Below are positions 1-64,000 of a DNA stretch of 64,000 nucleotides, one piece after another. Both the position numbers and the translations under genes were made by a program. The notes under the pieces were generated by a model. That model had not been told where the DNA came from. It saw only the letters and a program-made list of their open reading frames with translations, and made no database searches. Every line of letters starts with the position of its first letter. Positions within the stretch are counted from its first letter, which is position 1. Source of the DNA: Fibrobacter sp. UWB11 (lineage in GTDB: Bacteria; Fibrobacterota; Fibrobacteria; Fibrobacterales; Fibrobacteraceae); contig NZ_FSRT01000001.1 in the NCBI RefSeq assembly GCF_900143015.1, positions 1,860,001-1,924,000 on the forward strand. The letters run 5' to 3'.

Positions 1-264
1 TTCATCGTTCATGTTGATTTCAACAGCAAGTTCCTCAGCACGAGCAAACGCAGAATCAATCACAGGTGCAAGCGGATAAAGCGAGGAATCCGCCAAATGG
101 ATACTCCCCAGCACCCACACCGAAGAATTTTCATCAGAAATTTTCCACAAAAAATGTTTGCTTTCAGGCTGGACTTCATTTTTTTTTGAAGTTCCCGAAC
201 ATGCGATTAAACAAGATGTCCAATACGCACAAAGCAAAGCAAACAAAATGTATCGTCTATTCAT
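1..264 (-). CDS. TraB/GumN-like lipoprotein, C-terminus beyond window
   Basis: The first 88 codons of a minus-strand gene; the rest lies off the left edge. The product starts with a hydrophobic signal segment ending in a lipobox-like L-I-A-C, so it is probably a lipoprotein. The mature part reads HFLWKISDENSSVWVLGSIH and is nearly the same as the product of the gene just upstream (300-1262), so the two are tandem paralogs. G-S-I-H is the N-terminal motif of the TraB/PrgY/GumN family, a hydrolase-like fold. The 35-bp gap to the upstream paralog suggests one transcript. Start codon ATG at 262-264. Family assignment is by motif and paralogy; the exact role is unknown. Confidence 0.8.
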   Translation of the reverse strand, partial: MNRRYILFALLCAYWTSCLIACSGTSKKNEVQPESKHFLWKISDENSSVWVLGSIHLADSSLYPLAPVIDSAFARAEELAVEINMNDE

Positions 265-299
265 AATATAATTCTACAAAAAACAACTACAAATAGACT

Positions 300-1262
300 T
301 TAGTAGCGTTCAATAATATAGCCACGATTTCTAAGGTTTTCAATCACATTATTTTTTTCAAAAGCCAAATGAGCTGTACCCACTACGACAAAAACATTTC
401 GATCGTCACGCAAAAAACTTGCAACAGAATCAGCCATGTTCGCATTACGATCTACAAGAATATGTTGCGTCAATTCTTCCATAAATTGCAATTCGCTTGG
501 CGTATAATCTTCTGTATTATCTTCACTCAACAAAAGATTCAACAATTCATCATCGCCAGATTTCCATGCGTGTACAAGATCCCTCATCATAGTTCTAGCT
601 TTGGGAAGTTCACGCATGGTTGACTTCAAAAAACAGATGCCTGCCGAATCCGAATACGAATAACCAGCAAGAGCATCAATCTGTTCCTCAACAGTTTCTA
701 AACTGATGATAGGTTTGCCACTCGCATTTGCATTTTTTATAAACACATTGTCAATTCCATATTCCGTTTTCATTCCTGCCATCATATACGCATAAGTGCT
801 GATTGTCGAAGCAACCACCCAGGGGCGTTTCGTTTCAAAAGCACTTATAGGCAAGCCCCAAGACTTACAAACACTATCTAAAGAGTTCCACAATTCCGCA
901 GGCAATACATCCCGCAACTTTTCCCCGGCAAGTTCTCCCCGCACTTTCACCTGCCATTGAAGGTCATTCATAACTTTTTCATCACTTGTATTTAGTTCAA
1001 CAGCAAGTTCACTTGCGGTCGCAAAAGCCGAATCAATCACCGAAGGGAGCGGATAAAACGAAGCATCTGCTATATGGATACTTCCCAACAGCCACACAGA
1101 AGAATTTTCATCAGACACTTTCCACAAGAAATGTTTTTCGCCCCATGATTCCGACGGAGCCGATGGTGTTGAGGACTCCGAGCACGCCACCAAGATTGTA
1201 ATAAAACTAAATATCAAACATGTGGCAAGAAACGAACGAAGTAATTGTAATTTATTCATCAT
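300..1262 (-). CDS. TraB/GumN-like lipoprotein
   Basis: A 320-residue product. An N-terminal hydrophobic segment of about 25 residues ends in L-V-A-C, a lipobox, followed by a Ser/Pro-rich linker, so it is a predicted lipoprotein. The mature domain has the two hallmark motifs of the TraB/PrgY/GumN family: G-S-I-H near the N-terminus and G-T-A-H near the C-terminus, giving a near full-length domain. The ATG at 1262 is chosen because an AGAGGA ribosome site lies 7 nt upstream; an in-frame TTG six bases earlier sits too close to it. It is a tandem duplicate of the gene at 1-264 and lies 34 bp after an iron/haem-type ABC importer ATPase gene. Family members are often predicted metal-dependent hydrolases; the substrate is not known. 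Confidence 0.82.
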   Translation of the reverse strand: MMNKLQLLRSFLATCLIFSFITILVACSESSTPSAPSESWGEKHFLWKVSDENSSVWLLGSIHIADASFYPLPSVIDSAFATASELAVELNTSDEKVMNDLQWQVKVRGELAGEKLRDVLPAELWNSLDSVCKSWGLPISAFETKRPWVVASTISTYAYMMAGMKTEYGIDNVFIKNANASGKPIISLETVEEQIDALAGYSYSDSAGICFLKSTMRELPKARTMMRDLVHAWKSGDDELLNLLLSEDNTEDYTPSELQFMEELTQHILVDRNANMADSVASFLRDDRNVFVVVGTAHLAFEKNNVIENLRNRGYIIERY

Positions 1263-1296
1263 AAACAAATCCTCTTTAAAACAATTTAAATATAAA

Positions 1297-2043
1297 TTAT
1301 TCGAAAGTTTCCGTCCAATCTAACAAGCCCGTTTTTCGAGCATCGGCTGTAGGCGCCACACGCACAGTACCTCCATTCACAACCATCATTTTATCGCAAT
1401 AGCGTTCCGCGTATTCCACAGAATGAGTCGAAACAATAATGCCCATTTGACGTTCCATAGCAATTTTCTTGAGCAGACGGAACAGCGCATGACTACGCGG
1501 AATATCCAAGAACGCATTCGGTTCGTCAAGCAACAAAACCTTTACCTGTTGCGCGACCGCTTCCGCCAAAAACACACGGCTGCGTTCACCATCACTCAAT
1601 TCAGCAATCGGACGATTTGCAAAAGCAGCAACATCCAAAAGATCCATCGATTCTTTGACAATGCGGTTATCTTCATCCGTACGGCTGTCAAAAATTCCAG
1701 AATACGGCGAACGTCCCAAGCGCACAAATTCGCTCACACTCATGCGAGGCGGTACCGCGCTCGACATCCGCACAAGCGAAATAGCCTGAGCACGTTCACG
1801 CGGAGCCCACTCTGTAAGCGTTTTGCCCTCTAGCGAAACCTCGCCTGCCACCGGCGAAAGCAAACCAGCAAAAGTTTTCAACAACGAACTTTTGCCGCAA
1901 CCATTCTCGCCCATCAAAGCAACAACCGTTCCCGACGAGAGTGAAAAATCAAACGGGCTTTTCATTGTTTCAAGCGCCTTACCATAGCCGACAAGCAAAT
2001 CCTTACATTCCAACAAAGCGTTCTGCGATTCAACATTCGTCAT
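1297..2043 (-). CDS. FecE/BtuD-type ABC importer ATP-binding protein
   Basis: A 248-residue ATPase that would power uptake of an iron complex, haem or cobalamin. It shows a Walker A (GENGCGKSS), the ABC signature (LSDGERSR), Walker B (VLLLDEP) and the switch His (STHS), in normal order and spacing. The ATG at 2043 is preceded by AGGGGG four bases upstream; the reading frame stays open further upstream but there overlaps the permease gene. It begins 8 bp after the permease stop, so the two are translationally linked. No substrate-binding protein or outer-membrane receptor is in the window. Substrate type is inferred from the permease family only. Confidence 0.9.
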   Translation of the reverse strand: MTNVESQNALLECKDLLVGYGKALETMKSPFDFSLSSGTVVALMGENGCGKSSLLKTFAGLLSPVAGEVSLEGKTLTEWAPRERAQAISLVRMSSAVPPRMSVSEFVRLGRSPYSGIFDSRTDEDNRIVKESMDLLDVAAFANRPIAELSDGERSRVFLAEAVAQQVKVLLLDEPNAFLDIPRSHALFRLLKKIAMERQMGIIVSTHSVEYAERYCDKMMVVNGGTVRVAPTADARKTGLLDWTETFE

Positions 2044-2051
2044 AAAGCCCC

Positions 2052-3023
2052 CTAAATCCGCGAACCGGAACCGCGCACAAGAACCCACATAATCACAGGA
2101 ACACCCACCAGAGAAAGCACTGCATTCAGCGGCACCGAGGCCGGGAAAAGTCCACCCAAAAGCGCAAGCGCCATTCCACACAAAGCAGCCCCCGGCAAAA
2201 GCACACGATGATTTGTCGTCTTGAAAAGCAAATAAGCTAAATGCGGCACCGCAATTCCGATGAACGCCACCGGCCCGCAAAAAGCGGTTGTCGCACCCGC
2301 CAAAAGGCTCGCCCCAAGTAACACACAAATCTTAGAACACTTCACGTTCAGCCCAAGCCCATGTGCAAAATCATCTCCCAAAAGCGCAGCATTCAAATAC
2401 CGCAATGAAACGCCAATCATCACTAATCCCACAAGCACAGCGGCCACAAAAATCCAGACATCACCAAGCGTCACGCGCCCAAAGCTTCCCATGCCCCACG
2501 CTACATAAACGCGCAACGATTCCGAAGAGTTCCCTGCAATCAAGACGCTTACAATCGAATCGATAAAGTACCCCGTTAAAAGCCCAACAATCAAAAGCAC
2601 GCCCGTCTGCGCAAAACGCGTCGCCGCAAACATCACAACAAGTGTCACAAGCAAAGCCCCGAGCGCCGCCGAACCCAGCACGCCCACACTTCCAAAGCCA
2701 ATACCCGCCAAAAGCGCAAGCGCCACACCGAGACTTGCGCCACTGCTAATGCCAAGTACAAACGGCCCCGCGAGCGGATTCCGGAATACCGTCTGTAGCG
2801 ACAAGCCCGACACAGCAAGCGATGCACCCGCCAAAATCGCCGCAATCATTCGCGGGATTCTCAAGTTCCACAAGATGTTCGACGAAACATCCGCACCTGG
2901 GCTAAACAGCGCCTGCACCACCGACGAAAACGGGATATTCACCGCACCAAAGCAAAGCGTCGCTACGCACAGCAACACAATCAAAATCACCAACGCTATA
3001 AAACCAATCAACAATCGCCGCAA
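2052..3023 (-). CDS. FecCD-family ABC importer permease
   Basis: A 323-residue integral membrane permease of the FecCD/BtuC type, with about nine or ten hydrophobic helices and family sequences such as NIPFSSVVQALFSP, RIPRMIAAILAGASLAVSG, and G-x-x-x-Q-x-x-F-R-N-P-L-A near the first third. It would form the channel for iron-siderophore, haem or vitamin B12 uptake with the ATPase encoded 8 bp downstream. The start is a TTG supported by a strong GGAGG six bases upstream; no in-frame ATG is near. Length is typical. It is likely the first gene of an operon with the ATPase and the two TraB-like lipoproteins. Confidence 0.9.
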   Translation of the reverse strand: MRRLLIGFIALVILIVLLCVATLCFGAVNIPFSSVVQALFSPGADVSSNILWNLRIPRMIAAILAGASLAVSGLSLQTVFRNPLAGPFVLGISSGASLGVALALLAGIGFGSVGVLGSAALGALLVTLVVMFAATRFAQTGVLLIVGLLTGYFIDSIVSVLIAGNSSESLRVYVAWGMGSFGRVTLGDVWIFVAAVLVGLVMIGVSLRYLNAALLGDDFAHGLGLNVKCSKICVLLGASLLAGATTAFCGPVAFIGIAVPHLAYLLFKTTNHRVLLPGAALCGMALALLGGLFPASVPLNAVLSLVGVPVIMWVLVRGSGSRI

Positions 3024-3077
3024 AACAAGCCTCCAATTATTCGAACATAACCATAGAAAATTTTGAGAGTTTCAACT

Positions 3078-3605
3078 TTATTCCTTTAAAACTTTTCTAA
3101 TGATATAGATTGAATTTTGTACAAGAGAATAGAAAAAGGCAAAAACACACCCAAACTCTAACGCAACATAAAAATCATAAGAACCGCCCCATTGCGGAAA
3201 GTATCTTTTCCCTATATAAATCAATATAAAAATCATAACCGCCACAGGCATAATAATCCAACTTTTTTCATTTAATCTATTCAGCCTTTTACAAAAAGCA
3301 ATCGGAATTAAAATCAATGACATGATCACTAAGGGCAAAGCAACATAAACAGATGCAGTCTTAATATCAACACTCGCTACAATAGCAGAAACAAACAATG
3401 AAGAAGCCAAAAGTAAAACTAGATGAATTAATTTTTTAAAAAAAAATGGTCGCAATGAAAAAATGGCAACCGTAGCAAACAATAGGTAACCACTTACGAT
3501 ATTATGGTCTACTTTAAACGGAATAAAATCATAGGGCAAGTTCACTAAACTACATGTCAAATAGACATTATAAAGAAGCAAATAAAACCACAAAGCGACA
3601 TTCAT
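3078..3605 (-). CDS. hypothetical integral membrane protein
   Basis: A 175-residue protein with about five hydrophobic helices (around residues 5-25, 38-55, 58-78, 83-103, 113-132, and a last one near 145-168) and short polar loops; it ends in basic residues. No family is recognised. The ATG at 3605 has a GAGGG ribosome site six bases upstream. The gene is AT-rich compared with its neighbours. It lies 54 bp before the permease gene in the same orientation and could be co-transcribed, but nothing in the sequence ties it to transport. Confidence 0.7.
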   Translation of the reverse strand: MNVALWFYLLLYNVYLTCSLVNLPYDFIPFKVDHNIVSGYLLFATVAIFSLRPFFFKKLIHLVLLLASSLFVSAIVASVDIKTASVYVALPLVIMSLILIPIAFCKRLNRLNEKSWIIMPVAVMIFILIYIGKRYFPQWGGSYDFYVALEFGCVFAFFYSLVQNSIYIIRKVLKE

Positions 3606-3728
3606 TCAACGCCCTCAAAATTAAAGTTCATTATTATCAATCATACAAAAAAATAACCACATCATTTAGCATAGCTCAAATAATAAAAAACAAATCAGAA
3701 TATCAATGAAATTTCTATCTTTCTTGCC

Positions 3729-4856
3729 ATGCTCGACTATTCTCAAGTTCCAAGTCCCTGTTTCGTACTTGACGAAACGCGTCTCCGCCGCAACATGGAA
3801 ATCCTCGACGATATCCAGAAAAAGACCGGTGTTAAAATCATCTGCGCCCTCAAGGGTTACAGCTTCTGGCGTTCCTTCCCGCTCATCGGCGAATACCTCG
3901 CCGGCGCCACCGCCTCTAGCCTCAACGAAGCCCGCCTCGCACGCGAAGAGATGAACAAGGAAGTCCACGTCTTTGCACCCGTCTACGAAGACGACGAAAT
4001 CGACGCCATCCTCGATGCAGCGGACCACATCACGTTCAACAGCTTTTCGCAGTGGCAGCGTTTCAAGGATAAGACGCTTGCCCACGGCGTCAGTGCCGGC
4101 ATCCGCGTGAACCCGGAATTTTCGACAGTAGAAACCGACATTTACAACCCTTGCGGTAAATATTCCCGCCTCGGCGTGACCGAAAAAGAATTCAAGCCCG
4201 AACTCCTCGACGGCATTGACGGTCTCCACTTCCATGCACTTTGCGAACAAGACGCTGACGCTCTCGAAGGCGTTCTCGCCGCATTTGAAAAGCATTTCGG
4301 CAAGTATCTCCCGCAAATGAAGTGGGTGAACTTCGGCGGTGGCCACCACATCACCCGCAAGGACTACCACCGCGACGAACTCGTGCGCATTCTCAAGGAT
4401 TTCTCCGCACGTTACCCGCACTTGCAGGTCATCATGGAACCGGGCGAAGCCATCGGCTGGCAGACCGGAGAACTCGTCGCAAGCGTTGGCGACATCGTCC
4501 ACAACGAAATGGACATCGCCATACTCAACGTTTCCATCAGCGCCCACATGCCGGACTGCCTCGAAATGCCGTATCGTCCGAGCATCATCGGCGCCGCATT
4601 CCCTGGCGAAAAGGCTCACACGTACAAGCTCACGGGCAATTCCTGCCTCGCAGGCGACCAGCTCGGGGACTTCTCTTTCGACGAACCGCTCAAGGTCGGT
4701 GACCACATTATCTTCGAAGACATGATCCACTACACCATGGTCAAGACCACGTTCTTCAACGGCGTACGTCATCCGAGCATCGGCAAGTTCGACGAAAACG
4801 GCAAGTTCCACCTGCTGCACAAATTCACGTACGAGCAGTTTAAAGAGAAACTATAA
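3729..4856 (+). CDS. nspC: Carboxynorspermidine/carboxyspermidine decarboxylase
   Basis: A 375-residue PLP-dependent decarboxylase of the alanine-racemase fold (fold type III). It removes the carboxyl group of carboxyspermidine or carboxynorspermidine in the last step of the alternative polyamine route. The PLP lysine is in C-A-L-K-G-Y (Lys42); other family features are the S-S-L-N-E segment, the glycine-rich FGGGHH, the PGEAIGW phosphate-binding region, and G-N-S-C-L-A-G-D with the catalytic Cys and Asp near the C-terminus. Length matches NspC. The partner carboxy(nor)spermidine dehydrogenase is not in the window. The gene is monocistronic by context and followed by a TAG-rich repeat array. 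Confidence 0.92.
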   Translation: MLDYSQVPSPCFVLDETRLRRNMEILDDIQKKTGVKIICALKGYSFWRSFPLIGEYLAGATASSLNEARLAREEMNKEVHVFAPVYEDDEIDAILDAADHITFNSFSQWQRFKDKTLAHGVSAGIRVNPEFSTVETDIYNPCGKYSRLGVTEKEFKPELLDGIDGLHFHALCEQDADALEGVLAAFEKHFGKYLPQMKWVNFGGGHHITRKDYHRDELVRILKDFSARYPHLQVIMEPGEAIGWQTGELVASVGDIVHNEMDIAILNVSISAHMPDCLEMPYRPSIIGAAFPGEKAHTYKLTGNSCLAGDQLGDFSFDEPLKVGDHIIFEDMIHYTMVKTTFFNGVRHPSIGKFDENGKFHLLHKFTYEQFKEKL

Positions 4857-4952
4857 GGTTTTAGGCAATAGGCTTTAGGAATTAGGTTATAATAATCGCG
4901 CCATAGGCGCCTAATTAACCTAAAACCTACAACCTAATACCTATTCCCTCCC
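4857..4952. repeat. TAG-rich imperfect inverted repeat array
   Basis: The spacer between nspC and tsaE is made of degenerate copies of TAGG(T/C)TTTAGG-like units on the left and their reverse complements (CCTAAAACCTACAACC type) on the right, forming a long imperfect hairpin of about 35-bp arms. The centre is a GC-rich small hairpin, GCGCC-ATA-GGCGC. It starts at the nspC stop codon. A sister array lies on the other side of tsaE at 5377-5469. Confidence 0.75.
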
Positions 4953-4962
4953 ATTTACTATC

Positions 4963-5379
4963 ATGCATTTTTCATCCGAAGACGACACATACAACTGGGC
5001 GCTTGAATTTGCCAAGGAACTCAAGGTCGGCGACAAGGTCGCCCTCTACGGGAACCTCGGTGCAGGCAAGACCGTCATCAGCCGCGGCATCTGCAAAGGT
5101 CTCGGCTTCGAAGGCACAGTCTGCTCCCCGACCTACACCATCCTCCACGAATACCCGAACAACCCGCCCATTTTCCACTTCGACCTGTACCGTCTCGAAG
5201 GCGGTGCAGACCTTTATGAAGTCGGCATGGACCCGGACTACCTCGAAAGCGGCATCAGCCTCATCGAATGGCCCGAGCGCCTAGAAGAAAACGACGCAGG
5301 CATCACCCACGTCGTTAAAATCCAAATCGTTTCCGAGACCGAACGCGAAATTACAGTTGAAAAGGTTTCTAGGGATTAG
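4963..5379 (+). CDS. tsaE: tRNA threonylcarbamoyladenosine biosynthesis ATPase
   Basis: A 138-residue P-loop ATPase needed with TsaB, TsaC and TsaD to make t6A at position 37 of ANN-decoding tRNAs. The Walker A G-N-L-G-A-G-K-T is at residues 30-37; the family signature F-D-L-Y-R-L and the segment L-I-E-W-P-E-R follow. Length is typical. The protein is cytoplasmic. The other t6A genes are not in the window. The gene is isolated between two similar TAG-rich arrays, and its stop codon is the first unit of the second array. It converges with the membrane protein gene at 5470-6159. Confidence 0.93.
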   Translation: MHFSSEDDTYNWALEFAKELKVGDKVALYGNLGAGKTVISRGICKGLGFEGTVCSPTYTILHEYPNNPPIFHFDLYRLEGGADLYEVGMDPDYLESGISLIEWPERLEENDAGITHVVKIQIVSETEREITVEKVSRD

Positions 5380-5469
5380 GCTTTAGGTCTTAGGATTTAT
5401 AATCGCGGCTTCGCCGCCAAATTTAATACCTAATTTCCCTAACCCCTATAACCTACAACCTATTACCTA
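5377..5469. repeat. TAG-rich imperfect inverted repeat array
   Basis: Starts with the tsaE stop codon: GATTAGGCTTTAGG then TCTTAGG on the left, a GC-rich centre GGC-TTC-GCC, and CCTAATTTCCCTAACC, CCTATAACC, CCTATTACC units on the right. The centre TATAATCGCG is shared with the array at 4857-4952 (TAATAATCGCG). It runs up to the stop codon of the convergent gene at 5470. Confidence 0.75.
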
Positions 5470-6159
5470 TTAAGCCTTCTTGCGCTTACCCTTACGAGCA
5501 AGTTTCTTGTTTGCTTTTTCAATAGAATCAGCAACAGCCTTCGCACGGAGTTCAGCAGCCACCTGAGCCAAGGAATCAGCAATTGCTTTTTCCCTTGCAA
5601 TCGAATCTGCACGAGCAGCGGCCGCAGCAACACAAGCCTTGACGGCATCACTATTGACAATCTTTTCCCAGTCCTTGCGATCTCCCTGGCTTAAGAGCAT
5701 CGGACCCTTGTACGCATTCACAACGTTGTATGCAGCAACGGTATCACGGGCTGCCATGGCGCCCATAGCATCAGCATAGACGTCTTTCTGCTGGTTGCGC
5801 AAGTCTTCAATAGAGCCCAAGCGATTCTGGCGGAGAATTTCCATGGAATCGCTAACAAAGCTCAAATCCCATGTTTCGTTATAGCAAACTTCGGCATCCG
5901 CGTACTTCGAAGGATTCGATTCTGCAGCGACATACAAAGCGTCGCACGTGGCAAATACTTCTGCGCTTTTCTGCTTTGTATACTGGTACCAGTAATACAC
6001 GCCCACGATTAGGCCGGCAAGCACCAGCAAGAACACACCGTCCTGCCAGCCCATAATCGGCGCCTGCGGAAGCTTCGGTCTCCCGTTAACGGTTTCACCA
6101 GCTTCCAATTTTTCTTCAGCCTCGTCAAACGGGCTCTTTCCATTCAAAAAACTAAACAT
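5470..6159 (-). CDS. hypothetical single-pass membrane protein
   Basis: A 229-residue protein of unknown family. Residues about 1-38 are polar and probably cytoplasmic, residues about 42-60 (GVFLLVLAGLIVGVYYW) form one membrane helix, and the rest is a hydrophilic region with two Cys residues (around 73 and 92), followed by an Ala/Lys/Arg-rich, probably coiled-coil tail ending in KKLARKGKRKKA. It lies 9 bp after the sufE-like gene in the same direction, so it is probably the last gene of a reductase/sufE-like operon. The role is not known. Confidence 0.75.
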   Translation of the reverse strand: MFSFLNGKSPFDEAEEKLEAGETVNGRPKLPQAPIMGWQDGVFLLVLAGLIVGVYYWYQYTKQKSAEVFATCDALYVAAESNPSKYADAEVCYNETWDLSFVSDSMEILRQNRLGSIEDLRNQQKDVYADAMGAMAARDTVAAYNVVNAYKGPMLLSQGDRKDWEKIVNSDAVKACVAAAAARADSIAREKAIADSLAQVAAELRAKAVADSIEKANKKLARKGKRKKA

Positions 6160-6168
6160 AGATTAGTC

Positions 6169-6621
6169 CTATTTTTTTGAAATTGCGTCAAAGACGCGTG
6201 CATATAAATAAATCTGTTTCATCAGGCTTGCAAATCCGTTCGAGCGTGTAGGTGAAAGCCCTACATTCAAACCAATCTGCTGGAAAAATGTCGGATCCAC
6301 CGAAAGAATATCAGCCGGAGTCATGTCATTGAAAATCTGCAATGCAAGCGCACCGAGACCACGGCTAATGAGCGGATTCGTCGTACCGCCTTCGACATCC
6401 ATTTCAAAATGAATCTTTCCATTTTCAAATTTCGGCACAAGATACATCGTCGAGGCACAGCCCTGGATAATGAACTTTTCCGCCTTAAGCGAAGCATCCA
6501 TGCCCTTGTGCTCGCGAGCCAAATCCAAGAGGAATTTCCACTTGTCATCGGGGTCGCTAAACGAGGCGAACTTGGCCCTAATTTTTTCTTGACGATCAAC
6601 AATACTTTCTGACATACTCAT
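6169..6621 (-). CDS. sufE: SufE-like cysteine desulfurase sulfur acceptor
   Basis: A 150-residue SufE-family protein. SufE takes persulfide sulfur from the SufS cysteine desulfurase and passes it to the SufBCD scaffold for Fe-S cluster assembly. The acceptor Cys is Cys55 in I-Q-G-C-A-S; the F-E-M-D-V-E-G-G segment and the C-terminal L-S-P-T-R-S-N-G-F region match the family. The ATG at 6621 is one base after the stop of the upstream reductase gene, so translation is coupled; a second ATG at 6615 is possible. No sufS or sufBCD gene is in the window, so it could also serve another desulfurase as CsdE does. Confidence 0.88.
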   Translation of the reverse strand: MSMSESIVDRQEKIRAKFASFSDPDDKWKFLLDLAREHKGMDASLKAEKFIIQGCASTMYLVPKFENGKIHFEMDVEGGTTNPLISRGLGALALQIFNDMTPADILSVDPTFFQQIGLNVGLSPTRSNGFASLMKQIYLYARVFDAISKK

Positions 6622-6622
6622 A

Positions 6623-7819
6623 CTAATGCAAAAAAGAACGCATTTTCCAAATTACAGACGGGCAAGACCACAGCACAGCAAAGAAAATCCGGAGCAACGT
6701 CTGCTTTTCGCGCGGGAGTTTCGACAAGCGTTCCGCCGCCTTGTCAAACTGTTCATCCTTGATTTTGGCAAGCCCGGGCTTTGCCCTTGCAATCTGCAAA
6801 TGAGACTTGCCCAAAGAGGCCATCCAGCGGTCAAGGACAGAAGCTTCGATGCGAACTCGGGCATCATCATCAGAGGCATTCAGCCACTCATAAACAGCTT
6901 CCGCCGTAATCTTTCCGCTCAAAAGAGCCTCGACAATCCCCGAACGGCTCATCGGGTTTACGCAACTTGCAGCATCCCCCGCCTTAAAGAGTCCGCACTT
7001 TGCAAGCGGTTTATTGGACTGCCCGCAAGCAATCATGCCACCATAAATAGCCTTGATACTTGCTCCAGGATAATGGGTATCAATAAAATGTTTGAGTTTT
7101 TCACGCAAAGGCATATCGGGCTTTGCATCTTTCGCAAGAACAAAACCAATATTCACTTCCTTGCCATCACGCGGGAAAATCCAACCGTAACCACCCGGGA
7201 ATTCACTTCCGTAAAACAGGTCGATATGGTCACGCTTGTGCTCAATACCCTCGGCCACAGCAAAAATACCCGGTTCCAAATCGGTATCGCCCGATTCAAT
7301 CCCTTCTAGGCACGGGATTCCTCGAGTGAGGCGGCAGCCCGGCCCAGTTGCATCAATGACCGTTTTTGCAGAAATTTCAAAGAATTCTTCGCCCACCTGG
7401 ACATTCAAATTCCAGCCATTTTCGCTACGCGAAATACTTTTGACAAGAGCGTCAAAGCGACATTCCACCCCCGCTTCAACGCAGGCATCGGCAATCGCAT
7501 GATGGAATTTGGATCGATCGAGCAAGCGACCGCAATCTTTACTGTAAAATTCAGCCTTGTAACCCTTGGGCGATGTAAAGTAAATACCGGAGATACTTCC
7601 ACGCACCCAGGACTCGTCAATCGGCCACAATTCGTTCAAACGATGGGTAGATACAGCTTCGGCGCAAAAAATGGGCTCTTTCCAAGGTTCTTTTTTGTCC
7701 AAAAGAAGAATTCGTCCGCCACAGCCTGTCAATTTTCCTAGCTGGTAAGCCGCCATAAGACCGGCCGGACCTGCACCGCAAATCACCGCATTGTAAGAAT
7801 TTGAACGAAAAGTTGTCAT
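6623..7819 (-). CDS. FAD-dependent geranylgeranyl-reductase-family oxidoreductase
   Basis: A 398-residue flavoprotein. The FAD-binding G-A-G-P-A-G motif is at residues 15-20, the second FAD region is D-A-T-G-P-G near residue 155, and the third is G-D-A-A-S near 290. These, the length and the F-C-A-E-A-V segment fit the geranylgeranyl reductase family, which reduces double bonds in isoprenoid chains or lipids. The bacterial substrate cannot be read from sequence. It is the first gene of a likely operon with the sufE-like gene (1-bp gap) and the membrane protein at 5470. No isoprenoid genes are adjacent. Confidence 0.82.
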   Translation of the reverse strand: MTTFRSNSYNAVICGAGPAGLMAAYQLGKLTGCGGRILLLDKKEPWKEPIFCAEAVSTHRLNELWPIDESWVRGSISGIYFTSPKGYKAEFYSKDCGRLLDRSKFHHAIADACVEAGVECRFDALVKSISRSENGWNLNVQVGEEFFEISAKTVIDATGPGCRLTRGIPCLEGIESGDTDLEPGIFAVAEGIEHKRDHIDLFYGSEFPGGYGWIFPRDGKEVNIGFVLAKDAKPDMPLREKLKHFIDTHYPGASIKAIYGGMIACGQSNKPLAKCGLFKAGDAASCVNPMSRSGIVEALLSGKITAEAVYEWLNASDDDARVRIEASVLDRWMASLGKSHLQIARAKPGLAKIKDEQFDKAAERLSKLPREKQTLLRIFFAVLWSCPSVIWKMRSFLH

Positions 7820-7941
7820 TTCAACGTAAAATTAGTATTTATTTGGTCACTTTTTATTTTTCATTGGTAGTTTTGCAATTTTTTTAGTTATTTTAGGGCT
7901 ATCCGTTATTTGATTTACTTTTTCATAAAGGGAATTTGACT

Positions 7942-9255
7942 ATGAATATGAAGAACGTCTATAAATTTGGTCTCTGCCTCCTTAGTGCTCTTGCGCTCAA
8001 CGTCTCTGCGCAAGACTTCAGAGGCAAGGACCTGAATACATCCTTCCGCGATAAGAAGATTACCAACTACCAGTTCCAGAAGTCCAGAGCCGTCAAGGGC
8101 GTTACCGACTTCCAGCGCTGCAACGGTGAATCCCCGGACTTCGAAGAAGCAAACCTTCCCGAAGTTTCGTTCCGCAATGCCGTGATCAGCAAGGCGAACT
8201 TCGAAAACGCCAACCTCAAGGGCGCAACGATTAGCGGTGCCGACATCCGTTCGACATCCTTCGAAGGTGCAAACCTCGAAGGCGCAAACCTCTATCGTGC
8301 AACTCTTCTTGACAGTAAATTCCCGAAGGCCAACCTCAAGAACGCTCGTATGGACGCCATGAAGGTTTCTGACGAATGCGACTTCAGCAAGGCTGACCTC
8401 ACCCAGGCTTCTGCAACCGACATGGACCTTACCCGTGCCGACTTCAGCAAGGCAAACCTCACCAACACGAACTTCTCCCGTTCCTTGATGGCTAACAGCG
8501 ACCTCCGCAAGACCACCATGGAAAAGACGGACTTCACGGCTTGCAACCTCATCGCTGCAAACTTCAAGGGCGTCAAGCTCAACAACGTGAACTTCGCCAA
8601 GGCCGGTCTTTCTCAGGCTGAATTCGGCGGTGCAACGTTCAACAACGTGAACCTCCAGGAAGCAGACCTTTCCTTGACCACCTTCAATGACGTGGACCTC
8701 TCCAGAACGCAGCTCCAGAAGGCCAAGTTCGCCCAGTCCAAGGTCAAGAACATGAAGTTCAACAACCAGGACTTGAACGGCGTTATCTTCGACAAGGGCG
8801 ATGTTTCCAAGAGCTCCTTCGACAAGACTAAGCTCAACAAGGCTTCCTTCTTCGATGCCAACGTGAGCAAGAACGTGTTCAACTACGCAGAACTCATGAA
8901 GGCCGTGTTCGATGGGGCCTACGTCTTCAAGGACATCTTCGACAACGCCGACCTCACCAAGGCAGTCTTCGCCAACTCCACCATCGAACGCTCCGCATTC
9001 AACAATGCTCAGCTCTCCGGTGCAAACTTCTCTGGTGCAAAGCTCATCAAGGTTACCTTCCTCAATGCTAAGATGGAAGGTGTCAAGATCGACGCAGACA
9101 CCAAGATGGAAGACGTGGACTTCTCCGGTGCAGACTTGACCGGTGCAAAGATTGAAAAGTTCACCGCCAAGAAGGTGTTCTACAACGAAAGAACCAAGTT
9201 CCCGGCCGGTTTTGACCCGCGCGCTTACGGTTTCAAGAGACCGGGCGAAAAATAA
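7942..9255 (+). CDS. secreted pentapeptide-repeat protein
   Basis: A 437-residue protein. Residues about 1-23 are a Sec signal peptide ending A-L-N-V-S-A. Nearly all of the rest consists of pentapeptide repeats of the A-(D/N)-(L/F)-x-x type (FENANLKGATISGADIRSTS and similar), predicted to fold as a right-handed quadrilateral beta helix of about 20 turns or more. The short C-terminal tail is KRPGEK. The ATG at 7942 has AAAGGG nine bases upstream; an in-frame TTG at 7936 is less likely. The protein is probably periplasmic or surface-exposed; most known pentapeptide proteins are cytoplasmic or membrane-linked, so export is notable. It is monocistronic with its own terminator. Function unknown. 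Confidence 0.9.
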   Translation: MNMKNVYKFGLCLLSALALNVSAQDFRGKDLNTSFRDKKITNYQFQKSRAVKGVTDFQRCNGESPDFEEANLPEVSFRNAVISKANFENANLKGATISGADIRSTSFEGANLEGANLYRATLLDSKFPKANLKNARMDAMKVSDECDFSKADLTQASATDMDLTRADFSKANLTNTNFSRSLMANSDLRKTTMEKTDFTACNLIAANFKGVKLNNVNFAKAGLSQAEFGGATFNNVNLQEADLSLTTFNDVDLSRTQLQKAKFAQSKVKNMKFNNQDLNGVIFDKGDVSKSSFDKTKLNKASFFDANVSKNVFNYAELMKAVFDGAYVFKDIFDNADLTKAVFANSTIERSAFNNAQLSGANFSGAKLIKVTFLNAKMEGVKIDADTKMEDVDFSGADLTGAKIEKFTAKKVFYNERTKFPAGFDPRAYGFKRPGEK

Positions 9256-9279
9256 GGCCAATTGAATAACGGAAATTTA

Positions 9280-9307
9280 GGACGCTCAATCGAGCGTCCT
9301 TTTTTTG
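9280..9307 (+). terminator. Rho-independent terminator of the pentapeptide-repeat gene
   Basis: Perfect 8-bp stem GGACGCTC/GAGCGTCC with an AATC loop, followed by a run of T. Confidence 0.9.
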
Positions 9308-9332
9308 TTTTGTATTGGGCGCCGAAGGCGCC

Positions 9333-10721
9333 TTACTTTTTATCCATGAGCCAGTTAATCGCGTCGGCAAGCGAATGGACACGAACCACCTTCATTGAGC
9401 CCACATTCTCAGAAAGTTTGCAACTTGCAGGCACCACCGCTTCGGCCATACCTAAGCGATGAGCTTCTTTTAGCCTTTGGTCCAAAAGACTTACTCCACG
9501 CACCTCGCCCGACAGTCCCAGTTCGCCAATAGCAATCGTCTGCCTAGATATCGGGATGTTCAAATGATTACTCGCCACGGCAAGCGCAAGCGCCAAGTCT
9601 GACGAAGCATCGTTCACCTTCATACCACCAGCGATACTAGCAAACACATCCGAAGCACCTATCGTAACCCCTCCGAACTTTTCCAAAAGCGCAAGAATAA
9701 TCGTAAGGCGTTTCGGGTCAATCCCAGCCGCCACACGCTGCGGTACTGCAAAATTCGTCTGGTTTACAAGAGCCTGAGTCTCGAACAGAAGTGCACGGGA
9801 GCCTTCCATCGTACAGCAGACGGCACTTCCCGGCGTAGGTGGCACGCCTTCCTGCAAAAAGACCTTGCTCGGATTCAGTACGGGGTTCAGCCCATGACTT
9901 GTCATCTCAAAAACACCGATTTCATCGGTCGCGCCAAAGCGATTCTTGATGGTGCGCAATAGCCTGTACTGATGATTTCGGTCGCCCTCGAAATACACAA
10001 CAGTATCGACCATGTGTTCCAAAATCCTCGGACCGGCAATCTGCCCGTCCTTCGTCACATGTCCAATCAATATCGTAATGCAACCGGAGTTTTTCGCAAA
10101 GACCATCAAGTCTAGCGTGCACTCGCGCAGCTGCGTTGCGCATCCGGGCGTACCCGCAAGGTCACTTTTATAGACCGTCTGGATGGAATCTATCACAAGC
10201 ACCAGAGGCTTTACCTCTTTAGCCTGTTCCAAAATTTTTTCGAGATTCGTTTCGCAAAGGAGCATCATGTCGCTCCCCGAAACGTTCAGACGCTCGCTGC
10301 GAAGCTTCACCTGACACGCGCTCTCTTCGCCGCTCACATATAGCGCTTTGACACCCGCCGCATTCATCGTCGCAAGAGTCGTAAGCACAAGCGTTGATTT
10401 ACCAATTCCCGGATCACCACCAATCAACACAAGGCTCCCCGGCGCAAAACCGCCCCCAAGCACTCGATCAAATTCTAAATTTGCAGTACTCAAGCGGCGT
10501 GTATCTTCCGTTGCCACATCCTTCAGCAGAACCACTTTATGCACTGGGCCACCGAGCCCACGACCTGCACGCCCCGCCTCAACAACTTTTTCAACTACAT
10601 GTTCCTTAAGGGAACTCCACGCTCCACAAAACGGGCACTTACCGGCCCACTTCGGAGTCGTATTGCCACATTCCGTACAGAGATACTCAATTTCTTTCTT
10701 AGACTTATTTAGTGCTACCAT
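9333..10721 (-). CDS. radA: DNA repair/recombination protein RadA
   Basis: A 462-residue RadA (Sms), a hexameric helicase that processes recombination intermediates. The order is normal: zinc finger (Cys15, Cys18, Cys29, Cys32), RecA-like ATPase with Walker A G-G-D-P-G-I-G-K-S-T at residues 101-110, the RadA-specific K-N-R-F-G motif, and a C-terminal Lon-protease-like domain. Two residues before the ATG at 10721 an in-frame GTG and TTG extend the frame, but the ATG gives the usual N-terminus close to the zinc finger. Before the insertion at 10790-12288 this gene would have followed the EAL gene directly with a short spacer. Confidence 0.95.
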   Translation of the reverse strand: MVALNKSKKEIEYLCTECGNTTPKWAGKCPFCGAWSSLKEHVVEKVVEAGRAGRGLGGPVHKVVLLKDVATEDTRRLSTANLEFDRVLGGGFAPGSLVLIGGDPGIGKSTLVLTTLATMNAAGVKALYVSGEESACQVKLRSERLNVSGSDMMLLCETNLEKILEQAKEVKPLVLVIDSIQTVYKSDLAGTPGCATQLRECTLDLMVFAKNSGCITILIGHVTKDGQIAGPRILEHMVDTVVYFEGDRNHQYRLLRTIKNRFGATDEIGVFEMTSHGLNPVLNPSKVFLQEGVPPTPGSAVCCTMEGSRALLFETQALVNQTNFAVPQRVAAGIDPKRLTIILALLEKFGGVTIGASDVFASIAGGMKVNDASSDLALALAVASNHLNIPISRQTIAIGELGLSGEVRGVSLLDQRLKEAHRLGMAEAVVPASCKLSENVGSMKVVRVHSLADAINWLMDKK

Positions 10722-10797
10722 GAGCACCAATATAATAAAAACAGCATGTCAAAAGGTGACATTTTCAAAATATTGCACAAAAAAGCAGTAAATTTAT

Positions 10798-10956
10798 GGC
10801 TATGTAGAACTTTAATGTTGAAGCACCGCCTGATGTTTAAAATTTTAAACAAAAAGGACTTTAAAAGGGCTTTGGGTGATTCAACAGGATTCAATGACAC
10901 TTAAAAGCACGGTTCTTGTCAACATTCCATTAACAACAAAAAAGTTCTACTTATCC
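10798..10956 (+). mobile_element. 159-bp MITE-like element, copy 1
   Basis: The ends are GGCTATGTAGAACTTT and the reverse complement of GGATAAGTAGAACTTT, so 14 of 16 terminal bases pair; with the next seven bases (both ending TGTTG) about 19 of 23 pair. It has no plausible coding sequence. A TTTAAAATTTTAAA palindrome lies near the left side. It is about 97% identical to copy 2, with five mismatches. The 8-bp target size fits several IS groups, so the parent family is open. Confidence 0.85.
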
Positions 10957-11212
10957 AAGATTTTCTTAAAAGCATGTTGGAATTATAACAAATCGTGGAT
11001 GTTCAACGACTTAAAAATATTTTAATACAGGTGAAATAAAGAGAAAAAAAGTTTACAGAGCGTGGGATGCGCGTCCTAGGGCGGATGTCTAGGTAAAATG
11101 GGTGAAAAAGTCTCTAAATCCCCCGTATTCTTTTTTTATTACAAATCGAAAATCGATGCTTTTTTGTAAAAGAAAAGTTTATATTGCGCTTTTGTAAAGG
11201 AGGTTTTGTTGT

Positions 11213-11992
11213 ATGGGTACGCATCGTCGTATTTTATCCATTTTTGCAGTCATTTTTGCTGCTTCAATCCCATTTTCGTTTATCGCCTGTAGCGATTCCA
11301 ATTCAACGTCCGCGTTTGGTGAAAATCCGCAGGCTTATTCTGAACCTGCGCTGGAATCATCTTCGTCATTGGCACCTGAATCGTCGTCAACAATTCCAGA
11401 GTCTTCTTCAGTTGCTCAATCCTCGTCTTCATCGATTATTGCTCAATCCTCGTCGTCAGTTAAGAACGTGCAACTTGTGAATGACAAAGAATGCACTGCC
11501 GAAAACGAGGGCGTTGTAGAAACCGAATGGAAGCGCCTCTTTAATGGCGGACCTACAATGGTAATCCCTGTTTATCCTAGCTATTATAGATGTGAAAATG
11601 GTTCTTGGAATCCGAAAGAAGCGTCTGTTACTTGCGATACTACAGGTGTGACAGTTGATGCTATTTGCGGTAAAGTAGGAAGGCCGCAGGAAAGCCCGGA
11701 GACCGGAGATGTCTTGTTCTTCATCTATGAAGGTGATGGAAATTGGAAAAGGCTGTACGTAAATGAAGAAGCTCCGAAAAAATGTACTGCAGACAATGCT
11801 GGCTCCGTCGAAGAATTTACTTTTGGAAATGAACAAAGTAATGTTAAGTTACACTATGAATGTGATTATGATGAGTATTTAGTTCCTCCTGGTCGGTGGA
11901 GCTATCTTAGCAAAGAAGAATATGAAGAAATGAAGCGCTCATCATCGTCTTCTTCGTCGTTTGCGAATTCGCTATCGTTTGAACCGTCGTAA
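11213..11992 (+). CDS. lipoprotein with poly-Ser linker and two Cys modules
   Basis: A 259-residue protein inside the insertion. A basic n-region and hydrophobic core end in F-I-A-C, a lipobox. A linker of about 60 residues rich in Ser runs follows, then two related modules starting K-E-C-T-A-E-N and K-K-C-T-A-D-N, each with a second Cys after about 35-45 residues; similar short modules are common in Fibrobacter surface proteins. It has a strong AAAGGAGG ribosome site nine bases before the ATG. The last 15-20 residues (a Ser run and FANSLSFEPS) are read from the antisense of a different gene start, so this C-terminus looks like a fusion product. Function unknown. Confidence 0.8.
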   Translation: MGTHRRILSIFAVIFAASIPFSFIACSDSNSTSAFGENPQAYSEPALESSSSLAPESSSTIPESSSVAQSSSSSIIAQSSSSVKNVQLVNDKECTAENEGVVETEWKRLFNGGPTMVIPVYPSYYRCENGSWNPKEASVTCDTTGVTVDAICGKVGRPQESPETGDVLFFIYEGDGNWKRLYVNEEAPKKCTADNAGSVEEFTFGNEQSNVKLHYECDYDEYLVPPGRWSYLSKEEYEEMKRSSSSSSSFANSLSFEPS

Positions 11993-12120
11993 GAGCCGGA
12001 TTTGCTCTCGGTGGTTGCAGATGGGTTGGAATCGTCAGAAATCCATTCGTCATCATCGGAATTTTGAGCGAAAGCACTCGTGGAGAGCGCTAAAACCATG
12101 GACGCGAGAAGGCAAGATTT
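11902..12120 (-). pseudogene. 5'-truncated start of a secreted-protein gene
   Basis: On the minus strand the frame reads KSCLLASMVLALSTSAFAQN, a signal peptide with a clear A-F-A cleavage site, then an acidic D/E/S-rich stretch. Upstream the frame is broken by the element at 12122 (TAG at 12124-12126). If the two AAGATTTT copies are joined, the frame continues into 10957-10975 and gains an ATG, giving M-L-L-R-K-S-C-L-L. The downstream end runs antisense through the lipoprotein gene and stops at 11902, so the body of the gene is missing. It is probably non-functional here unless translated from the inner ATG at 12099. Confidence 0.65.
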
Positions 12121-12121
12121 T

Positions 12122-12280
12122 GGCTATGTAGAACTTTAATGTTGAAGCACCGCCTGATGTTTAAAATTTTAAACAAAAAGGACTTTAAAAGGGCTTTTGG
12201 TGATTCGACAGGATTCAATGGCTCTTAAAAGCACGGTTCTTGCCAACATTCCATTAACAACAAAAAAGTTCTACTTATCC
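12122..12280 (+). mobile_element. 159-bp MITE-like element, copy 2
   Basis: Same orientation as copy 1, with the same terminal inverted repeats and five substitutions. It is flanked by AAGATTTT on the left and AAATTTAT on the right, the reverse order of copy 1. Its right end is four bases from the stop codon of the EAL gene. Confidence 0.85.
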
Positions 12281-12284
12281 AAAT

Positions 12285-15200
12285 TTATTTTTCTACTTTT
12301 TTACTCGTCTCAACATTTTCGTTTTGAAGTTTCAATATGATATCTCCAGAATCCGGGTCCATTATCATATCAAAACTTGACCGTATGGTAAACAGGATAT
12401 TGTCTATATCATAAGTCACATCCAACGGCGGGACAATACACTTATTCATGAAATCCAGAATCAACTTTTCACGAGTGTAGTCCGATGCTTTGAGAGTGTT
12501 ATCTTTCAGCATAAGAGTACTCAAGAAACTATAATGGGTCTCATAAGTATATTTACCCTCTAATTCCTTGGGGATATACGAAATTCCGTCCATCCGGATT
12601 ACCGGTGAATTTTTCGTCAAGTTCCAGAACAAGAATCCCTTATAGCCTGGTTCATACGATTTTGTATGTGTCGCTTCACCAGAAGCCATAAATTCGTTAA
12701 AAGCATCCCTGCGGGTAAAATAGCTCTTCATCGCCATGTCATCTTCCGAAATGAATGCGGAGAAGACGCTTCCATACGGCGTATCTTTAAAGACTTTTCC
12801 AACATGGTAAATGCGCTTGACTCGGCCTTTAGCCGTTTTGGCACGATAAGTCACCTGCTTTGTTGCAGTGCTGCCGCTGCGCACCTGCTCTTTGAGTTCC
12901 CTATCCGTCTTTGCATAATCTTCGGGAAGAATCGTATTTTTAAAATCGACACCGATAAACTCGCGAAATTCATCGACGCTATCGCACTCAAAAATATCAA
13001 GTACGCGGGCATTCACATAAAGAATATCCGCATTTGATGCATCAAAAACAATGATGCCACCAGGGACATATTCCATGTAATTCAGCGCCACCTGATGGAG
13101 AAATTCTGCATTCTTGATTGAACCATCAATTTTGGCCTTAATCAATCCCTGGTCTTTGATAGGCGTGTGGATAAACTGGTAGGCACCCAAGCGGATACTT
13201 TCCTTTGCGAGTTCCATATTATCCGTCATGATGATAAAAGGAATCTGGAGATCGCGCCGATCACATTGGAATTTTTGAATAATCTTGAACCCGTCAATTT
13301 TAGGGAGGTCTGCATCAATCAATACAAGCGATATGCGGTTACCATATTCAAGCAAAATGTTCAGAACCTGTTCGCCATCTTCGGCAAGCAGCAAGTTATA
13401 ATCTTTTCTCAATACGCTTTCGAGGAACGCCCTATTTTGCGGATTGACATCGGCAAGCAATATCGTCTTTGTCTCAGTCGGGAGAGAAGCCTTCGAATCT
13501 ACTACAGAGCTATCAAAAGCACTGACATGTGTATTGCGCAAAGACATGTCATAAATATGACTACCATTAATATCGGCAATCAGGCTTCCGCTCAAAAAGA
13601 CATACGTGCCATGAGCGGCGTACGTCATTTCTTTTGGTGCTTTATAAGCAGCCTTTTCCGCCTCATGAAGCGTGTAATAAGCAGGATCTTTAGGATCGTT
13701 GATTGAATTTTCAACATCTTCGATATTGGCAAAACCAATACTCAGAACTTGTTCTTCAAGTTGCTTATTTACAAAGAGGAACTTAAACAAACCATTTTTA
13801 TATTCCAGAATACCCTTAGGAGAATCCACCAGGTAATCAAGGCGCCCCAATTTCGAATAAACAACACGTATATCACTGTCCTCGATAAGCATCCCGATGG
13901 ATTTCATGTGCTCCATGGTATCTTTCAAAGGTTGCGGTTTTCCGTAATAGTAACCCTGAACCTTTTCGCAACCAATGCCCTTCAAGAAATCCATTTGTTC
14001 CTTAGTTTCTACACCTTCGGCCAAAGTCTTTAACCCAAGATTTTTCGCCATGCGGACGGTCGAACGGATTATCGTACGGGAAGCATCGTTAAAATTCGAG
14101 AGAAACGCCATGTCAATCTTGAGTTCATCGAACTTGTAATCCTTGAGGGTATTTAACGATGAATAACCACTTCCGAAATCGTCCATCCAAACTTCGTAAC
14201 CCACCAGACGGAATCTTTGAATTTCGCTCTGGACATAAGAATCCGAAGCCATGATACTTTCTGTAATTTCGACTCGAATATACTCGCGTTCAATGTTATA
14301 CTTCTGAAGAGCTTTTTCGACAACATCAAAAATATCGCAACCGATAAAGTCCAGACGCGAAAGGTTAAACGACACAGGAACCACAGGATGCCCCTGGTCA
14401 AGTTCCTCGCGCATTTCCTTACACACAAGCTCTACAATATGGCTATCGAGTTTATGGATTTGGCGAGATTCTTCGAGAGCTCCGATAAATACGGCCGGAT
14501 TCAAAAAACCATATTGCGGGTCTATCCAACGGGCAAGCGCTTCCATGCCACAAAACGTTTCCGTAATTGTACGGACAACCGGTTGGTAGTAAACCTTGAT
14601 ATACCCCTTCGCAATAGCTTCGTCAATATGATTTACAACGTAGTTCTGGAGCAAAAGAGCTTTGCGCAAATCATCATCGTAATAGCGGATAAAGGTGTCG
14701 CCATTTTTCTTTTGTTCATGGCAAGCGAGTTTAGCCTTTTCACTTGTATCGAGGATTGCATCAAATTCGTCAATCTTGCAAATACCTACATAAAGGTCCA
14801 TCGATATTTTCGAGATAAACCCCTTAACATTTCTACGGATTTCATTGAGTTTATCTTCTACATTACGGACATCTGCAATGACTGCAAAATGATCATTGGA
14901 AAAACGCCAAATCAAATTTTTCGGGAACTGTTTTTTAAGAGACGCCGCAAAATTGATCAGGAACTCGTTTCCCATATTGAAACCGTTTGCGCTATTGTAC
15001 AGTTTCATCCCGACAATATCAAAAAAGATAATGGCAGGCTCACCGCCAGCATTCCTGATTTTATCTGCAAAGTTTTCACCGCACACGCGGCTATATTCCA
15101 TATTCGGAAGGCCTGTCAGAGAATCGAAATAGCGGTCGGCATGTTCACTGACTCGCAATAAAACGGAATTCTTACCGTGCCAGCGCATCAAAGTTGCGCT

Positions 15201-15863
15201 TAAAATCAAGTCTTTGCCCGTGCGGGGATTTTGAACAATAGCTTCGCCCTTTTCGAGAATATCATCCACGGTAATCAGGCTCGACTCGCCGGCATTGAAG
15301 AAATACTCTTCAAACAAAATCCCGGAATCAAAAGCCTTTACCGGTTTCAAAATTCGTTCCACGGATGCGCTGACCATGTAAATTTCGTGAGTCTTGGCAT
15401 CGAGAATAACATAGGGATTAACTTTATCTGTATTCAGATATTCAACAAGGCTATCATCAAAAATTAATCGATTTCCGCGGTTTGATTCTAGCGCTGCAGT
15501 CACGTCATCGTAAACAACGACTACATAATCATTTCCATCGTCGAATTGATCGTGGTACCCTACCGCATGGAGCGTGCGGAATTCTTCTTTACCATACAAT
15601 TTTTGACGATAAACAACATCGTAATGGCAATTTTTCGCTTTTGCAAACTCTTTTGCCTTAGTCGCAACAAGCACGACATCTTCACGATGGACATCCCTGT
15701 ACATGTCCGTATCAAGTAAAGAAATCAGATTTTCACGAGTGCAACCTGGAGGAAGCCAGCGAACAAGACCTTCTGAGACTAAAACCGTTTTAATGTATCC
15801 ATCAACAAATTGATAGACAGCTATAGGGATCTCAGATTTTTCCAATACATCTCGCACCGACAT
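12285..15863 (-). CDS. degenerate GGDEF, EAL phosphodiesterase with receiver domain
   Basis: A 1192-residue cytoplasmic signalling protein. Approximate order: PAS-like (1-125), second PAS-like (140-240), GGDEF (245-400), EAL (405-650), a PAS-like stretch, receiver (800-915), PAS-like (930-1060). The GGDEF site reads S-N-D-H-F, so cyclase activity is unlikely. The EAL site looks intact: M-E-A-L, F-N-L-S, E-I-T-E, D-D-F-G-S-G-Y-S-S, L-K-I-D, A-E-G-V-E-T, V-Q-G-Y. It should therefore degrade cyclic di-GMP. The receiver has an acceptor-type Asp in L-I-D-A-D-L-P, but T-P replaces the usual K-P. GGAGG lies nine bases before the ATG at 15863. A 10-G tract lies upstream. Its stop codon is inside the target duplication of the insertion. 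Confidence 0.9.
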   Translation of the reverse strand: MSVRDVLEKSEIPIAVYQFVDGYIKTVLVSEGLVRWLPPGCTRENLISLLDTDMYRDVHREDVVLVATKAKEFAKAKNCHYDVVYRQKLYGKEEFRTLHAVGYHDQFDDGNDYVVVVYDDVTAALESNRGNRLIFDDSLVEYLNTDKVNPYVILDAKTHEIYMVSASVERILKPVKAFDSGILFEEYFFNAGESSLITVDDILEKGEAIVQNPRTGKDLILSATLMRWHGKNSVLLRVSEHADRYFDSLTGLPNMEYSRVCGENFADKIRNAGGEPAIIFFDIVGMKLYNSANGFNMGNEFLINFAASLKKQFPKNLIWRFSNDHFAVIADVRNVEDKLNEIRRNVKGFISKISMDLYVGICKIDEFDAILDTSEKAKLACHEQKKNGDTFIRYYDDDLRKALLLQNYVVNHIDEAIAKGYIKVYYQPVVRTITETFCGMEALARWIDPQYGFLNPAVFIGALEESRQIHKLDSHIVELVCKEMREELDQGHPVVPVSFNLSRLDFIGCDIFDVVEKALQKYNIEREYIRVEITESIMASDSYVQSEIQRFRLVGYEVWMDDFGSGYSSLNTLKDYKFDELKIDMAFLSNFNDASRTIIRSTVRMAKNLGLKTLAEGVETKEQMDFLKGIGCEKVQGYYYGKPQPLKDTMEHMKSIGMLIEDSDIRVVYSKLGRLDYLVDSPKGILEYKNGLFKFLFVNKQLEEQVLSIGFANIEDVENSINDPKDPAYYTLHEAEKAAYKAPKEMTYAAHGTYVFLSGSLIADINGSHIYDMSLRNTHVSAFDSSVVDSKASLPTETKTILLADVNPQNRAFLESVLRKDYNLLLAEDGEQVLNILLEYGNRISLVLIDADLPKIDGFKIIQKFQCDRRDLQIPFIIMTDNMELAKESIRLGAYQFIHTPIKDQGLIKAKIDGSIKNAEFLHQVALNYMEYVPGGIIVFDASNADILYVNARVLDIFECDSVDEFREFIGVDFKNTILPEDYAKTDRELKEQVRSGSTATKQVTYRAKTAKGRVKRIYHVGKVFKDTPYGSVFSAFISEDDMAMKSYFTRRDAFNEFMASGEATHTKSYEPGYKGFLFWNLTKNSPVIRMDGISYIPKELEGKYTYETHYSFLSTLMLKDNTLKASDYTREKLILDFMNKCIVPPLDVTYDIDNILFTIRSSFDMIMDPDSGDIILKLQNENVETSKKVEK

Positions 15864-15953
15864 AACCACACGCCTCCGTTAGCACGGGGGTGGATGCAAA
15901 ATCCAACAACAATAATTCCGCTATCCACTCTCGAAACGACTCCATATACCACT

Positions 15954-15963
15954 CCCCCCCCCC
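15954..15963 (-). repeat. homopolymer tract of 10 G (coding sense of the EAL gene)
   Basis: Ten consecutive C on the plus strand, that is G10 about 90 bases upstream of the EAL-protein start. Such tracts can slip during replication. The spacer 15864-16086 holds nothing else recognisable besides AT-rich sequence suitable for a promoter. Confidence 0.8.
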
Positions 15964-16086
15964 AAAAAACGAAAATAACCTCTAATAATTAAAATAGTTT
16001 AAAATCCGCTGATTTGCAAGTTTTTTATCATATTTCCGTAATAAAATTAGAGGTTAGTGTGATTATGCGCAAAGCGATAAACAATC

Positions 16087-16824
16087 CTAAGCAGAAACCT
16101 TACGCCCCGCTTCGACAGCATCGGCAATGGCAAGCCCCGTAAATTCTTGAGCACTAAACCACCGACCACTCTTTTTGTCATCGAGAAGGACGCTCACAAG
16201 GGCTCCCGGGATAACTGTTTCCGGTGCATTCGGCGCATTCGGGCCACCGAGATCCGTACGGAGCCACCCCGGATCCATCACGTTCATCATCACGTCGGTT
16301 CCATTGAGTTTGCAGGCGAAATCCTTCACGAACTTGGTGAGGGCGGCCTTCGCGCAAGCATAACCGGCAAGTTCAGGCTCGTTGGCGATACCGCTCGTAG
16401 TGAGCTGCATGCGACCAAAGCCGCGCTTGATCATTCCCGGCAAAAAATGGTAGGCGATTTTAATCGGAGCAAAGAAATTTACCGCCATAGCCTGACGGAA
16501 GTCGTCCATCGTATTGGTCGTGTAGTCCGAAAAATAGTGGCTCATAAGGCCAGCATTGTTAAAAACAAAATCGATTTGCACGCCCAGGGCATCAATTTCT
16601 GCAAGAGCTGCATCAATTTCGGCTTCATTTTCGAGATTGCAACCCACAGCCTTCACCTGGACTCCATACGGAGCAAGTTCCGCAATTACCTTTTCGGCAT
16701 GGCTTTTATCGCGCCCCTGCAAAATGAGATTTGCACCGAGTTTTGCCATTTCTATGGCAATAAGGCGACCGACACCGCGGCAACCACCCGTAATAAGACA
16801 CCATTTCCCTTTCACGTCAATCAT
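16087..16824 (-). CDS. short-chain dehydrogenase/reductase
   Basis: A 245-residue SDR oxidoreductase. It shows the NAD(P)-binding T-G-G-C-R-G-V-G motif near residue 12, N-N-A-G near residue 88, a Ser (T-T-S-G) and the catalytic Y-A-C-A-K. An Arg after the glycine motif (G-R-D-K) points to NADPH preference. The ATG at 16824 is preceded by AAAGGAG five bases upstream; the frame is open for 27 more codons but without a ribosome site. The substrate is unknown. It is divergent from the XRE-type regulator at 17013, which may control it. Confidence 0.88.
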   Translation of the reverse strand: MIDVKGKWCLITGGCRGVGRLIAIEMAKLGANLILQGRDKSHAEKVIAELAPYGVQVKAVGCNLENEAEIDAALAEIDALGVQIDFVFNNAGLMSHYFSDYTTNTMDDFRQAMAVNFFAPIKIAYHFLPGMIKRGFGRMQLTTSGIANEPELAGYACAKAALTKFVKDFACKLNGTDVMMNVMDPGWLRTDLGGPNAPNAPETVIPGALVSVLLDDKKSGRWFSAQEFTGLAIADAVEAGRKVSA

Positions 16825-16931
16825 TCGTACTCCTTTGCGCCATGCGCAGAAAATTGGATATAATTCATTGCTTTTTCGAAAAATAAACAATAATCTCGAC
16901 ACCAAAACTCAAAAAAAGTCCATTCATGTAC

Positions 16932-16945
16932 ACATTTGTAAATGT
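16932..16945. promoter_or_regulatory. 14-bp palindrome in the SDR/regulator divergent spacer
   Basis: ACATTT-GT-AAATGT, a perfect inverted repeat lying between the divergent SDR and XRE genes, 14 bases before a TTGACA hexamer at 16959-16964. Its placement suits an operator for the XRE protein. This is inference from position and symmetry. Confidence 0.4.
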
Positions 16946-17012
16946 ATTTTTAGTCATTTTGACAACTATCGCATGCACTATTTTTTTTAAAGTTTTCATA
17001 AACTTGGTCTCG

Positions 17013-17378
17013 ATGTACTACGAGACACTCCTACTACATGAAGCAATAAGGCTCCTTCTAATTTCGATCAGGCAATCGCGGCAACATACACAGCAGTCGC
17101 TATCCATCGAATCCGGGATATCCAGACAATTCATATCCCAAATGGAATGCGGGAAACGAGTACCTTCTCTCGACACCCTATCCCAGCTATCCATAGCCCT
17201 GAAAACAAACATCAGTTCACTCATGGTGGAGCTAGACCGCATTTACCAGCACCTATTCCGGCAAAGACAGGCCAAACAAATCGAGAAAATTGAGGAATTT
17301 TCTGCACAGAGCGCCGCTGAGCCCCGCAACCTAGGCCTACAATACATTCGCAACGCCAAAGGATTCCATCAGCCCTAG
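17013..17378 (+). CDS. XRE-family transcriptional regulator
   Basis: A 121-residue protein with a Cro/C1-type helix-turn-helix at about residues 10-65 (IRLLLISIRQSRQHTQQSLS, then E-S-G-I-S-R-Q-F-I-S-Q-M-E-C-G-K-R-V-P-S-L-D-T-L). The C-terminal part is basic and probably helical (HLFRQRQAKQIEKIEEF). The ATG at 17013 puts the HTH at the usual distance from the N-terminus; the frame is open back to 16926 but would add an unlikely hydrophobic segment. It likely regulates itself and the divergent SDR gene. Confidence 0.8.
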   Translation: MYYETLLLHEAIRLLLISIRQSRQHTQQSLSIESGISRQFISQMECGKRVPSLDTLSQLSIALKTNISSLMVELDRIYQHLFRQRQAKQIEKIEEFSAQSAAEPRNLGLQYIRNAKGFHQP

Positions 17379-17418
17379 CCCTTAACAAAAAACTTAAAAT
17401 TTTCTATCTTTGCGTCTG

Positions 17419-18492
17419 ATGGAATGGCCGCGCAATATAAAAACTTTGACAACCGACGAGCTCAAAGCTTGGCTTCGGGATGTAGACGAAAAGCCCTATC
17501 GCGCTGATCAAATTCAAAAATGGCTATTCTGCCAGCAGGTGCGTTCTTACGACGACATGGGGAATATCTCCCCCACCCTCCGCGAAAAAATGGCAAAACA
17601 GTTCACGCTTTGCGGTCTCAAGGAAGACCAGCGTTCTGTTTCTGTCGATGGAACGGTAAAATGGCTGTTCCAGACCGAGGACGGTCACCACATCGAGACC
17701 GTGATGATTCCAGCAAATGGTCGCTATTCCGTTTGCGTATCGACTCAGGTTGGCTGCGCCATGAACTGCGCATTCTGCCGTACCGCCAAGATGGGATTCA
17801 CCCGTAACCTCGAAGCAGGCGAAATCCTCGAAGAAATCATCAATGTGAACTGGTACCTGAAGGACAACGGCTTCATGAACGAAGAAGGCGGAGTCGCACA
17901 GGTGACAAATATCATTTTCATGGGCATGGGCGAACCGCTCAACAACCTTGAAAACGTTCACCGCGTCTGCTGCACCCTGCACAATCAGAAACTTTTCAAC
18001 ATGGGCGCAAAGCGCATGACCGTGAGCACTTCGGGAGTTGTCCCGAAAATCAAGGAGCTCGTGGACCGCAATACGCCCTGCTGCCTCGCCGTAAGCCTCA
18101 ACAGCACGAACAACGAATACCGTTCGTCCGTGATGCCGGTGAACAAGACGTGGCCTATCGAAAAACTTTTGGAAGCGGTAGATGAATACATCCGCCGCAC
18201 CGATAACTACGTGACGTTCGAGTTCGTGCTCATCCAAAACATCACCTGCACTCCCAAGGCCGCCAAGGAACTCATCCGTATTTGCGCCCCTCGCCGAGTG
18301 AAAGTGAATGCAATCGTGCTGAACGATGGCGATGACCCGACACTCCACGCCCCCACCCCCGAAGAGGTGGAAGACTTTCTCGCCGCTGTGCGAGCTGCTG
18401 AAATTCAAATCACGATCCGCAATCCGCGCGGTAGGGATATCCTTGCCGCATGTGGACAATTAGCGTACAAAAAGGAAGGTAAAGAATGTTAA
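17419..18492 (+). CDS. rlmN: 23S rRNA (A2503-C2)/tRNA (A37-C2) methyltransferase RlmN
   Basis: A 357-residue radical SAM methylase that adds a methyl group at C2 of A2503 in 23S rRNA and A37 of some tRNAs. The [4Fe-4S] cluster motif C-x3-C-x2-C is at Cys113, Cys117 and Cys120 (CAMNCAFC). The methyl-carrying Cys pair is present: Cys120 +1 region and the C-terminal A-A-C-G-Q-L near residue 345. G-M-G-E-P-L-N-N is the SAM-binding region. The ATG at 17419 is chosen over an upstream TTG. Its end overlaps the next gene by 7 bp, so the pair is coupled. Confidence 0.95.
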   Translation: MEWPRNIKTLTTDELKAWLRDVDEKPYRADQIQKWLFCQQVRSYDDMGNISPTLREKMAKQFTLCGLKEDQRSVSVDGTVKWLFQTEDGHHIETVMIPANGRYSVCVSTQVGCAMNCAFCRTAKMGFTRNLEAGEILEEIINVNWYLKDNGFMNEEGGVAQVTNIIFMGMGEPLNNLENVHRVCCTLHNQKLFNMGAKRMTVSTSGVVPKIKELVDRNTPCCLAVSLNSTNNEYRSSVMPVNKTWPIEKLLEAVDEYIRRTDNYVTFEFVLIQNITCTPKAAKELIRICAPRRVKVNAIVLNDGDDPTLHAPTPEEVEDFLAAVRAAEIQITIRNPRGRDILAACGQLAYKKEGKEC

Positions 18493-19106
18493 CGCAAAAC
18501 CTCCCGGAATTCTGGGACAATCTTTATGCCGAAGGCAAGGACTACTGGAATTTCAAGAAGGCGACCCCGGCCCTGCTCGAATTTTTCAAGCACCCCTCCT
18601 GCCCTGCAGAGGGTTCCGTGCTGATTCCCGGTGCCGGATTCGGATACGATGCCGAGGCTTGGGCTTTGCGTGGACATGATGTTTTGGCTGTAGATTTTGC
18701 ACCGACCGCTGTCGATGAACTGGACCATCTGAGCCGCAAACACAAGAATCTGCGCTCGCTCGACCTTGACTTGTTCACGCTTTCACCGAAGGACGCCAAG
18801 CGTGGCGGCCAGCTGTTCGACATCATTTACGATTACGGCACATTCTCGGCAATCCATCCGGGCCGCCGCGATGAATTCTTCGAAGTCTGCTACAAGATGA
18901 TGAAGGATGACGGCATATTCATTTGCCTCATGTACCCGCTCATGAACGGCAAGACCATGCAGGGCCCTCCGCACTGCATGAGCGAAGGCGAACTCATGGC
19001 TCGTCTGGACGGCGTGTTCGACATTGTTGAACGCGTGAAGCCGACGAACAGCATTCCGGGCCGCGAAGGCAAGGAAGAATTCTGGCTCATGAAGAAGTGT
19101 CTGTAA
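18486..19106 (+). CDS. TPMT-like SAM-dependent methyltransferase
   Basis: A 206-residue class I methyltransferase. The N-terminal F-W-D-N-L-Y-A-E-G-K-D-Y-W-N-F pattern and the SAM motif I V-L-I-P-G-A-G-F-G-Y-D-A resemble the thiopurine methyltransferase group; V-D-F-A is motif II and D-Y-G-T-F the motif near the substrate. In bacteria such enzymes methylate small thiols, selenium or tellurium compounds. It overlaps rlmN by 7 bp (ATG in the rlmN stop region) and is followed by a terminator. The substrate is open. Confidence 0.85.
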   Translation: MLTQNLPEFWDNLYAEGKDYWNFKKATPALLEFFKHPSCPAEGSVLIPGAGFGYDAEAWALRGHDVLAVDFAPTAVDELDHLSRKHKNLRSLDLDLFTLSPKDAKRGGQLFDIIYDYGTFSAIHPGRRDEFFEVCYKMMKDDGIFICLMYPLMNGKTMQGPPHCMSEGELMARLDGVFDIVERVKPTNSIPGREGKEEFWLMKKCL

Positions 19107-19131
19107 TTATCACGCAGCTATTTTAGTTGTC

Positions 19132-19162
19132 ACCCCGGCCTCTGTGTCGGGGTTTTCTTTTT
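19132..19162 (+). terminator. Rho-independent terminator after rlmN operon
   Basis: Stem ACCCCG/CGGGGT with a 10-base loop, followed by TTTTCTTTTT. Confidence 0.75.
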
Positions 19163-19255
19163 ATAGACTTTGGGCTTGTAAAAAATGAACGGAGCACTCC
19201 ACACGCGCCCCAATTTTTTGTATTTTTGCACCAGTTTTAAACAAGGATTTTTACT

Positions 19256-19753
19256 ATGGCAAACGATTTATGTCCCTGCGGTTCTGGCAAAGCATACTGC
19301 GACTGCTGCGAACCAATCATTAAGAAGACAGCTCTCGCCCCGTCCCCCGAAGCATTGATGCGCTCTCGCTATACCGCTTACGCAAAGCACGAAATCGCAT
19401 GGCTCAAGGACTCCCTCGAAGCAACGCAGCGCGACGACTTTGACGAACCGAGCGTAGAAGCTTGGAGCCGTCAGTCCGAATGGCTCGGCATCGAAATCAA
19501 GCAGACCAAGACCGAAGAAGAAAAGAACATCGGCTGGGTCGAATTTGTCGCTCGCTTCAAGCAGGGCAACATCACCCGCAACCACCACGAACTTGGCGAA
19601 TTCCACAAGGTCGGCGGTGCATGGTTCTTCTATGACGGTCGTGCCGTGAAGCAGGAAACCATCCGTCACGAAGGTCCGGTTGTTGGCCGTAACGACCCGT
19701 GCCCGTGCGGTTCTGGCAAGAAATACAAGAAGTGCTGCGGCGCGGATAAGTAG
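19256..19753 (+). CDS. YchJ-family SEC-C motif protein
   Basis: A 165-residue protein with a SEC-C zinc motif at both ends: C-P-C-G-S-G-K-x8-C-C at residues 6-19 and [13 protein letters not shown] near residues 148-161. The middle is the YchJ/NTF2-like domain ([17 protein letters not shown]). The architecture matches YchJ. The role of the family is not settled; SEC-C motifs bind zinc and SecB or ribosomes in other proteins. AAGGA lies eight bases before the ATG. Its stop codon begins a repeat array. Confidence 0.88.
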
Positions 19754-19865
19754 GAAGTTAAGAGTTCTGAGTTACTAGTTACTAGAATTTCTAGTAGCTG
19801 TAATCTATAAACTAATAACTTAATAATCCTAGTAACTATCAACTATTAACTAGTAACTAAATCAA
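19751..19865. repeat. TAG/ACTAGT-rich inverted repeat array
   Basis: Starts at the TAG stop of the YchJ-like gene (GTAGGAAGT). The left arm has GAGTTACTAGTTACTAG, the right arm AACTATTAACTAGTAACTAA, which pair as an imperfect inverted repeat. A similar array with the same AGTTACTAGTTACTAG unit lies at 62264-62397. No gene is seen in it. Confidence 0.75.
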
Positions 19866-20831
19866 ATGTTCAAGATATTTGTAGATGGCGAAGCAGGAAC
19901 AACCGGCCTGCAAATTTACGAACGCTTAGCCAAGCGTAACGATCTCGAAATTCTCAAGATCAATCCGGAACTCCGCAAGGACGTGAACGAACGCCAGAAG
20001 ATGATCAACGCTTCTGACGTGACCTTCCTCTGCCTCCCGGATGCCGCCTCCATGGAAAGCGCCGCCCTCTGCACGAATCCGGACACACGCATCATCGACG
20101 CCTCCACGGCTCACCGCGTGAACCCGGCTTGGACATACGGTATGCCGGAACTTTCGACCGCCCAGCGCGAAGCGATTTCCAAGAGCAAGCGCATTGCAAA
20201 CCCCGGTTGCCATGCCTCGGGCTTTATCCTCGGTGTGCACCCGCTCATTGCATCGGGAATCCTCCCGAAGAGCGCAAACCTCGCCGCTTACAGCATCACC
20301 GGTTACTCCGGTGGTGGCAAGAAGCTCATTGCCGAATACGAAGCCGAAGAAAACTTAAGCCACAAGGCCGGTGAATCCAAGGCAATCATGGCTCCCGCCC
20401 CGTACGCGCTTGCGCTCGCCCACAAGCACCTCCCTGAAATGAAGAAGTACTGCGAACTTGAAAATGTTCCGTTCTTCAACCCGGTGCTTGGCCCATACTA
20501 CAAGGGTATGGCCGTGACGGTCGCTATCTTCCCGAACATGCTCACGAAGAAGGTCGGTCCGCAGGACTTGACCGAAATCCTCGCCAAGCATTACGAAGGT
20601 TCGAAGTTCGTGAAGGTCTTGCCGTACGAAGCAGCTCCGGTGCTGTTCAACGGCCGCTTGGACCCGACTGTCTGTAACGATACGAACAACGCCCGCATCC
20701 AGGTATTCGGCAACGAGAACATGATGCAGGTGACAACGATTATCGACAACCTCGGCAAGGGTGCTAGCGGCGCTGCTATTCAAAACATGAATATCGCGCT
20801 CGGCCTCGATGAAACGATTGGTTTGGTCTAA
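19866..20831 (+). CDS. argC: N-acetyl-gamma-glutamyl-phosphate reductase
   Basis: A 321-residue NADPH-dependent reductase for the third step of arginine synthesis, making N-acetylglutamate semialdehyde. The nucleotide motif is the short D-G-E-A-G-T-T-G form, the catalytic Cys is Cys115 in N-P-G-C-H-A, and G-Y-S-G-G-G-K-K follows. These features and the length place it in the shorter ArgC class (type 2). The ATG at 19866 directly follows the repeat array. Other arg genes are not in the window. It has its own strong terminator. Confidence 0.93.
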   Translation: MFKIFVDGEAGTTGLQIYERLAKRNDLEILKINPELRKDVNERQKMINASDVTFLCLPDAASMESAALCTNPDTRIIDASTAHRVNPAWTYGMPELSTAQREAISKSKRIANPGCHASGFILGVHPLIASGILPKSANLAAYSITGYSGGGKKLIAEYEAEENLSHKAGESKAIMAPAPYALALAHKHLPEMKKYCELENVPFFNPVLGPYYKGMAVTVAIFPNMLTKKVGPQDLTEILAKHYEGSKFVKVLPYEAAPVLFNGRLDPTVCNDTNNARIQVFGNENMMQVTTIIDNLGKGASGAAIQNMNIALGLDETIGLV

Positions 20832-20864
20832 TCCGCAATCGTCATCAATCAAATTTCACAAAAG

Positions 20865-20895
20865 CGCCAAAACTCTATGAGTTTTGGCGTTTTTT
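20865..20895 (+). terminator. Rho-independent terminator of argC
   Basis: Perfect 11-bp stem CGCCAAAACTC/GAGTTTTGGCG with a TAT loop, then six T. It sits between the convergent argC and GNAT genes. Confidence 0.92.
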
Positions 20896-20912
20896 GTTTT
20901 TGGAGGTGAAAT

Positions 20913-21464
20913 TTATGCAACCAAATCCATAAGGTCAAAGTACATCAACCTTGTATGCGGATCGTCATCTTCAGAATTCATAAACCGAAAGCCATTCTTT
21001 TCATAAAAAGGAACAGCGTTCAAATACGCATCCACCGTCAAAAATCTACAACCAGTCTTGTTGTCAATAACAAACATAGACTTAATGTAATTGAGGATTG
21101 TTGTCCCAATTCGCTGTTTCTTAGCCGACACATCAACACCCAAACGGCATAACTTGACCGCAGGATAGCTTTTTAAACGTTTTTCATTTGGAAAACCGTT
21201 CTTTTTTCGGAATCGATTGAATTCTGTTTTATCCCTGAAATTATCCAACGCAACTCTGTCATTTGCAAGGCTGCAATAAGCCAGCATTTTACCAGTATCT
21301 GCATCGGCATAAGCATAACTCACAGAGAGTAAATGTTTTTGAAATGCAGACGCTCGATTCAGAATGAAATCATCCAAATCGTGATCGCCACAATTAAAGT
21401 TTCTGACAGAATCTGATTGATCTAAACGAATAAATCTGTATCTTTTTATACCTTCTTGAACCAC
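20913..21464 (-). CDS. GNAT-family acetyltransferase toxin (TacT/AtaT-like)
   Basis: A 183-residue GNAT acetyltransferase. The N-terminal F-N-C-G-D-H-D-L-D-D-F-I resembles the conserved start of GNAT toxins that acetylate charged tRNA. The acetyl-CoA region is C-R-L-G-V-D-V-S-A-K-K-Q-R-I-G-T, with a basic P-loop variant, and Y-E-K-N-G-F is near the C-terminus. The start is a GTG with GGAGG nine bases upstream, inside the preceding small gene, which overlaps it by 19 bp. The overlap and the small partner support a type II toxin-antitoxin pair. Toxicity is not shown by sequence; an ordinary acetyltransferase is possible. Confidence 0.8.
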   Translation of the reverse strand: MVQEGIKRYRFIRLDQSDSVRNFNCGDHDLDDFILNRASAFQKHLLSVSYAYADADTGKMLAYCSLANDRVALDNFRDKTEFNRFRKKNGFPNEKRLKSYPAVKLCRLGVDVSAKKQRIGTTILNYIKSMFVIDNKTGCRFLTVDAYLNAVPFYEKNGFRFMNSEDDDPHTRLMYFDLMDLVA

Positions 21465-21664
21465 GGATCAATACCTCCATTAGCTTCTTCTCGGGCACGC
21501 TTTTCAGCCATACCACGTTCGTAAGCCTTTTTCATAAACTCGTAATCGCGCAAACGCTGGGCACGAGCTTCTGGAGTTTCCGGTCGACGAATTTTCATGT
21601 TTTCAAGAAAACGACGAGCATCCTCGCCATAAAGAATCGGAGTTTCACGAATCGGTCTAGCCAT
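21446..21664 (-). CDS. putative antitoxin of the GNAT pair
   Basis: A 72-residue, very charged protein. It starts M-A-R-P-I-R-E-T-P-I-L-Y-G-E-D-A-R-R-F, a pattern I associate with small proteins encoded before GNAT toxins, and has a helical, Arg/Glu-rich middle. No DNA-binding domain of the ribbon-helix-helix type is obvious. AAGGA lies seven bases before the ATG. The gene ends inside the toxin gene, so the two are made from one mRNA with coupled translation. Confidence 0.75.
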   Translation of the reverse strand: MARPIRETPILYGEDARRFLENMKIRRPETPEARAQRLRDYEFMKKAYERGMAEKRAREEANGGIDPWFKKV

Positions 21665-21739
21665 AGCATTGTCCTTTATTTTTCATATAAGTAACGCATA
21701 TAATAACTATGGAGAATCACTAGACAGGTGAAACCCGGC

Positions 21740-21760
21740 AACACACTACTAAGGTGTGTT
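21740..21760. promoter_or_regulatory. inverted repeat upstream of the toxin-antitoxin pair
   Basis: AACACAC-(7)-GTGTGTT in the 300-bp spacer between the antitoxin gene and obgE. A TATAAT lies just to its right (21763). It could be an operator for the toxin-antitoxin promoter or a small hairpin. The rest of the spacer (21665-21963) shows no gene. Confidence 0.35.
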
Positions 21761-21963
21761 CCTATAATATAAAATGATGAAATTTCAAAAACAAGGGGTC
21801 GTTCGTCAAGCGATTTATTTTGTCAACAACCGTTTGCAAGAATCAAAAGATTTTACAAAAGATAAAGTGAGCCCGAGGCTCCACCAAAGGAGATTGCCCA
21901 TCAAGTAGGGAATGACAAGCCCTCCCCTCTTCCACAAATCGCAAAAATTTCTAAATTTGGGCT

Positions 21964-22965
21964 ATGTTCTTAGACGAAAAAAATATTGAAGTTCGCTCCG
22001 GCAGAGGCGGTGACGGCATCTGCAGTTTCCATCGTGAAAAGTTTGTACCCCTCGGCGGTCCCGATGGCGGTGATGGCGGTCGTGGCGGTCACGTGATTTT
22101 GCAGGTGAACGAGCAGTACACCACGCTTCTCGACATGGGCAACACGCACATTTACAAGGCAAAGAGCGGTCAGCCCGGTGGCGCAAAGCGCTGCTCCGGC
22201 GCATCTGCCGAAGATTTGATTATTAGCGTTCCGCGTGGCACAATCGTCAAGGACGAACAGGGCCACATCCTCACGGACTTGACCGAACCGGGCCAGAAGT
22301 GGATTGCGGCTCGCGGCGGCAAGGGCGGCATGGGCAACCAGCATTTCGCAACCCCGAAGGTGCAGGCTCCACGCAAGTGCACTCCGGGTGAAAAGGGCGA
22401 AGTCCGCCAACTGTTCCTCGAACTCAAGCTCATGGCAGACGTGGGTCTCGTGGGCTTCCCGAACGCAGGCAAGTCGAGCCTCGTGAACAAGATTTCTAGC
22501 GGTCGCCCCAAAGTTGGCGACTATCCGTTTACAACGCTTGAACCGGTGCTCGGTATCGTCCAGGTGAACGGCCACAGCTTTGTGGTTGCCGATATTCCGG
22601 GTCTCTTGGAAGGCGCAAGCGAAGGCAAGGGCCTTGGCCACCAGTTCCTCAAGCACATCGAACGTACGCACACGTTGCTCTTTGTGATTGACGGCTTTGC
22701 CGAAAACGCCTACGAACAGTTCAAGGTTCTCAAGGAAGAGCTCAAGGCATTCCACCCGAAGCTTGCCGAAAAGAACTTTGTCGTAGCGCTCAACAAGAGC
22801 GACCTCGGCATCGAAAACGCTATCAAGGAATTCAAGAAGCACCGCCAGAAAGTGGTCATCACATCGGCAGTGACAGGCGAAGGTTGCGCCGAATTGCAGC
22901 AAGCCTTGGATGCTGCAGTGCCCCATATGCACAAAAAAAGCATCGGTTGGAGCAAAAAAGCGTAA
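21964..22965 (+). CDS. obgE: Obg-family GTPase
   Basis: A 333-residue ribosome-associated GTPase involved in 50S maturation and stress control. The N-terminal glycine-rich Obg fold spans residues 1-158 (R-S-G-R-G-G-D-G, G-G-P-D-G-G-D-G-G-R-G-G). The GTPase domain follows with G1 G-F-P-N-A-G-K-S at 164-171, a switch-region T-T-L-E-P, G3 D-I-P-G-L, and G4 N-K-S-D. It has no long C-terminal OCT domain. In many bacteria rplU and rpmA precede obgE; here they do not. The gene is followed closely by HU and smpB on the same strand. Confidence 0.96.
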   Translation: MFLDEKNIEVRSGRGGDGICSFHREKFVPLGGPDGGDGGRGGHVILQVNEQYTTLLDMGNTHIYKAKSGQPGGAKRCSGASAEDLIISVPRGTIVKDEQGHILTDLTEPGQKWIAARGGKGGMGNQHFATPKVQAPRKCTPGEKGEVRQLFLELKLMADVGLVGFPNAGKSSLVNKISSGRPKVGDYPFTTLEPVLGIVQVNGHSFVVADIPGLLEGASEGKGLGHQFLKHIERTHTLLFVIDGFAENAYEQFKVLKEELKAFHPKLAEKNFVVALNKSDLGIENAIKEFKKHRQKVVITSAVTGEGCAELQQALDAAVPHMHKKSIGWSKKA

Positions 22966-22997
22966 CAGTTGCTTAAAATTATTGTAAATTCTTTAAT

Positions 22998-23351
22998 ATG
23001 AAGGCGACTCAGTCCAACATAACTAAGAAGGAACTCGTTGATGAAATCGCTTCCCAGACCGGTTTTACGCAAGTAAAAACCAAAGTCATCGTGGAAGAAC
23101 TCATCAACGCGATTTCTAATTCCGTTATCGAAGGAAGCAATATTGAATTGCGTGGATTCGGTCGCTTCAAAAATAAACAGCGCAAGGAACGCCGCACCCG
23201 GAACCCCAAGACTGGCGAGCTGGTCAATATCCCCGCCCAAACGCGTCCGGTTTTCGAACCTAGCAAGGATTTAATCGAAAAAATCAATAAGCTTCCTTTC
23301 GACTTAGAAGAAGAGGCTTTTGTTCCTAAAGATGGCAAAGAAAGAATCTAG
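22998..23351 (+). CDS. HU/IHF-family DNA-binding protein
   Basis: A 117-residue nucleoid protein. The HU fold spans about residues 8-97: helical N-terminus (KKELVDEIASQTGFTQVKTK), the G-F-G-R-F-K motif, the DNA-binding arm R-R-T-R-N-P-K-T-G-E, and F-E-P-S-K-D-L near the end. About 18 extra acidic residues follow (FDLEEEAFVPKDGKERI), longer than a standard HU of 90 residues. Its end overlaps smpB by 20 bp. Confidence 0.93.
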   Translation: MKATQSNITKKELVDEIASQTGFTQVKTKVIVEELINAISNSVIEGSNIELRGFGRFKNKQRKERRTRNPKTGELVNIPAQTRPVFEPSKDLIEKINKLPFDLEEEAFVPKDGKERI

Positions 23352-23802
23352 TACGCCCGTTATCCAGAACAGAAAGGCAAATCACCTTTACTTTGTGGAT
23401 GAAACTTTTGAAGTAGGAATCATGCTTATCGGGTCGGAAGTCAAATCTATCCGCGATGGCAAATGCACACTGGGCGAAGCATGGATCGATATCGACGAGA
23501 ACAAGGACGAACTTTGGCTTGTCGGTGCACACATTGACGAATACCTTTTCGCGAATCGTTTCAACCATTTCCCTGCACGCAGAAGAAAGCTCCTCGCCCA
23601 CACGCACGAAATCCAGAAGATGCGTAAGGCAAAGGAATTGAAAGGTTGTACCATCATTCCGCTGAAAATGTACTTTAAGAACCGTATTGCAAAACTCGAA
23701 GTAGGAATATGCCGAGGCAAGGATCAACACGACAAGCGACAGGACATTCTAGTCCGCGACGCCAAAATGGAAATGGCTCGCGCTGCAAAAGCCCATCGCT
23801 AA
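23332..23802 (+). CDS. smpB: SsrA-binding protein SmpB
   Basis: A 156-residue partner of tmRNA in trans-translation and ribosome rescue. Family features: N-R-K-A-N-H-L-Y-F near the start, G-S-E-V-K-S-I-R-D-G-K, F-N-H-F-P-A-R-R-R-K-L-L-x-H, and the basic tail G-K-D-Q-H-D-K-R-Q-D-I. The ATG at 23332 lies inside the HU gene and gives the usual start; upstream TTG is not needed. The tmRNA gene itself is not seen in the window. The next gene may begin inside smpB. Confidence 0.95.
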   Translation: MAKKESSTPVIQNRKANHLYFVDETFEVGIMLIGSEVKSIRDGKCTLGEAWIDIDENKDELWLVGAHIDEYLFANRFNHFPARRRKLLAHTHEIQKMRKAKELKGCTIIPLKMYFKNRIAKLEVGICRGKDQHDKRQDILVRDAKMEMARAAKAHR

Positions 23803-24950
23803 TTATTGCTTTGCTACTGTTCGCATGTAGCCTCACCCTAGCGGCATCAGCCAGGGTCGATGTGGAGTCGATTGCTCGCGAAGTCAAGGGGTCGTTCCGC
23901 TGGTATCCCGTACAAAAAACTTTTTCGATTGTTTCCGCCAAGGATACGATCAAGTTTGCCGTTGGCATTCCGTACATGACTCGCAATGGTCGTACGACAG
24001 AACTTTCGCAAGCACCGCAACTTGAAAATGGACATATCTGGATTGCAGAAAACGATGCAAAAAAGATTTCCAATAAAGTCGCGGCAGTCCCTGTCACAAA
24101 GACCGAGACCGCACAAGCCAAAGCAAATGAAACTGCGCCGGCGAAGCCTGTTACAAAGCTCGCCGAACAGAAACCTGCACAGCCAGTCGTTGTCAAACCG
24201 AAGGCTCCCAAACAAGAAATTGCAGGCAGCCGCGAAGTTCGCACCATCGTAATTGACCCCGGACACGGAGGCAAAGACCCAGGCGCTTCGGGCAAGAAGT
24301 CCCAAGAAAAAGATATCGTTCTTGCCGTCGCAAAGCTTTTGCGCAAGAACCTTGCAGACGAAGGCTTCAACGTGAAGCTCACCCGCAGCAAGGATGTTTT
24401 CATTGAACTGCGCCAACGAGCAAACTTGGCGAACCAATGGGATGGCGACCTTTTCATCAGCCTGCACTGCAATGCCATCGATGCAACCGAAGAACGTAAA
24501 AAGATAATCCAAGGTTACCAGTTCTACGTACTGCGCGCCCCGGAAAGCGAAGAAGACAAGGCTATAGCCCGTCGTGAAAACGCAGTCGCCACGCTCTACG
24601 GCGAAAAAAATGCCAAGGACGAACTTTCACCGTTGGAATGGTTCAAGCTCGAAGCTCGCCTCGAACAGTACAAACAAACTAGTTACCTATTCACGGAAAA
24701 ATTGCTAGACAGTTTCGATGGCGGGAAAATCAAGAAGATGAACACAGGCGTCGGCGGTGCCGGATTTATGGTTCTCGTCGGTGCCATGATGCCTGCAGTG
24801 CTCATTGAACTTGGCTTTATCAGCAACGAAGAAGACGAAGCCTACATGATGACCAAGGCTGGCCAGCAAGACCTCGCCGACCGCATTGCAGAAGCTGTGA
24901 GCAAGTACAAAGACGCAGTCCACAGCTACCGAGAAACGCTGGGACGATAA
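23709..24950 (+). CDS. N-acetylmuramoyl-L-alanine amidase (AmiC-like)
   Basis: A 413-residue periplasmic amidase that cleaves the lactyl-peptide bond of peptidoglycan, usually during cell separation. After a signal-like segment (LIIALLLFACSLTLAASA) come an AMIN-like domain (about 50-115), an Ala/Lys/Pro linker, and an Amidase_3 domain from about 175. Zinc ligands are visible: His in D-P-G-H-G-G, Glu in Q-E-K-D, His in S-L-H-C-N-A, and the catalytic Glu in L-I-E-L-G-F. The start is uncertain: ATG 23709 overlaps smpB by 94 bp and gives a 30-residue basic n-region; later starts would be non-ATG. The 3' end overlaps a convergent gene by 25 bp. Confidence 0.88.
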   Translation: MPRQGSTRQATGHSSPRRQNGNGSRCKSPSLIIALLLFACSLTLAASARVDVESIAREVKGSFRWYPVQKTFSIVSAKDTIKFAVGIPYMTRNGRTTELSQAPQLENGHIWIAENDAKKISNKVAAVPVTKTETAQAKANETAPAKPVTKLAEQKPAQPVVVKPKAPKQEIAGSREVRTIVIDPGHGGKDPGASGKKSQEKDIVLAVAKLLRKNLADEGFNVKLTRSKDVFIELRQRANLANQWDGDLFISLHCNAIDATEERKKIIQGYQFYVLRAPESEEDKAIARRENAVATLYGEKNAKDELSPLEWFKLEARLEQYKQTSYLFTEKLLDSFDGGKIKKMNTGVGGAGFMVLVGAMMPAVLIELGFISNEEDEAYMMTKAGQQDLADRIAEAVSKYKDAVHSYRETLGR

Positions 24951-25732
24951 ATCCGTTCTTTTTCAACGCGGATGCCGAAAGCGGCATTCCCTTTAGCAGT
25001 TTTTCCGTTGACTAAATACGGTTTTGCAACTGGCTTAACTTTATTCCTATTACGAACTGGTTTTACAATAGGTGAAGGCGGCAAAACACCTTTTCCAACA
25101 GGCAATTCGCCGCTATATGACGGAATTTTGCTAAACGTGGGCGTTCCGTCATCTTGGAAAATACATTGGTGAACATAATAAGCCGGGAATCCTTGCTTTG
25201 TCACCCTATAATTCCAATCATACACCGTATCGTACACAGTTATATATTGGCACAACGCGTAATACGAAGAGTCCTTTTTATACACAAAATAATTCGTATC
25301 ATTCGCCGTACTATTTTTTAATGAGTGCTTATATGATTCCGTCAAGGAATGCCAACTACCGTCCCGTTCCTCATAAAAAGCCAAAGAATCATTCAAATCG
25401 AGAGTAGTCCCTTCTTTTAAAGCATCCTTTGAATTGACACTCCAAAAATTTTGGTCATATTCAAAAAAGGCGACGTTTTTCATTGTAAAATTACAAGCCC
25501 CATATAAAATGCCACAAACGCAAGCAGCATCCCACTGCCAAACACTATAGCCTTTGCCATTTTCAAAAACAACGCTGTCTTTAGAAAATCCCCAAACAGG
25601 ATTATCAATATAATCCGAGGAACTCAAATTCACTATAAAAGACTGTTCCCATTCTTTTGCTTGAGCCGTACCAAGTCCCATCACAAAAGCAACAGCCAGT
25701 CCAGACAAGAATAAACTTTTTATGTTTCTCAT
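24926..25732 (-). CDS. hypothetical secreted protein
   Basis: A 268-residue protein with a Sec signal peptide (core SLFLSGLAVAFVMGLGTAQA) and a mature part rich in Tyr, Trp and Ser with several Cys (A-C-V-C-G, A-C-N). It contains no family I can name. The C-terminus is basic and Pro/Lys-rich. The ATG at 25732 has AGGAG nine bases upstream; ATG at 25738 is only three bases from it. The 3' end overlaps the amidase gene on the other strand by 25 bp. It is probably exported to the periplasm or surface. Confidence 0.75.
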   Translation of the reverse strand: MRNIKSLFLSGLAVAFVMGLGTAQAKEWEQSFIVNLSSSDYIDNPVWGFSKDSVVFENGKGYSVWQWDAACVCGILYGACNFTMKNVAFFEYDQNFWSVNSKDALKEGTTLDLNDSLAFYEERDGSWHSLTESYKHSLKNSTANDTNYFVYKKDSSYYALCQYITVYDTVYDWNYRVTKQGFPAYYVHQCIFQDDGTPTFSKIPSYSGELPVGKGVLPPSPIVKPVRNRNKVKPVAKPYLVNGKTAKGNAAFGIRVEKERIYRPSVSR

Positions 25733-25835
25733 TCCCATTTTCTCCTTTTTTAACAATATACAATTTGCTCAAATAAATTCATACGCGAGATGTTTTATTT
25801 TACAAATTGAATTTCCAGGAACATGAAACAAAATT

Positions 25836-26915
25836 TTATTCAGCCTTTTTTAATTCTTTCTCAATAAGCTCAAGGCATTCCGCAAGAATCGCATCGTATT
25901 TTTCCTGATAGATTTCAGTCGTTGCAGGAGCGCCGTCCGCACAAGTTTTTGTTTTGGCGATATAGCCATCAAACCAGTAACCAGAATACATTCTCAACCG
26001 AGAATCATTCCCTTCCCCACTATCTTCAGTATAGGGAGCTAAGCGTCCTTTCAACGTTTTGTTTTCACGATCCAAAAGACTCCCTAAATATTTTTGTTCG
26101 GCTTCGGGTCTTGCAATATTTTGTATGAACTTTTCAGAAACAATCTCATACAATTTTTTCTGCACATCAGCAAGGACATCCGTAAATAAGGCAAAATCTC
26201 CCTGCGGGCAATTTTTTACAATAACATCTGGCGCGACGCCATGAGCCTCATCATATTCTTTTTGGCTCGTATAGAATTTTTTCCCATCTAATTTAACATC
26301 GCTATAAGAGCTGTCATTAGAACATTTCATGTCCACAAACATACGCATTGGGCAGCCCCCATAAGAGATGCCATAAAGCGGTTCTTCCCGAAACAAGTCC
26401 TTAACAGCACCGCAAGACTGGAGAGCACTTTCCCATCTTGAGATAATTTTTTCGGACAACGTTGTATCCGAACCCAAATACTTTTTATAATCATCACAAG
26501 AAATATCTTTTGTACTACTGCAAGCCGTCATTCCCATATAAGAATTAGCATAACAAGTCACAGAGGGATCTCTAGCCAAAACATAGCTCGCAGCACTAGA
26601 TGAGCTTCTAGCTATTGAAGAACTACTCAAAGAAGGCGTTTCGCTAGATGAGCTCATCTCTGACACTGTAGACGAGGAACTAGGAGGTGGCGGAGCATCA
26701 GACGAACTTGATTCAGAAACAATCGCAGAACTCGATTCAGGCGCTACGGCAGAACTTGAAGATTCATCGCCCAAACCTCCCCTATTCGCATCCGCCGATG
26801 AATCTGGATTTGCCGCCTGAGCCATGGGGAACTGCGGATTTGATTCCGAGCAACTCGCCCAAAAAAACGATGCAACAGTCAAGCAACTCAAGCGCCAAAA
26901 TTTTCGAATATTCAT
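25836..26915 (-). CDS. lipoprotein with poly-Ser linker, paralog A
   Basis: A 359-residue lipoprotein: basic n-region, hydrophobic core, W-A-S-C lipobox, then a linker of about 80 residues full of SSSS runs. The globular part begins Y-V-L-A-R-D-P-S-V-T-C and holds several Cys; it ends A-E-C-L-E-L-I-E-K-E-L. It is a paralog of the gene at 27025-28065, with conserved stretches such as C-P-Q-G-(D/E)-(F/Y)-A-L-F and F-(D/N)-G-Y-I-A-K-T-K-T-C. AAGGAG lies six bases before the ATG. The family is not recognised. Confidence 0.82.
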   Translation of the reverse strand: MNIRKFWRLSCLTVASFFWASCSESNPQFPMAQAANPDSSADANRGGLGDESSSSAVAPESSSAIVSESSSSDAPPPPSSSSTVSEMSSSSETPSLSSSSIARSSSSAASYVLARDPSVTCYANSYMGMTACSSTKDISCDDYKKYLGSDTTLSEKIISRWESALQSCGAVKDLFREEPLYGISYGGCPMRMFVDMKCSNDSSYSDVKLDGKKFYTSQKEYDEAHGVAPDVIVKNCPQGDFALFTDVLADVQKKLYEIVSEKFIQNIARPEAEQKYLGSLLDRENKTLKGRLAPYTEDSGEGNDSRLRMYSGYWFDGYIAKTKTCADGAPATTEIYQEKYDAILAECLELIEKELKKAE

Positions 26916-27024
26916 AAGATTCTCCTTTTTTCTTCAACATATAATTTATCAAAATCGATTTTTCAAAAGACATTCAAAACAAACAAAAAACGTTGACATT
27001 CCGTCAATATCGCACAGCAACAAT

Positions 27025-28065
27025 CTATTCTTCAGCGCTAGCAGCCTTGACTTCATTTTCGATAATTTCAATACACTCGGCAAGAATTGCATCGTATTTT
27101 TGCTGGTAGCGTTCCGTTATTACAGGCGTGCCGTCTTCGCAAGTTTTGGTTTTGGCAATATAACCATTGAACCAATTTTTCGAGGCTTGTTTCATTTTGT
27201 AGCCATACCCACTATCTTCATAATAATCAAACAAATAAGGATATAAAAACCCCTTCAAAGCTTTTTTCTCTTGGTCCAAAAGTCTTTCCAAATATGCCTT
27301 GCCTTTTTCAGTCAAAGATGAATTTTCTTCAAGTTGCTTAGACAACTTTTCATACAAAGTTGTCTGTACGTCCGCAAGAACATCAACAAACAAAGCATAC
27401 TCTCCTTGCGGACACGATTCTGTTAAATTCTCTGGAACAATTCCTTGAATTTCATTGTATTCTTGAATGCTTGTATAAACTTTTTTATTTTCATCGGTCA
27501 CATAGTGAGCGTAAGTGTCGCCATTTGAACACCACATTTTGGAAAACAACTTAGTAGAGCAACAAGGACTACAGCCATAAACCGCCGGAGACATTTCAGA
27601 GATACCTTCACACGATTCCAATTCTTCTTCCCAAGAAGACAGAAGTTTTTCGGAAACCGATTGTTTTTTCTCTAAAATAGTTTTCAGTTCATCACAAGAA
27701 TATTCTTTTGCACAAATAGAAACTTGTTGCCTTACTTTTTCACAACTCACAGAAGGGTCTCTCGCTAATACATACTCAGCAGAACTTGAACTGCTAATTG
27801 GACTATGACTAGACGAGCTTTCAACGCCCGACGAACTCGATGCGGATTCAGAAGAAGAACTTTGCGGTGGCGAATCGGAAGAGCTTGATTCAGGCGCTAC
27901 TGCAGAACTTGATAATTCGCTAGAGCTACTTTCATTTGCATCAGACGATGAATCAGGATTTGCTGATGGCGACATCGGAAATTGCGGATTTGAATCCGAA
28001 CAACTCGCCCAGAAAAGCGAAGCAACAGTCAAACAAGTCAAACGCCAAAATTTACGAATATTCAT
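27025..28065 (-). CDS. lipoprotein with poly-Ser linker, paralog B
   Basis: A 346-residue lipoprotein with the same plan as its neighbour at 25836-26915: nearly identical first 30 residues (MNIRKFWRLTCLTVASLFWA, then S-C), a Ser-run linker, and a Cys-containing helical domain. Identity is high at the signal peptide and at the Y-Q-x-K-Y-D-A-I-L-A-E-C C-terminus, and low in the middle. The same AAGGAG-AATCTT leader precedes both genes. They arose by tandem duplication. Function unknown; it is likely anchored in the outer membrane. Confidence 0.82.
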   Translation of the reverse strand: MNIRKFWRLTCLTVASLFWASCSDSNPQFPMSPSANPDSSSDANESSSSELSSSAVAPESSSSDSPPQSSSSESASSSSGVESSSSHSPISSSSSAEYVLARDPSVSCEKVRQQVSICAKEYSCDELKTILEKKQSVSEKLLSSWEEELESCEGISEMSPAVYGCSPCCSTKLFSKMWCSNGDTYAHYVTDENKKVYTSIQEYNEIQGIVPENLTESCPQGEYALFVDVLADVQTTLYEKLSKQLEENSSLTEKGKAYLERLLDQEKKALKGFLYPYLFDYYEDSGYGYKMKQASKNWFNGYIAKTKTCEDGTPVITERYQQKYDAILAECIEIIENEVKAASAEE

Positions 28066-28158
28066 AAGATTCTCCTTTTCCCTTAATATACAAACAAGCT
28101 ATCGCAAAACAAAGCGTTTCTAAAGGAGCTTTCAAAATCTCCGTTGACGTTAAGTCAA

Positions 28159-28188
28159 TAAAAAAACCGACTGCTTTTTAGCAATCGG
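28159..28188 (-). terminator. Rho-independent terminator of yebC
   Basis: On the minus strand, CCGATTGC-TAAAAA-GCAGTCGG (one mismatch pair) followed by seven T and ATT. It lies about 50 bases after the yebC stop. Confidence 0.8.
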
Positions 28189-28193
28189 CTTTT

Positions 28194-28219
28194 GAGATTC
28201 CCGCCTTCGCGAGAATGAC
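28194..28219. repeat. REP-like palindrome
   Basis: GAGATTCCCGCC-TTCGC-GAGAATGACA, a variant of the palindromic element also seen at 52774-52800 and 59015-59043 (GTCAT-CCCGC ... GCGGG-ATCTC type). Confidence 0.6.
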
Positions 28220-28237
28220 AAGCACATATCTCTCGTC

Positions 28238-28981
28238 TTACTCAGCGTCCATGTCAGCTTCGTCGATTTCGGCGTTGTGATAGACTTCCTGAACGTCGTC
28301 GTGATCTTCGAACTTGTCGATGAGCTTGAGGAGCTTCACAGCGTCATCGTGACCGAGTTTAACCGGATCATTCGGAACGTAGCTGAGTTCAGCGCTCATC
28401 ATTTCGATGCCAGCAGCTTCGAGAGCCTTGGAAACAGCATCGAAAGCTTCCGGAGAAGTGGAGATTTCATGAACGCCATCTTCCGTGCTCATGTCTTCTG
28501 CACCAGCTTCGAGAACGAGGTCCATAATCTGATCTTCCGGATACTTTTCAGCATCAACGACAATCACGCCCTTGTAGGTGAATGCCCAAGAAACGGAACC
28601 AGATTCGCCCATGGAGCCGTTGTTCTTGTTGAAGATGTTACGGATTTCAGCAACCGTACGAACCTTGTTGTCGGTCATGCACTGCACCATGATAGCAATG
28701 CCTGCCGGGCCGCGTCCTTCGTACAACGGTTCCGTCATTTCGGTACCAGAGTTAGCACCCGTACCCTTGGCGATTGCACTTTCGATGTTCTTAGTCGGCA
28801 AGCTCTGGCTCTTGGACTTGAGGATTGCAGCACGGAGACGCGGGTTAGCGTCAGGGTTGCCGCCGCCGAGCTTTGCAGCGATGGAGATTTCCTTAATAAG
28901 CTTGTTCCAAGCCTTGGCGCGAGCAACGTCGGTTTTGGCTTTCTTGCGTTTGGTGGTGGCCCATTTGGAGTGACCTGACAT
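28238..28981 (-). CDS. YebC/TACO1-family protein
   Basis: A 247-residue protein of the YebC/PmpR group. The start M-S-G-H-S-K-W-A-T-T-K-R-K-K is diagnostic, with K-G-T-G and Y-E-G-R-G-P-A-G-I-A-I further on. Members were described as transcription regulators and also as translation factors for proline-rich stretches; the sequence does not separate these. Length is typical. It is followed by a terminator on the minus strand. Confidence 0.93.
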   Translation of the reverse strand: MSGHSKWATTKRKKAKTDVARAKAWNKLIKEISIAAKLGGGNPDANPRLRAAILKSKSQSLPTKNIESAIAKGTGANSGTEMTEPLYEGRGPAGIAIMVQCMTDNKVRTVAEIRNIFNKNNGSMGESGSVSWAFTYKGVIVVDAEKYPEDQIMDLVLEAGAEDMSTEDGVHEISTSPEAFDAVSKALEAAGIEMMSAELSYVPNDPVKLGHDDAVKLLKLIDKFEDHDDVQEVYHNAEIDEADMDAE

Positions 28982-29023
28982 AATTTACCTCTAGGTGGTT
29001 TTTGATAAAAATTTAAAAAAGTT

Positions 29024-29746
29024 CTACTTCTTGTTCATTTTGCAGAGGCGTTTCTGCTTTGCGCTAAGTTTGCGGCTAGAGCAATCCAACGAGCTATCTT
29101 GCTTTTTGGACTTGATTTTCACCTTTTCGCTCTGCATCCTAGCTCTACGTTCAGACTCTTCGCGAGCCTTACGTTCTGCTTCGAGAGCCTTCGCCTCTTT
29201 GCGCTTCTGCTGCATATCGACAAGCTTTGTCTTGTCTATAGGAACAGCGGACGCCCTTGTAATTTCACGTTCGTACTTACCGCTCCAGATTCTACCGAGA
29301 AGCGAGCCAGACTGGAGAGCATCATCCAAAATGCTCTGTGCCCAGCTGTCGTTTGCAGGCGGCAAAAGTTTGAACGACAAGTTACGAATTCTAGTCGGTT
29401 CTTCGTCGTAATAAAGCATCATATCGAAGAAGCCCACGTTGTATTCTTCGCCATCGGAACCGGCAGCAATCTTGTCCGGAATGTAGGCAAGCACAGCGTA
29501 AAGAGCTCTATCGAAAAGAGCCGTTATAAGGACATCAGAATCTCCACCGGGGGCCTGGACTTCACCTTCCGCAAGGAATGCCCAAGGAGCCACATCGACT
29601 CTGAGCCTGAACTTGTGGAAGCCGTGTTCAGCCTTCTTGAGCTTGATCAAAGCACCAGAGAAAGCCTGGAATCCCGGCTTAAGAGAGCCTTCCTGCGCGA
29701 ACACGAATGCACACGCAAGGAAGATGACCGTTAGAATTTTTTTCAT
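29024..29746 (-). CDS. hypothetical secreted protein with basic coiled-coil tail
   Basis: A 240-residue protein with a short signal peptide (MKKILTVIFLACAFVFA-QE). The first two-thirds is a mixed globular domain with the segments Y-N-V-G-F-F-D-M-M-L-Y and R-I-W-S-G-K-Y. The last 75 residues are Lys/Arg/Glu-rich and predicted helical, ending S-A-K-Q-K-R-L-C-K-M-N-K-K. No family is recognised. It begins 29 bp after pgm on the same strand, so the two are probably co-transcribed. Confidence 0.75.
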   Translation of the reverse strand: MKKILTVIFLACAFVFAQEGSLKPGFQAFSGALIKLKKAEHGFHKFRLRVDVAPWAFLAEGEVQAPGGDSDVLITALFDRALYAVLAYIPDKIAAGSDGEEYNVGFFDMMLYYDEEPTRIRNLSFKLLPPANDSWAQSILDDALQSGSLLGRIWSGKYEREITRASAVPIDKTKLVDMQQKRKEAKALEAERKAREESERRARMQSEKVKIKSKKQDSSLDCSSRKLSAKQKRLCKMNKK

Positions 29747-29775
29747 TTCCCTAATCCAATTCGCTTAATTTGTCC

Positions 29776-31389
29776 TTAGTTCTTGAAGAACAAAGCCTTT
29801 GCAGCTTCGAACATCGGATCCTTTTCATCCGGGTTACGGCATTCCGTATAGATACGAACCTTCGGTTCCGTACCGGACGGGCGCACGAGCATCCAAGAAT
29901 CATCGTCGAAGATGACCTTCACGCCATCGAGCGTGAGGAGCTGCTTCACAGTCTTTTCATTTGCACCGACCATGACCTTTGCACCCGGCTTAGCGATATC
30001 GGCAATGGCGTTCACCTTAGCCTTGAGCGGTTCGCCAACGAGGGACTTGTCCACTTCGAAACCAGAACGGGTCGGATAGAAGCGGCCGTATTCTTCGTAC
30101 AAAGCATCGAGGTATTCGCCGAGGTTCTTGCCTGTCGTAGCAAGAATTTCGAGAGCGATGAGGAGACCGAACTGAGCGTCCTTTTCGAGCGTGTTGTTGA
30201 GGCCAGAGATACCGTCAGATTCTTCGAATGCAACGAGAGCCTTCTGCTTGGCATTGCGAGAGAGCCACGGGCGGAAGTTCTTGAAGCCCACCGGAGTTTC
30301 CATGACAGGCACGCCAAGCTTTTCAGCGATGATGTTCACGAAGTTGGAAGTTGCAACGGACTTAGCCACGCAGCCCTGTTCCTTGCGCCAGGTTGCCATG
30401 TAGTGGAAAGCGATTGCACCGAACTGGTTCATGTCGATTTCGCGAGTGCCATCGTAGAAACGGATACGGTCACCATCCGGGTCAAAGATTGCACCAAGAC
30501 GGAACCAGGACTTGCTTTCGTCGAGGACCTTGCGAACCTTTTCAAGGTTCTTGCTGGACGGTTCCGGTGCGATACCACCGAACAAAGAATCGTCTTCGTT
30601 GCGGAGCGTGATGAGGCATTCCGGATTGTCGAGGAGAGCAGCCGGGCGGCGACGGGTAGAACCGTGAACGTGGTCGCACACAAGTGTGAGGCGCCCCTTC
30701 TTGATGAATTCCTTGATGCGGTCGAACTTGATCGTTCCCTGCTTCACGAGGAATTCCTTATAAATCTTGAGGGAGTCGATAATTTCCCAGTCAACCTTGG
30801 AGACCGGTTCAAACTTCCAAGTAGCCATCATTTCGTTAGAAAGCTTGGTGATGACGTTCGTGATTTCCGGACCAGCAGGACCGCCGTCAGCCGGATTGAA
30901 CTTAATACCATTGTAATGGCTCGGGTTGTGGCTCGGAGTCATGTTGATGGAGCATGCGGCACCGAGCATTTCAATTGCAGCGGAGAATTCCGGAGTCGGC
31001 ATTTCGCCACCGTAGTAAACCTTCACGCCAGCCTTTGCAAACTGGTCTGCGACAGCTTCGCAGAATTCGTGACCGAGCAAACGGTTGTCATGGCCAACGA
31101 CCACACCGCGCTTCTGAAGTTCAGCAAAGTCCTTGACACCCAGAGCAGCGAAAAGTTCCGGAGTTGCTTCCTTGTACAAACGCACAATAGCAGCACCGAC
31201 AACCTGCAAGTTGCGGAGCGTGAATTCAGAACCGATTTCACCGCGCCAGCCGGAGGTACCAAAGCTGACCTTAGCCGGTTCCTGGGAGGTCAAAGCGACC
31301 TGCTTCACGGTTTCAACCAGGTTCATATCGGTAGCCGGGTTGAATTCGGGGGACTGAATCTTTTTCCAAATCTGGGTAATGTTTTCCAT
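29776..31389 (-). CDS. phosphoglucomutase/phosphomannomutase family
   Basis: A 537-residue alpha-D-phosphohexomutase that interconverts sugar 1- and 6-phosphates. It shows all four active-site loops: phosphoserine loop T-P-S-H-N-P (Ser153), metal loop D-P-D-G-D-R, sugar loop E-E-S-D-G, and phosphate loop R-P-S-G-T-E-P-K. The N-terminal F-G-T-S-G-W-R-G is the family start. Length suits a glucose-1-phosphate enzyme of about 540 residues, which would link glycogen and cell-wall sugars to glycolysis, but substrate choice is inferred. Confidence 0.9.
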   Translation of the reverse strand: MENITQIWKKIQSPEFNPATDMNLVETVKQVALTSQEPAKVSFGTSGWRGEIGSEFTLRNLQVVGAAIVRLYKEATPELFAALGVKDFAELQKRGVVVGHDNRLLGHEFCEAVADQFAKAGVKVYYGGEMPTPEFSAAIEMLGAACSINMTPSHNPSHYNGIKFNPADGGPAGPEITNVITKLSNEMMATWKFEPVSKVDWEIIDSLKIYKEFLVKQGTIKFDRIKEFIKKGRLTLVCDHVHGSTRRRPAALLDNPECLITLRNEDDSLFGGIAPEPSSKNLEKVRKVLDESKSWFRLGAIFDPDGDRIRFYDGTREIDMNQFGAIAFHYMATWRKEQGCVAKSVATSNFVNIIAEKLGVPVMETPVGFKNFRPWLSRNAKQKALVAFEESDGISGLNNTLEKDAQFGLLIALEILATTGKNLGEYLDALYEEYGRFYPTRSGFEVDKSLVGEPLKAKVNAIADIAKPGAKVMVGANEKTVKQLLTLDGVKVIFDDDSWMLVRPSGTEPKVRIYTECRNPDEKDPMFEAAKALFFKN

Positions 31390-31570
31390 AACGGTTCCTT
31401 TTTAGTTTTAACGCGCAAAATTTAGAAAAACTACAGCAAGAAGGAGACAAAAGATAGGCGGAAGAAGCGCAAAATTAAGGGGGTTACAATTCCTGTAAAA
31501 ATTTCAAATTTCAGCAAGCCTCATTTCGAACAAAGTCTCAAAATAAAACTACCCCATCCACCTTAAATAG

Positions 31571-31626
31571 ATTGCCGCCACCACGCTTTGCTCGTGGCAG
31601 GCTCTGCTTCGCTCCTCGCAATGACG
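31571..31626. repeat. REP-like palindromic element in the pgm/dapA spacer
   Basis: ATTGCCGCCACCACG ... CTCGTGGC ... GCTCCTCGCAATGACG: outer ends ATTGC/GCAAT pair and an inner CACG/CGTG hairpin. It is the only structure seen in the 340-bp divergent spacer 31390-31729, apart from AT-rich promoter-like DNA. Confidence 0.55.
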
Positions 31627-31729
31627 TTTTTTCAAGCTACAACTCTTGATTTACAAGCCTTTAATTTCGCCATATTTTTCGTTCATATTTCGTCCTTTGT
31701 CTTCCTTCTAATACTATATTTAGGTCACT

Positions 31730-32686
31730 ATGCAAATTACAAACGCTTCTCAACTTACTGGTGTTTTCCCCGCGTTGTTCACCCCGCTCAAGAACGACGA
31801 TCCTAAGAACCTTCGCAACTCCATCGACTACAAGAAGATGGGGCAGATGATTGACGATGTTATTGCAGCTGGTGCTAGTGGTGTGCTCCCCGCCGTGACG
31901 ACGGGCCAGAGTGCAACGGTCTCTCCGCAGCAGCACTTGGATATCATTAAGTTCACGCTCGACTACGTTGACGGTCGCGTTCCTGTGATTGCAGGCGCAG
32001 GCTCCAACTGCACGCGCGAATCTATCGAGATGATCGAAAACGTTTTGAAGATTGCTCCGGTGGCAGTCCTCTGCGTGACAGGCTATTACAACAATCCTCC
32101 GCAAGAAGGTTTGCTCAAGCACTACCAGACGCTCAGTAGCGAAACGGGTGCAAAGATCGTTATTTACAACGTTCCGGGCCGTACATCCAGCTATGTCCAT
32201 CCGGACACCTTGATTGCTCTTGCCGAAGACAAGAACATCATCGGTCTCAAGCAGGCGGTTGAATTTGGTTTTGGCGAAAAGTTCCACGAAGACACGATGC
32301 GCGTCATCAAGGAAACAAAGGGCAAGGACTTCGCCGTGATGAGCGGTGAAGACGGTCTCTTTGCTGACCTCCTTGAAATGGGCGGCACGGGTATCGTGAG
32401 CGCAACGGGCAACATCCCGGAAGCTTGCAAGACTTTCGTTGACCTCTACAAGGCTTTCCAGGCTGGCGACAAGGACAAGGCTCACAACTTGCAGAAGGCT
32501 GCACGTGACTACATCGACGCCACGTTCTGCCGCAAGAACCCGATTCCTCTCGGAACGCTCTTCAACAGCCCGTTGTTCCAGCCGCTCGTAAGCGTGAAGG
32601 ACACGGCTAACGGTGCTGACGCTGTTGCCCGCATCATGAAGCTCATCGACGAGAAGGCAACCAGCTTGAAGAAGTATCACGCCTAA
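31730..32686 (+). CDS. dapA: 4-hydroxy-tetrahydrodipicolinate synthase
   Basis: A 318-residue lyase of the DapA/NAL family. DapA condenses pyruvate with aspartate semialdehyde for lysine and diaminopimelate synthesis. The Schiff-base lysine is Lys174 (G-L-K-Q), the catalytic Tyr is in I-Y-N-V-P-G-R (Tyr146). Two features differ from standard DapA: V-T-T-G-Q replaces the usual G-T-T-G-E, and it is about 25 residues longer. It may therefore be another pyruvate aldolase of the family. A gene for a Cys-cluster protein follows after 36 bp. Confidence 0.85.
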   Translation: MQITNASQLTGVFPALFTPLKNDDPKNLRNSIDYKKMGQMIDDVIAAGASGVLPAVTTGQSATVSPQQHLDIIKFTLDYVDGRVPVIAGAGSNCTRESIEMIENVLKIAPVAVLCVTGYYNNPPQEGLLKHYQTLSSETGAKIVIYNVPGRTSSYVHPDTLIALAEDKNIIGLKQAVEFGFGEKFHEDTMRVIKETKGKDFAVMSGEDGLFADLLEMGGTGIVSATGNIPEACKTFVDLYKAFQAGDKDKAHNLQKAARDYIDATFCRKNPIPLGTLFNSPLFQPLVSVKDTANGADAVARIMKLIDEKATSLKKYHA

Positions 32687-32722
32687 TAGGCAGTAGGAAG
32701 ACTTTTTAACAGGAGAATCACA

Positions 32723-33418
32723 ATGGCTAAGAATGAAAAATCCGTTACCGACTTGGTCTGCGAACACATCAAGAAGCAGAAGCTTCTTCCGATCCCGGTG
32801 CAGACTCTGAACGAAGAAGCCGAAGCCACTCGCTACTTCGGCGGCGACCTCAAGGAATTCTTGGCAGCAGCCAAGACTCTCGGCGCAAAGGGAATCTTCG
32901 TTGAAACACTTTATCTGGAAGACGACGAATTCTACTACGACAGTGGCATCGACGATGAAGAATATCTCGCCATGAACAGCGATTTCAACAACGAATGCTG
33001 CTGCGGTGAAAACTGCAAGTGCAAGAAGGGCGACAAGAAGTCCAAGAAGGCCGAAGATGACGATAAGGTCGACGGCGTTCTCTTGGAACCGGAAGATCTC
33101 GAAGGTCTTGACCTCTCCCTCCTCCGTCCGGAAATTGCAAAGTTCCTCGACCGCGTTGGCGAAAGCTGCGGCGTGCGCTTGACCGTTCCGGGTGTGGATC
33201 ACCTCGAAGTCGAAATTTTCGCTGACTGGTACGACGAATTCGCAGAACTCGTGGACGAAGCTTCTGAAATCATCGAAGAAGATCCGAACGGCGCTCTCGA
33301 ACAAGTCGAAGCCATGTTCAAGGAAGCTGAAAAGGCTGCCAAGGAAGAAGACAAGAGCGTGAAGAAAATCGCCGCTCATCCTCCTAAAAAGACCGCAAGC
33401 GCTAAAGCTAAGAAGTAA
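32723..33418 (+). CDS. hypothetical acidic protein with a Cys cluster
   Basis: A 231-residue cytoplasmic protein. After an N-terminal region of about 90 acidic residues there is a compact cluster C-C-C-G-E-N-C-K-C-K-K-G at about 93-104 with five Cys, likely to bind metal, then a Lys/Asp linker, a second acidic domain, and a Lys/Ala tail. AGGAG is seven bases before the ATG. It is probably in the dapA operon. No family is recognised; the Cys cluster is the only functional hint. Confidence 0.75.
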   Translation: MAKNEKSVTDLVCEHIKKQKLLPIPVQTLNEEAEATRYFGGDLKEFLAAAKTLGAKGIFVETLYLEDDEFYYDSGIDDEEYLAMNSDFNNECCCGENCKCKKGDKKSKKAEDDDKVDGVLLEPEDLEGLDLSLLRPEIAKFLDRVGESCGVRLTVPGVDHLEVEIFADWYDEFAELVDEASEIIEEDPNGALEQVEAMFKEAEKAAKEEDKSVKKIAAHPPKKTASAKAKK

Positions 33419-33455
33419 ATCCTTCAGAGCGCTTGCTCTCGCAAAAGCGTGCAAA

Positions 33456-33498
33456 ACGAGCGTCGCGAAATTATGCTTGCATAATTTCATGACCGAGT
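33456..33498. repeat. palindromic element, intergenic copy
   Basis: Ends ACGAGCGTCGCGA and CATGACCGAGT around a perfect palindrome AAATTATGC/GCATAATTT. The same ends, around CATGC/GCATG, occur inside the coding region of the RlmL-like gene at 45880-45918. The two differ in the stem but keep pairing. Confidence 0.8.
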
Positions 33499-33525
33499 AA
33501 AGCCGCGGACGCTGAAAGCGTCAAT

Positions 33526-33561
33526 CACGACCCGTTAATACGGGTCGCTTTTTGCTCACGG
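33526..33561. repeat. CACGACCCGT palindrome, copy 1
   Basis: CACGACCCGT-TAAT-ACGGGTCGCTT followed by GCTCACGG. A copy with 31 of 36 identical bases lies in the same orientation at 35857-35892. The two flank xynC. Confidence 0.75.
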
Positions 33562-33600
33562 AAATCTAAGAAGTAATCTTCGACTTTAGACAAAGTATTT

Positions 33601-33633
33601 ACGCGAGTTCCGTTTCGGGACCCGCGTTTTTTT
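33601..33633 (+). terminator. terminator after the dapA operon
   Basis: ACGCGAGTTCC/GGGACCCGCGT stem with two mismatches, then seven T. The rest of the 33419-33843 spacer holds the repeats listed and no gene. Confidence 0.75.
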
Positions 33634-33790
33634 GTATGTAAAAACGTGCGATATCTTCGAACTATTCCCGTAGCGTTCCCGCGGCATTATTAAGCAGTTC
33701 ACGCCGCATTTTAACATTTTCCATTTTTCTCATTTAACGGATTTTTCGCAGTACGCTCGCAAGCATCTGGAGCACATGTCGATATATGCA

Positions 33791-33817
33791 AAAACGCTCC
33801 CCGGCGGGGAGCGTTTT
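33791..33817. terminator. bidirectional terminator at the xynC 3' end
   Basis: 12-bp perfect stem AAAACGCTCCCC/GGGGAGCGTTTT with a 3-base loop; T runs on both strands. It ends xynC on the minus strand. Confidence 0.88.
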
Positions 33818-33843
33818 TTACAGTCTTAGGAGGAGAGACTAGT

Positions 33844-35679
33844 TTACTTCACGGAGAAGCGCTGCATGTATGCGCCCTGCTTCACCATGTAAATGCCGGA
33901 GTTCTTGAAGTTAGCCTTGAGCACTTCGTTCACGGTAGCACCAGCTTCGACCTTCACGTTGCCGAGGTAACGGCCCTGCATGTCGAACACCTGGAAGTTG
34001 CCGCTCTTGAGTTCCATCTTCGGAGTTGCATGGATAGCAACCCTAGAGCTAGAAGATTCAACCTTCTTCGAAGAGCTAGACTTAGCTTCGCTAGAGCTGG
34101 ATTCAGGCTGCGGAAGCGGATGAGCCTTATCGGTCATCTTGAAGTAGGTCACGTCGAAGGATCCCGAGCCACCACCGGCTTCCACGAGCACCTTGGCTTC
34201 GTACATCTTCCCCATCTTCATGCCGAGTTCTTCCCACTTCTTCATGTGGGCAGTGATGTCGATATGGCCGCAAGAACGAGCACTCTTACGAACGCTGAAG
34301 TATTGCGGGAAGGTCTGCGTACCCTTAATGGAGGGCTGCTGGACACGGGTATTCTGCCAGATTTCGTAGGTGTCACCATCAACCGTAAATTCGCCCTTTC
34401 TCTGGCCGAGGAGGTTTGCACCCGGCTTATTGAACCAGTCATCAACAATGTAGTATTCTACGAGCGGATCCACCGTCCAGCCATAGATACCGATGTAGTT
34501 GTAGCCACCTGCACTACCCTGCTTGCTCCACTTGAAATAGGCATCGATAGGGCCAACCTGTTCATAGGTCTTATCTTCGTTATACTTGAAGCCGACACGA
34601 GCAAGGAAGTCGTTGGTACCATTCCAGCTTGCCTTATAAGTACCGTTGTCATAGAACGTCATGGAGTTGTTACCACCCTGATACCAAATTTCATAGTGGT
34701 ACGGAGAGCTGCCGACGTTACCCGTCACGCTAGAGTTGTTCTGACCCTGAGTTCTCGTTTCTTTGCCTTCATGGCCCATAGCGTCCTTGCAGGCGTCAAT
34801 TTTACCAGAAACGTTGCCGTTACCCTTAGAGGAACTGGATTTCGGTGCATCCGTAGAAGAGCTAGACTTCACAGAAGAGGAAGAAACCGGATCAGAGCCG
34901 TTTTTCACATAGACCTTGGCATGCGGGAAGTCCATGTGACCACCGCGGACTTCGCCATTCACGTTACCAGCTTCACCAAGCACCTTGGCTTCGTAGAGCT
35001 TACCCATGGACATGCCCATCTTTTCCCACTGTCTCATGTGTTCGGAAATATTGATGGTACCGCAATCGCGCGGAGAGGTACGAACGCTGAAATACTGATA
35101 GAACGTCACGTTACCGCTGTTCTTAATAGCCGGACCTGTACGGGTATTGCGATAAACAGTATAGGTACCGCCGTCAACCGTAATGGTACCCTTTCTTTCG
35201 TTACCAATCCAGCTACCCGGCATATCATTGGCGAGGGTGTTATCAATCACGTAGTATTCGACCAACTGGCTAGGCGTTCCAGAAACACCTTCCATCCAGC
35301 CATAGATACCGATATAAGAGTAACCCACATTCTGGGCACCGCTCTTCACAAGCTTGAACTCGGCAATCATATCACCACCAAGTTCCTTATAAGTCTTGTT
35401 ACTGCCAAGAGAAAGACCTGCACGGCAAAGATAGTCCTTAGCACCAGTGATATTGCAATCCATGGAACCATCGCTATAGAAGGTAGCACTACCACCATGA
35501 CCGTTTTCGTCCCAGAGTTCGTAACCGATATCGCCGATTTTGCCAGTCTGGTTCGAGGTAATCGTCACTTTCTGACCGGAATGCTGAGCATTGGTACAGA
35601 AATCCTGTGCAAATACACCGGAAGCTAGTCCAAATGTTAGAGCTAACCCGATCTTGGCTGTACTAAAATATTTTTTCAT
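33844..35679 (-). CDS. xynC: endo-1,4-beta-xylanase with two GH11 domains
   Basis: A 611-residue secreted xylanase matching the plan of F. succinogenes XynC. Residues 1-24 are a signal peptide. GH11 domain A is at about 28-255 and domain B at about 296-512, joined by a Ser-rich linker (265-288). The nucleophile Glu is E141 and E408 (L-V-E-Y-Y), the acid/base Glu is E236 and E500 (V-L-x-E-A-G). A second Ser linker (525-546) leads to a C-terminal domain (F-D-M-Q-G-R-Y-L ... S-G-I-Y-M-V-K) like type IX secretion sorting domains. AGGAG lies nine bases before the ATG, and TATAAT precedes it. Flanked by similar CACGACCCGT palindromes. Confidence 0.95.
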   Translation of the reverse strand: MKKYFSTAKIGLALTFGLASGVFAQDFCTNAQHSGQKVTITSNQTGKIGDIGYELWDENGHGGSATFYSDGSMDCNITGAKDYLCRAGLSLGSNKTYKELGGDMIAEFKLVKSGAQNVGYSYIGIYGWMEGVSGTPSQLVEYYVIDNTLANDMPGSWIGNERKGTITVDGGTYTVYRNTRTGPAIKNSGNVTFYQYFSVRTSPRDCGTINISEHMRQWEKMGMSMGKLYEAKVLGEAGNVNGEVRGGHMDFPHAKVYVKNGSDPVSSSSVKSSSSTDAPKSSSSKGNGNVSGKIDACKDAMGHEGKETRTQGQNNSSVTGNVGSSPYHYEIWYQGGNNSMTFYDNGTYKASWNGTNDFLARVGFKYNEDKTYEQVGPIDAYFKWSKQGSAGGYNYIGIYGWTVDPLVEYYIVDDWFNKPGANLLGQRKGEFTVDGDTYEIWQNTRVQQPSIKGTQTFPQYFSVRKSARSCGHIDITAHMKKWEELGMKMGKMYEAKVLVEAGGGSGSFDVTYFKMTDKAHPLPQPESSSSEAKSSSSKKVESSSSRVAIHATPKMELKSGNFQVFDMQGRYLGNVKVEAGATVNEVLKANFKNSGIYMVKQGAYMQRFSVK

Positions 35680-35856
35680 ATTAATGTACTCCTCACATTA
35701 TAGTTATGCTGAACATAATATATGAGAGGCAAAAGAAAAAAGACCTACGTTAAGCAAATGTTTGTTGTTGAAAAAAACAACGACAATAAGTTTACATTTG
35801 ACGACCGCTCGGCTCTTTTGAAATACAAGACTCCGTACTCGCCTCGCTCTCGCCTT

Positions 35857-35892
35857 CACGACCCGTCAACACGGGTCGCTTCGGGCTCACGG
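35857..35892. repeat. CACGACCCGT palindrome, copy 2
   Basis: CACGACCCGT-CAAC-ACGGGTCGCTT, then GCTCACGG. Neighbouring GCTCGCCTCGCTCTCG units occur twice (about 35840 and 35901). The 35680-36060 spacer has these repeats, the xynC promoter region and the gyrA terminator, but no gene. Confidence 0.75.
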
Positions 35893-35975
35893 ATACGACC
35901 GCTCGCCTCGCTCTCGCAACCACTCGAGTTCAAAAGAACTAGGGCTTTGTTGCTCACGGCACGCCCGCTCGGCAT

Positions 35976-36013
35976 AAAAAAAAGCCTCTTCCCGGAAACT
36001 CCAGGAAGAGGCT
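35976..36013 (-). terminator. Rho-independent terminator of gyrA
   Basis: On the minus strand, AGCCTCTTCC/GGAAGAGGCT 10-bp stem with an 11-base loop, then eight T. Confidence 0.92.
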
Positions 36014-36060
36014 AAAGCGACGTTCGGGAACTAAAGTTCCACTTTTGCAAGGTTTATTGA

Positions 36061-38772
36061 TTATTCTTCCGTTTCAACCGGTCCGACATCCTGCTTTTCA
36101 GCATCGTCCTTCACAACGGAATCATCGTCGACTTCAACGCCCTTGACCTTGTCGAAAGTTTCCTTGGCGTCAGCGCTATCCTGTTCGATATCTTCGACGC
36201 TCGGGAGTGCGGTTGCATCCTTCACGACGTCGCCATCGCGCAATGTAATCGCCTTGACGCCCTGAGCATTACGGCCCGTGAGGCGGATATCAGCAGCCTT
36301 GATACGGATGACCTGACCATCCTTACTCGTGATGATCAAATCGTAGTCGTCAGCAACGCTTTCCACGAACACGGCGGCACCAATCTTGTCAGTAACGTTC
36401 AAGTTGCGGACACCCTTGCTACCACGGCGGGTCACGCGGTAAGAACCCGGTTCAGAACGCTTGCCATAACCCTTTTCGGTGATGGTCAAGATCTTGTTGC
36501 CAGCCTTGAGCCAGAGGAGCGAAATGACTTCGTCACCTTCGGCAAGCGTAATACCCTTCACACCGTGAGTGCCACGGCCCATAGCGCGGAAGCAGCTTAT
36601 CGGGAACGTGACGGCCTGACCGTTCTTAGTCGCAATCATCAAGAGGTCCTTCGGAATCGGGCGATTGGCGAATTCTTCAGCATCGCCAGATTCAGATTCT
36701 TCGGCAACAGCGGCTTCGGCTGCCTGAGCTTCAGCAGCATTTTCAACGGCTTCTGCAGAATCGTCATCAGAAGCATTCTTGCTGGCTTCGTATTCTTCAG
36801 CAGACATGCCCACGAGCTGAACCTTGACCAATTCGTCGTCATCGTCAAGACTAATGGCATTGACACCAGCCTTGCGCGGACGGCTAAAGAGCGTGAGGTC
36901 CATCTTGTTGATGATACCCTTCTTCGTAGCAAACACGAGGCAGAAGTAACCACCGAACTTGCGCACCGGCACAATAGCCTGCACCTTTTCGCCTTCGGTG
37001 AGAGCAACAAAGTTCACAATCGGGCGGCCCTTGCCATTGCGGGCGCCTTCCGGCAAGCGGTAGACCTTCGTCCAATAAACGCGACCCTTGTTCGTGAACA
37101 CGAGCAAATAGCTGTGCGTACTAGCCGTGAAGATCTGTTCCACGTTGTCTTCGTCCTTGAGGCCGGCACCGATGATACCCTTACCACCGCGGTTCTGAGC
37201 CTTGAACGTATCAATCGGCAAGCGACGGATATAACCTTCCTTGCTGAGCGTAATGACTTGTTCTTCTTCGGCAATGAGGTCTTCGTCATCGCTATCGTCA
37301 ATAGCTTCGCCAATCGTGGTGCGGCGTTCATCGCCATACTTGGCCACAACGGCATCGAGCTTTTCGAGCATGATGGCAATGCGACGTTCGCGCTTTTCAA
37401 GAATATCCTTCAAGTCAGCAACAGTTGCAATGAGTTCGTTGTATTCAGCTTCCAACTTTTCGATATTCAAGCCGACCAACTGAGCAAGGCGCATGTCAAC
37501 GATTGCCTGAGACTGGATTTCGTCCAAAGTGAAGCGATCCTGCAAGCTCTGCTTTGCAATTTCGGTCGTCTTGCTCTGGCGAATAATTCTCACAACTTCA
37601 TCGATGTTCTGCGTAGCAATGCGCAAACCTTCGATGATGTGGAGACGGGCTTCGGCCTTCTTCAAGTCAAACTGCGTTGCACGCGTAATCACATCAAGGC
37701 GGTGGTCAATGTAAACCTGCAAAAGATCCTTGAGTGTCAGGAGCTTCGGGAGGTTATTGACAAGAGCCAAGTTGTAAATGCTAAACGTTGTCTGGAGCTG
37801 CGTGTACTTGAACAAGTTATTCAAGACAACTTCACCCACAGCATCGCGACGGAGTTCAATCACAATGCGGATATCGCGGCTAGATTCATCGCGAATATCA
37901 GTGATGCCATCAACGCGCTTGTCGCGAACGAGGTCTGCAATCTTCTTGCAGAGTTCAGCCTTGTTCACCATGTACGGAATTTCCGTCACAATGATGCGCG
38001 GCTTGCCCTTTGCATCCGTTTCAATTTCGGTACGGGCGCGCACGCGAACACGGCCATGACCCGTGAGGTAAGCTTCGCGAATGCCAGAACGACCACAGAC
38101 AATAGCGCCTGTCGGGAAGTCCGGGCCCTTCACGTATTCCATGAGGTCTTCGCCAGTCAAGTCTGGATTTTCAGCCAAAGCATGGATAGCGGCACCGACT
38201 TCGCGCAAGTTGTGCGGAGCCATATTCGTCGCCATACCTACTGCAATACCCGATGTTCCGTTCACAATCATGTTCGGGAGCGCAGACGGGAGCACCAGCG
38301 GTTCTTCGAGCGATTCATCGTAGTTCGGGCCCATGTCGACCGTCTCTTTTTCGAGATCTTCGAGCATAAGGGCGCCAAGGTTGTTCATCTTCGCTTCGGT
38401 ATAACGCATGGCAGCCGGGCTGTCACCATCAATAGAACCGAAGTTTCCCTGACCAAACACCAGCGGATAGCGCAACGAGAAATCCTGCGCCATACGGGCA
38501 AGAGTATCGTAAACAGCAACGTCACCATGCGGGTGGTACTTACCGATAACATCACCCACGATACGGGCGGACTTGACCGTTCCCTTATTCGGAACCACGC
38601 CCAACTTGTGCATACTGTACATCACGCGGCGGTGCACGGGCTTAAAGCCATCGCGCGCATCCGGCAATGCACGAGCGACAATAACGCTCATCGAGTAGCG
38701 AAGATAGCAGTCCTGCATGTCTTGTTCGACAAGACTCTTGAACTGCGATCCAGGTACCATTTCTTCTGACAT
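36061..38772 (-). CDS. gyrA: DNA gyrase subunit A
   Basis: A 903-residue GyrA that cuts and rejoins DNA for negative supercoiling. The catalytic Tyr is Tyr124 (A-M-R-Y-T-E). The quinolone-contact region reads H-P-H-G-D-V-A-V-Y-D, so Val85 replaces the usual Ser (E. coli Ser83) while Asp89 (E. coli Asp87) is kept. The GyrA box is Q-N-R-G-G-K-G. The C-terminal pinwheel carries an extra acidic Ala/Glu-rich segment at about residues 655-705, and the end is also acidic. Longer than E. coli GyrA by about 28 residues. gyrB is not adjacent. Confidence 0.96.
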   Translation of the reverse strand: MSEEMVPGSQFKSLVEQDMQDCYLRYSMSVIVARALPDARDGFKPVHRRVMYSMHKLGVVPNKGTVKSARIVGDVIGKYHPHGDVAVYDTLARMAQDFSLRYPLVFGQGNFGSIDGDSPAAMRYTEAKMNNLGALMLEDLEKETVDMGPNYDESLEEPLVLPSALPNMIVNGTSGIAVGMATNMAPHNLREVGAAIHALAENPDLTGEDLMEYVKGPDFPTGAIVCGRSGIREAYLTGHGRVRVRARTEIETDAKGKPRIIVTEIPYMVNKAELCKKIADLVRDKRVDGITDIRDESSRDIRIVIELRRDAVGEVVLNNLFKYTQLQTTFSIYNLALVNNLPKLLTLKDLLQVYIDHRLDVITRATQFDLKKAEARLHIIEGLRIATQNIDEVVRIIRQSKTTEIAKQSLQDRFTLDEIQSQAIVDMRLAQLVGLNIEKLEAEYNELIATVADLKDILEKRERRIAIMLEKLDAVVAKYGDERRTTIGEAIDDSDDEDLIAEEEQVITLSKEGYIRRLPIDTFKAQNRGGKGIIGAGLKDEDNVEQIFTASTHSYLLVFTNKGRVYWTKVYRLPEGARNGKGRPIVNFVALTEGEKVQAIVPVRKFGGYFCLVFATKKGIINKMDLTLFSRPRKAGVNAISLDDDDELVKVQLVGMSAEEYEASKNASDDDSAEAVENAAEAQAAEAAVAEESESGDAEEFANRPIPKDLLMIATKNGQAVTFPISCFRAMGRGTHGVKGITLAEGDEVISLLWLKAGNKILTITEKGYGKRSEPGSYRVTRRGSKGVRNLNVTDKIGAAVFVESVADDYDLIITSKDGQVIRIKAADIRLTGRNAQGVKAITLRDGDVVKDATALPSVEDIEQDSADAKETFDKVKGVEVDDDSVVKDDAEKQDVGPVETEE

Positions 38773-38825
38773 TAGTTAACCTCAAATTAGTGGGAAGTAG
38801 ACAGTAGGAAGTAGGAAGCATTTTC

Positions 38826-39638
38826 CTAAATCATTCCGCCTCCTTCTAACATTTCATTTATTACTTCTAAACTTTCCTGGTCGGTCTGGTCTATGCGGTG
38901 TGGAGTGATGGTTGCATACCCTTGATTCAAGAGATAGTCATCGCTATCCTTAGGTTGCTCATTCCACAGCTTGTCGCCATCCAGTTGCCACAAGTTCCCC
39001 TCATGGGAATAGTGGTCCGTAAACATTCCAAGGGCCATCTTTGTAGCCTTAAACCCTTTGAAGGTTTCGGCGGTAGCCTTTGGGAAATTCACGTTCCAAA
39101 ACGTTCCTACAGGAATCTGTTCAAACAGGCGATTTTTCACAACAGACACGGCAAATGACTTAGCGACATCTAGCATATTCGCATTCGTTCCACGGAGCGA
39201 AAGCGCAATCCCCGGCACGCCCCAAAGAGCAGCCTCACGAGCACCAGCAACCGTCCCCGAATAAAGCGACGACACGCCAGAATTTTCACCAAGATTCACG
39301 CCCGAAAAACACACGTCAAACAGCCCCGGACCGGCCCCCTCAGTGGAAAGCCCATGAGTTGCAAAATGTCCCAATGCAAATTTGACGCAATCCGCCGGCG
39401 TCCCCGACATCGAATAAAACTCGACATGACCTTCAGCGACATCAACTGGATTTCGCTTTTTTAGAGCAAGCCCACGACGGACTGTAAACGCATGCCCGAC
39501 ACCACTCTGTTCCACTTCTGGAGCAAACACAAAAACCTCCGCGTAGGGTGCAAGAGCACACGCCAGAGCGTGCATGTAGCCACTCTGGATTCCATCATCA
39601 TTAGCGATGAGGACCCTAGTTTTTGAATTGTCGTGCAT
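38826..39638 (-). CDS. surE: 5'/3'-nucleotidase SurE
   Basis: A 270-residue metal-dependent nucleotidase/polyphosphatase. The metal site is N-D-D-G near residue 12, with S-G at the next ligand and G-V-N-L-G-E-N near residue 118; the S-G-T-P-A-D-C motif is typical. The ATG at 39638 gives the usual short start before V-L-I-A-N-D-D-G; the longer frame has a hydrophobic extension without a ribosome site. It lies 53 bp before gyrA on the same strand, with a TAG-type unit (AGTAGACAGTAGGAAGTAGG) in the gap. Confidence 0.93.
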   Translation of the reverse strand: MHDNSKTRVLIANDDGIQSGYMHALACALAPYAEVFVFAPEVEQSGVGHAFTVRRGLALKKRNPVDVAEGHVEFYSMSGTPADCVKFALGHFATHGLSTEGAGPGLFDVCFSGVNLGENSGVSSLYSGTVAGAREAALWGVPGIALSLRGTNANMLDVAKSFAVSVVKNRLFEQIPVGTFWNVNFPKATAETFKGFKATKMALGMFTDHYSHEGNLWQLDGDKLWNEQPKDSDDYLLNQGYATITPHRIDQTDQESLEVINEMLEGGGMI

Positions 39639-40157
39639 GTAAGATAAAAGATAGAAAAAACTTACCAAAATCACTTAGAATCAAGCATTTTTCAGCAAGG
39701 AATCAAGGCGCGCAGCAAGCATTTCTGCGGTTGAGCGACGCATGCCATATCGTCCAAAACACCCCGTATTTCGACAATACGGACTTATCGAGAAAACGCC
39801 CCCAAAAACAACGACATTTTGCCTTTTCGGACCCCATCACCATACGCCGAGTAATCCTCTAAAACTTCAATTCTTTCGCACGTAACGAAACATCGTTTTC
39901 ATAAACATATTCCACGCAATACAGGTTACATAGAACAGCAGATAAGTTAACAACATTAAGTCAAACATGTGTATACAGTCCCCAAATGACATACACCACC
40001 AGCAAAAATCGATTTTTGTTTTATAAAACTTCAATTTTGTTTTATAAAATCAAAAATTTTTAAAATCATATATCAAAAATCAAACTTTTTTGAAAAATTT
40101 TAAGTTTTTTGTTTTATATCTATTGACATTCCAAACAAATTTCTTTATTTTATTACC
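39639..40157. other. 519-bp AT-rich spacer, no gene seen
   Basis: Left part: mixed sequence with short minus-strand reading frames that have no recognisable product. Right part (from about 39990): very AT-rich, with three TTTTGTTTTATA units (near 40014, 40035 and 40106), then a promoter for the gene at 40158. Confidence 0.5.
40123..40151 (+). promoter_or_regulatory. promoter of the TIGR02147-type gene, possibly leaderless
   Basis: TTGACA (40123-40128), 17-bp spacer, TATTTT (40146-40151). The expected transcription start, about seven bases after the -10, falls on the A of the ATG at 40158, and there is no ribosome site. Three TTTTGTTTTATA repeats upstream could bind a regulator. Confidence 0.6.
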
Positions 40158-41018
40158 ATGCTTAAATCAGTCATCGAATATCAGAATTATCACCAATACA
40201 TTCAAGACTACTACTCCGAAAAAAAGAGTAGTTCCGCATTCACATGGCGAGAGTTTGCAAAGTTGGCCGGATTTGCCTCCGGTTCCTACCTCAAGCTCGT
40301 CAGTGACAACAAAGCAAAGCTTGTAGAAGAAGGCGCGCAAAAAACCGCTTTAGCCATGGGACTGCAAGGCTTCGAATACGACTATTTCATGTTGCTCGTT
40401 CAATACGAAAACGCAAAGAACGACCAACAGAAAAAGAAATTTTTTGAAGAAATCCAAGAACTTTCATCGGCACACAACGTCAAGTTGCTCGGCAGCGAAT
40501 CCTACACTTACTACGAATCCTGGCTTCATTCCGTAGTCCGCGAACTCGCACCCGCGATGCCTGGCTCCAAGCCATTAGAAATTGCCAAAGCGATTCGCAT
40601 TCCGGTCACCGCCGCCGAAATAAGCGAAAGTTTGCATTTCCTTGTCAAGAACAATTTCTTGAAGATGGACGAAAACGGCAACTACCATCAAACCGATAAA
40701 TTGCTCACCACAGGGCGTTTAGGCTTTGTTTCCGTTCCCGTTCATTCCCTTATTCGAAAAATGGGAGAATTCGCATTGCAAGCATTCGAAGACCTTCCCA
40801 TTTCAGAAAGGCACTTCAGCGGCCTTACCATGGGCATGACAGAGAAAAGCTACAACGAAGTCATCGAAACCCTTAAGGAATGTCGCAAAAAAATTTTCGC
40901 CATCGTTTCAGCCGAAGAAGATGTCGAAAAAATTTGCAGACTCAACGTACAGCTTTTCCCTTTAACAAAGAATATCAAAAAACGTTCCAAAGAAGACACA
41001 TCGAACAGCGAGGTTTAA
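40158..41018 (+). CDS. TIGR02147-like Fibrobacter regulator-type protein
   Basis: A 286-residue protein of a family highly expanded in Fibrobacter (TIGR02147/DUF4423 type). Its N-terminus Y-Q-N-Y-H-Q-Y-I-Q-D-Y-Y-S-E-K-K and F-T-W-R-E-F-A-K-L-A-G-F-A-S-G-S-Y-L-K contain a helix-turn-helix-like segment around residues 30-55, and a second helical region lies at about 145-180. The end is basic. A DNA-binding role is likely but not proven. It is followed two bases later by a lipoprotein gene and appears to have a leaderless transcript. Confidence 0.85.
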   Translation: MLKSVIEYQNYHQYIQDYYSEKKSSSAFTWREFAKLAGFASGSYLKLVSDNKAKLVEEGAQKTALAMGLQGFEYDYFMLLVQYENAKNDQQKKKFFEEIQELSSAHNVKLLGSESYTYYESWLHSVVRELAPAMPGSKPLEIAKAIRIPVTAAEISESLHFLVKNNFLKMDENGNYHQTDKLLTTGRLGFVSVPVHSLIRKMGEFALQAFEDLPISERHFSGLTMGMTEKSYNEVIETLKECRKKIFAIVSAEEDVEKICRLNVQLFPLTKNIKKRSKEDTSNSEV

Positions 41019-41020
41019 CA

Positions 41021-42820
41021 ATGAAGAATTTTTCTTTAAAACTCTTTAATGCTGTTGCTCTTATTGCAGGCATCAGCGCCTGTAGCGATATCAACACCGC
41101 CGGCGGTATAAGCGAAGAAACCGAAGGCGTTACCGCTCTCTTGGGCAAAAAATTTTCCGGCGCCGTACAGAAAGGTCCTTTTGTAGAAGGTTCCAGCGTA
41201 GTTCTCAAGGAAACTTCGGCAGAAGGTAACCTTGAGCCCACCGGCAGGGAATTCGAAACAAAGGTCCTTAACGACGATGGCGATTTCAAGTTTGGCGACT
41301 TAGATTTGGAATGCCAATACGCGATTCTCACCGCCGAAGGCCACTACACTCGCGAAGTCAACGGTGAACGCTCCCACTGTTCTCTGCGCCTCAACGCGGT
41401 ATCCAATTTGGAAAAACGCAACACAGCAAACATCAACCTCTTGACACATTTTGAATACAAACGTGTTTTGAATTTAGTCAAATCAGGCAAGACATTCGCT
41501 CAAGCCAAGAGACAAGCCGCCACTGAAGTTCTTGGTGCATTCGGTGTCAGGATAGAGGTCCCCGCAGCAGAAGATTTGAACATCTATAATTCTTCAGATG
41601 CCGATAGAACACTCTACCATATCAGCATCTTTGTCGATACCCAAGATTTCACAGATCCCTGGAATGGAGAAGGCGACAAATGGGAATATAAGATGGACCC
41701 AGCCAACATAAACTGCTCCAAATTGCAAGCATACGTCGATAAGTATGCCGATGACTTTGCTGAAGATGGCACACTCAACGACTCTTTGTTGGCACCACTT
41801 GTCGGAAATGCCTACATAACAAACAGCTATTTTGGCAACGTGATGTACGAAGGCGAAACCGGAGCAAAAGGCAGAGATAAGTACGAGCTCATGGCAGAAA
41901 GAACTCAATTTTACAGGTTGGTTCTCGCGCAATATTTTGATTTCGAAAGTTGCACAGAAAATCGCTGGGGCGAAACAAAAAGAATTGACAAGCCCCTTGA
42001 AGTTTACGACGACGAGGAAGACGAAAACAAGCTCCAATCTCCAAACTACTTCCTCTGCGATGGTTTCGACTGGCATCTGACTACAAAACAGCATATCGAT
42101 TCACTCAAGATGAGAATCGACCATGAAATAGGAAGCATGACCGATCCTCGAGACGGCCACAAATACCAAACCGTAATTTTCGAGCACAACGGTAAAACAT
42201 ACGAATGGATGGCAGAAGACCTAAGATTTGTCACGCTTTCGGATTTACCCAGTAACGGCAAAAAGTCTCCATTTATTACAGATGGCATTTATAGCTGGAC
42301 CAATGCCATGCAAATCGATGTCAAATACTTGTGGGAGCCTGTTGAAGAAGGCTTAATCGATTCAGTTCATCAAGGCATTTGCCCCGACGGTTGGCACATC
42401 GCCAGCACCAACGATTGGAAAAACTTAATCAACTATGTCGGTAATGCCGGTAACCTGCTTGACGAGACTTGGAGAACCGATAAAGAAACCGCTATGGCAA
42501 AAGATATGACAGGCGTATTCTTCAACAAATTCGACTTCAATCTAAAACCGATGGAAAAGAAATACCTAAATGTCACTTACAACACCTACTCTCACAATAC
42601 ATTCACTAGAGACAAGGAGATGGAACTCGATTCATTGCTGCATCATTACACCGCTGTCGGAGATACCGAAGGTGTGGAATGGGCGAAAGCGAACTTGAAT
42701 TCCCTCCGTGACTTTCAGGAACTCCAAAGCTCTCTTAAGATTTCTGTCAACAGTGGCAGAGGTATTGACGGGCCTTCAGGCCCGCAACAGAGAGCACGCG
42801 TACGCTGTGTAAAGAACTAA
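41021..42820 (+). CDS. lipoprotein with Fibrobacter major paralogous domain
   Basis: A 599-residue lipoprotein. Signal peptide with G-I-S-A-C lipobox; a carboxypeptidase-regulatory-like beta domain at about 40-130 (G-A-V-Q-K-G-P-F-V-E-G-S-S-V); a helical middle; and a C-terminal Fibrobacter succinogenes major paralogous domain (TIGR02145 type) at about 385-598 with Y-E-W-M-A-E-D-L-R, C-P-D-G-W-H-I-A-S, and the terminal R-A-R-V-R-C-V-K-N. GAGG in the end of the upstream gene serves as its ribosome site, so the two are coupled. It is exported to the envelope; function unknown. Confidence 0.88.
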   Translation: MKNFSLKLFNAVALIAGISACSDINTAGGISEETEGVTALLGKKFSGAVQKGPFVEGSSVVLKETSAEGNLEPTGREFETKVLNDDGDFKFGDLDLECQYAILTAEGHYTREVNGERSHCSLRLNAVSNLEKRNTANINLLTHFEYKRVLNLVKSGKTFAQAKRQAATEVLGAFGVRIEVPAAEDLNIYNSSDADRTLYHISIFVDTQDFTDPWNGEGDKWEYKMDPANINCSKLQAYVDKYADDFAEDGTLNDSLLAPLVGNAYITNSYFGNVMYEGETGAKGRDKYELMAERTQFYRLVLAQYFDFESCTENRWGETKRIDKPLEVYDDEEDENKLQSPNYFLCDGFDWHLTTKQHIDSLKMRIDHEIGSMTDPRDGHKYQTVIFEHNGKTYEWMAEDLRFVTLSDLPSNGKKSPFITDGIYSWTNAMQIDVKYLWEPVEEGLIDSVHQGICPDGWHIASTNDWKNLINYVGNAGNLLDETWRTDKETAMAKDMTGVFFNKFDFNLKPMEKKYLNVTYNTYSHNTFTRDKEMELDSLLHHYTAVGDTEGVEWAKANLNSLRDFQELQSSLKISVNSGRGIDGPSGPQQRARVRCVKN

Positions 42821-42883
42821 AAAAATAGCATCCCCTAAATTTGGAACCCATGTGTTTGGGCAAGGGGAATGTGAGGAGGAAAA

Positions 42884-42914
42884 TCCCGCGGAGAAATCCG
42901 CGGGACTTTTGTTT
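42884..42914. terminator. terminator between convergent genes
   Basis: Perfect 9-bp stem TCCCGCGGA/TCCGCGGGA, GAAA loop, then CTTTTGTTTT on the plus strand. It ends the lipoprotein operon. Confidence 0.88.
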
Positions 42915-42931
42915 TAACAATTCTATCTGAA

Positions 42932-43687
42932 TTACTCGCCCTTGGCGCTTCTCAAGCAAAATGCCATGATGGCAAAAGCGCCAGCCACATTCATGCTCGC
43001 CTTTCGGCCAGCCATCGGAATCGTGACTTTCATGGTCGCCTGTTCCATAATTTCGGGAGCAATGCCGAGCTCTTCATTACCGAGCACAATCAAGCCCTTT
43101 TCAGGCCATTTTACGTTGTTTATACTCGGAATATCTTCGCCAGTTTCAAGCGCAATAATTTCGTAGCCGTTTTCCTTGTGCCATTTGATACATTCGAACG
43201 GATCGTCCCAACGCTTAATCGGAATCCATTCCTGACATCCACGTGCAGCACTTTTAACCGTCACATGGTCCGGGCCACAGCTGTAACCACTCAAATGCAC
43301 ACCTTCAAGGCCAAAACAATCCGTACTGCGAATGATGGAACCGACATTGAAAGCGCTACGCAAATTGTGAACAAGCACCGCAAATTGAATCGGCTTTTCA
43401 TTGGCAACTTCGCGGTCGCCCGGTTCCTGTTCCAAATAAATGTCACGTTCAAAACCAAGACCAGCACGAGTGCGGAAGGTTTTGTACAAGTCAATCATCT
43501 GCGCTTGATTCTTGCCCACCAGGCGTTCAGATTCGGGCAAATGCAGCCACTCGGCGTAAGTTTCAAATTCACGACGAGCACGTGGCACATCGTCGCCCAA
43601 CTGCAGAATAATGACGCGTAAAAGTTCCGCCAAGCGTTTGAACTTGGAGGTTTCTTTCATCGCTAAAAATTTTGGTTCAGTGTACAT
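42932..43687 (-). CDS. SpoU/TrmH-family RNA 2'-O-methyltransferase
   Basis: A 251-residue SPOUT-class enzyme. The three family motifs are present: N-L-R-S-A-F-N-V-G-S-I-I-R-S (motif 1), V-L-G-N-E-E-L-G-I (motif 2), and P-M-A-G-R-K-A-S-M-N-V-A-G-A (motif 3). The N-terminal 85 residues are an extra helical domain. It would methylate ribose in rRNA or tRNA; the target cannot be told. The ATG at 43687 is two bases after the stop of the propeller gene; ATG at 43660 is an alternative. Confidence 0.9.
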   Translation of the reverse strand: MYTEPKFLAMKETSKFKRLAELLRVIILQLGDDVPRARREFETYAEWLHLPESERLVGKNQAQMIDLYKTFRTRAGLGFERDIYLEQEPGDREVANEKPIQFAVLVHNLRSAFNVGSIIRSTDCFGLEGVHLSGYSCGPDHVTVKSAARGCQEWIPIKRWDDPFECIKWHKENGYEIIALETGEDIPSINNVKWPEKGLIVLGNEELGIAPEIMEQATMKVTIPMAGRKASMNVAGAFAIMAFCLRSAKGE

Positions 43688-43689
43688 TG

Positions 43690-44904
43690 TTACTTCTGTG
43701 GAGCAAGTGCCTTCACGGCTTCGGTCAAGCGGTCAATCGCCTTGATGAGTTCATCCATCTTGGCTTCGCTCACGCCACCCTGCACGACAGTCGCGGCACT
43801 TGTAGCAGTCGCAGCCGCCTTCGCAACATCAGCGACAGCACTAGCTGCGCTCACCGGGACCTTACCAAACCAGATATCCGGCCAGCGGTCATTACCACTG
43901 TTGTACGTAATACGCGTTGCAGTTTCGACAGGTTCACCAATCTTCCACAGATAAAGTTCATAGTCGAACAAGTCATGGTCGTGACCCTTGTCCGTTGCGC
44001 CCCACACAAGCCACTTGCCATCCGGCGACAAACGCGGGAAGTATTCATGACTACGGCGGCCCGGCAAGTCCATCAACTTCACGTTCTTCGGAATTCCGAA
44101 GAAGCCGACCTTTTCCACCTGTTTACCATCTTTTGCAGTGAACCACAAAATTTCACTCGGAGCAGCCGTACCACCGTTACCCGTAGGGTTCACGCGATAA
44201 AGCTTAGAACCGTCAAAGTTCCAGTCAATTTGACAACCATCGCCAGACTTTGTCCAAGATTTCTTAGCCAAGTCCCACACGCCCGTTTCGCGCATAGAAC
44301 CGCGGAGCGTAATGGCAAGATGCTTTCCATCCGGACTCATGTTCGGTTCCTGCAAAATCACGCCAGCCTTATTGAACGCTTTTTCGCCATCAAGCACAAG
44401 CGTTTCTTTTTTGCTTGCGAGGTCCATCGTAAAGACCTTGCCGGCACGGCTAAACACAATCGACTTGCCATCCGGACGCCAAGTGCCCCACGTTGCATTT
44501 TCGACAATCTTCGTCTCGTTCGTACCGTCAATACCGACAGTCCACAAGTCCCACTTTTCAGGGTAGTTTGCATCGTTTTCAGGAACCCAGCCAGCCTTGC
44601 TGCGGTTAAAGAGCACCTTCGAGCCATCAGGTGCTACACGCGGGAACCAGTCCACGTTATTGCTCTTGGTGAGCGCACGAACATTCGTTCCATCCGCATT
44701 CATAATCCAAATATCATGGAGGGAATTCGCACGGCTCGTAGACCAGACAATAGCCCCCTCAAGCTTACCCTTCAAGGCATCGAGAGCCTTCTGTTCTTCG
44801 GGAGTTGGATCGACAGAAGCACCCATCGGAGCCCCCTGTGCAGCAAACGCGGAAACGGCCAAAAAGCCCATCGCAGAAATCAAAGCAAACTTTTTCATTT
44901 TCAT
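43690..44904 (-). CDS. TolB-like beta-propeller protein, exported
   Basis: A 404-residue protein with a signal peptide (ALISAMGFLAVSAFA-A). The mature part has WD40-like/PD40 repeats of the TolB type (I-M-N-A-D-G-T-N-V-R-A-L, S-P-D-G-K-H-L-A, S-P-D-G-K-W-L-V-W), forming a beta propeller, and a C-terminal Ala-rich helical tail with a leucine-rich end. It is likely periplasmic or surface-bound. The ATG at 44904 gives the signal peptide at the start; no ribosome site is evident. It lies two bases before the SpoU gene, with which it is probably co-transcribed although no functional link is seen. Confidence 0.82.
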   Translation of the reverse strand: MKMKKFALISAMGFLAVSAFAAQGAPMGASVDPTPEEQKALDALKGKLEGAIVWSTSRANSLHDIWIMNADGTNVRALTKSNNVDWFPRVAPDGSKVLFNRSKAGWVPENDANYPEKWDLWTVGIDGTNETKIVENATWGTWRPDGKSIVFSRAGKVFTMDLASKKETLVLDGEKAFNKAGVILQEPNMSPDGKHLAITLRGSMRETGVWDLAKKSWTKSGDGCQIDWNFDGSKLYRVNPTGNGGTAAPSEILWFTAKDGKQVEKVGFFGIPKNVKLMDLPGRRSHEYFPRLSPDGKWLVWGATDKGHDHDLFDYELYLWKIGEPVETATRITYNSGNDRWPDIWFGKVPVSAASAVADVAKAAATATSAATVVQGGVSEAKMDELIKAIDRLTEAVKALAPQK

Positions 44905-45119
44905 ATTAAAAAAGATAGTAACACGCAGAAAAAAGTTTGAAAGAACGCCAAATATCGCATCATTTTTCCGCAAAAATAGCAGTAAGTTTTCCGTAAGATT
45001 TCTAACCGAATAAAATATACACATAGAGAACGCCTCGAGAACATTTAATGATTTTAACAGATTTTTTCGCAACCGCTTATGGAAACGTCAATATATTTTT
45101 ACAACGAGTGAAGAGTGGA

Positions 45120-45506
45120 ATGAAAATGAGATACCAGATTTTTAAAATCCTGCTACTAGCTGGAACCATAGCTACAGCTTGGAACTGCTCCGAAAGTGCG
45201 GCAGTTCAGGAACCTGCATCCAAAACCACAACAGGTGGTTTGGACATTCAAATTCCGCAAAACATCGTCGTAAGCGAGCCCAGTTACTTCTACCAACTTG
45301 GCACAAGCTATTATGTCATTGCACCGACAACCATGACCGTAAGCGATGGTTTTGGAAAAGTCATCGGTACATTCAATACATCCACAGGCGCCATCATGTC
45401 ACTTTCTGGCGACATCATTGCTATCAACTTAGATTTGAGCAAGCTGCCCGTGGTCGCACCGACTAAACCTTCGAAGAACTTGATTGCGATTGATCTGGAC
45501 ATGTAG
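45120..45506 (+). CDS. hypothetical small lipoprotein-like protein
   Basis: A 128-residue protein. The N-terminus KILLLAGTIATAWNC is a signal segment ending in a Cys with an unusual residue (Asn) at the -1 position, so lipidation is possible but not certain. The mature part is Val/Ser/Thr-rich and likely beta; it ends I-A-I-D-L-D-M. No family is recognised. The ATG at 45120 and a second one at 45126 are both possible. The stop is 20 bp before the methyltransferase start. Confidence 0.65.
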   Translation: MKMRYQIFKILLLAGTIATAWNCSESAAVQEPASKTTTGGLDIQIPQNIVVSEPSYFYQLGTSYYVIAPTTMTVSDGFGKVIGTFNTSTGAIMSLSGDIIAINLDLSKLPVVAPTKPSKNLIAIDLDM

Positions 45507-45526
45507 CAATTTTTATATTGCAGTCC

Positions 45527-47101
45527 ATGAGTGACGCCTTCGACAAACGCATCAAAAAGCACATCATTGGAAAACCGCATCGTTTTTTGGCGGTAGTGCC
45601 ACTCGGTTTCGAACAAACGCTCATTAACGAACTTAAGTCCATAGGCGTCGAAACATTCAATGCAAATAATCCTGCCGATCAGCCTCACATTGTTGGGGAC
45701 GGCAAAGTTGAATTCACTGCAAAAATAACGGAAGCCTGGAAAGCGGTCGCATTCAGTCGCATTGCAAATCGCGTACTGATGCACATTGCAGACTTCAAAG
45801 CAGAAAACTTCCGCGAGCTCGAAAAGAAAGCCGCAGAAATCCCGTGGGAATTGTATTTACCAGACGACAAATGCGTAGGACGAGCGTCGCGACCATGCTT
45901 GCATGAGCATGACCGAGTCCAGCATTTGGGATTAGAGCGAAGCGATAATCCAAAGACAAGCAACGTCATCCCGAACTGCGCGAGGGATCCAGTTAAGTTC
46001 ACCAACGCATTAAACATTCACGTTACTTGTAAACATTCTCGCCTGTACCACAGCGATGCCATCGCTGAACGTTTATATAAAATAATAAAAGGGGTAAGCC
46101 TCCCCCTCGCTCCTGCCGACACGGCATCCGCTACCCCCTCTGCGGGGGCACCCCGCAACGCCCCGATGCAAAACCTATACGTTACCCTCATTGATGACCG
46201 TTGCACCATTTGGCAAGACCTCGCCGGAGAAGAGCTCTACAAGCGCGGCTTTGAGCGATTCGTGAACGACGCCCCGCTCAAAGAAACCATAGCCGCTGCG
46301 ATGATCTTCGAAGCTATAGAGATCCTTCGACTTCGTGCTACGCGCTCCACTCAGGATGACACTGAACATCCGCGAAACATCACCCTTATCGATCCGATGG
46401 CCGGCAGCGGCACATTCAGTCTCGAAGCCGCCAGCATTGCAAATAAAATCATCCCCGGCATATGCAGAGATTTTGCCCTCAAGCATCACCCCGCCTTTAA
46501 AGAAGCCACCTGGAATTTTATTACGCGAAGCGGCACACCGAACGATACAAGAAACAACACACCTTCACACGTCACCCTGAGCGAAGCAAAGGCCCCAGTA
46601 AAGTCTTGTAATGCGACAAAGCTTCCCATCATCGCTAAAATTCTAACGAGCGACATTTCCGAACGCTCCATCAAAATCATCAATCACAACGTAGATTGCA
46701 GCCCGCTCGCAAGCATCGAGCCTAAGCCCATCACTCCGCAAATCCGCGACTTTTTCTCTTATACTGCAAAAGAAATCGCAGATGCAAGCGGCAAAGCCTC
46801 CCCCATTATCGTACTGAATCCACCCTACGGCAAGCGTCTCGATTTCGATGCCCCAAAGCTATATACAAAAATAGGCCGTAAGCTTACAGAGCTTGGAAAC
46901 GACCTTAAACAGTTCCACAAAGAACTTACGGTTGCCATCCTTGCACCCAAAGACGACACCCACGTAGGTTCCAAATATACTTGCACATCAAATCTATTGC
47001 GCGAATGTTCCGCGTTATCGCCCAAGCGCAATCCCACAGCAAAGCAAATCGTCACCAGCCATGGCGGATTTAGCCTTAATGTGTTTATCGCCAAAGTTTA
47101 A
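45527..47101 (+). CDS. RlmL/YpsC-type RNA methyltransferase with inserted repeats
   Basis: A 524-residue THUMP plus class I methyltransferase protein, like the N-domain of RlmL that makes m2G in 23S rRNA. An N-terminal ferredoxin-like/THUMP region (1-116, 158-188) is followed by the catalytic domain: D-P-M-A-G-S-G-T (SAM motif) and N-P-P-Y-G-K-R-L (catalytic). Homologs are about 380-410 residues; here four extra segments at about 117-157, 189-213, 267-283 and 334-365 contribute about 115 residues. All fall between conserved blocks and are encoded by palindromic repeat DNA of intergenic type. The frame stays open, so the enzyme may be active. The ATG at 45527 is chosen; no ribosome site is visible. 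Confidence 0.85.
   Translation: MSDAFDKRIKKHIIGKPHRFLAVVPLGFEQTLINELKSIGVETFNANNPADQPHIVGDGKVEFTAKITEAWKAVAFSRIANRVLMHIADFKAENFRELEKKAAEIPWELYLPDDKCVGRASRPCLHEHDRVQHLGLERSDNPKTSNVIPNCARDPVKFTNALNIHVTCKHSRLYHSDAIAERLYKIIKGVSLPLAPADTASATPSAGAPRNAPMQNLYVTLIDDRCTIWQDLAGEELYKRGFERFVNDAPLKETIAAAMIFEAIEILRLRATRSTQDDTEHPRNITLIDPMAGSGTFSLEAASIANKIIPGICRDFALKHHPAFKEATWNFITRSGTPNDTRNNTPSHVTLSEAKAPVKSCNATKLPIIAKILTSDISERSIKIINHNVDCSPLASIEPKPITPQIRDFFSYTAKEIADASGKASPIIVLNPPYGKRLDFDAPKLYTKIGRKLTELGNDLKQFHKELTVAILAPKDDTHVGSKYTCTSNLLRECSALSPKRNPTAKQIVTSHGGFSLNVFIAKV
45875..45997. repeat. in-frame palindromic insert 1 (three units)
   Basis: Contains ACGAGCGTCGCGA ... CATGACCGAGT (matching intergenic 33456-33498), then TTGGGATTA ... 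TAATCCAA (hairpin), then GTCATCCCGAACT ... GGGATCCAGTTA (like intergenic 58569-58603). It encodes about 41 residues not expected in the family. Confidence 0.8.
46091..46165. repeat. in-frame palindromic insert 2
   Basis: GC-rich DNA with TGCCG-ACA-CGGCA and CCCCC-TCTGC-GGGGG hairpins. It encodes a Pro/Ala/Ser-rich stretch of about 25 residues between two conserved blocks of the methyltransferase. Confidence 0.7.
46319..46363. repeat. in-frame palindromic insert 3
   Basis: GAGATCCTTCGACTTCG ... CGCTCCACTCAGGATGACA with ATCCT/AGGAT outer pairing, a common bacterial intergenic repeat type. It encodes about 17 residues between FEAIEI and NITLIDPMAG. Confidence 0.7.
46526..46621. repeat. in-frame palindromic insert 4
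   Basis: Holds CACGTCACCCTGAGCGAAGC and GGCCCCAGTAAAG, the same repeat class as the GTCAT(G/C)CTGAG-type elements. It encodes about 32 residues rich in Thr, Asn and Ala. Confidence 0.65.
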
Positions 47102-47109
47102 AGAAACGC

Positions 47110-47139
47110 AAAAAATTCCACGGACCGAAAAGATCCGTG
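47110..47139 (-). terminator. terminator after the small peptide gene
   Basis: On the minus strand, CACGGATC/GGTCCGTG stem with a short loop, then GAATTTTTT. Confidence 0.65.
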
Positions 47140-47173
47140 AAAAAAGTTTATTCCATCTCAATGAAGGCTTTAA

Positions 47174-47314
47174 TTAAGCCAAGCGATCTGTATCGCAAGG
47201 AATGGGAGCCTGTCCCACTTCACTATCGTTCGAAACATCCAATAAAGCAACTTGAGTTTTCAAGCCGACAACCTTCATATCAGGCGCAACGTATTCTCTT
47301 TTTTTCTGTTCCAT
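47174..47314 (-). CDS. 46-residue peptide coupled to the GLUG-repeat gene
   Basis: A short gene not longer than 141 bp: starts MEQKKREYVAPDMKVVGLKT, ends C-D-T-D-R-L-A. The ATG at 47314 is two bases after the stop of the large surface protein gene, with AAGGA ten bases upstream, and a terminator follows the stop. The basic start with Y-V-A-P-D-M-K-V-V-G-L resembles short peptides common in Bacteroidetes and Fibrobacter whose function is not known. One Cys (C-D-T) is near the end. Coupling and the terminator support that it is real. Confidence 0.7.
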   Translation of the reverse strand: MEQKKREYVAPDMKVVGLKTQVALLDVSNDSEVGQAPIPCDTDRLA

Positions 47315-47316
47315 AA

Positions 47317-50300
47317 TTAATAAATCCTTACTCGTTTACCGTTATAATAATAAATTCCCTTAGCCGTTGGCTTAGCTTTCAATTTGCGTCCCAACATGTC
47401 GAACCAGCCGTCAAGCATTTTCACCTGACCAGGAGCAGCTTTCCACATGTTGAAAGCAGGAGCCGTTTCGCCAAATTTTTCCTGTTTTCCATCTACAATC
47501 ACTATATCCATCGTTTCCGGCAAAGCAAATTCATCTATAGAAGCCAATGTTGCCGTTTTGGATAAGTATCCCGAAGCCACCTTTTGAGGTGCAGAGATCT
47601 TAGATTGAGGTGTATAGAGGAGGTAAGCGCGGAACGGATAAATGTATGCTTTTGCGACATTCCGTGCAAACTGTCCCACAGGAACGTTCTTCGTAGCCTT
47701 GGCTGTATAACCATAGGCAAAACCAAGTTCCTTGTCACCAGCAGCCCATTGCTTGTAAGAATACATTCCACGAAGTTCCCAGAGACCATCCGTGCTCTTA
47801 GTGTTTTTCGCATCACTTGTATTCATTACAACAGACTCGCCATCACCAATATTGAACGAGAGATGTTCCTTGGTGGTACGGATGATATACGGCTTATTGG
47901 CTTGAATCTTATCACCTTCCACAAGGCTAATCTGAACTTTTTTAGTTCCACCATCGTTTGCGACCCCTTTAAACTCATAGAATTCAGCACCATCGACCTT
48001 GCTCTTTGCAATGGTAAAGGGCAACACAATCGTAGAGTACATTTTATCATCATCAGTTTTGTTCACCGGGAACTTACGGTCGTAAGACACAAAGCTAACA
48101 CCAATATCGCTATTAATATTAACCTTGCTCTTTGAACCGTTTTCCATCACAGCGCAATTCACGCCATTGTCCCTATAAATCTTAACAGCTCCATAGGTTT
48201 TAAATGCCGAGAAACTATTCCACTTTGCATAGAACGTCAAATTACCTTCAGTTCCACTCTTAATCTGTGTTACTGCAGATCCCGTGAACTTTTTGTTATC
48301 GTACCAACCATCAAACTTATATCCGCACCTAAACGGAGATTTCAATTCAATCACCTTACCATCTTCTACATCTTCATCAACATAACTATCTACATTCGCA
48401 GAATTGTTAACTCCACCGTCCAGCTCATACGTAATCTTATATGACAAGGCCTTCCATCTCGGGAACAGCATTATTGATGCATTCTCCTTGTATTCTGCAC
48501 CTAAGTCATAAATCTTAGTACTATCGGCATTCAACCAGCCAACCTGTCTGAATTCTTCACGATGGAAATAATCTTTGCCCTTAAGCTTTACAGATTTTCC
48601 ATAAACAAGAGTATCCGGAGCAAGCGTTCCGTATGCATCAGGACCCGCCAAATAGTAAATCACGTATTTTGTTGCTTCCCATTCAGCATACAAGTCCTTC
48701 TTGCCCGTTGTTCCCTTGGTCACCTGTGTTGCCTTTTCATTAAACTCAGCATCATAATACCAGCCCTTAAAGACATGGCCATCCTTTACAGGCGCTTCAA
48801 ACATAAACGTTTCAGTATCAATATCATAAGATGCCGGATTCTTTGCGTTATTGGTTCCACCATCCAAATGATACTCGATATCATACTTTACTTTATTCCA
48901 TTTAGCATAAAGTATCTCATTTTCGTTAATTACAGTACTTTCAAAATTAAACTTGTTTTCGCAAGTAGATTCAGTATACCATCCATCAAAAGCATAGCCT
49001 TCATCCGGAACAGGAGCTTCCGGAGCTGCTATTTTTTGCCCTTCTTCGGCAAGAACAAAGTCAACAACAGTCTTGCCACGGCCATTATCATTAAAAGCAA
49101 CTGTATAGAAAACAGCTTCGTTCCAAACAGCATACAGCGTTTTTTCTGCAGTTATTGTCGGAAGAACATCAAGCGCCTCTAACGCTCCAGACTCACTAGC
49201 CCAGCCCTTAAAGTAATACTTTGTACTACTTTCTGCATCTGTATATGTGAATGGCAATTCCAAGTTATTCACGGAAACTCTTTCACCTTCGACCACAAGA
49301 ACAGTTTCTTCTTCATTTCCATTGGGGAACTTTCCTGGAGCCGCACTAAGTGTCACTGCATAAACAGGTTTCCATACAGCATAAATTGTCATAACCTTGT
49401 TAACCAGTCCCAAATCACTAGCAGGTTCATTGGCATCACTCGTCAAAGCCCAGCCTGCAAAAGCAAAACCTTCACGGACCGGCGTCGTAATTTCATCGCC
49501 CGTAATAGTTTTTCCCCTTTCAATGAATTTCCTTTTCTTTGCCTTTGCAGGGAAAGCACCTTCATTCGCATTGAACGTCACCATAAAGCCATCAGCACCA
49601 TAACCCTTTAAGGATACAGCCGAGTCTCCGGTAAACCAGGTTTCACCTTCTGTAATACTACAAGTGCCACTCGATTCCGTCCATACACCGCCATTCATCA
49701 CACAAATGAATGGTTCACTATTAGGTTTTTTAACACCTTTAGAACCATCTTGCGTATTTTCTCCATTTATTTGACCAATACCAGCGTCAGCAGCTTCCGA
49801 ATTATAAAAAGAACTTTCAACAACTAAAGCTTTATCGCCGAGTTGCTGACCAACAATACCACCAACATGGCCTGTTTCCGTACTTTCCAATGCACTCCCT
49901 TCATAAACGCAGGATTGTATTGTCACGGCATTATCTTTTGTCAATCCAACAATACCACCAACTTCAACATTCTTACCCGAAGCGCGAATTTCAACAGAAC
50001 TCAAGCAATTCGTGATTGTACCATTGTGCAAGTTACCGACAATACCACCAACACCTTGCCCGTTACCACTTGTAATAATAGAACCAAACGCAGAACAATT
50101 TTCAATCGTTCCGCTCTGTTGCCAGCCAACAATTGCACCCACCGAAATCTGGTTAGATGAACCCACAACACCTATATTCGTGGAACTTTGGATATTCACT
50201 TTTTCAAGAACTAAATCTTTGACTTTTCCGCCAGCACCCAAAACACCAATAAAGGCGATATTCTGCCCATACCTAGGATCATCTTTCTGCTTAGCAATCG

Positions 50301-50655
50301 TTTCTCCATTGATAGTCAAGTTGGAGATAATGTGGCCATTACCATCAAAGACACCCGTATAATGCCTGTCACCGCCACCACCGCAAATAGGCACAAACAG
50401 ATGATTGCCCATATCAAGATCAGTCATCAACTTAACATTGACTTTATAGTTCAGAGTACCTTGATCAGACTCTTTGATATTCAAAGAATCCGAAAGCCAA
50501 GCCAATTGAGCTTCGTTTTCAATCAAAAAAACGCCTTCAGTATTCTTACTTGGCTTTTCCTTGGAAACCCCATCCCAAGCTGCAAAAACTTGCCCCATGC
50601 CAACCACGAGGCTGATCAACATGATAATTCTTGTCATAGAGCTATACCCCTTCAT
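47317..50655 (-). CDS. secreted GLUG and InlB-type repeat surface protein
   Basis: A 1112-residue exported protein. After a signal peptide (IIMLISLVVGMGQVFA-A), residues about 40-285 form a right-handed beta helix with GLUG-type motifs (VGGIVGNLHNGTI, V-G-G-I-V-G-L). Then six InlB B-type repeats at about 350-820, each ending in V-W, K-W, E-W or R-W. A further beta domain follows, and a C-terminal region (F-D-M-L-G-R-K-L ... K-G-I-Y-Y-Y) resembles the sorting domain of XynC. Likely an adhesin or surface-structure protein. The AGAG-AATCTT leader fits ATG 50655. Coupled to the 46-residue gene downstream. Confidence 0.85.
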   Translation of the reverse strand: MKGYSSMTRIIMLISLVVGMGQVFAAWDGVSKEKPSKNTEGVFLIENEAQLAWLSDSLNIKESDQGTLNYKVNVKLMTDLDMGNHLFVPICGGGGDRHYTGVFDGNGHIISNLTINGETIAKQKDDPRYGQNIAFIGVLGAGGKVKDLVLEKVNIQSSTNIGVVGSSNQISVGAIVGWQQSGTIENCSAFGSIITSGNGQGVGGIVGNLHNGTITNCLSSVEIRASGKNVEVGGIVGLTKDNAVTIQSCVYEGSALESTETGHVGGIVGQQLGDKALVVESSFYNSEAADAGIGQINGENTQDGSKGVKKPNSEPFICVMNGGVWTESSGTCSITEGETWFTGDSAVSLKGYGADGFMVTFNANEGAFPAKAKKRKFIERGKTITGDEITTPVREGFAFAGWALTSDANEPASDLGLVNKVMTIYAVWKPVYAVTLSAAPGKFPNGNEEETVLVVEGERVSVNNLELPFTYTDAESSTKYYFKGWASESGALEALDVLPTITAEKTLYAVWNEAVFYTVAFNDNGRGKTVVDFVLAEEGQKIAAPEAPVPDEGYAFDGWYTESTCENKFNFESTVINENEILYAKWNKVKYDIEYHLDGGTNNAKNPASYDIDTETFMFEAPVKDGHVFKGWYYDAEFNEKATQVTKGTTGKKDLYAEWEATKYVIYYLAGPDAYGTLAPDTLVYGKSVKLKGKDYFHREEFRQVGWLNADSTKIYDLGAEYKENASIMLFPRWKALSYKITYELDGGVNNSANVDSYVDEDVEDGKVIELKSPFRCGYKFDGWYDNKKFTGSAVTQIKSGTEGNLTFYAKWNSFSAFKTYGAVKIYRDNGVNCAVMENGSKSKVNINSDIGVSFVSYDRKFPVNKTDDDKMYSTIVLPFTIAKSKVDGAEFYEFKGVANDGGTKKVQISLVEGDKIQANKPYIIRTTKEHLSFNIGDGESVVMNTSDAKNTKSTDGLWELRGMYSYKQWAAGDKELGFAYGYTAKATKNVPVGQFARNVAKAYIYPFRAYLLYTPQSKISAPQKVASGYLSKTATLASIDEFALPETMDIVIVDGKQEKFGETAPAFNMWKAAPGQVKMLDGWFDMLGRKLKAKPTAKGIYYYNGKRVRIY

Positions 50656-50870
50656 TAAGATTCTCTTTTTGTTTAATATAGATTAAGACCAGAGTTTTCA
50701 AAATAAAATGTAATATTTTAATAACAATTTTTACATAAAATATATTACAAATCACAACAAAGCCTGTTTTTTGGTCCAAAAAACTTCATAATTGTGTGCA
50801 AATCCACTTTTTTTCTACATTTTGACCCAAAATTTGGCGCAGTAGCCGCCGCATTCATGAGGATTAAATT

Positions 50871-52727
50871 ATGCCGAAACTTCGTTCGCTCAAGACTATG
50901 GAAGGCCGTGAAATGGCCGGTGCACGTGCCCTTTGGCACGCAACAGGAACCAAGGTTGAAGACTTTGGTAAGCCAGTGATTTGCGTCGTGAACAGCTACA
51001 CTCAGTTTGTTCCGGGCCACGTACACCTCAAAGACTTGGGACAGGTTGTCGCCCGCGCTATCGAAGCCGCAGGCGGTGTCGCGAAGGAAATGAACACCAT
51101 CGCTGTAGACGACGGTATCGCTATGGGCCACGACGGCATGCTCTACAGCTTGCCGAGCCGCGACCTCATTGCCGACTCCACCGAATACATGGCAAACGCT
51201 CACCGCGCAGACGCACTCGTTTGCATTTCTAACTGCGACAAGGTGACTCCGGGTATGCTCATGGCTGCCATGCGTCTTAACATTCCGGCAATCTTCGTTT
51301 CTGGCGGCCCGATGGAAGCTGGCCACGTCACGACGAAGGACGGCAAGGACCGCGCTCTCGACTTGATCGACGCCATGATTGATTCCGCCGACAACACAAT
51401 CAGCGACGAAGAAGTGGCCGCCATCGAAGCAAACGCTTGCCCGACTTGCGGTTCCTGCTCCGGCATGTTCACCGCAAACTCCATGAATTCTCTTACCGAA
51501 GCTCTCGGCCTTAGCCTCCCGGGCAACGGCACCATCGTTGCAACGCACGCCGAACGTAAGAAGCTCTTCGAAGCTACCGGTAAGCGCATCGTGGAACTCT
51601 GCCACCAGTATTACGATTTGAACGACGAAAGCATCCTCCCGCGCAGCATCGCCACGAAGGACGCCTTCGAAAACGCCATGCGCCTCGACATCGCCATGGG
51701 CGGTTCTTCTAACACCGTTCTCCACTTGCTCGCCGTCGCTCAGGAAGCTGGCGTGGACTTCACCATGAAGGACATCGACCGTCTCTCCCGCAACACGCCG
51801 TGCATCTGCAAGGTCGCCCCGACCGTCCACAACATCCACGTTGAAAACGTGAACCGCGCTGGTGGCATCATGGGCATTCTCGGTGAACTCGACCGCATGG
51901 GCCTCATCCACAAGAATGCAAAGACTGTTCACGCCGCCACCATGGGCGAAGCTCTCGAAGTGAACGACCTCAAGCGTAACCCGAGCGCCGAAGCCAAGCA
52001 GCGCTATCTCGCAGGCCCCGGCCGCAAGTACAACATCGAAGCCTTCTCGCAGAACTTCATGTACCCCGACCACGACCTCGACCGCGCAAACGGCGCTATC
52101 CGCGATGGCGAACATGCCTACACCAAGGACGGCGGTCTCGCTGTTCTTTACGGTAACCTCGCTATTGATGGCAGCATCGTGAAGACCGCAGGCGTTGACG
52201 AATCCATCTGGAAGTTCACCGGTCCGGCAATCGTGTTCGAAAGCCAGGAAGAAGCCGTCGAAGGCATCCTCGGCAACAAGGTGAAGGCTGGCGACGTCGT
52301 CGTCATCCGCTACGAAGGCCCGAAGGGTGGCCCCGGCATGCAGGAAATGCTCTACCCGACCTCTTACCTCAAGAGCCGTCACCTCGGCAAGTCCTGCGCC
52401 CTCCTCACCGACGGTCGTTTCTCCGGCGGTACGAGTGGCCTCTCCATCGGCCACGCTTCTCCGGAAGCCGCCAACAAGGGTAACATCGGCCTCGTGCACA
52501 CGGGCGACGTTATCGAAATCGATATTCCGAACCGCACCATCAACGTGGAACTCACCGATGAAGAACTTGCTGCACGCCGCAAGGAAATGGAATCTCGCGG
52601 CGCCAAGGCTTGGAAACCTGAAACCCGCAACCGCGTCGTGTCCAAGGCTCTGCAGGCATACGCTGCCATGGCCTCCTCCGCAGACAAGGGTGCTGTGCGC
52701 GACCTGAGCCTCATTGGTGTGAAGTAA
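50871..52727 (+). CDS. ilvD: dihydroxy-acid dehydratase
   Basis: A 618-residue Fe-S dehydratase for the third step of isoleucine and valine synthesis. Cluster-binding Cys are in C-I-S-N-C-D-K and [15 protein letters not shown] and [12 protein letters not shown] are family motifs. Length matches the E. coli enzyme. GAGGA is seven bases before the ATG. No other ilv genes are in the window. A strong terminator follows after two REP-like hairpins. Confidence 0.96.
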
Positions 52728-52737
52728 TTATAAAGAT

Positions 52738-52800
52738 GATTCCCGGCACAAGGCCGGGATGACATACGGAATTGTCATGCCCGCGAAAGCGGGCATCTCC
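52738..52800. repeat. two REP-like hairpins after ilvD
   Basis: First: TCCCGGC-ACAAG-GCCGGGATGAC (52741 on). Second: GTCATGCCCGC-GAAA-GCGGGCATCTCC (52774-52800). The first is like the hairpin at 59278-59299, the second like 28194-28219. Confidence 0.7.
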
Positions 52801-52810
52801 TTTTTATACA

Positions 52811-52843
52811 AAGAACGGCACCCCGCAGGTGCCGTTCTTTTTT
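52811..52843 (+). terminator. Rho-independent terminator of ilvD
   Basis: Perfect 12-bp stem AAGAACGGCACC/GGTGCCGTTCTT with a 5-base loop, followed by T. Confidence 0.92.
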
Positions 52844-52872
52844 AACATCCATACAAACTATGCATTCAGATT

Positions 52873-53169
52873 TTAGACAACCGTCAAAATATCTGAAAAT
52901 CCCGTCACCTCAAAAATTTCTTTTATTTCATCACATACGTTCTTGATAACCATCGTGCCTTGCTTATTCATAACCTTCTGCGCAGCAAGCATAACACGCA
53001 AGCCTGCCGAAGATATATACGTCAGCTTAGCAAAATTAAATTCCAAGTCCGTAACACCATCCAACTTGCCTTGAATCTCAGATTCGAGCAAAGGCGCAGT
53101 CATAGTGTCCAAACGACCTTCTAGGGCAAATGACACCTTGGATGCATCCACATTTTTTTCGATTTTCAT
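52873..53169 (-). CDS. STAS-domain anti-sigma factor antagonist
   Basis: A 98-residue STAS protein of the SpoIIAA/RsbV type. Its phosphorylation-site Ser is in Y-I-S-S-A-G-L-R-V (about residues 52-60). In partner switching the unphosphorylated form binds the anti-sigma kinase. The gene is 26 bp after the kinase-like gene at 53196 on the same strand. No sigma factor is adjacent, so its partner is elsewhere or the pair controls another protein. Confidence 0.9.
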   Translation of the reverse strand: MKIEKNVDASKVSFALEGRLDTMTAPLLESEIQGKLDGVTDLEFNFAKLTYISSAGLRVMLAAQKVMNKQGTMVIKNVCDEIKEIFEVTGFSDILTVV

Positions 53170-53195
53170 TCTAGCCTCGATTTTAGTTTAATAAA

Positions 53196-53609
53196 TTAAG
53201 TCAGTTTTTTTACAACTGTTAAAACATTCTTTTGGCCATCGCGTTTGTATTCAACGCCGTCCATAATTTTCTTCACAAGAAAAATTCCAAGCCCACCAAT
53301 TTCGCGATCTTCCGCCGAAAGTGTCACGTCCGGATCAGCCTTCGAAAGCGGATCATACGCTACACCTTCATCAATAAATGTCAACTTTGCGGTTAACACA
53401 TCCTCGTTCACATGCAGGATGAGTTTCATATTTGCAGATCCCGAATAACGAACAACATTACTAAACAACTCATCAATGGCAACGCCAATTTGCGTAACAG
53501 CTTTCATTGACGGATGATAGGGTTCTAGAGAACTTTCAACAAACTCAGTAAGAGCCCTGACATTTTCGAACTTCGAATCAACTACAATTTCTTTAACGCA
53601 ATTTTGCAT
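53196..53609 (-). CDS. RsbW/SpoIIAB-like serine kinase (anti-sigma factor type)
   Basis: A 137-residue HATPase_c protein. N-box: I-D-E-L-F-S-N-V-V-R-Y (residues about 48-58); G1 box: D-E-G-V-A-Y-D-P; G2 box: G-G-L-G-I-F-L-V. This matches RsbW-type kinases that phosphorylate STAS antagonists. The ATG at 53609 gives the usual start; the frame is open upstream without a ribosome site. It forms a two-gene operon with the STAS gene and lacks a sigma gene. Confidence 0.87.
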   Translation of the reverse strand: MQNCVKEIVVDSKFENVRALTEFVESSLEPYHPSMKAVTQIGVAIDELFSNVVRYSGSANMKLILHVNEDVLTAKLTFIDEGVAYDPLSKADPDVTLSAEDREIGGLGIFLVKKIMDGVEYKRDGQKNVLTVVKKLT

Positions 53610-53734
53610 AGTCCTAGTCGCATGTTTTGTAAAACATACAATAATTATACATTTATCTCGCAAGAAATGTCAATTTTTTTAGCAGGAACGCTCCCAAAAG
53701 CTTTATTTTACAAACAATTCTATATTTGAGCAGT

Positions 53735-54220
53735 ATGATCAACACAACCCTCTGCTATATCGAACAAGACAACAAATACCTGTTGCTCCACCGAGTCAAG
53801 AAAAAAAACGACATCAACAAGGACAAGTGGATCGGCATCGGTGGCAAGTTCGAAGAATGGGAATCCCCCGAGGACTGCATCCACCGCGAGGCGCTCGAAG
53901 AAACCGGACTCTCATTGATACACCCCAAATACCGCGGCATTGTCACGTTCATCAGCGACGGCATGGACCAGACCGAATTCATGCATCTCTTTACGGCAAC
54001 TGAATTTACGGGTTCGCTCAAGGACTGCGACGAGGGCGTACTGGAATGGGTGGACAAGCAAAAAGTGAAGGAACTCCCCCACTGGGACGGAGACTTGATA
54101 TTCCTTGCGCTACTCGAACGAGGAGAGCCGTTCTTCTCACTAAAGCTGACTTATAAAGGGAGTACGCTCACGGAAGCTTTGCTCAACGAAAAAAAAGTCA
54201 CACTCCAGGAATTTCTCTAG
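53735..54220 (+). CDS. Nudix hydrolase (MutT/8-oxo-dGTPase-like)
   Basis: A 161-residue Nudix protein. The full Nudix box G-x5-E-x7-R-E-x2-E-E-x-G-L is at residues 37-59. The start M-I-N-T-T-L-C-Y-I-E-Q-D-N-K-Y-L-L-L-H-R and the F-T-A-T-E-F-x-G segment resemble the 8-oxo-dGTP diphosphatase group. Substrate is inferred. ATG at 53735 chosen over a TTG three codons earlier. It is monocistronic. Confidence 0.9.
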   Translation: MINTTLCYIEQDNKYLLLHRVKKKNDINKDKWIGIGGKFEEWESPEDCIHREALEETGLSLIHPKYRGIVTFISDGMDQTEFMHLFTATEFTGSLKDCDEGVLEWVDKQKVKELPHWDGDLIFLALLERGEPFFSLKLTYKGSTLTEALLNEKKVTLQEFL

Positions 54221-54247
54221 AGAAATACTTTTTACACTATTTTTCGG

Positions 54248-54368
54248 TATAATTTGATATTAGGGGCTTAACAAAACACATTAAAATAAGCATATTTGTA
54301 ATACTCCAAACCAACCCCAGACTCGGCAAGATGCGCCTTCAAGCGATATTGCCGAGTCGCTTTTTTTT
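54248..54368 (+). terminator. terminator of a short transcript or the Nudix gene
   Basis: A 10-bp stem GACTCGGCAA/TTGCCGAGTC (54320-54358) with a 19-base loop, then eight T. A TATAAT at 54248-54253 with a weak -35 lies 70 bases upstream, so the hairpin could also end a small RNA of about 110 bases. No open frame is seen here. Confidence 0.6.
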
Positions 54369-54382
54369 ATTACCCTTTTCTA

Positions 54383-54898
54383 TTACCACTTGGCAAGAGC
54401 GTTCGAGACAATCAGGTCTTGGAGTTTTTCAACGGCACGCGTCTGGCCATGGCGGTCTTCGGTCTCGTTAGCTTGGACGTCATAGACTCCATCAGCAGAA
54501 AGCGACTTGCTTTCATAGATGATTCTTTCTTTTACGTTATCGTAAAACTTTACTTCAACACGTATTGTAACACGATAAGTTTCCACATCGCTATTGCTAT
54601 TATAGTTTTCAGGCTTGTTCGAATAGCTTAACAAAGTAATTTCAAAATCAGCATTGGCATCATTGTTCACCAAGCGCACACCGCCAGCATTGCGCTTGAA
54701 CATATCGACAACAGCTGTATGGATGTTGTTCGCAAGTACCGGGTCAAGAGTCTTGTCATCGACCTCATGAATGTTGACGGTCTTGATATGGCTCGGAAGC
54801 GTACTTGCCGTAAAGCTATAGCAGCCCGAAAAAGCGCAAGCCAGCATAGCAAGCATCAAGGCAACAAACAGGCGAGAAATAAACTTACGATAAAACAT
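54383..54898 (-). CDS. LPS-assembly lipoprotein LptE-like
   Basis: A 171-residue lipoprotein. Signal peptide with F-S-G-C lipobox, followed by Y-S-F-T-A-S-T-L-P-S-H-I-K-T-V-N-I, the characteristic start of LptE/DUF400-type proteins, and a mixed alpha/beta domain (V-E-T-Y-R-V-T-I-R-V-E-V-K-F). LptE plugs the LptD barrel in LPS export to the outer membrane. ATG at 54898 gives a normal signal peptide. The gene is isolated; lptD is not near. Confidence 0.83.
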   Translation of the reverse strand: MFYRKFISRLFVALMLAMLACAFSGCYSFTASTLPSHIKTVNIHEVDDKTLDPVLANNIHTAVVDMFKRNAGGVRLVNNDANADFEITLLSYSNKPENYNSNSDVETYRVTIRVEVKFYDNVKERIIYESKSLSADGVYDVQANETEDRHGQTRAVEKLQDLIVSNALAKW

Positions 54899-54966
54899 AG
54901 TCACAATGTAGAAAAACACCCCGCGGCATAAACCACAGGGTGTTCAAAATTCTATAGAACTAAGCC

Positions 54967-57729
54967 TTATTTTTTCTGGGTTCTGCGGTAACCACGTCTA
55001 ATCGTTTCGGTAGTACGCTGGAACGGCATGGTCATAGTCGTCGGGTTGTTACCATTACTTTCGTAGCAGTAAGTGTAAGCATCCTTCACAACCGTCATCT
55101 GGTACACATACGGACCCGTTGCAAGCAAGCGACCCTTATCCGTTACCGGATACATCTTGATTGTGGCAAGCATAGCACCCGTTGCACCATACATCGGCGT
55201 ATCACCGCAGCCTGGCATCTTAAGACCAGCCGACTGAGTAGAAGAACGCAGACCATTCAAAGCATTTTCGAATTCTTCCTTAGTCACGCGCTTATTGTAC
55301 TGGTTCACAAAGTGACCCAAGTGGTCAAACACGCGAATGTTCACATGGAACGGCTGAGTCGTCGGGAAAGACCAACTTGTGCAAGTTTCATTACTCTTTT
55401 TGCCCGGGACATTTGCAGAACCATCGTTATAGCAGAGAGTCTTGTTTTCATTCTGGCCTGCACCATACACAACAGAGGAGCCCACCGGCAAAGCAGTTGC
55501 ACCCTGCGGACCAGATATCATAAGCGTTTCAGCATTGTCCTTAGCCCACTTGAGCGGGTCAGAATTGCTTACAGCCGGAATCGGAGTCAAAACAAGGTCA
55601 GCAGTCATGTCCGTCGGGAGCGTGCCGCTACCAGCAATGTCTGTAAGCGTTTGAGCTTCAGCGGTAAAGTCCGGACGGTCAAATGCCGGATCATCAGGAA
55701 TAACAGGAGTCTGAGCGACAGCGGTATAAGAAATCTTACCCCACTTTTCGCGTTCATCGAAACCTTCCACATGCTTACCAGAAGAAGCAGCCACATAGAA
55801 GTTCACCTTCTGGGACCAAGCCATCAACTGAGTCCATTCCATAGCGGTATAGTTACCGCCATTGCCGTCGTCATTAAGACCCTGGCTGTACGGAACGTTG
55901 AATGCAAGACGGTCATCGCCCAAAAGGCCACCATCGATAACATTGCCATTCAAATCCTTCACGACACCTTCGAACTGGTACATCAAACCAGCAGCACCTT
56001 TGTCAATCGGGCCTGTCATCGTAGTTACATAGAAGCCATAGACCATCGTCACAACAGAATCCTGCCCCGTAATGGTCTTAAGCGGTGTACCATCAGGACC
56101 AAGCACAGTTATGTTGCGCAAAACAACCATAGACGGAACATTCGGATTGTTGATAGCAACAAGGCTAGAGTCAGCAAGCGGAACGTTCATGTACATGCTG
56201 TTATGAGAAATACCGTTTTCGTCAACCTTCACAACGACATCGTTCACCGTGGGCTGGCCATAGCGAGACGGAGCGAGTTCGGCAAGAGACGTGCGGATGT
56301 AAATGTTGGAACCATCGGATTGACGGTCAGCATAGAAGAAGTGCAAATGATGCCAAGTATCATCAGCCCAACCTGTTGCATCAGAAGCACCCAAGCAGTT
56401 TGTATAAGTAGCGAGAGGTTCACCTGCATGGCAACCATGGTTGTTCACAGCCAAAGTCTGGATATTGACCTTACCCGGAGCAGACAAGTGCGTACCGCCC
56501 AAGTCCACAACGAGCACACCATCCACGAAAATCCACATGTCATCGTCACCAGCGAATTCGAACACTTCCGGTGTCGGAATCTGGTTGGACTGCTTGTACT
56601 TAAAGCTAGCATAACCCATCATAGTAAAGGCGTAGTTACGGAGATGCTTCATGCCCAGTTTACCAGGGTGAGTGGCATCGTACATCACAGCAGCCTGCCA
56701 AGCAGCACTATGGCCAGAACCAGCCGAATTCGTGGCACGCGGACCACCCTGATTCAGCCATTCCTTGCAAAGTTCAAAGGTATTATTGCCCAAGAAGTCT
56801 GCCTGGTTATTCGCATACTGATAGTTATAAGGCGGGCAGAAAATGGAAAGCGTCTGCGGTTCAAACTGGTCACAAACACCGTTCGGCTGAATCGAAGCGT
56901 TACAGGGCTTGTTCATCACCCATTCTCTTGTAGTCGGGTTGATGCTATCCAGCGGAGAGTAACCACCATTATTATAGTTATAGTCGTAGACGTAGTATTT
57001 GGAATTCGGGTCTTTCGGAATATCCATCGTCGTATTCACGCGCTTGTTTTGACCCGGCACATCAACATACCACTGTTCAAAGAACTGGTTATCACAATAC
57101 AAATTCGCTCTTTGAATGATAACGCCGTCATACATATCCAGTTTTTCACCATCCATCTTGGTGAAAAGCAAATAAGGCATCACCATTCCAGGAGTGTAAA
57201 TAACCGGGTTAGACCAGTTCGTATTTCCAGCAGGGCACTTGTAGCCACTCACGTCATCTTTTGCGTTTTCGTAACCACGCAAAGTCACATCTGCACCGGT
57301 AACAGCATCTTTAGTCTTCTGGTTACATTCACCATATTTCAAGACCGGACCAAGAGATGTGTTCTGCAAATATCCTGGCAAAGAAAGATTAGCCTTCATC
57401 GGAAGACCATCAACGCCAATTTGGGTACCGAAACCATACTTTTCAAATGCATTCATGTTTCCACAGGTATTGTGGAGAGATGAGTTTCCATACCACACAG
57501 CATCGTAACCGAAGGCGTTCATTGCAGCGCCAGTAGCTGTTCTGTAGTTATAAATTTCGTTGATATGATTGACAGATTCTTCGGAGAAGTTTTCAAAGTC
57601 AGGGTGATTCGGTTGGAAATCGCGAATAACAATATCCAACGTACGGACATCCTGGGCAGCCGTTTGTGCAAAACCAACTACGGAGCAACCAAACAGAGCA
57701 CCGAGAGTAATCCATCTATAAAATTTCAT
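54967..57729 (-). CDS. fibro-slime domain surface protein
   Basis: A 920-residue secreted protein of the Fibrobacter fibro-slime family. Signal peptide ends G-F-A-Q. The domain begins L-D-I-V-I-R-D-F-Q-P-N-H-P-D-F-E-N-F; the Ca-binding PA14-like signature F-E-F-A-G-D-D-D-M-W-I-F-V-D-G-V-L-V-V-D-L-G-G-T-H is near residue 450 (written here with gaps). It has many Cys in pairs and a beta-rich C-terminal third ending in basic residues. Fibro-slime proteins were found among cellulose-binding proteins of F. succinogenes. The ATG at 57729 starts the signal peptide; GGTGGAG lies upstream. Confidence 0.93.
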   Translation of the reverse strand: MKFYRWITLGALFGCSVVGFAQTAAQDVRTLDIVIRDFQPNHPDFENFSEESVNHINEIYNYRTATGAAMNAFGYDAVWYGNSSLHNTCGNMNAFEKYGFGTQIGVDGLPMKANLSLPGYLQNTSLGPVLKYGECNQKTKDAVTGADVTLRGYENAKDDVSGYKCPAGNTNWSNPVIYTPGMVMPYLLFTKMDGEKLDMYDGVIIQRANLYCDNQFFEQWYVDVPGQNKRVNTTMDIPKDPNSKYYVYDYNYNNGGYSPLDSINPTTREWVMNKPCNASIQPNGVCDQFEPQTLSIFCPPYNYQYANNQADFLGNNTFELCKEWLNQGGPRATNSAGSGHSAAWQAAVMYDATHPGKLGMKHLRNYAFTMMGYASFKYKQSNQIPTPEVFEFAGDDDMWIFVDGVLVVDLGGTHLSAPGKVNIQTLAVNNHGCHAGEPLATYTNCLGASDATGWADDTWHHLHFFYADRQSDGSNIYIRTSLAELAPSRYGQPTVNDVVVKVDENGISHNSMYMNVPLADSSLVAINNPNVPSMVVLRNITVLGPDGTPLKTITGQDSVVTMVYGFYVTTMTGPIDKGAAGLMYQFEGVVKDLNGNVIDGGLLGDDRLAFNVPYSQGLNDDGNGGNYTAMEWTQLMAWSQKVNFYVAASSGKHVEGFDEREKWGKISYTAVAQTPVIPDDPAFDRPDFTAEAQTLTDIAGSGTLPTDMTADLVLTPIPAVSNSDPLKWAKDNAETLMISGPQGATALPVGSSVVYGAGQNENKTLCYNDGSANVPGKKSNETCTSWSFPTTQPFHVNIRVFDHLGHFVNQYNKRVTKEEFENALNGLRSSTQSAGLKMPGCGDTPMYGATGAMLATIKMYPVTDKGRLLATGPYVYQMTVVKDAYTYCYESNGNNPTTMTMPFQRTTETIRRGYRRTQKK

Positions 57730-57933
57730 AATAGTCCAATCTCCACCTAATAATAGGTTACAACAATTCCACCTAAATATAAACCAATTAAAGTCAAATG
57801 AGGTTCGATGATAATGCAAAATATATGTAAAAACGTAATATATTTTACTTATCCTGAAAACACACGTATAATATGTGCAAAAACACCTAAAGGGCCACCC
57901 CTTTTTTAGACGGATTAGCTATTTTTCCAGCCC

Positions 57934-58551
57934 ATGAATTGGTCCATTGTATTTTTCGTTGTCATGATGCTTTTGCTCTTGCGCATTTTGCGCCTGAGAA
58001 TCCGCGCCAACAGCACCCGTTCGGAATCATTCAAGAGGCTTCCGCCCAAAGACCAGCTTGCCGTGCTCAAGGAATGCCTCCTGAACAACCCTTCCGAGGC
58101 AAATTTAAGGAATCTTGCCGATTTTTCAAAGCGCACATCGCTTGAAATCGACGTTGAAAGCTACCGTCCGTTCCTCAAGTCGCAGTTGGAAATTTTCGGC
58201 CGCAAGGACGCCATTGCCGACGACAACGAGCTTTACGCCAAAGAATGTGAGTGGATGGATGCGATTACGCCTTTAGAATTCGAGGAAGCCAAAGCGTTCA
58301 AGCAAGAAAACGAGACACAGAAATTTATCGAGCGCACTCTCGAAGGAATCGCCCGCCTGTACTCCGACGACGCCATTTTGAACGCACTGTCGGAACTTGC
58401 ACCGGACTATCCGCACGCAAACGAGCTCGCCGAAAGCTACCGCGCACTCATGCAAGCCCGCGACGAAAGCCTTGCCGATGACAAGTCCCTCGAAAAGCTC
58501 CGCAAACAAAAAGAAGCCTGGGAAGAAGACCTGCTGAACGTGAGAATATAG
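57934..58551 (+). CDS. hypothetical membrane-anchored helical protein
   Basis: A 205-residue protein. Residues about 3-18 are one membrane helix, followed by an Arg-rich segment and a long soluble part of alpha-helical, TPR-like appearance (VLKECLLNNPSEANLRNLAD, E-L-A-P-D-Y-P-H-A-N-E-L-A). The end is Lys/Glu-rich. No family is recognised. ATG at 57934. A repeat element lies after it. Confidence 0.72.
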   Translation: MNWSIVFFVVMMLLLLRILRLRIRANSTRSESFKRLPPKDQLAVLKECLLNNPSEANLRNLADFSKRTSLEIDVESYRPFLKSQLEIFGRKDAIADDNELYAKECEWMDAITPLEFEEAKAFKQENETQKFIERTLEGIARLYSDDAILNALSELAPDYPHANELAESYRALMQARDESLADDKSLEKLRKQKEAWEEDLLNVRI

Positions 58552-58568
58552 ACTAGGCTTTCAATTTC

Positions 58569-58603
58569 GTCATGCTGAGGGCAAAAAGCCCGAAGCATCC
58601 AGT
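58569..58603. repeat. GTCATGCTGAG-type palindrome, intergenic copy
   Basis: GTCATGCTGAGGGC-AAAAA-GCCCGAAGCATCCAGTT: ATGCT...AGCAT outer and GGGC/GCCC inner pairing. It shares ends with part of insert 1 in the RlmL-like gene. Confidence 0.75.
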
Positions 58604-58950
58604 TATTTTTCCAAAAAATCCAGCGCTTCGCCCGCCAGTTCCACGCAACGGTTGCACGGAATAATCTTGTTCGGGCGAATTTCCTGACATTTGGTGCATC
58701 CCTGCGCCCCACGCTTAAAGACTTCTTCAATCGCTTCGGCATGGTCCGGCTGCATCATCTTCGCTGCATAAAGCGCACCACACAAGCCATCAGGAGCCTT
58801 GCCACCGCCAAAAGCACGGAACATTTCGGCAGCCTTCACAGCCTCTTCTTCGGATTTGCCCGTTGCACGAGCGTAACCATAAGCTACAGCCATAGCACAA
58901 TTACCACGCTTATCTGCATGAAATTTCTTCGAAAATTCGGCAATCGACAT
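58603..58950 (-). CDS. C_GCAxxG_C_C family protein
   Basis: A 115-residue protein of the Cys-rich C_GCAxxG_C_C family. The pattern is visible: G-N-C-A (Cys18), G-L-C-G-A-L-Y-A (Cys57), C-T-K-C (85, 88), and C-N-R-C near 99 and 102. The family is thought to be redox or metal linked, often next to transporters. Here it is alone and function is not known. The ATG at 58950 is followed by a basic helix. Confidence 0.85.
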   Translation of the reverse strand: MSIAEFSKKFHADKRGNCAMAVAYGYARATGKSEEEAVKAAEMFRAFGGGKAPDGLCGALYAAKMMQPDHAEAIEEVFKRGAQGCTKCQEIRPNKIIPCNRCVELAGEALDFLEK

Positions 58951-59014
58951 AAATGCTCCTTTGCTAAAGACACTGTAAATCTACAAAAATCATGTAAAAA
59001 CGGTCTCTTTAAAT

Positions 59015-59043
59015 GTCATTCCCACCCCCGAGCGGGAACCTCC
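59015..59043. repeat. REP-like element
   Basis: GTCATTCCCACCCCCGAGCG then GGAACCTCC, a variant of the GTCAT-CCCGC ... GCGGG-TCTCC type. Confidence 0.5.
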
Positions 59044-59070
59044 TTTTCAAATGATTTTTATATTCATTAC

Positions 59071-59235
59071 ATGCCTAACGAAAACAACGACATCAAGAAT
59101 CTCGACCTCGACCAACTCATCGGCAACATGAGTTCCATCAACAGCGAAGACTACTGGTTTACCAAGGTCTCAAAAATCGAAGAACACGACGAAACCGCCG
59201 AGCCAAAGCCGGATTCACAACAAAATCAGCAATAA
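59071..59235 (+). CDS. small acidic hypothetical protein
   Basis: A 54-residue protein, acidic and Asn/Gln/Asp-rich (I-K-N-L-D-L-D-Q-L-I-G-N-M, ending Q-Q-N-Q-Q). No family. There is no clear ribosome site, so support is moderate; the composition and clean ATG-to-stop region speak for it. Confidence 0.45.
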   Translation: MPNENNDIKNLDLDQLIGNMSSINSEDYWFTKVSKIEEHDETAEPKPDSQQNQQ

Positions 59236-59277
59236 AAAAGAAACCCTCGCGCAAACGAGAGTCTCTTCAAGATGGCG

Positions 59278-59299
59278 ATCCCGGCTCAATGGCCGGGAT
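59278..59299. repeat. REP-like hairpin before the pgk 3' end
   Basis: ATCCCGGC-TCAATG-GCCGGGAT, as at 52741. It lies between the small acidic gene and the convergent pgk. Confidence 0.6.
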
Positions 59300-59311
59300 G
59301 ACTTTTAATGA

Positions 59312-60568
59312 TTACTTATCAGTAAGCACTGCTACACCGGGGAGGACTTTTCCTTCGAGGAGTTCGAGGGAAGCGCCACCACCCGTAGAGGTGTGGGTCA
59401 CCTTCTTGTCTGCGCCGTACTTCTTGGCAGCCGTAGCGGTATCGCCACCACCGATCACGGTGATTGCGCCAGCAGCGGTAGCTTCGACGATAGCGTCAGC
59501 CATAGCCTTGGTAGCCTTTTCAAAAGCTTCGAATTCGAACACGCCTGCAGGACCGTTCCAAACGATGGTCTTTGCGGACTTGATAGCGTTCACGAAGAGC
59601 TTGGTGGATTCAGCGCCCACATCGAGGCCCATCCAGCCAGCCGGAATGCCTTCAGCGTCAGAGACAGCCTTGGTAGCAGCGTCGGCAGCGAACTTGTCAG
59701 CAGCGATGTAGTCGACCGGGAGGATGATTTCCTTGCCAGCAGCCTTAGCCTTAGCCATGAGATCCGGAACGAGCTTGGCACCTTCTTCGTCAAACAAAGA
59801 AGAACCAATTTCGATGTTGTTGAGGACCTTCTTGAAGGTGAAAGCCATGCCACCGCCGATGATGATCTTGTCGGCCTTGTCGAGGAGGTTGTTGATGAGC
59901 TGGATCTTGTCAGCGACCTTTGCACCGCCGAGGATGGCGAGGAACGGACGCGGAGGATTGTTGAGGACCTGGTCGAATGCCTTGAGTTCCTTGTTCATGA
60001 GGAAGCCAGCGGCACGCTGCGGGAGTTCAACACCAGTCATGGAAGAGTGATCGCGGTGAGCGGTACCAAAAGCGTCGTTCACATAAACGTCAGCGAGCTT
60101 GGTGAGGCTTGCGCGGAATGCCTTGACGGCTTCCTTGTCGGCCTTTTCCTTAGTTTCAGTGCCATCAGCGTTCTTGATCTTGCGCTTGCCTTCTTCTTCG
60201 ATGTGGAAGCGGAGGTTTTCGAGGAGGATGATTTCACCCGGCTTGATAGCAGCGCAGGCAGCTTCAACTTCCGGACCAACGCAGTCCGGGAGGAACTTCA
60301 CCGGCTTCTTGATGAGTTCTTCGAGCTTCTTAGCAACCGGAGCGAGCGTGTACTTCATGTTCTTTTCGCCATTCGGACGGCCAAGGTGGGAAGCGAGCAC
60401 GACGGCTGCACCCTTGTCGAGAGCGTACTGGATGGTCGGGAGAGCGGCTTCGATACGCTTGGTGTTGGTGATTTCGCCAGTCACCTTGTCCTGCGGAACG
60501 TTGAAGTCAACACGGATGAACACGCGCTTGCCGGCGAGTTCGAGATCTTCGATAGAAAGCTTTGCCAT
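59312..60568 (-). CDS. pgk: phosphoglycerate kinase
   Basis: A 418-residue glycolytic enzyme making ATP from 1,3-bisphosphoglycerate. Family signature [11 protein letters not shown] near the start, [14 protein letters not shown] and G-G-G-D-T-A near the end. Length is slightly above the usual 390-400 owing to insertions around residues 130-145. AAGAAGGTG is five bases before the ATG. gap and other glycolysis genes are not adjacent. Codon choice is strongly biased, as expected for high expression. Confidence 0.97.
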
Positions 60569-60865
60569 TATAGCACCTTCTTTTTAGGGTTAAAAATTAC
60601 GGAAACAAATATAGCAATAAGAATAGCAATAAGAACTTAGTTGGTAGAACTTAGAGCTTATAAATAGTAAACAACAGCGCGCATCTTGTAAACGGATGTT
60701 TACAAACAAAACATAAAAGAGTAAAATTAACTCACATTTTTATCACACCAACAATTTATTAGCCCCAAAGTTGGTTCTTATCGAGAAAAAAAATTATATA
60801 ATTTACTATTGGTGTTTTTTTTATATATTTTTCCAAAAAAAATTGGAATACTCGGAGTAGAAACG

Positions 60866-61906
60866 ATGAAGCGTTCTTTTTTATTGGCCCTTTGCCTTTC
60901 CGCAGCTGCAGCATTCGCTGGAGTTTATGATATCGCTGATTTTACGGCTAAAGATGCCGTTATGTCTGACAATCAGGTTTTTGCCGCCAACGGTGGTCAG
61001 CCGTTGAGCACTGCAAGTGTCGAAGAAGCATCGGCCGTTCCGGCCGGCAATATCGTCTTGCGCCAGAAATTCGCTCAAGAATCCGGTCTTAACGCTTACC
61101 AGCTTTACATCGGCAGCGTTGGTGATGTTTCTTCCATGACCGCCTTGAGCGTTCCTACAGGAACCTCCTACAGCGACGTTGTTAAGGCTAAGCTTTATGC
61201 ACGCCGCGGTATGAAGCCGGGTGACGATGCCGAAAAGGTCTATTTCGATGGTAAGTTTGTTTACCTCCCTGGTGCAACATCTGCAGTCGCATTCGTTAAC
61301 GGTGTTCAAATCGATCTTAAGAATGAAGCTCCGGCAACCCAAAGCGCAGCAGCTCCGCAACAGGAATGTGATGAATTCGATGTTTCTTGCGATGAAGACA
61401 TCATTGCAATGAAGAAGAACAAGAACGTCGATGTTTCGGGCGACTTGAACCAGTCTAATTCTTATGCCGACTCTCGCGATTACTCCGCATCCGCAGCAGC
61501 ACAAGACGTTAAGGACCGTTTCGGTATTGCTGACGAAGTTCGCTTCTGGAGCGCAGTCGCTCTCTCGGCAGTAGCAGCAGGTAGTGCAGTTGTTGGCGTG
61601 CTCCAGCACATGAAGTCCAGCGAAGCAAACAAAGCCTATAAGGATCTTGAAAAGGTAGCCAACACCGTTGAAGGCAAGATCAAGGAAGCTTGCGGTACAG
61701 TCAACAATCCTGACAAGTGCGTGGCATTCTTCAAGACTACCACAGCAGACAAAGCCTTCATGTTTGACAACTGGAATTACGTAAACATTCAACAGAGAAT
61801 GAAAGTCAACAAGGACACCAAGGATTCTTACGCAATGGGCCGCAATATCTGGTTCGGCGTAACAGCACTTTCCTTGACAACAGCTATCGTATTGTTTGCA
61901 TGGTAA
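60866..61906 (+). CDS. hypothetical exported protein with C-terminal membrane helices
   Basis: A 346-residue protein. Signal peptide (SFLLALCLSAAAAFA-G), a long extracytoplasmic region with two Cys pairs, then two hydrophobic segments near 229-246 and 325-345. Gene ends in A-W and its TAA overlaps folB by 7 bp. GGAG is eight bases before the ATG. The spacer upstream (60569-60865) shows an AT-rich promoter region and TAG-rich sequence but no gene. No family is recognised. Confidence 0.72.
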   Translation: MKRSFLLALCLSAAAAFAGVYDIADFTAKDAVMSDNQVFAANGGQPLSTASVEEASAVPAGNIVLRQKFAQESGLNAYQLYIGSVGDVSSMTALSVPTGTSYSDVVKAKLYARRGMKPGDDAEKVYFDGKFVYLPGATSAVAFVNGVQIDLKNEAPATQSAAAPQQECDEFDVSCDEDIIAMKKNKNVDVSGDLNQSNSYADSRDYSASAAAQDVKDRFGIADEVRFWSAVALSAVAAGSAVVGVLQHMKSSEANKAYKDLEKVANTVEGKIKEACGTVNNPDKCVAFFKTTTADKAFMFDNWNYVNIQQRMKVNKDTKDSYAMGRNIWFGVTALSLTTAIVLFAW

Positions 61907-62268
61907 TAGAACAAGGGCGAATCCGACTCAAAGATCTTCAATTTGATTGTATTGTAGGCATACTCCCCTACGAACGCGAACATGAGCAACCAATCATATT
62001 GAACCTAACCCTTTGGTTGGACTTTGCCAAAGCTGCACAAACAGAAGATTTAAACGAATCTATCGATTATGCAAAGTTGGCGGAAGAACTAAAAGGGTTC
62101 ATCCGCCTTTCTTCTTTTAAGCTCGTCGAAACTCTTGTGGTAAAGACTGCTGAATACGTTCTAGAACATTATCCTAAAGCTAACGCAGTCGAAGTATCCG
62201 TCGCAAAGCCACAAGCTGTTCCCGGTTGCTTAGGAGCAGAAGCAAGCATTAAGATTAGTAGGCAGTAG
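61900..62268 (+). CDS. folB: dihydroneopterin aldolase
   Basis: A 122-residue FolB that splits dihydroneopterin in folate synthesis. Typical motifs: G-I-L-P-Y-E-R-E-H-E-Q-P (catalytic Glu), and V-A-K-P-Q-A-V-P-G (catalytic Lys). Length matches the family. The start overlaps the previous gene by 7 bp, so it is coupled. Other folate genes are not in the window. Its TAG stop starts a repeat array. Confidence 0.92.
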   Translation: MVIEQGRIRLKDLQFDCIVGILPYEREHEQPIILNLTLWLDFAKAAQTEDLNESIDYAKLAEELKGFIRLSSFKLVETLVVKTAEYVLEHYPKANAVEVSVAKPQAVPGCLGAEASIKISRQ

Positions 62269-62397
62269 GAAACAAAAGTAACTAGTTTCGAGTTACTAGT
62301 TACTAGAGAATTTTAAATCAACATCTTCTTTTGACCAATAACTAATGACCAAAGACTATTAACTAGTAACTAAGTTCTAGTAACTGCGGCAAAGCCG
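62264..62397. repeat. TAG/ACTAGT-rich inverted repeat array
   Basis: Begins at the folB stop codon (GTAGGCAGTAGGAAAC), then GAGTTACTAGTTACTAG, a middle of AT-rich sequence, then ACTATTAACTAGTAACTAAG and TAACT; ends with a GCGGC-AAA-GCCGC hairpin next to the comM-like stop. Similar to 19751-19865. Confidence 0.75.
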
Positions 62398-62399
62398 CT

Positions 62400-63929
62400 C
62401 TAGCCTTTAAATGCACGGTAGCGCAAGGCTTCGGACAAGTCCATGACGTCTACGGCAGATGCGCCACGCAGATCAGCAATCGTGCGCGCGACTTTTAACA
62501 ACCTAAAATATCCGCGCGCACTCAATTCCATTTTGGCAGCAGCTGACACAGCAAATCGTTCCACATCCGGATTCATCGCTGCAAATTTTCGAGCATATTC
62601 CGAAGACATTTCTGCATTGGATTTAAAAGGCAAATTGCGGAAACGTTCACGCTGGACAGCTCGTGCTGCACACACGCGTCTGCGAATATCTGCAGACGAC
62701 TCCCCTCGCCCTTTTACCGCAAACATTGCGGCATCTACAGGCGGCACGCTCACCTGAATATCAATACGGTCTAACAGCGGGCCCGAGATTTTTTCACGAT
62801 AACGTTTACGAGCCTCAGGCAAGCAAGTACATTCGCGTTTCGGATCCATCGAATAACCGCAAGGACACGGATTCATTGCAGCCCCCATCATAAAACGCGC
62901 AGGCCAAACCACCGTTCCACTTGCACGACTTACCGATATTTCACCTTCTTCCATCGGCTCGCGTAACGCTTCCAACACGCTCCGGTTAAATTCCGGCAAC
63001 TCATCTAGGAACAACACGCCGTTATGGGCTAAACTCGCCTCCCCCGGCAAAAGCCGCGTACCACCGCCTACTAGCGAAACCATCGAAGCCGAATGATGTG
63101 GAGAACGGAACGGCCTTGCCATCACCGGTTTAAAATCATCCGAATCACCAGCTCGCCTCGCACAAGAATGAATACGTGTCGTTTCTAGAATTTCCTGTTC
63201 AGTCATCTCGGGCAAAATTCCAGGCAAGCATTTTGCACAAAGCGTTTTGCCTGCACCCGGTGAACCGACTAGCAAAAAATTATGAGCGCCAGCAGCAGCA
63301 ACTTCAAGAGCTCGCTTTACCGCATCCATTCCGACAACATTTTTAAAGTCAGGAACTTTATCGTCAACATCCACGCGGTACGAAGCAATTCCCTTTGCAT
63401 CTTTCACATCTTGATTTGAATTGCGCTCCAAGATTTCAACACATTCACCGAGAGAATTAGCACAAACAAAATGAAGACCTTCCACCAGCGAGGCTTCTTG
63501 CATATTTCCTCGCGGAATGACAAGAACACAATCACGCTCTGCGACCAAATTCATTGCGATGGATAACACTCCACGGACAGGCTTCAACAAACCATCCAAT
63601 GAAAGTTCACCCACAAAGACGTAACGATCTAATTGAGGGACCTCAATTTCACCCGTCGAGACAAGCATGCCAATCGCTAGCGGAAGGTCTAAAGCACTCC
63701 CCTCCTTTCGCAGATCCGCTGGAGACAAATTAACCGTTGTACGGAAACCTGTTACCACTTTTCCGATGGAGCGTATCGCCGAAACGACACGTTCTCGAGA
63801 TTCCCTTACCGCATTGTCTGGCAGCCCAACAAGCGTAAAACCAGGTAAACCCTGAGCTGCATCAACTTCGACACTAACAGGAACAGCCTTTATTCCAAAC
63901 AAGCAATAAGAACGGATTCTGCGAAACAA
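62400..63929 (-). CDS. comM: ComM/YifB-family Mg-chelatase-like ATPase
   Basis: A 509-residue AAA+ protein of the YifB/ComM group. ComM is a helicase for integrating incoming DNA in transformation. Domains: N-terminal Lon-like (1-170), ChlI-like AAA+ with Walker A G-S-P-G-A-G-K-T near residue 220 and L-F-L-D-E-L-P-E-F, and the C-terminal helical domain (S-A-R-G-Y-F-R-L-L-K-V-A-R-T-I-A-D-L). A C-x-C-G-Y ... C-x-C zinc motif near 365-380 is typical. The start is a TTG with AGGTG nearby. Length is standard. Confidence 0.93.
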   Translation of the reverse strand: MFRRIRSYCLFGIKAVPVSVEVDAAQGLPGFTLVGLPDNAVRESRERVVSAIRSIGKVVTGFRTTVNLSPADLRKEGSALDLPLAIGMLVSTGEIEVPQLDRYVFVGELSLDGLLKPVRGVLSIAMNLVAERDCVLVIPRGNMQEASLVEGLHFVCANSLGECVEILERNSNQDVKDAKGIASYRVDVDDKVPDFKNVVGMDAVKRALEVAAAGAHNFLLVGSPGAGKTLCAKCLPGILPEMTEQEILETTRIHSCARRAGDSDDFKPVMARPFRSPHHSASMVSLVGGGTRLLPGEASLAHNGVLFLDELPEFNRSVLEALREPMEEGEISVSRASGTVVWPARFMMGAAMNPCPCGYSMDPKRECTCLPEARKRYREKISGPLLDRIDIQVSVPPVDAAMFAVKGRGESSADIRRRVCAARAVQRERFRNLPFKSNAEMSSEYARKFAAMNPDVERFAVSAAAKMELSARGYFRLLKVARTIADLRGASAVDVMDLSEALRYRAFKG

Positions 63930-63941
63930 TTTTCACCTACC

Positions 63942-64000
63942 TTATGCTACTGCGGCCTGGTATTTTTCGAGCACACAATTTTCGATATGTTCACGAAGTT
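63942..64000 (-). CDS. C-terminal end of an unidentified gene
   Basis: The frame reads L-R-E-H-I-E-N-C-V-L-E-K-Y-Q-A-A-V-A then TAA (63942-63944). The stop is 12 bp before the comM-like start, so the two are likely in one operon. Too short to identify. Confidence 0.45.
   Translation of the reverse strand, partial: LREHIENCVLEKYQAAVA

Follow-up and report, generated by a model that had tools for sequence, protein, structure and literature searches.

Palindromic repeats lying in frame within genes are already known from other bacteria. The Rickettsia palindromic elements (RPEs), about 150 bp long and of several families, interrupt conserved genes of unrelated function, TruB included, without breaking the frame, and R. 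conorii is reported to have 44 of them, nearly half in genes (PMC10969869, PMC3733652). REPs tagged with CGTC, among them RPE-4, RPE-6 and dRS3, are without a known dedicated transposase, and REPs occur inside genes of many species from several phyla, with TruB and uvrA among the hosts; TruB is a host in Rickettsia and in several Proteobacteria (PMC3733652). Heptanucleotide arrays of the TAACTGA type consist of tandem 7-mers spread through a genome (PMC4679880). A search of the literature, mostly open-access papers, found no report of in-frame palindromes for Fibrobacter.

Here we analyse a 64,000-nucleotide stretch of a Fibrobacter chromosome (the window), in which a sequence-only reading had proposed that palindromic repeats entered an RNA methyltransferase gene. 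It rightly named Rickettsia as a precedent, to which the REPs inside genes of many species (PMC3733652) have to be added. New are the phylum, a two-hairpin family that we call F1, and the re-use of identical loops with nested insertion. The Fibrobacter repeats resemble RPEs in being in frame in unrelated genes (RlmL, TruB, CoaBC and a gene for a 377-aa protein). F1 nevertheless differs from RPEs by description: it has two hairpins and an asymmetric core that does not vary, its filled and empty sites are clean and show a duplication of 3 nt, and it is confined to the Fibrobacteraceae among the genomes searched, apart from one weak match in the order.

Repeat blocks in an RlmL-like gene

The extra DNA in the window gene consists of dispersed repeats that occupy four loops (A, B, C and D). 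The features of the gene and their intergenic relatives are as follows, R1 being the covariance model of F1.

45527..47101, plus strand: intact RlmL-like 23S rRNA methyltransferase gene, ATG at 45527, alternative TTG at 45518 in the same frame
45862..45867, plus strand: AGACGA, on the left of F1; nearly all in-gene copies have this hexamer or heptamer beside them
45868..45928, plus strand: F1 hairpin I, 61 nt, coding for KCVGRASRPCLHEHDRVQHL; R1 match at 45878-45920 (63.0 bits), with covariation
45929..45951, plus strand: F1 hairpin II, 23 nt, GGATTA-GAGCGAAGCGA-TAATCC; stem changes in other copies preserve pairing
45964..45991, plus strand: block A2, degenerate CGTC-type REP, CGTC-ATCCC..GGGAT-CCA; also in the relative G004, without F1
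46088..46172, plus strand: block B, a dispersed unit rich in GC, SLPLAPADTASATPSAGAPRNAP; matched 6 times in its own genome and 26 times in G016
46319..46361, minus strand: block C, reversed CGTC/TGTC-type REP with a decayed palindrome; the genome sample holds another copy with 90% identity
46570..46597, plus strand: block D, CGTC-type REP CGTCACCCTGAGCGAAGCAAAGGCCCCA; G004 and G014 have its orthologue, and G001 has heptamers plus F1 instead
33454..33500, plus strand: F1 core between genes, its stem different and longer; R1 match of 51.9 bits, E 5.2e-13
58568..58601, plus strand: intergenic CGTC-type REP, CGTC-ATGCT..AGCAT-CCA, read directly; single-strand fold z −3.03

The frame (45518/45527-47101) is matched by PF22020 (RlmL_1st) and PF01170 (UPF0020) of Pfam, and the solved homologues are 3ldu, 3k0b, 3ldg and 3v97. 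Orthologues are present in most genomes of the genus and are open in almost all. Comparison of the window gene with five relatives gives a dN/dS of 0.10–0.14 in conserved columns, and the 28 aligned sequences all contain the motifs GSGTF and LNPPYGKRL unchanged. The core of the gene is under purifying selection, and the gene is not a pseudogene. That the locus is a pseudogene, a case that the sequence-only reading had itself raised, or an assembly artefact is hardly credible: nothing besides the oddity of the blocks speaks for it, and against it stand the intact frame, open in almost all orthologues, a dN/dS near 0.12, the invariance of GSGTF and NPPYG in the 28 sequences, and the recurrence of the pattern in independent assemblies and named records. 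An AlphaFold model of the protein, made with 28 orthologues, was discarded at pLDDT 50. The blocks were placed by alignment to solved homologues and not by a predicted model; where the blocks sit, the chain of 3ldu and others forms a short loop or a variable linker. With this placement and the dN/dS of the core, the earlier suggestion that the enzyme tolerates inserts between its conserved blocks holds.

The four blocks reported earlier lie exactly where the orthologues of the genus vary in our alignment. Their size, put at about 115 residues, was somewhat high, since the protein has 527 aa and the shortest full-length orthologue 436 aa, a difference of about 90. Nor is every block hairpin-forming, as had been supposed. 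Significant single-strand stability among the in-gene blocks is limited to the F1 unit (45868-45960, z −2.80); block B is marginal (z −1.46), and no stable fold is seen for A2 at z 0.40, for C, taken on its own strand, at z 1.35, or for D2 at z 0.18. A2, C and D2 are decayed palindromes, recognised by sequence and not by stability, and blocks C and D are old, common to relatives, with the palindrome lost.

The blocks are not of one kind. Block A (45868-45951) is a two-hairpin F1 unit that adjoins the CGTC-type REP A2; C and D are REPs of the same type, B is a third dispersed unit, and heptamer arrays appear in other species. The CGTC tag is found at 45964, 46570 and 58568, with TGTC at 46361 on the minus strand. 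The stem starts with ATCCC in A2, ATCCT in C and ATGCT at 58568, D beginning with AC, and the tail is CCA in A2, D and the 58568 element and CTC in C. In A2 the tag, the AT start and the CCA tail match the description in PMC3733652; the 58568 element folds as 5+4 bp with a 5-nt loop, the described REP having a stem of 8–9 bp and a loop of 4–5 nt. A2, D and the 58568 element are like CGTC REPs in tag and tail, and apparently in their short stem; C is a TGTC variant. They differ from them in phylum, Fibrobacterota not being among those of PMC3733652, in the longer loops with a GAGCGAAGCGA core, and in the decay of the in-gene copies. Both intergenic elements to which the gene's units had been likened are confirmed: that at 33456-33498 is a true relative of block A, and that at 58569-58603 belongs with A2, C and D among the CGTC-type hairpins.

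Structure and distribution of the F1 element

F1 is a unit of about 85–93 nt made of two hairpins. In the window gene, hairpin I comprises P1 (CAAATGC/GCATTTG), a tandem G.A core (CGAG..CGAG), a 3-bp helix, a GC/AU internal loop and a CTTG-capped stem. Aligned copies share C-GAG-N-[3 bp]-GC-R-[stem]-Y-AT-[3 bp]-CGAG and differ in their stems; the 3-bp helix occurs as GTC/GAC, GTT/AAC, GAT/ATC, GCA/TGC, GAA/TTC and others, and the core is preceded by GTAG, GTAA, ATAA, AGAA or CAAA. Changes on both sides were found in 14 of 17 pairs of the alignment, in which 90.4% of cells pair, compared with 37–38% when the partner was slid by one column. Among 29 matches in 800 kb, aligned by fitting to the model, double changes occurred in 15 of 15 pairs. 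The covariation is overwhelming, and the pairing-preserving stem changes first noticed in a few copies are massive across the family. G-U accounts for 6 of 1066 stem pairs in 133 distinct F1 cores from fetched loci, despite very diverse stems, and this scarcity points to maintenance as a DNA palindrome or to arm-copying (template-switch) mutation. We set aside a role for F1 in 3'-UTRs as regulatory RNA: in 800 kb the copies point either way with respect to genes, and the rarity of G-U pairs fits DNA palindromes better. Rfam gave no family above chance scores on the window and the F1 loci.

By BLAST, F1 copies were detected in 21 of 24 genomes of the genus and in none outside it in that set. 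The block A unit matches dozens of sites in the genus, some of them 97–98% identical over 90–93 nt in unrelated places. R1 matches all 49 genus genomes and 10 of 17 other Fibrobacteraceae; in the order there is a weak match in one of two genomes, and none of the 53 others of the phylum is matched. The exact F1 pattern had no match in viral contigs. In the window R1 has exactly two matches (63.0 bits, E 2.5e-16, and 51.9 bits, E 5.2e-13). Gene-wide counts refer to 400-kb stretches of two genomes; that of the window's own genome (G000) holds 14 copies, suggesting about 130 in the genome, and the RlmL copy is the only one of this sample in frame within a conserved gene.

F1 is akin to the GTAG REPs of the RAYT system as a short dispersed hairpin partly found within genes, but it has no conserved GTAG end, and its own genome lacks a Y1 transposase. 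With MITEs it shares a target-site duplication, seen in rRNA-leader copies, and no clear terminal inverted repeats were found by eye. F1 therefore falls outside the GTAG definition and fits that of MITEs only in part. We also observed a recurrent composite in which F1, with a P1 of CAACTC or CAACCTC, lies inside a CGTC-type REP, in the order GTCATCCTGAGCGAAGCGAAG, F1, GGGGCTTTGCCCC, ATCCAGTG (G000:C1:1743297-1743339, L056:9681-9723, L063:15697-15743 and others).

Filled and empty sites

F1 also resides in 16S rRNA leaders, with the 16S gene on one side and the conserved motif GATTGAAGGAATCGGAGATGTGCTTAGTGACG of the leader on the other (L107:97-175, on contig C8 of G000; L106, L111, L112 and L119), and its presence differs among the rrn copies within G014, G069 and G003. 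The filled leader of the own genome reads GTCAA-ATT-(AATCAAGAGGCGAG...GGTATCGCC)-ATT-TACG, and the empty leader reads GTCAA-ATT-TACG in G014 (C5 and C7) and in G069 (C7). Further pairs are G036 versus G082 (ATT) and G003 versus G010 (AAT). The target-site duplication is thus 3 nt (ATT/AAT), seen at the rRNA-leader copies only, and these sites are without heptamers. A duplication of this size marks transposition as DNA, and the filled and empty leaders that carry it lead us to conclude that F1 transposes.

A dedicated enzyme presumably moves the elements. Mobilisation by a RAYT was rejected because the Y1 transposase (PF01797), present in 7 of 24 genus genomes, was not found in the own genome; retroposition was rejected since reverse transcriptase (PF00078) was not found there either. 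The 3-nt ANT duplication brought up an IS5-like transposase, which we took to be a candidate, and this too was rejected, PF01609 (DDE_Tnp_1) and PF13359 (DDE_Tnp_4) not being found in six genomes. We put forward, tentatively and with some doubt, that F1 may be a mobile structured element of a class not described before, proper to the family Fibrobacteraceae; its invariant core (the tandem G.A pairs, the covarying 3-bp helix and the GC/AU internal loop) would be recognised by machinery other than Y1, reverse transcriptase or common DDE enzymes.

Within genes we count about nine in-frame F1 events, in both orientations, in the genes for RlmL, TruB, CoaBC and the 377-aa protein. In loop A of RlmL, F1 is present in G000 and missing from G004, which does have the adjoining CGTC REP; loop D has heptamers plus F1 in G001 and a CGTC REP in G014; a reversed F1 lies in loop B of the L208 gene, and F1 lies in loop E in G006. 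TruB contains F1, heptamers and a CGTC REP in G000 and G004, and none of these repeats in G014, where the gene is 99% identical beyond the site. TruB alleles without F1 have heptamers and a CGTC REP in G006, or heptamers and another GTCAT-type hairpin in G019, and these alleles reveal the order of insertion and the nesting. In the CoaBC of G020, F1 lies between the two domains; the CoaBC of G019 has it reversed. Relatives without F1 exist for both the TruB and the CoaBC sites. The central proposal of the sequence-only reading, that repeats spread into coding DNA in frame, is borne out by the filled and empty F1 alleles of RlmL and TruB in close relatives.

Nearly all in-gene F1 copies have AGACGA on both sides, and a 3-nt duplication is unreadable there because the copies sit in AGACGA repeats. 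Such flanks, together with the arrays that alone occupy the same loops in relatives, would also suit a carriage of repeats from linker to linker, with no transposition into genes at all, through recombination or template switching among the heptamer arrays (AGACGAG and others) that the loops already contain. We consider this rather unlikely, given that the leader F1 has the 3-nt duplication and no heptamers and that several F1 copies are without a heptamer flank; instead, we infer a shared mechanism of movement for the in-gene subfamily and the copies in rRNA leaders.

Read forward, a CAAATGC-type F1 core has one open frame, the others being closed by TGA in CATGACC and by TAG/TAA in GTAR, so that forward in-gene copies of this type share the peptide DKCVGRxSRP. 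Reverse insertions read through another open frame. The in-frame events are consistent with random landing followed by selection, in which case no mechanism that chooses the frame is needed.

The same loops filled by other repeats

Alignment of 30 RlmL orthologues from 30 species gave conserved blocks with very unequal loops between them: loop A follows WELYL, B AERLYKII, C MIFEA and D FKEATWN, and a further loop, E, lies close to the N terminus. Elsewhere the loops contain AGACGAG heptamers (RRETRDE), CTAACCA heptamers (LTTNHQPLTT), other GTCAT-type hairpins, or nothing. These arrays are dispersed tandem 7-mers like those of the TAACTGA type but are also found in coding loops; a stop-free 7-mer array yields an identical heptapeptide cycle in every frame. 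We compared repeat seeds in 29 long orthologues with codon-shuffled genes, dropping the short F1 seed as non-specific (37 expected by shuffling) in favour of the covariance model. Observed and shuffled counts were 39 and 2.3 for CGTC/GTCAT-type seeds, 24 and 0.6 for AGACGAG heptamers, 22 and 0.1 for CTAACCA/CTAGTAA heptamers, and 13 and 0.03 for the B unit. A chance origin of these seeds in RlmL genes is excluded.

All seven in-gene CTAACCA arrays have an open frame, with CAA standing for the TAA codon; of 19 such arrays in the 800-kb genome sample, 12 have no open frame on that strand. The open frame gained through CAA for TAA is sequence evidence for translation. Known bypass elements consist of a strong hairpin flanked by direct repeats, and F1 likewise has a strong hairpin between direct repeats, so the inserts might be left untranslated through ribosome bypass, or removed from the RNA or the protein. 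This is very improbable, for the frame and the avoidance of stops are kept, the CAA for TAA included, and neither would be needed in an untranslated insert.

The inserted peptides could instead be domesticated and useful, in regulation, RNA binding or localisation. Block B is kept at the same place in many species, and its DNA is 96% identical to the G004 orthologue, slightly above the core stretches tested nearby (87–95%). Against usefulness, unrelated sequences fill the loops in different species, the G003 orthologue has none of the tested repeat units, and the peptide tracks the DNA family and not the enzyme. We therefore regard it as improbable; the insert is probably translated, and tolerated rather than useful.

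Variation of this kind is seen beyond RlmL. The linker between the two CoaBC domains (L174, L075) and one TruB loop (L143-L172) vary among species as the RlmL loops do and contain repeat peptides as in RlmL (GASLPLA..SATPS, CHSERRTE and VIASEAKQS). Separately, one palindrome forms a tandem array in frame in the RlmL gene of G011 (L022, a 621-aa frame), where four GTCAT-type hairpin seeds are spaced 69 nt apart. By eye, several repeat-like in-frame blocks, including RHCEEQSRACHEQSV and SVILSEVEGS, were also noted in a UvrA-like ATPase (G000:C1:1800838, 856-aa frame) and an HrpB-like helicase (G000:C1:1716466, 903-aa frame); some are missing from the G004 orthologues.

We observed directly that the repeats are dispersed, that sites occur both filled and empty, that 3 nt are duplicated in rRNA leaders, that the frame is open and that the gene is under purifying selection. 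Beyond this, we consider it probable that small non-autonomous palindromic families, several of which would inhabit Fibrobacter, gave rise to the blocks, with F1 transposing as DNA and in-frame loop insertions being kept. F1 would duplicate 3 nt of an AT-rich target, and landings between genes would make up most of the surviving copies. The few copies that land in frame, with an open frame, in surface loops or interdomain linkers would be retained. Such loops may then become safe harbours for later elements, which would nest there, a heptamer array being followed by a CGTC REP and then by F1, while selection would hold the frame open and the enzyme working.

These findings extend in-frame selfish DNA to a new phylum and add a mobile hairpin family, not described before, whose empty sites can be read. 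The same enzyme loops have been filled repeatedly by unrelated repeats, which makes an old question testable: how mobile DNA comes to lengthen the linkers of proteins, and which loops tolerate insertion.
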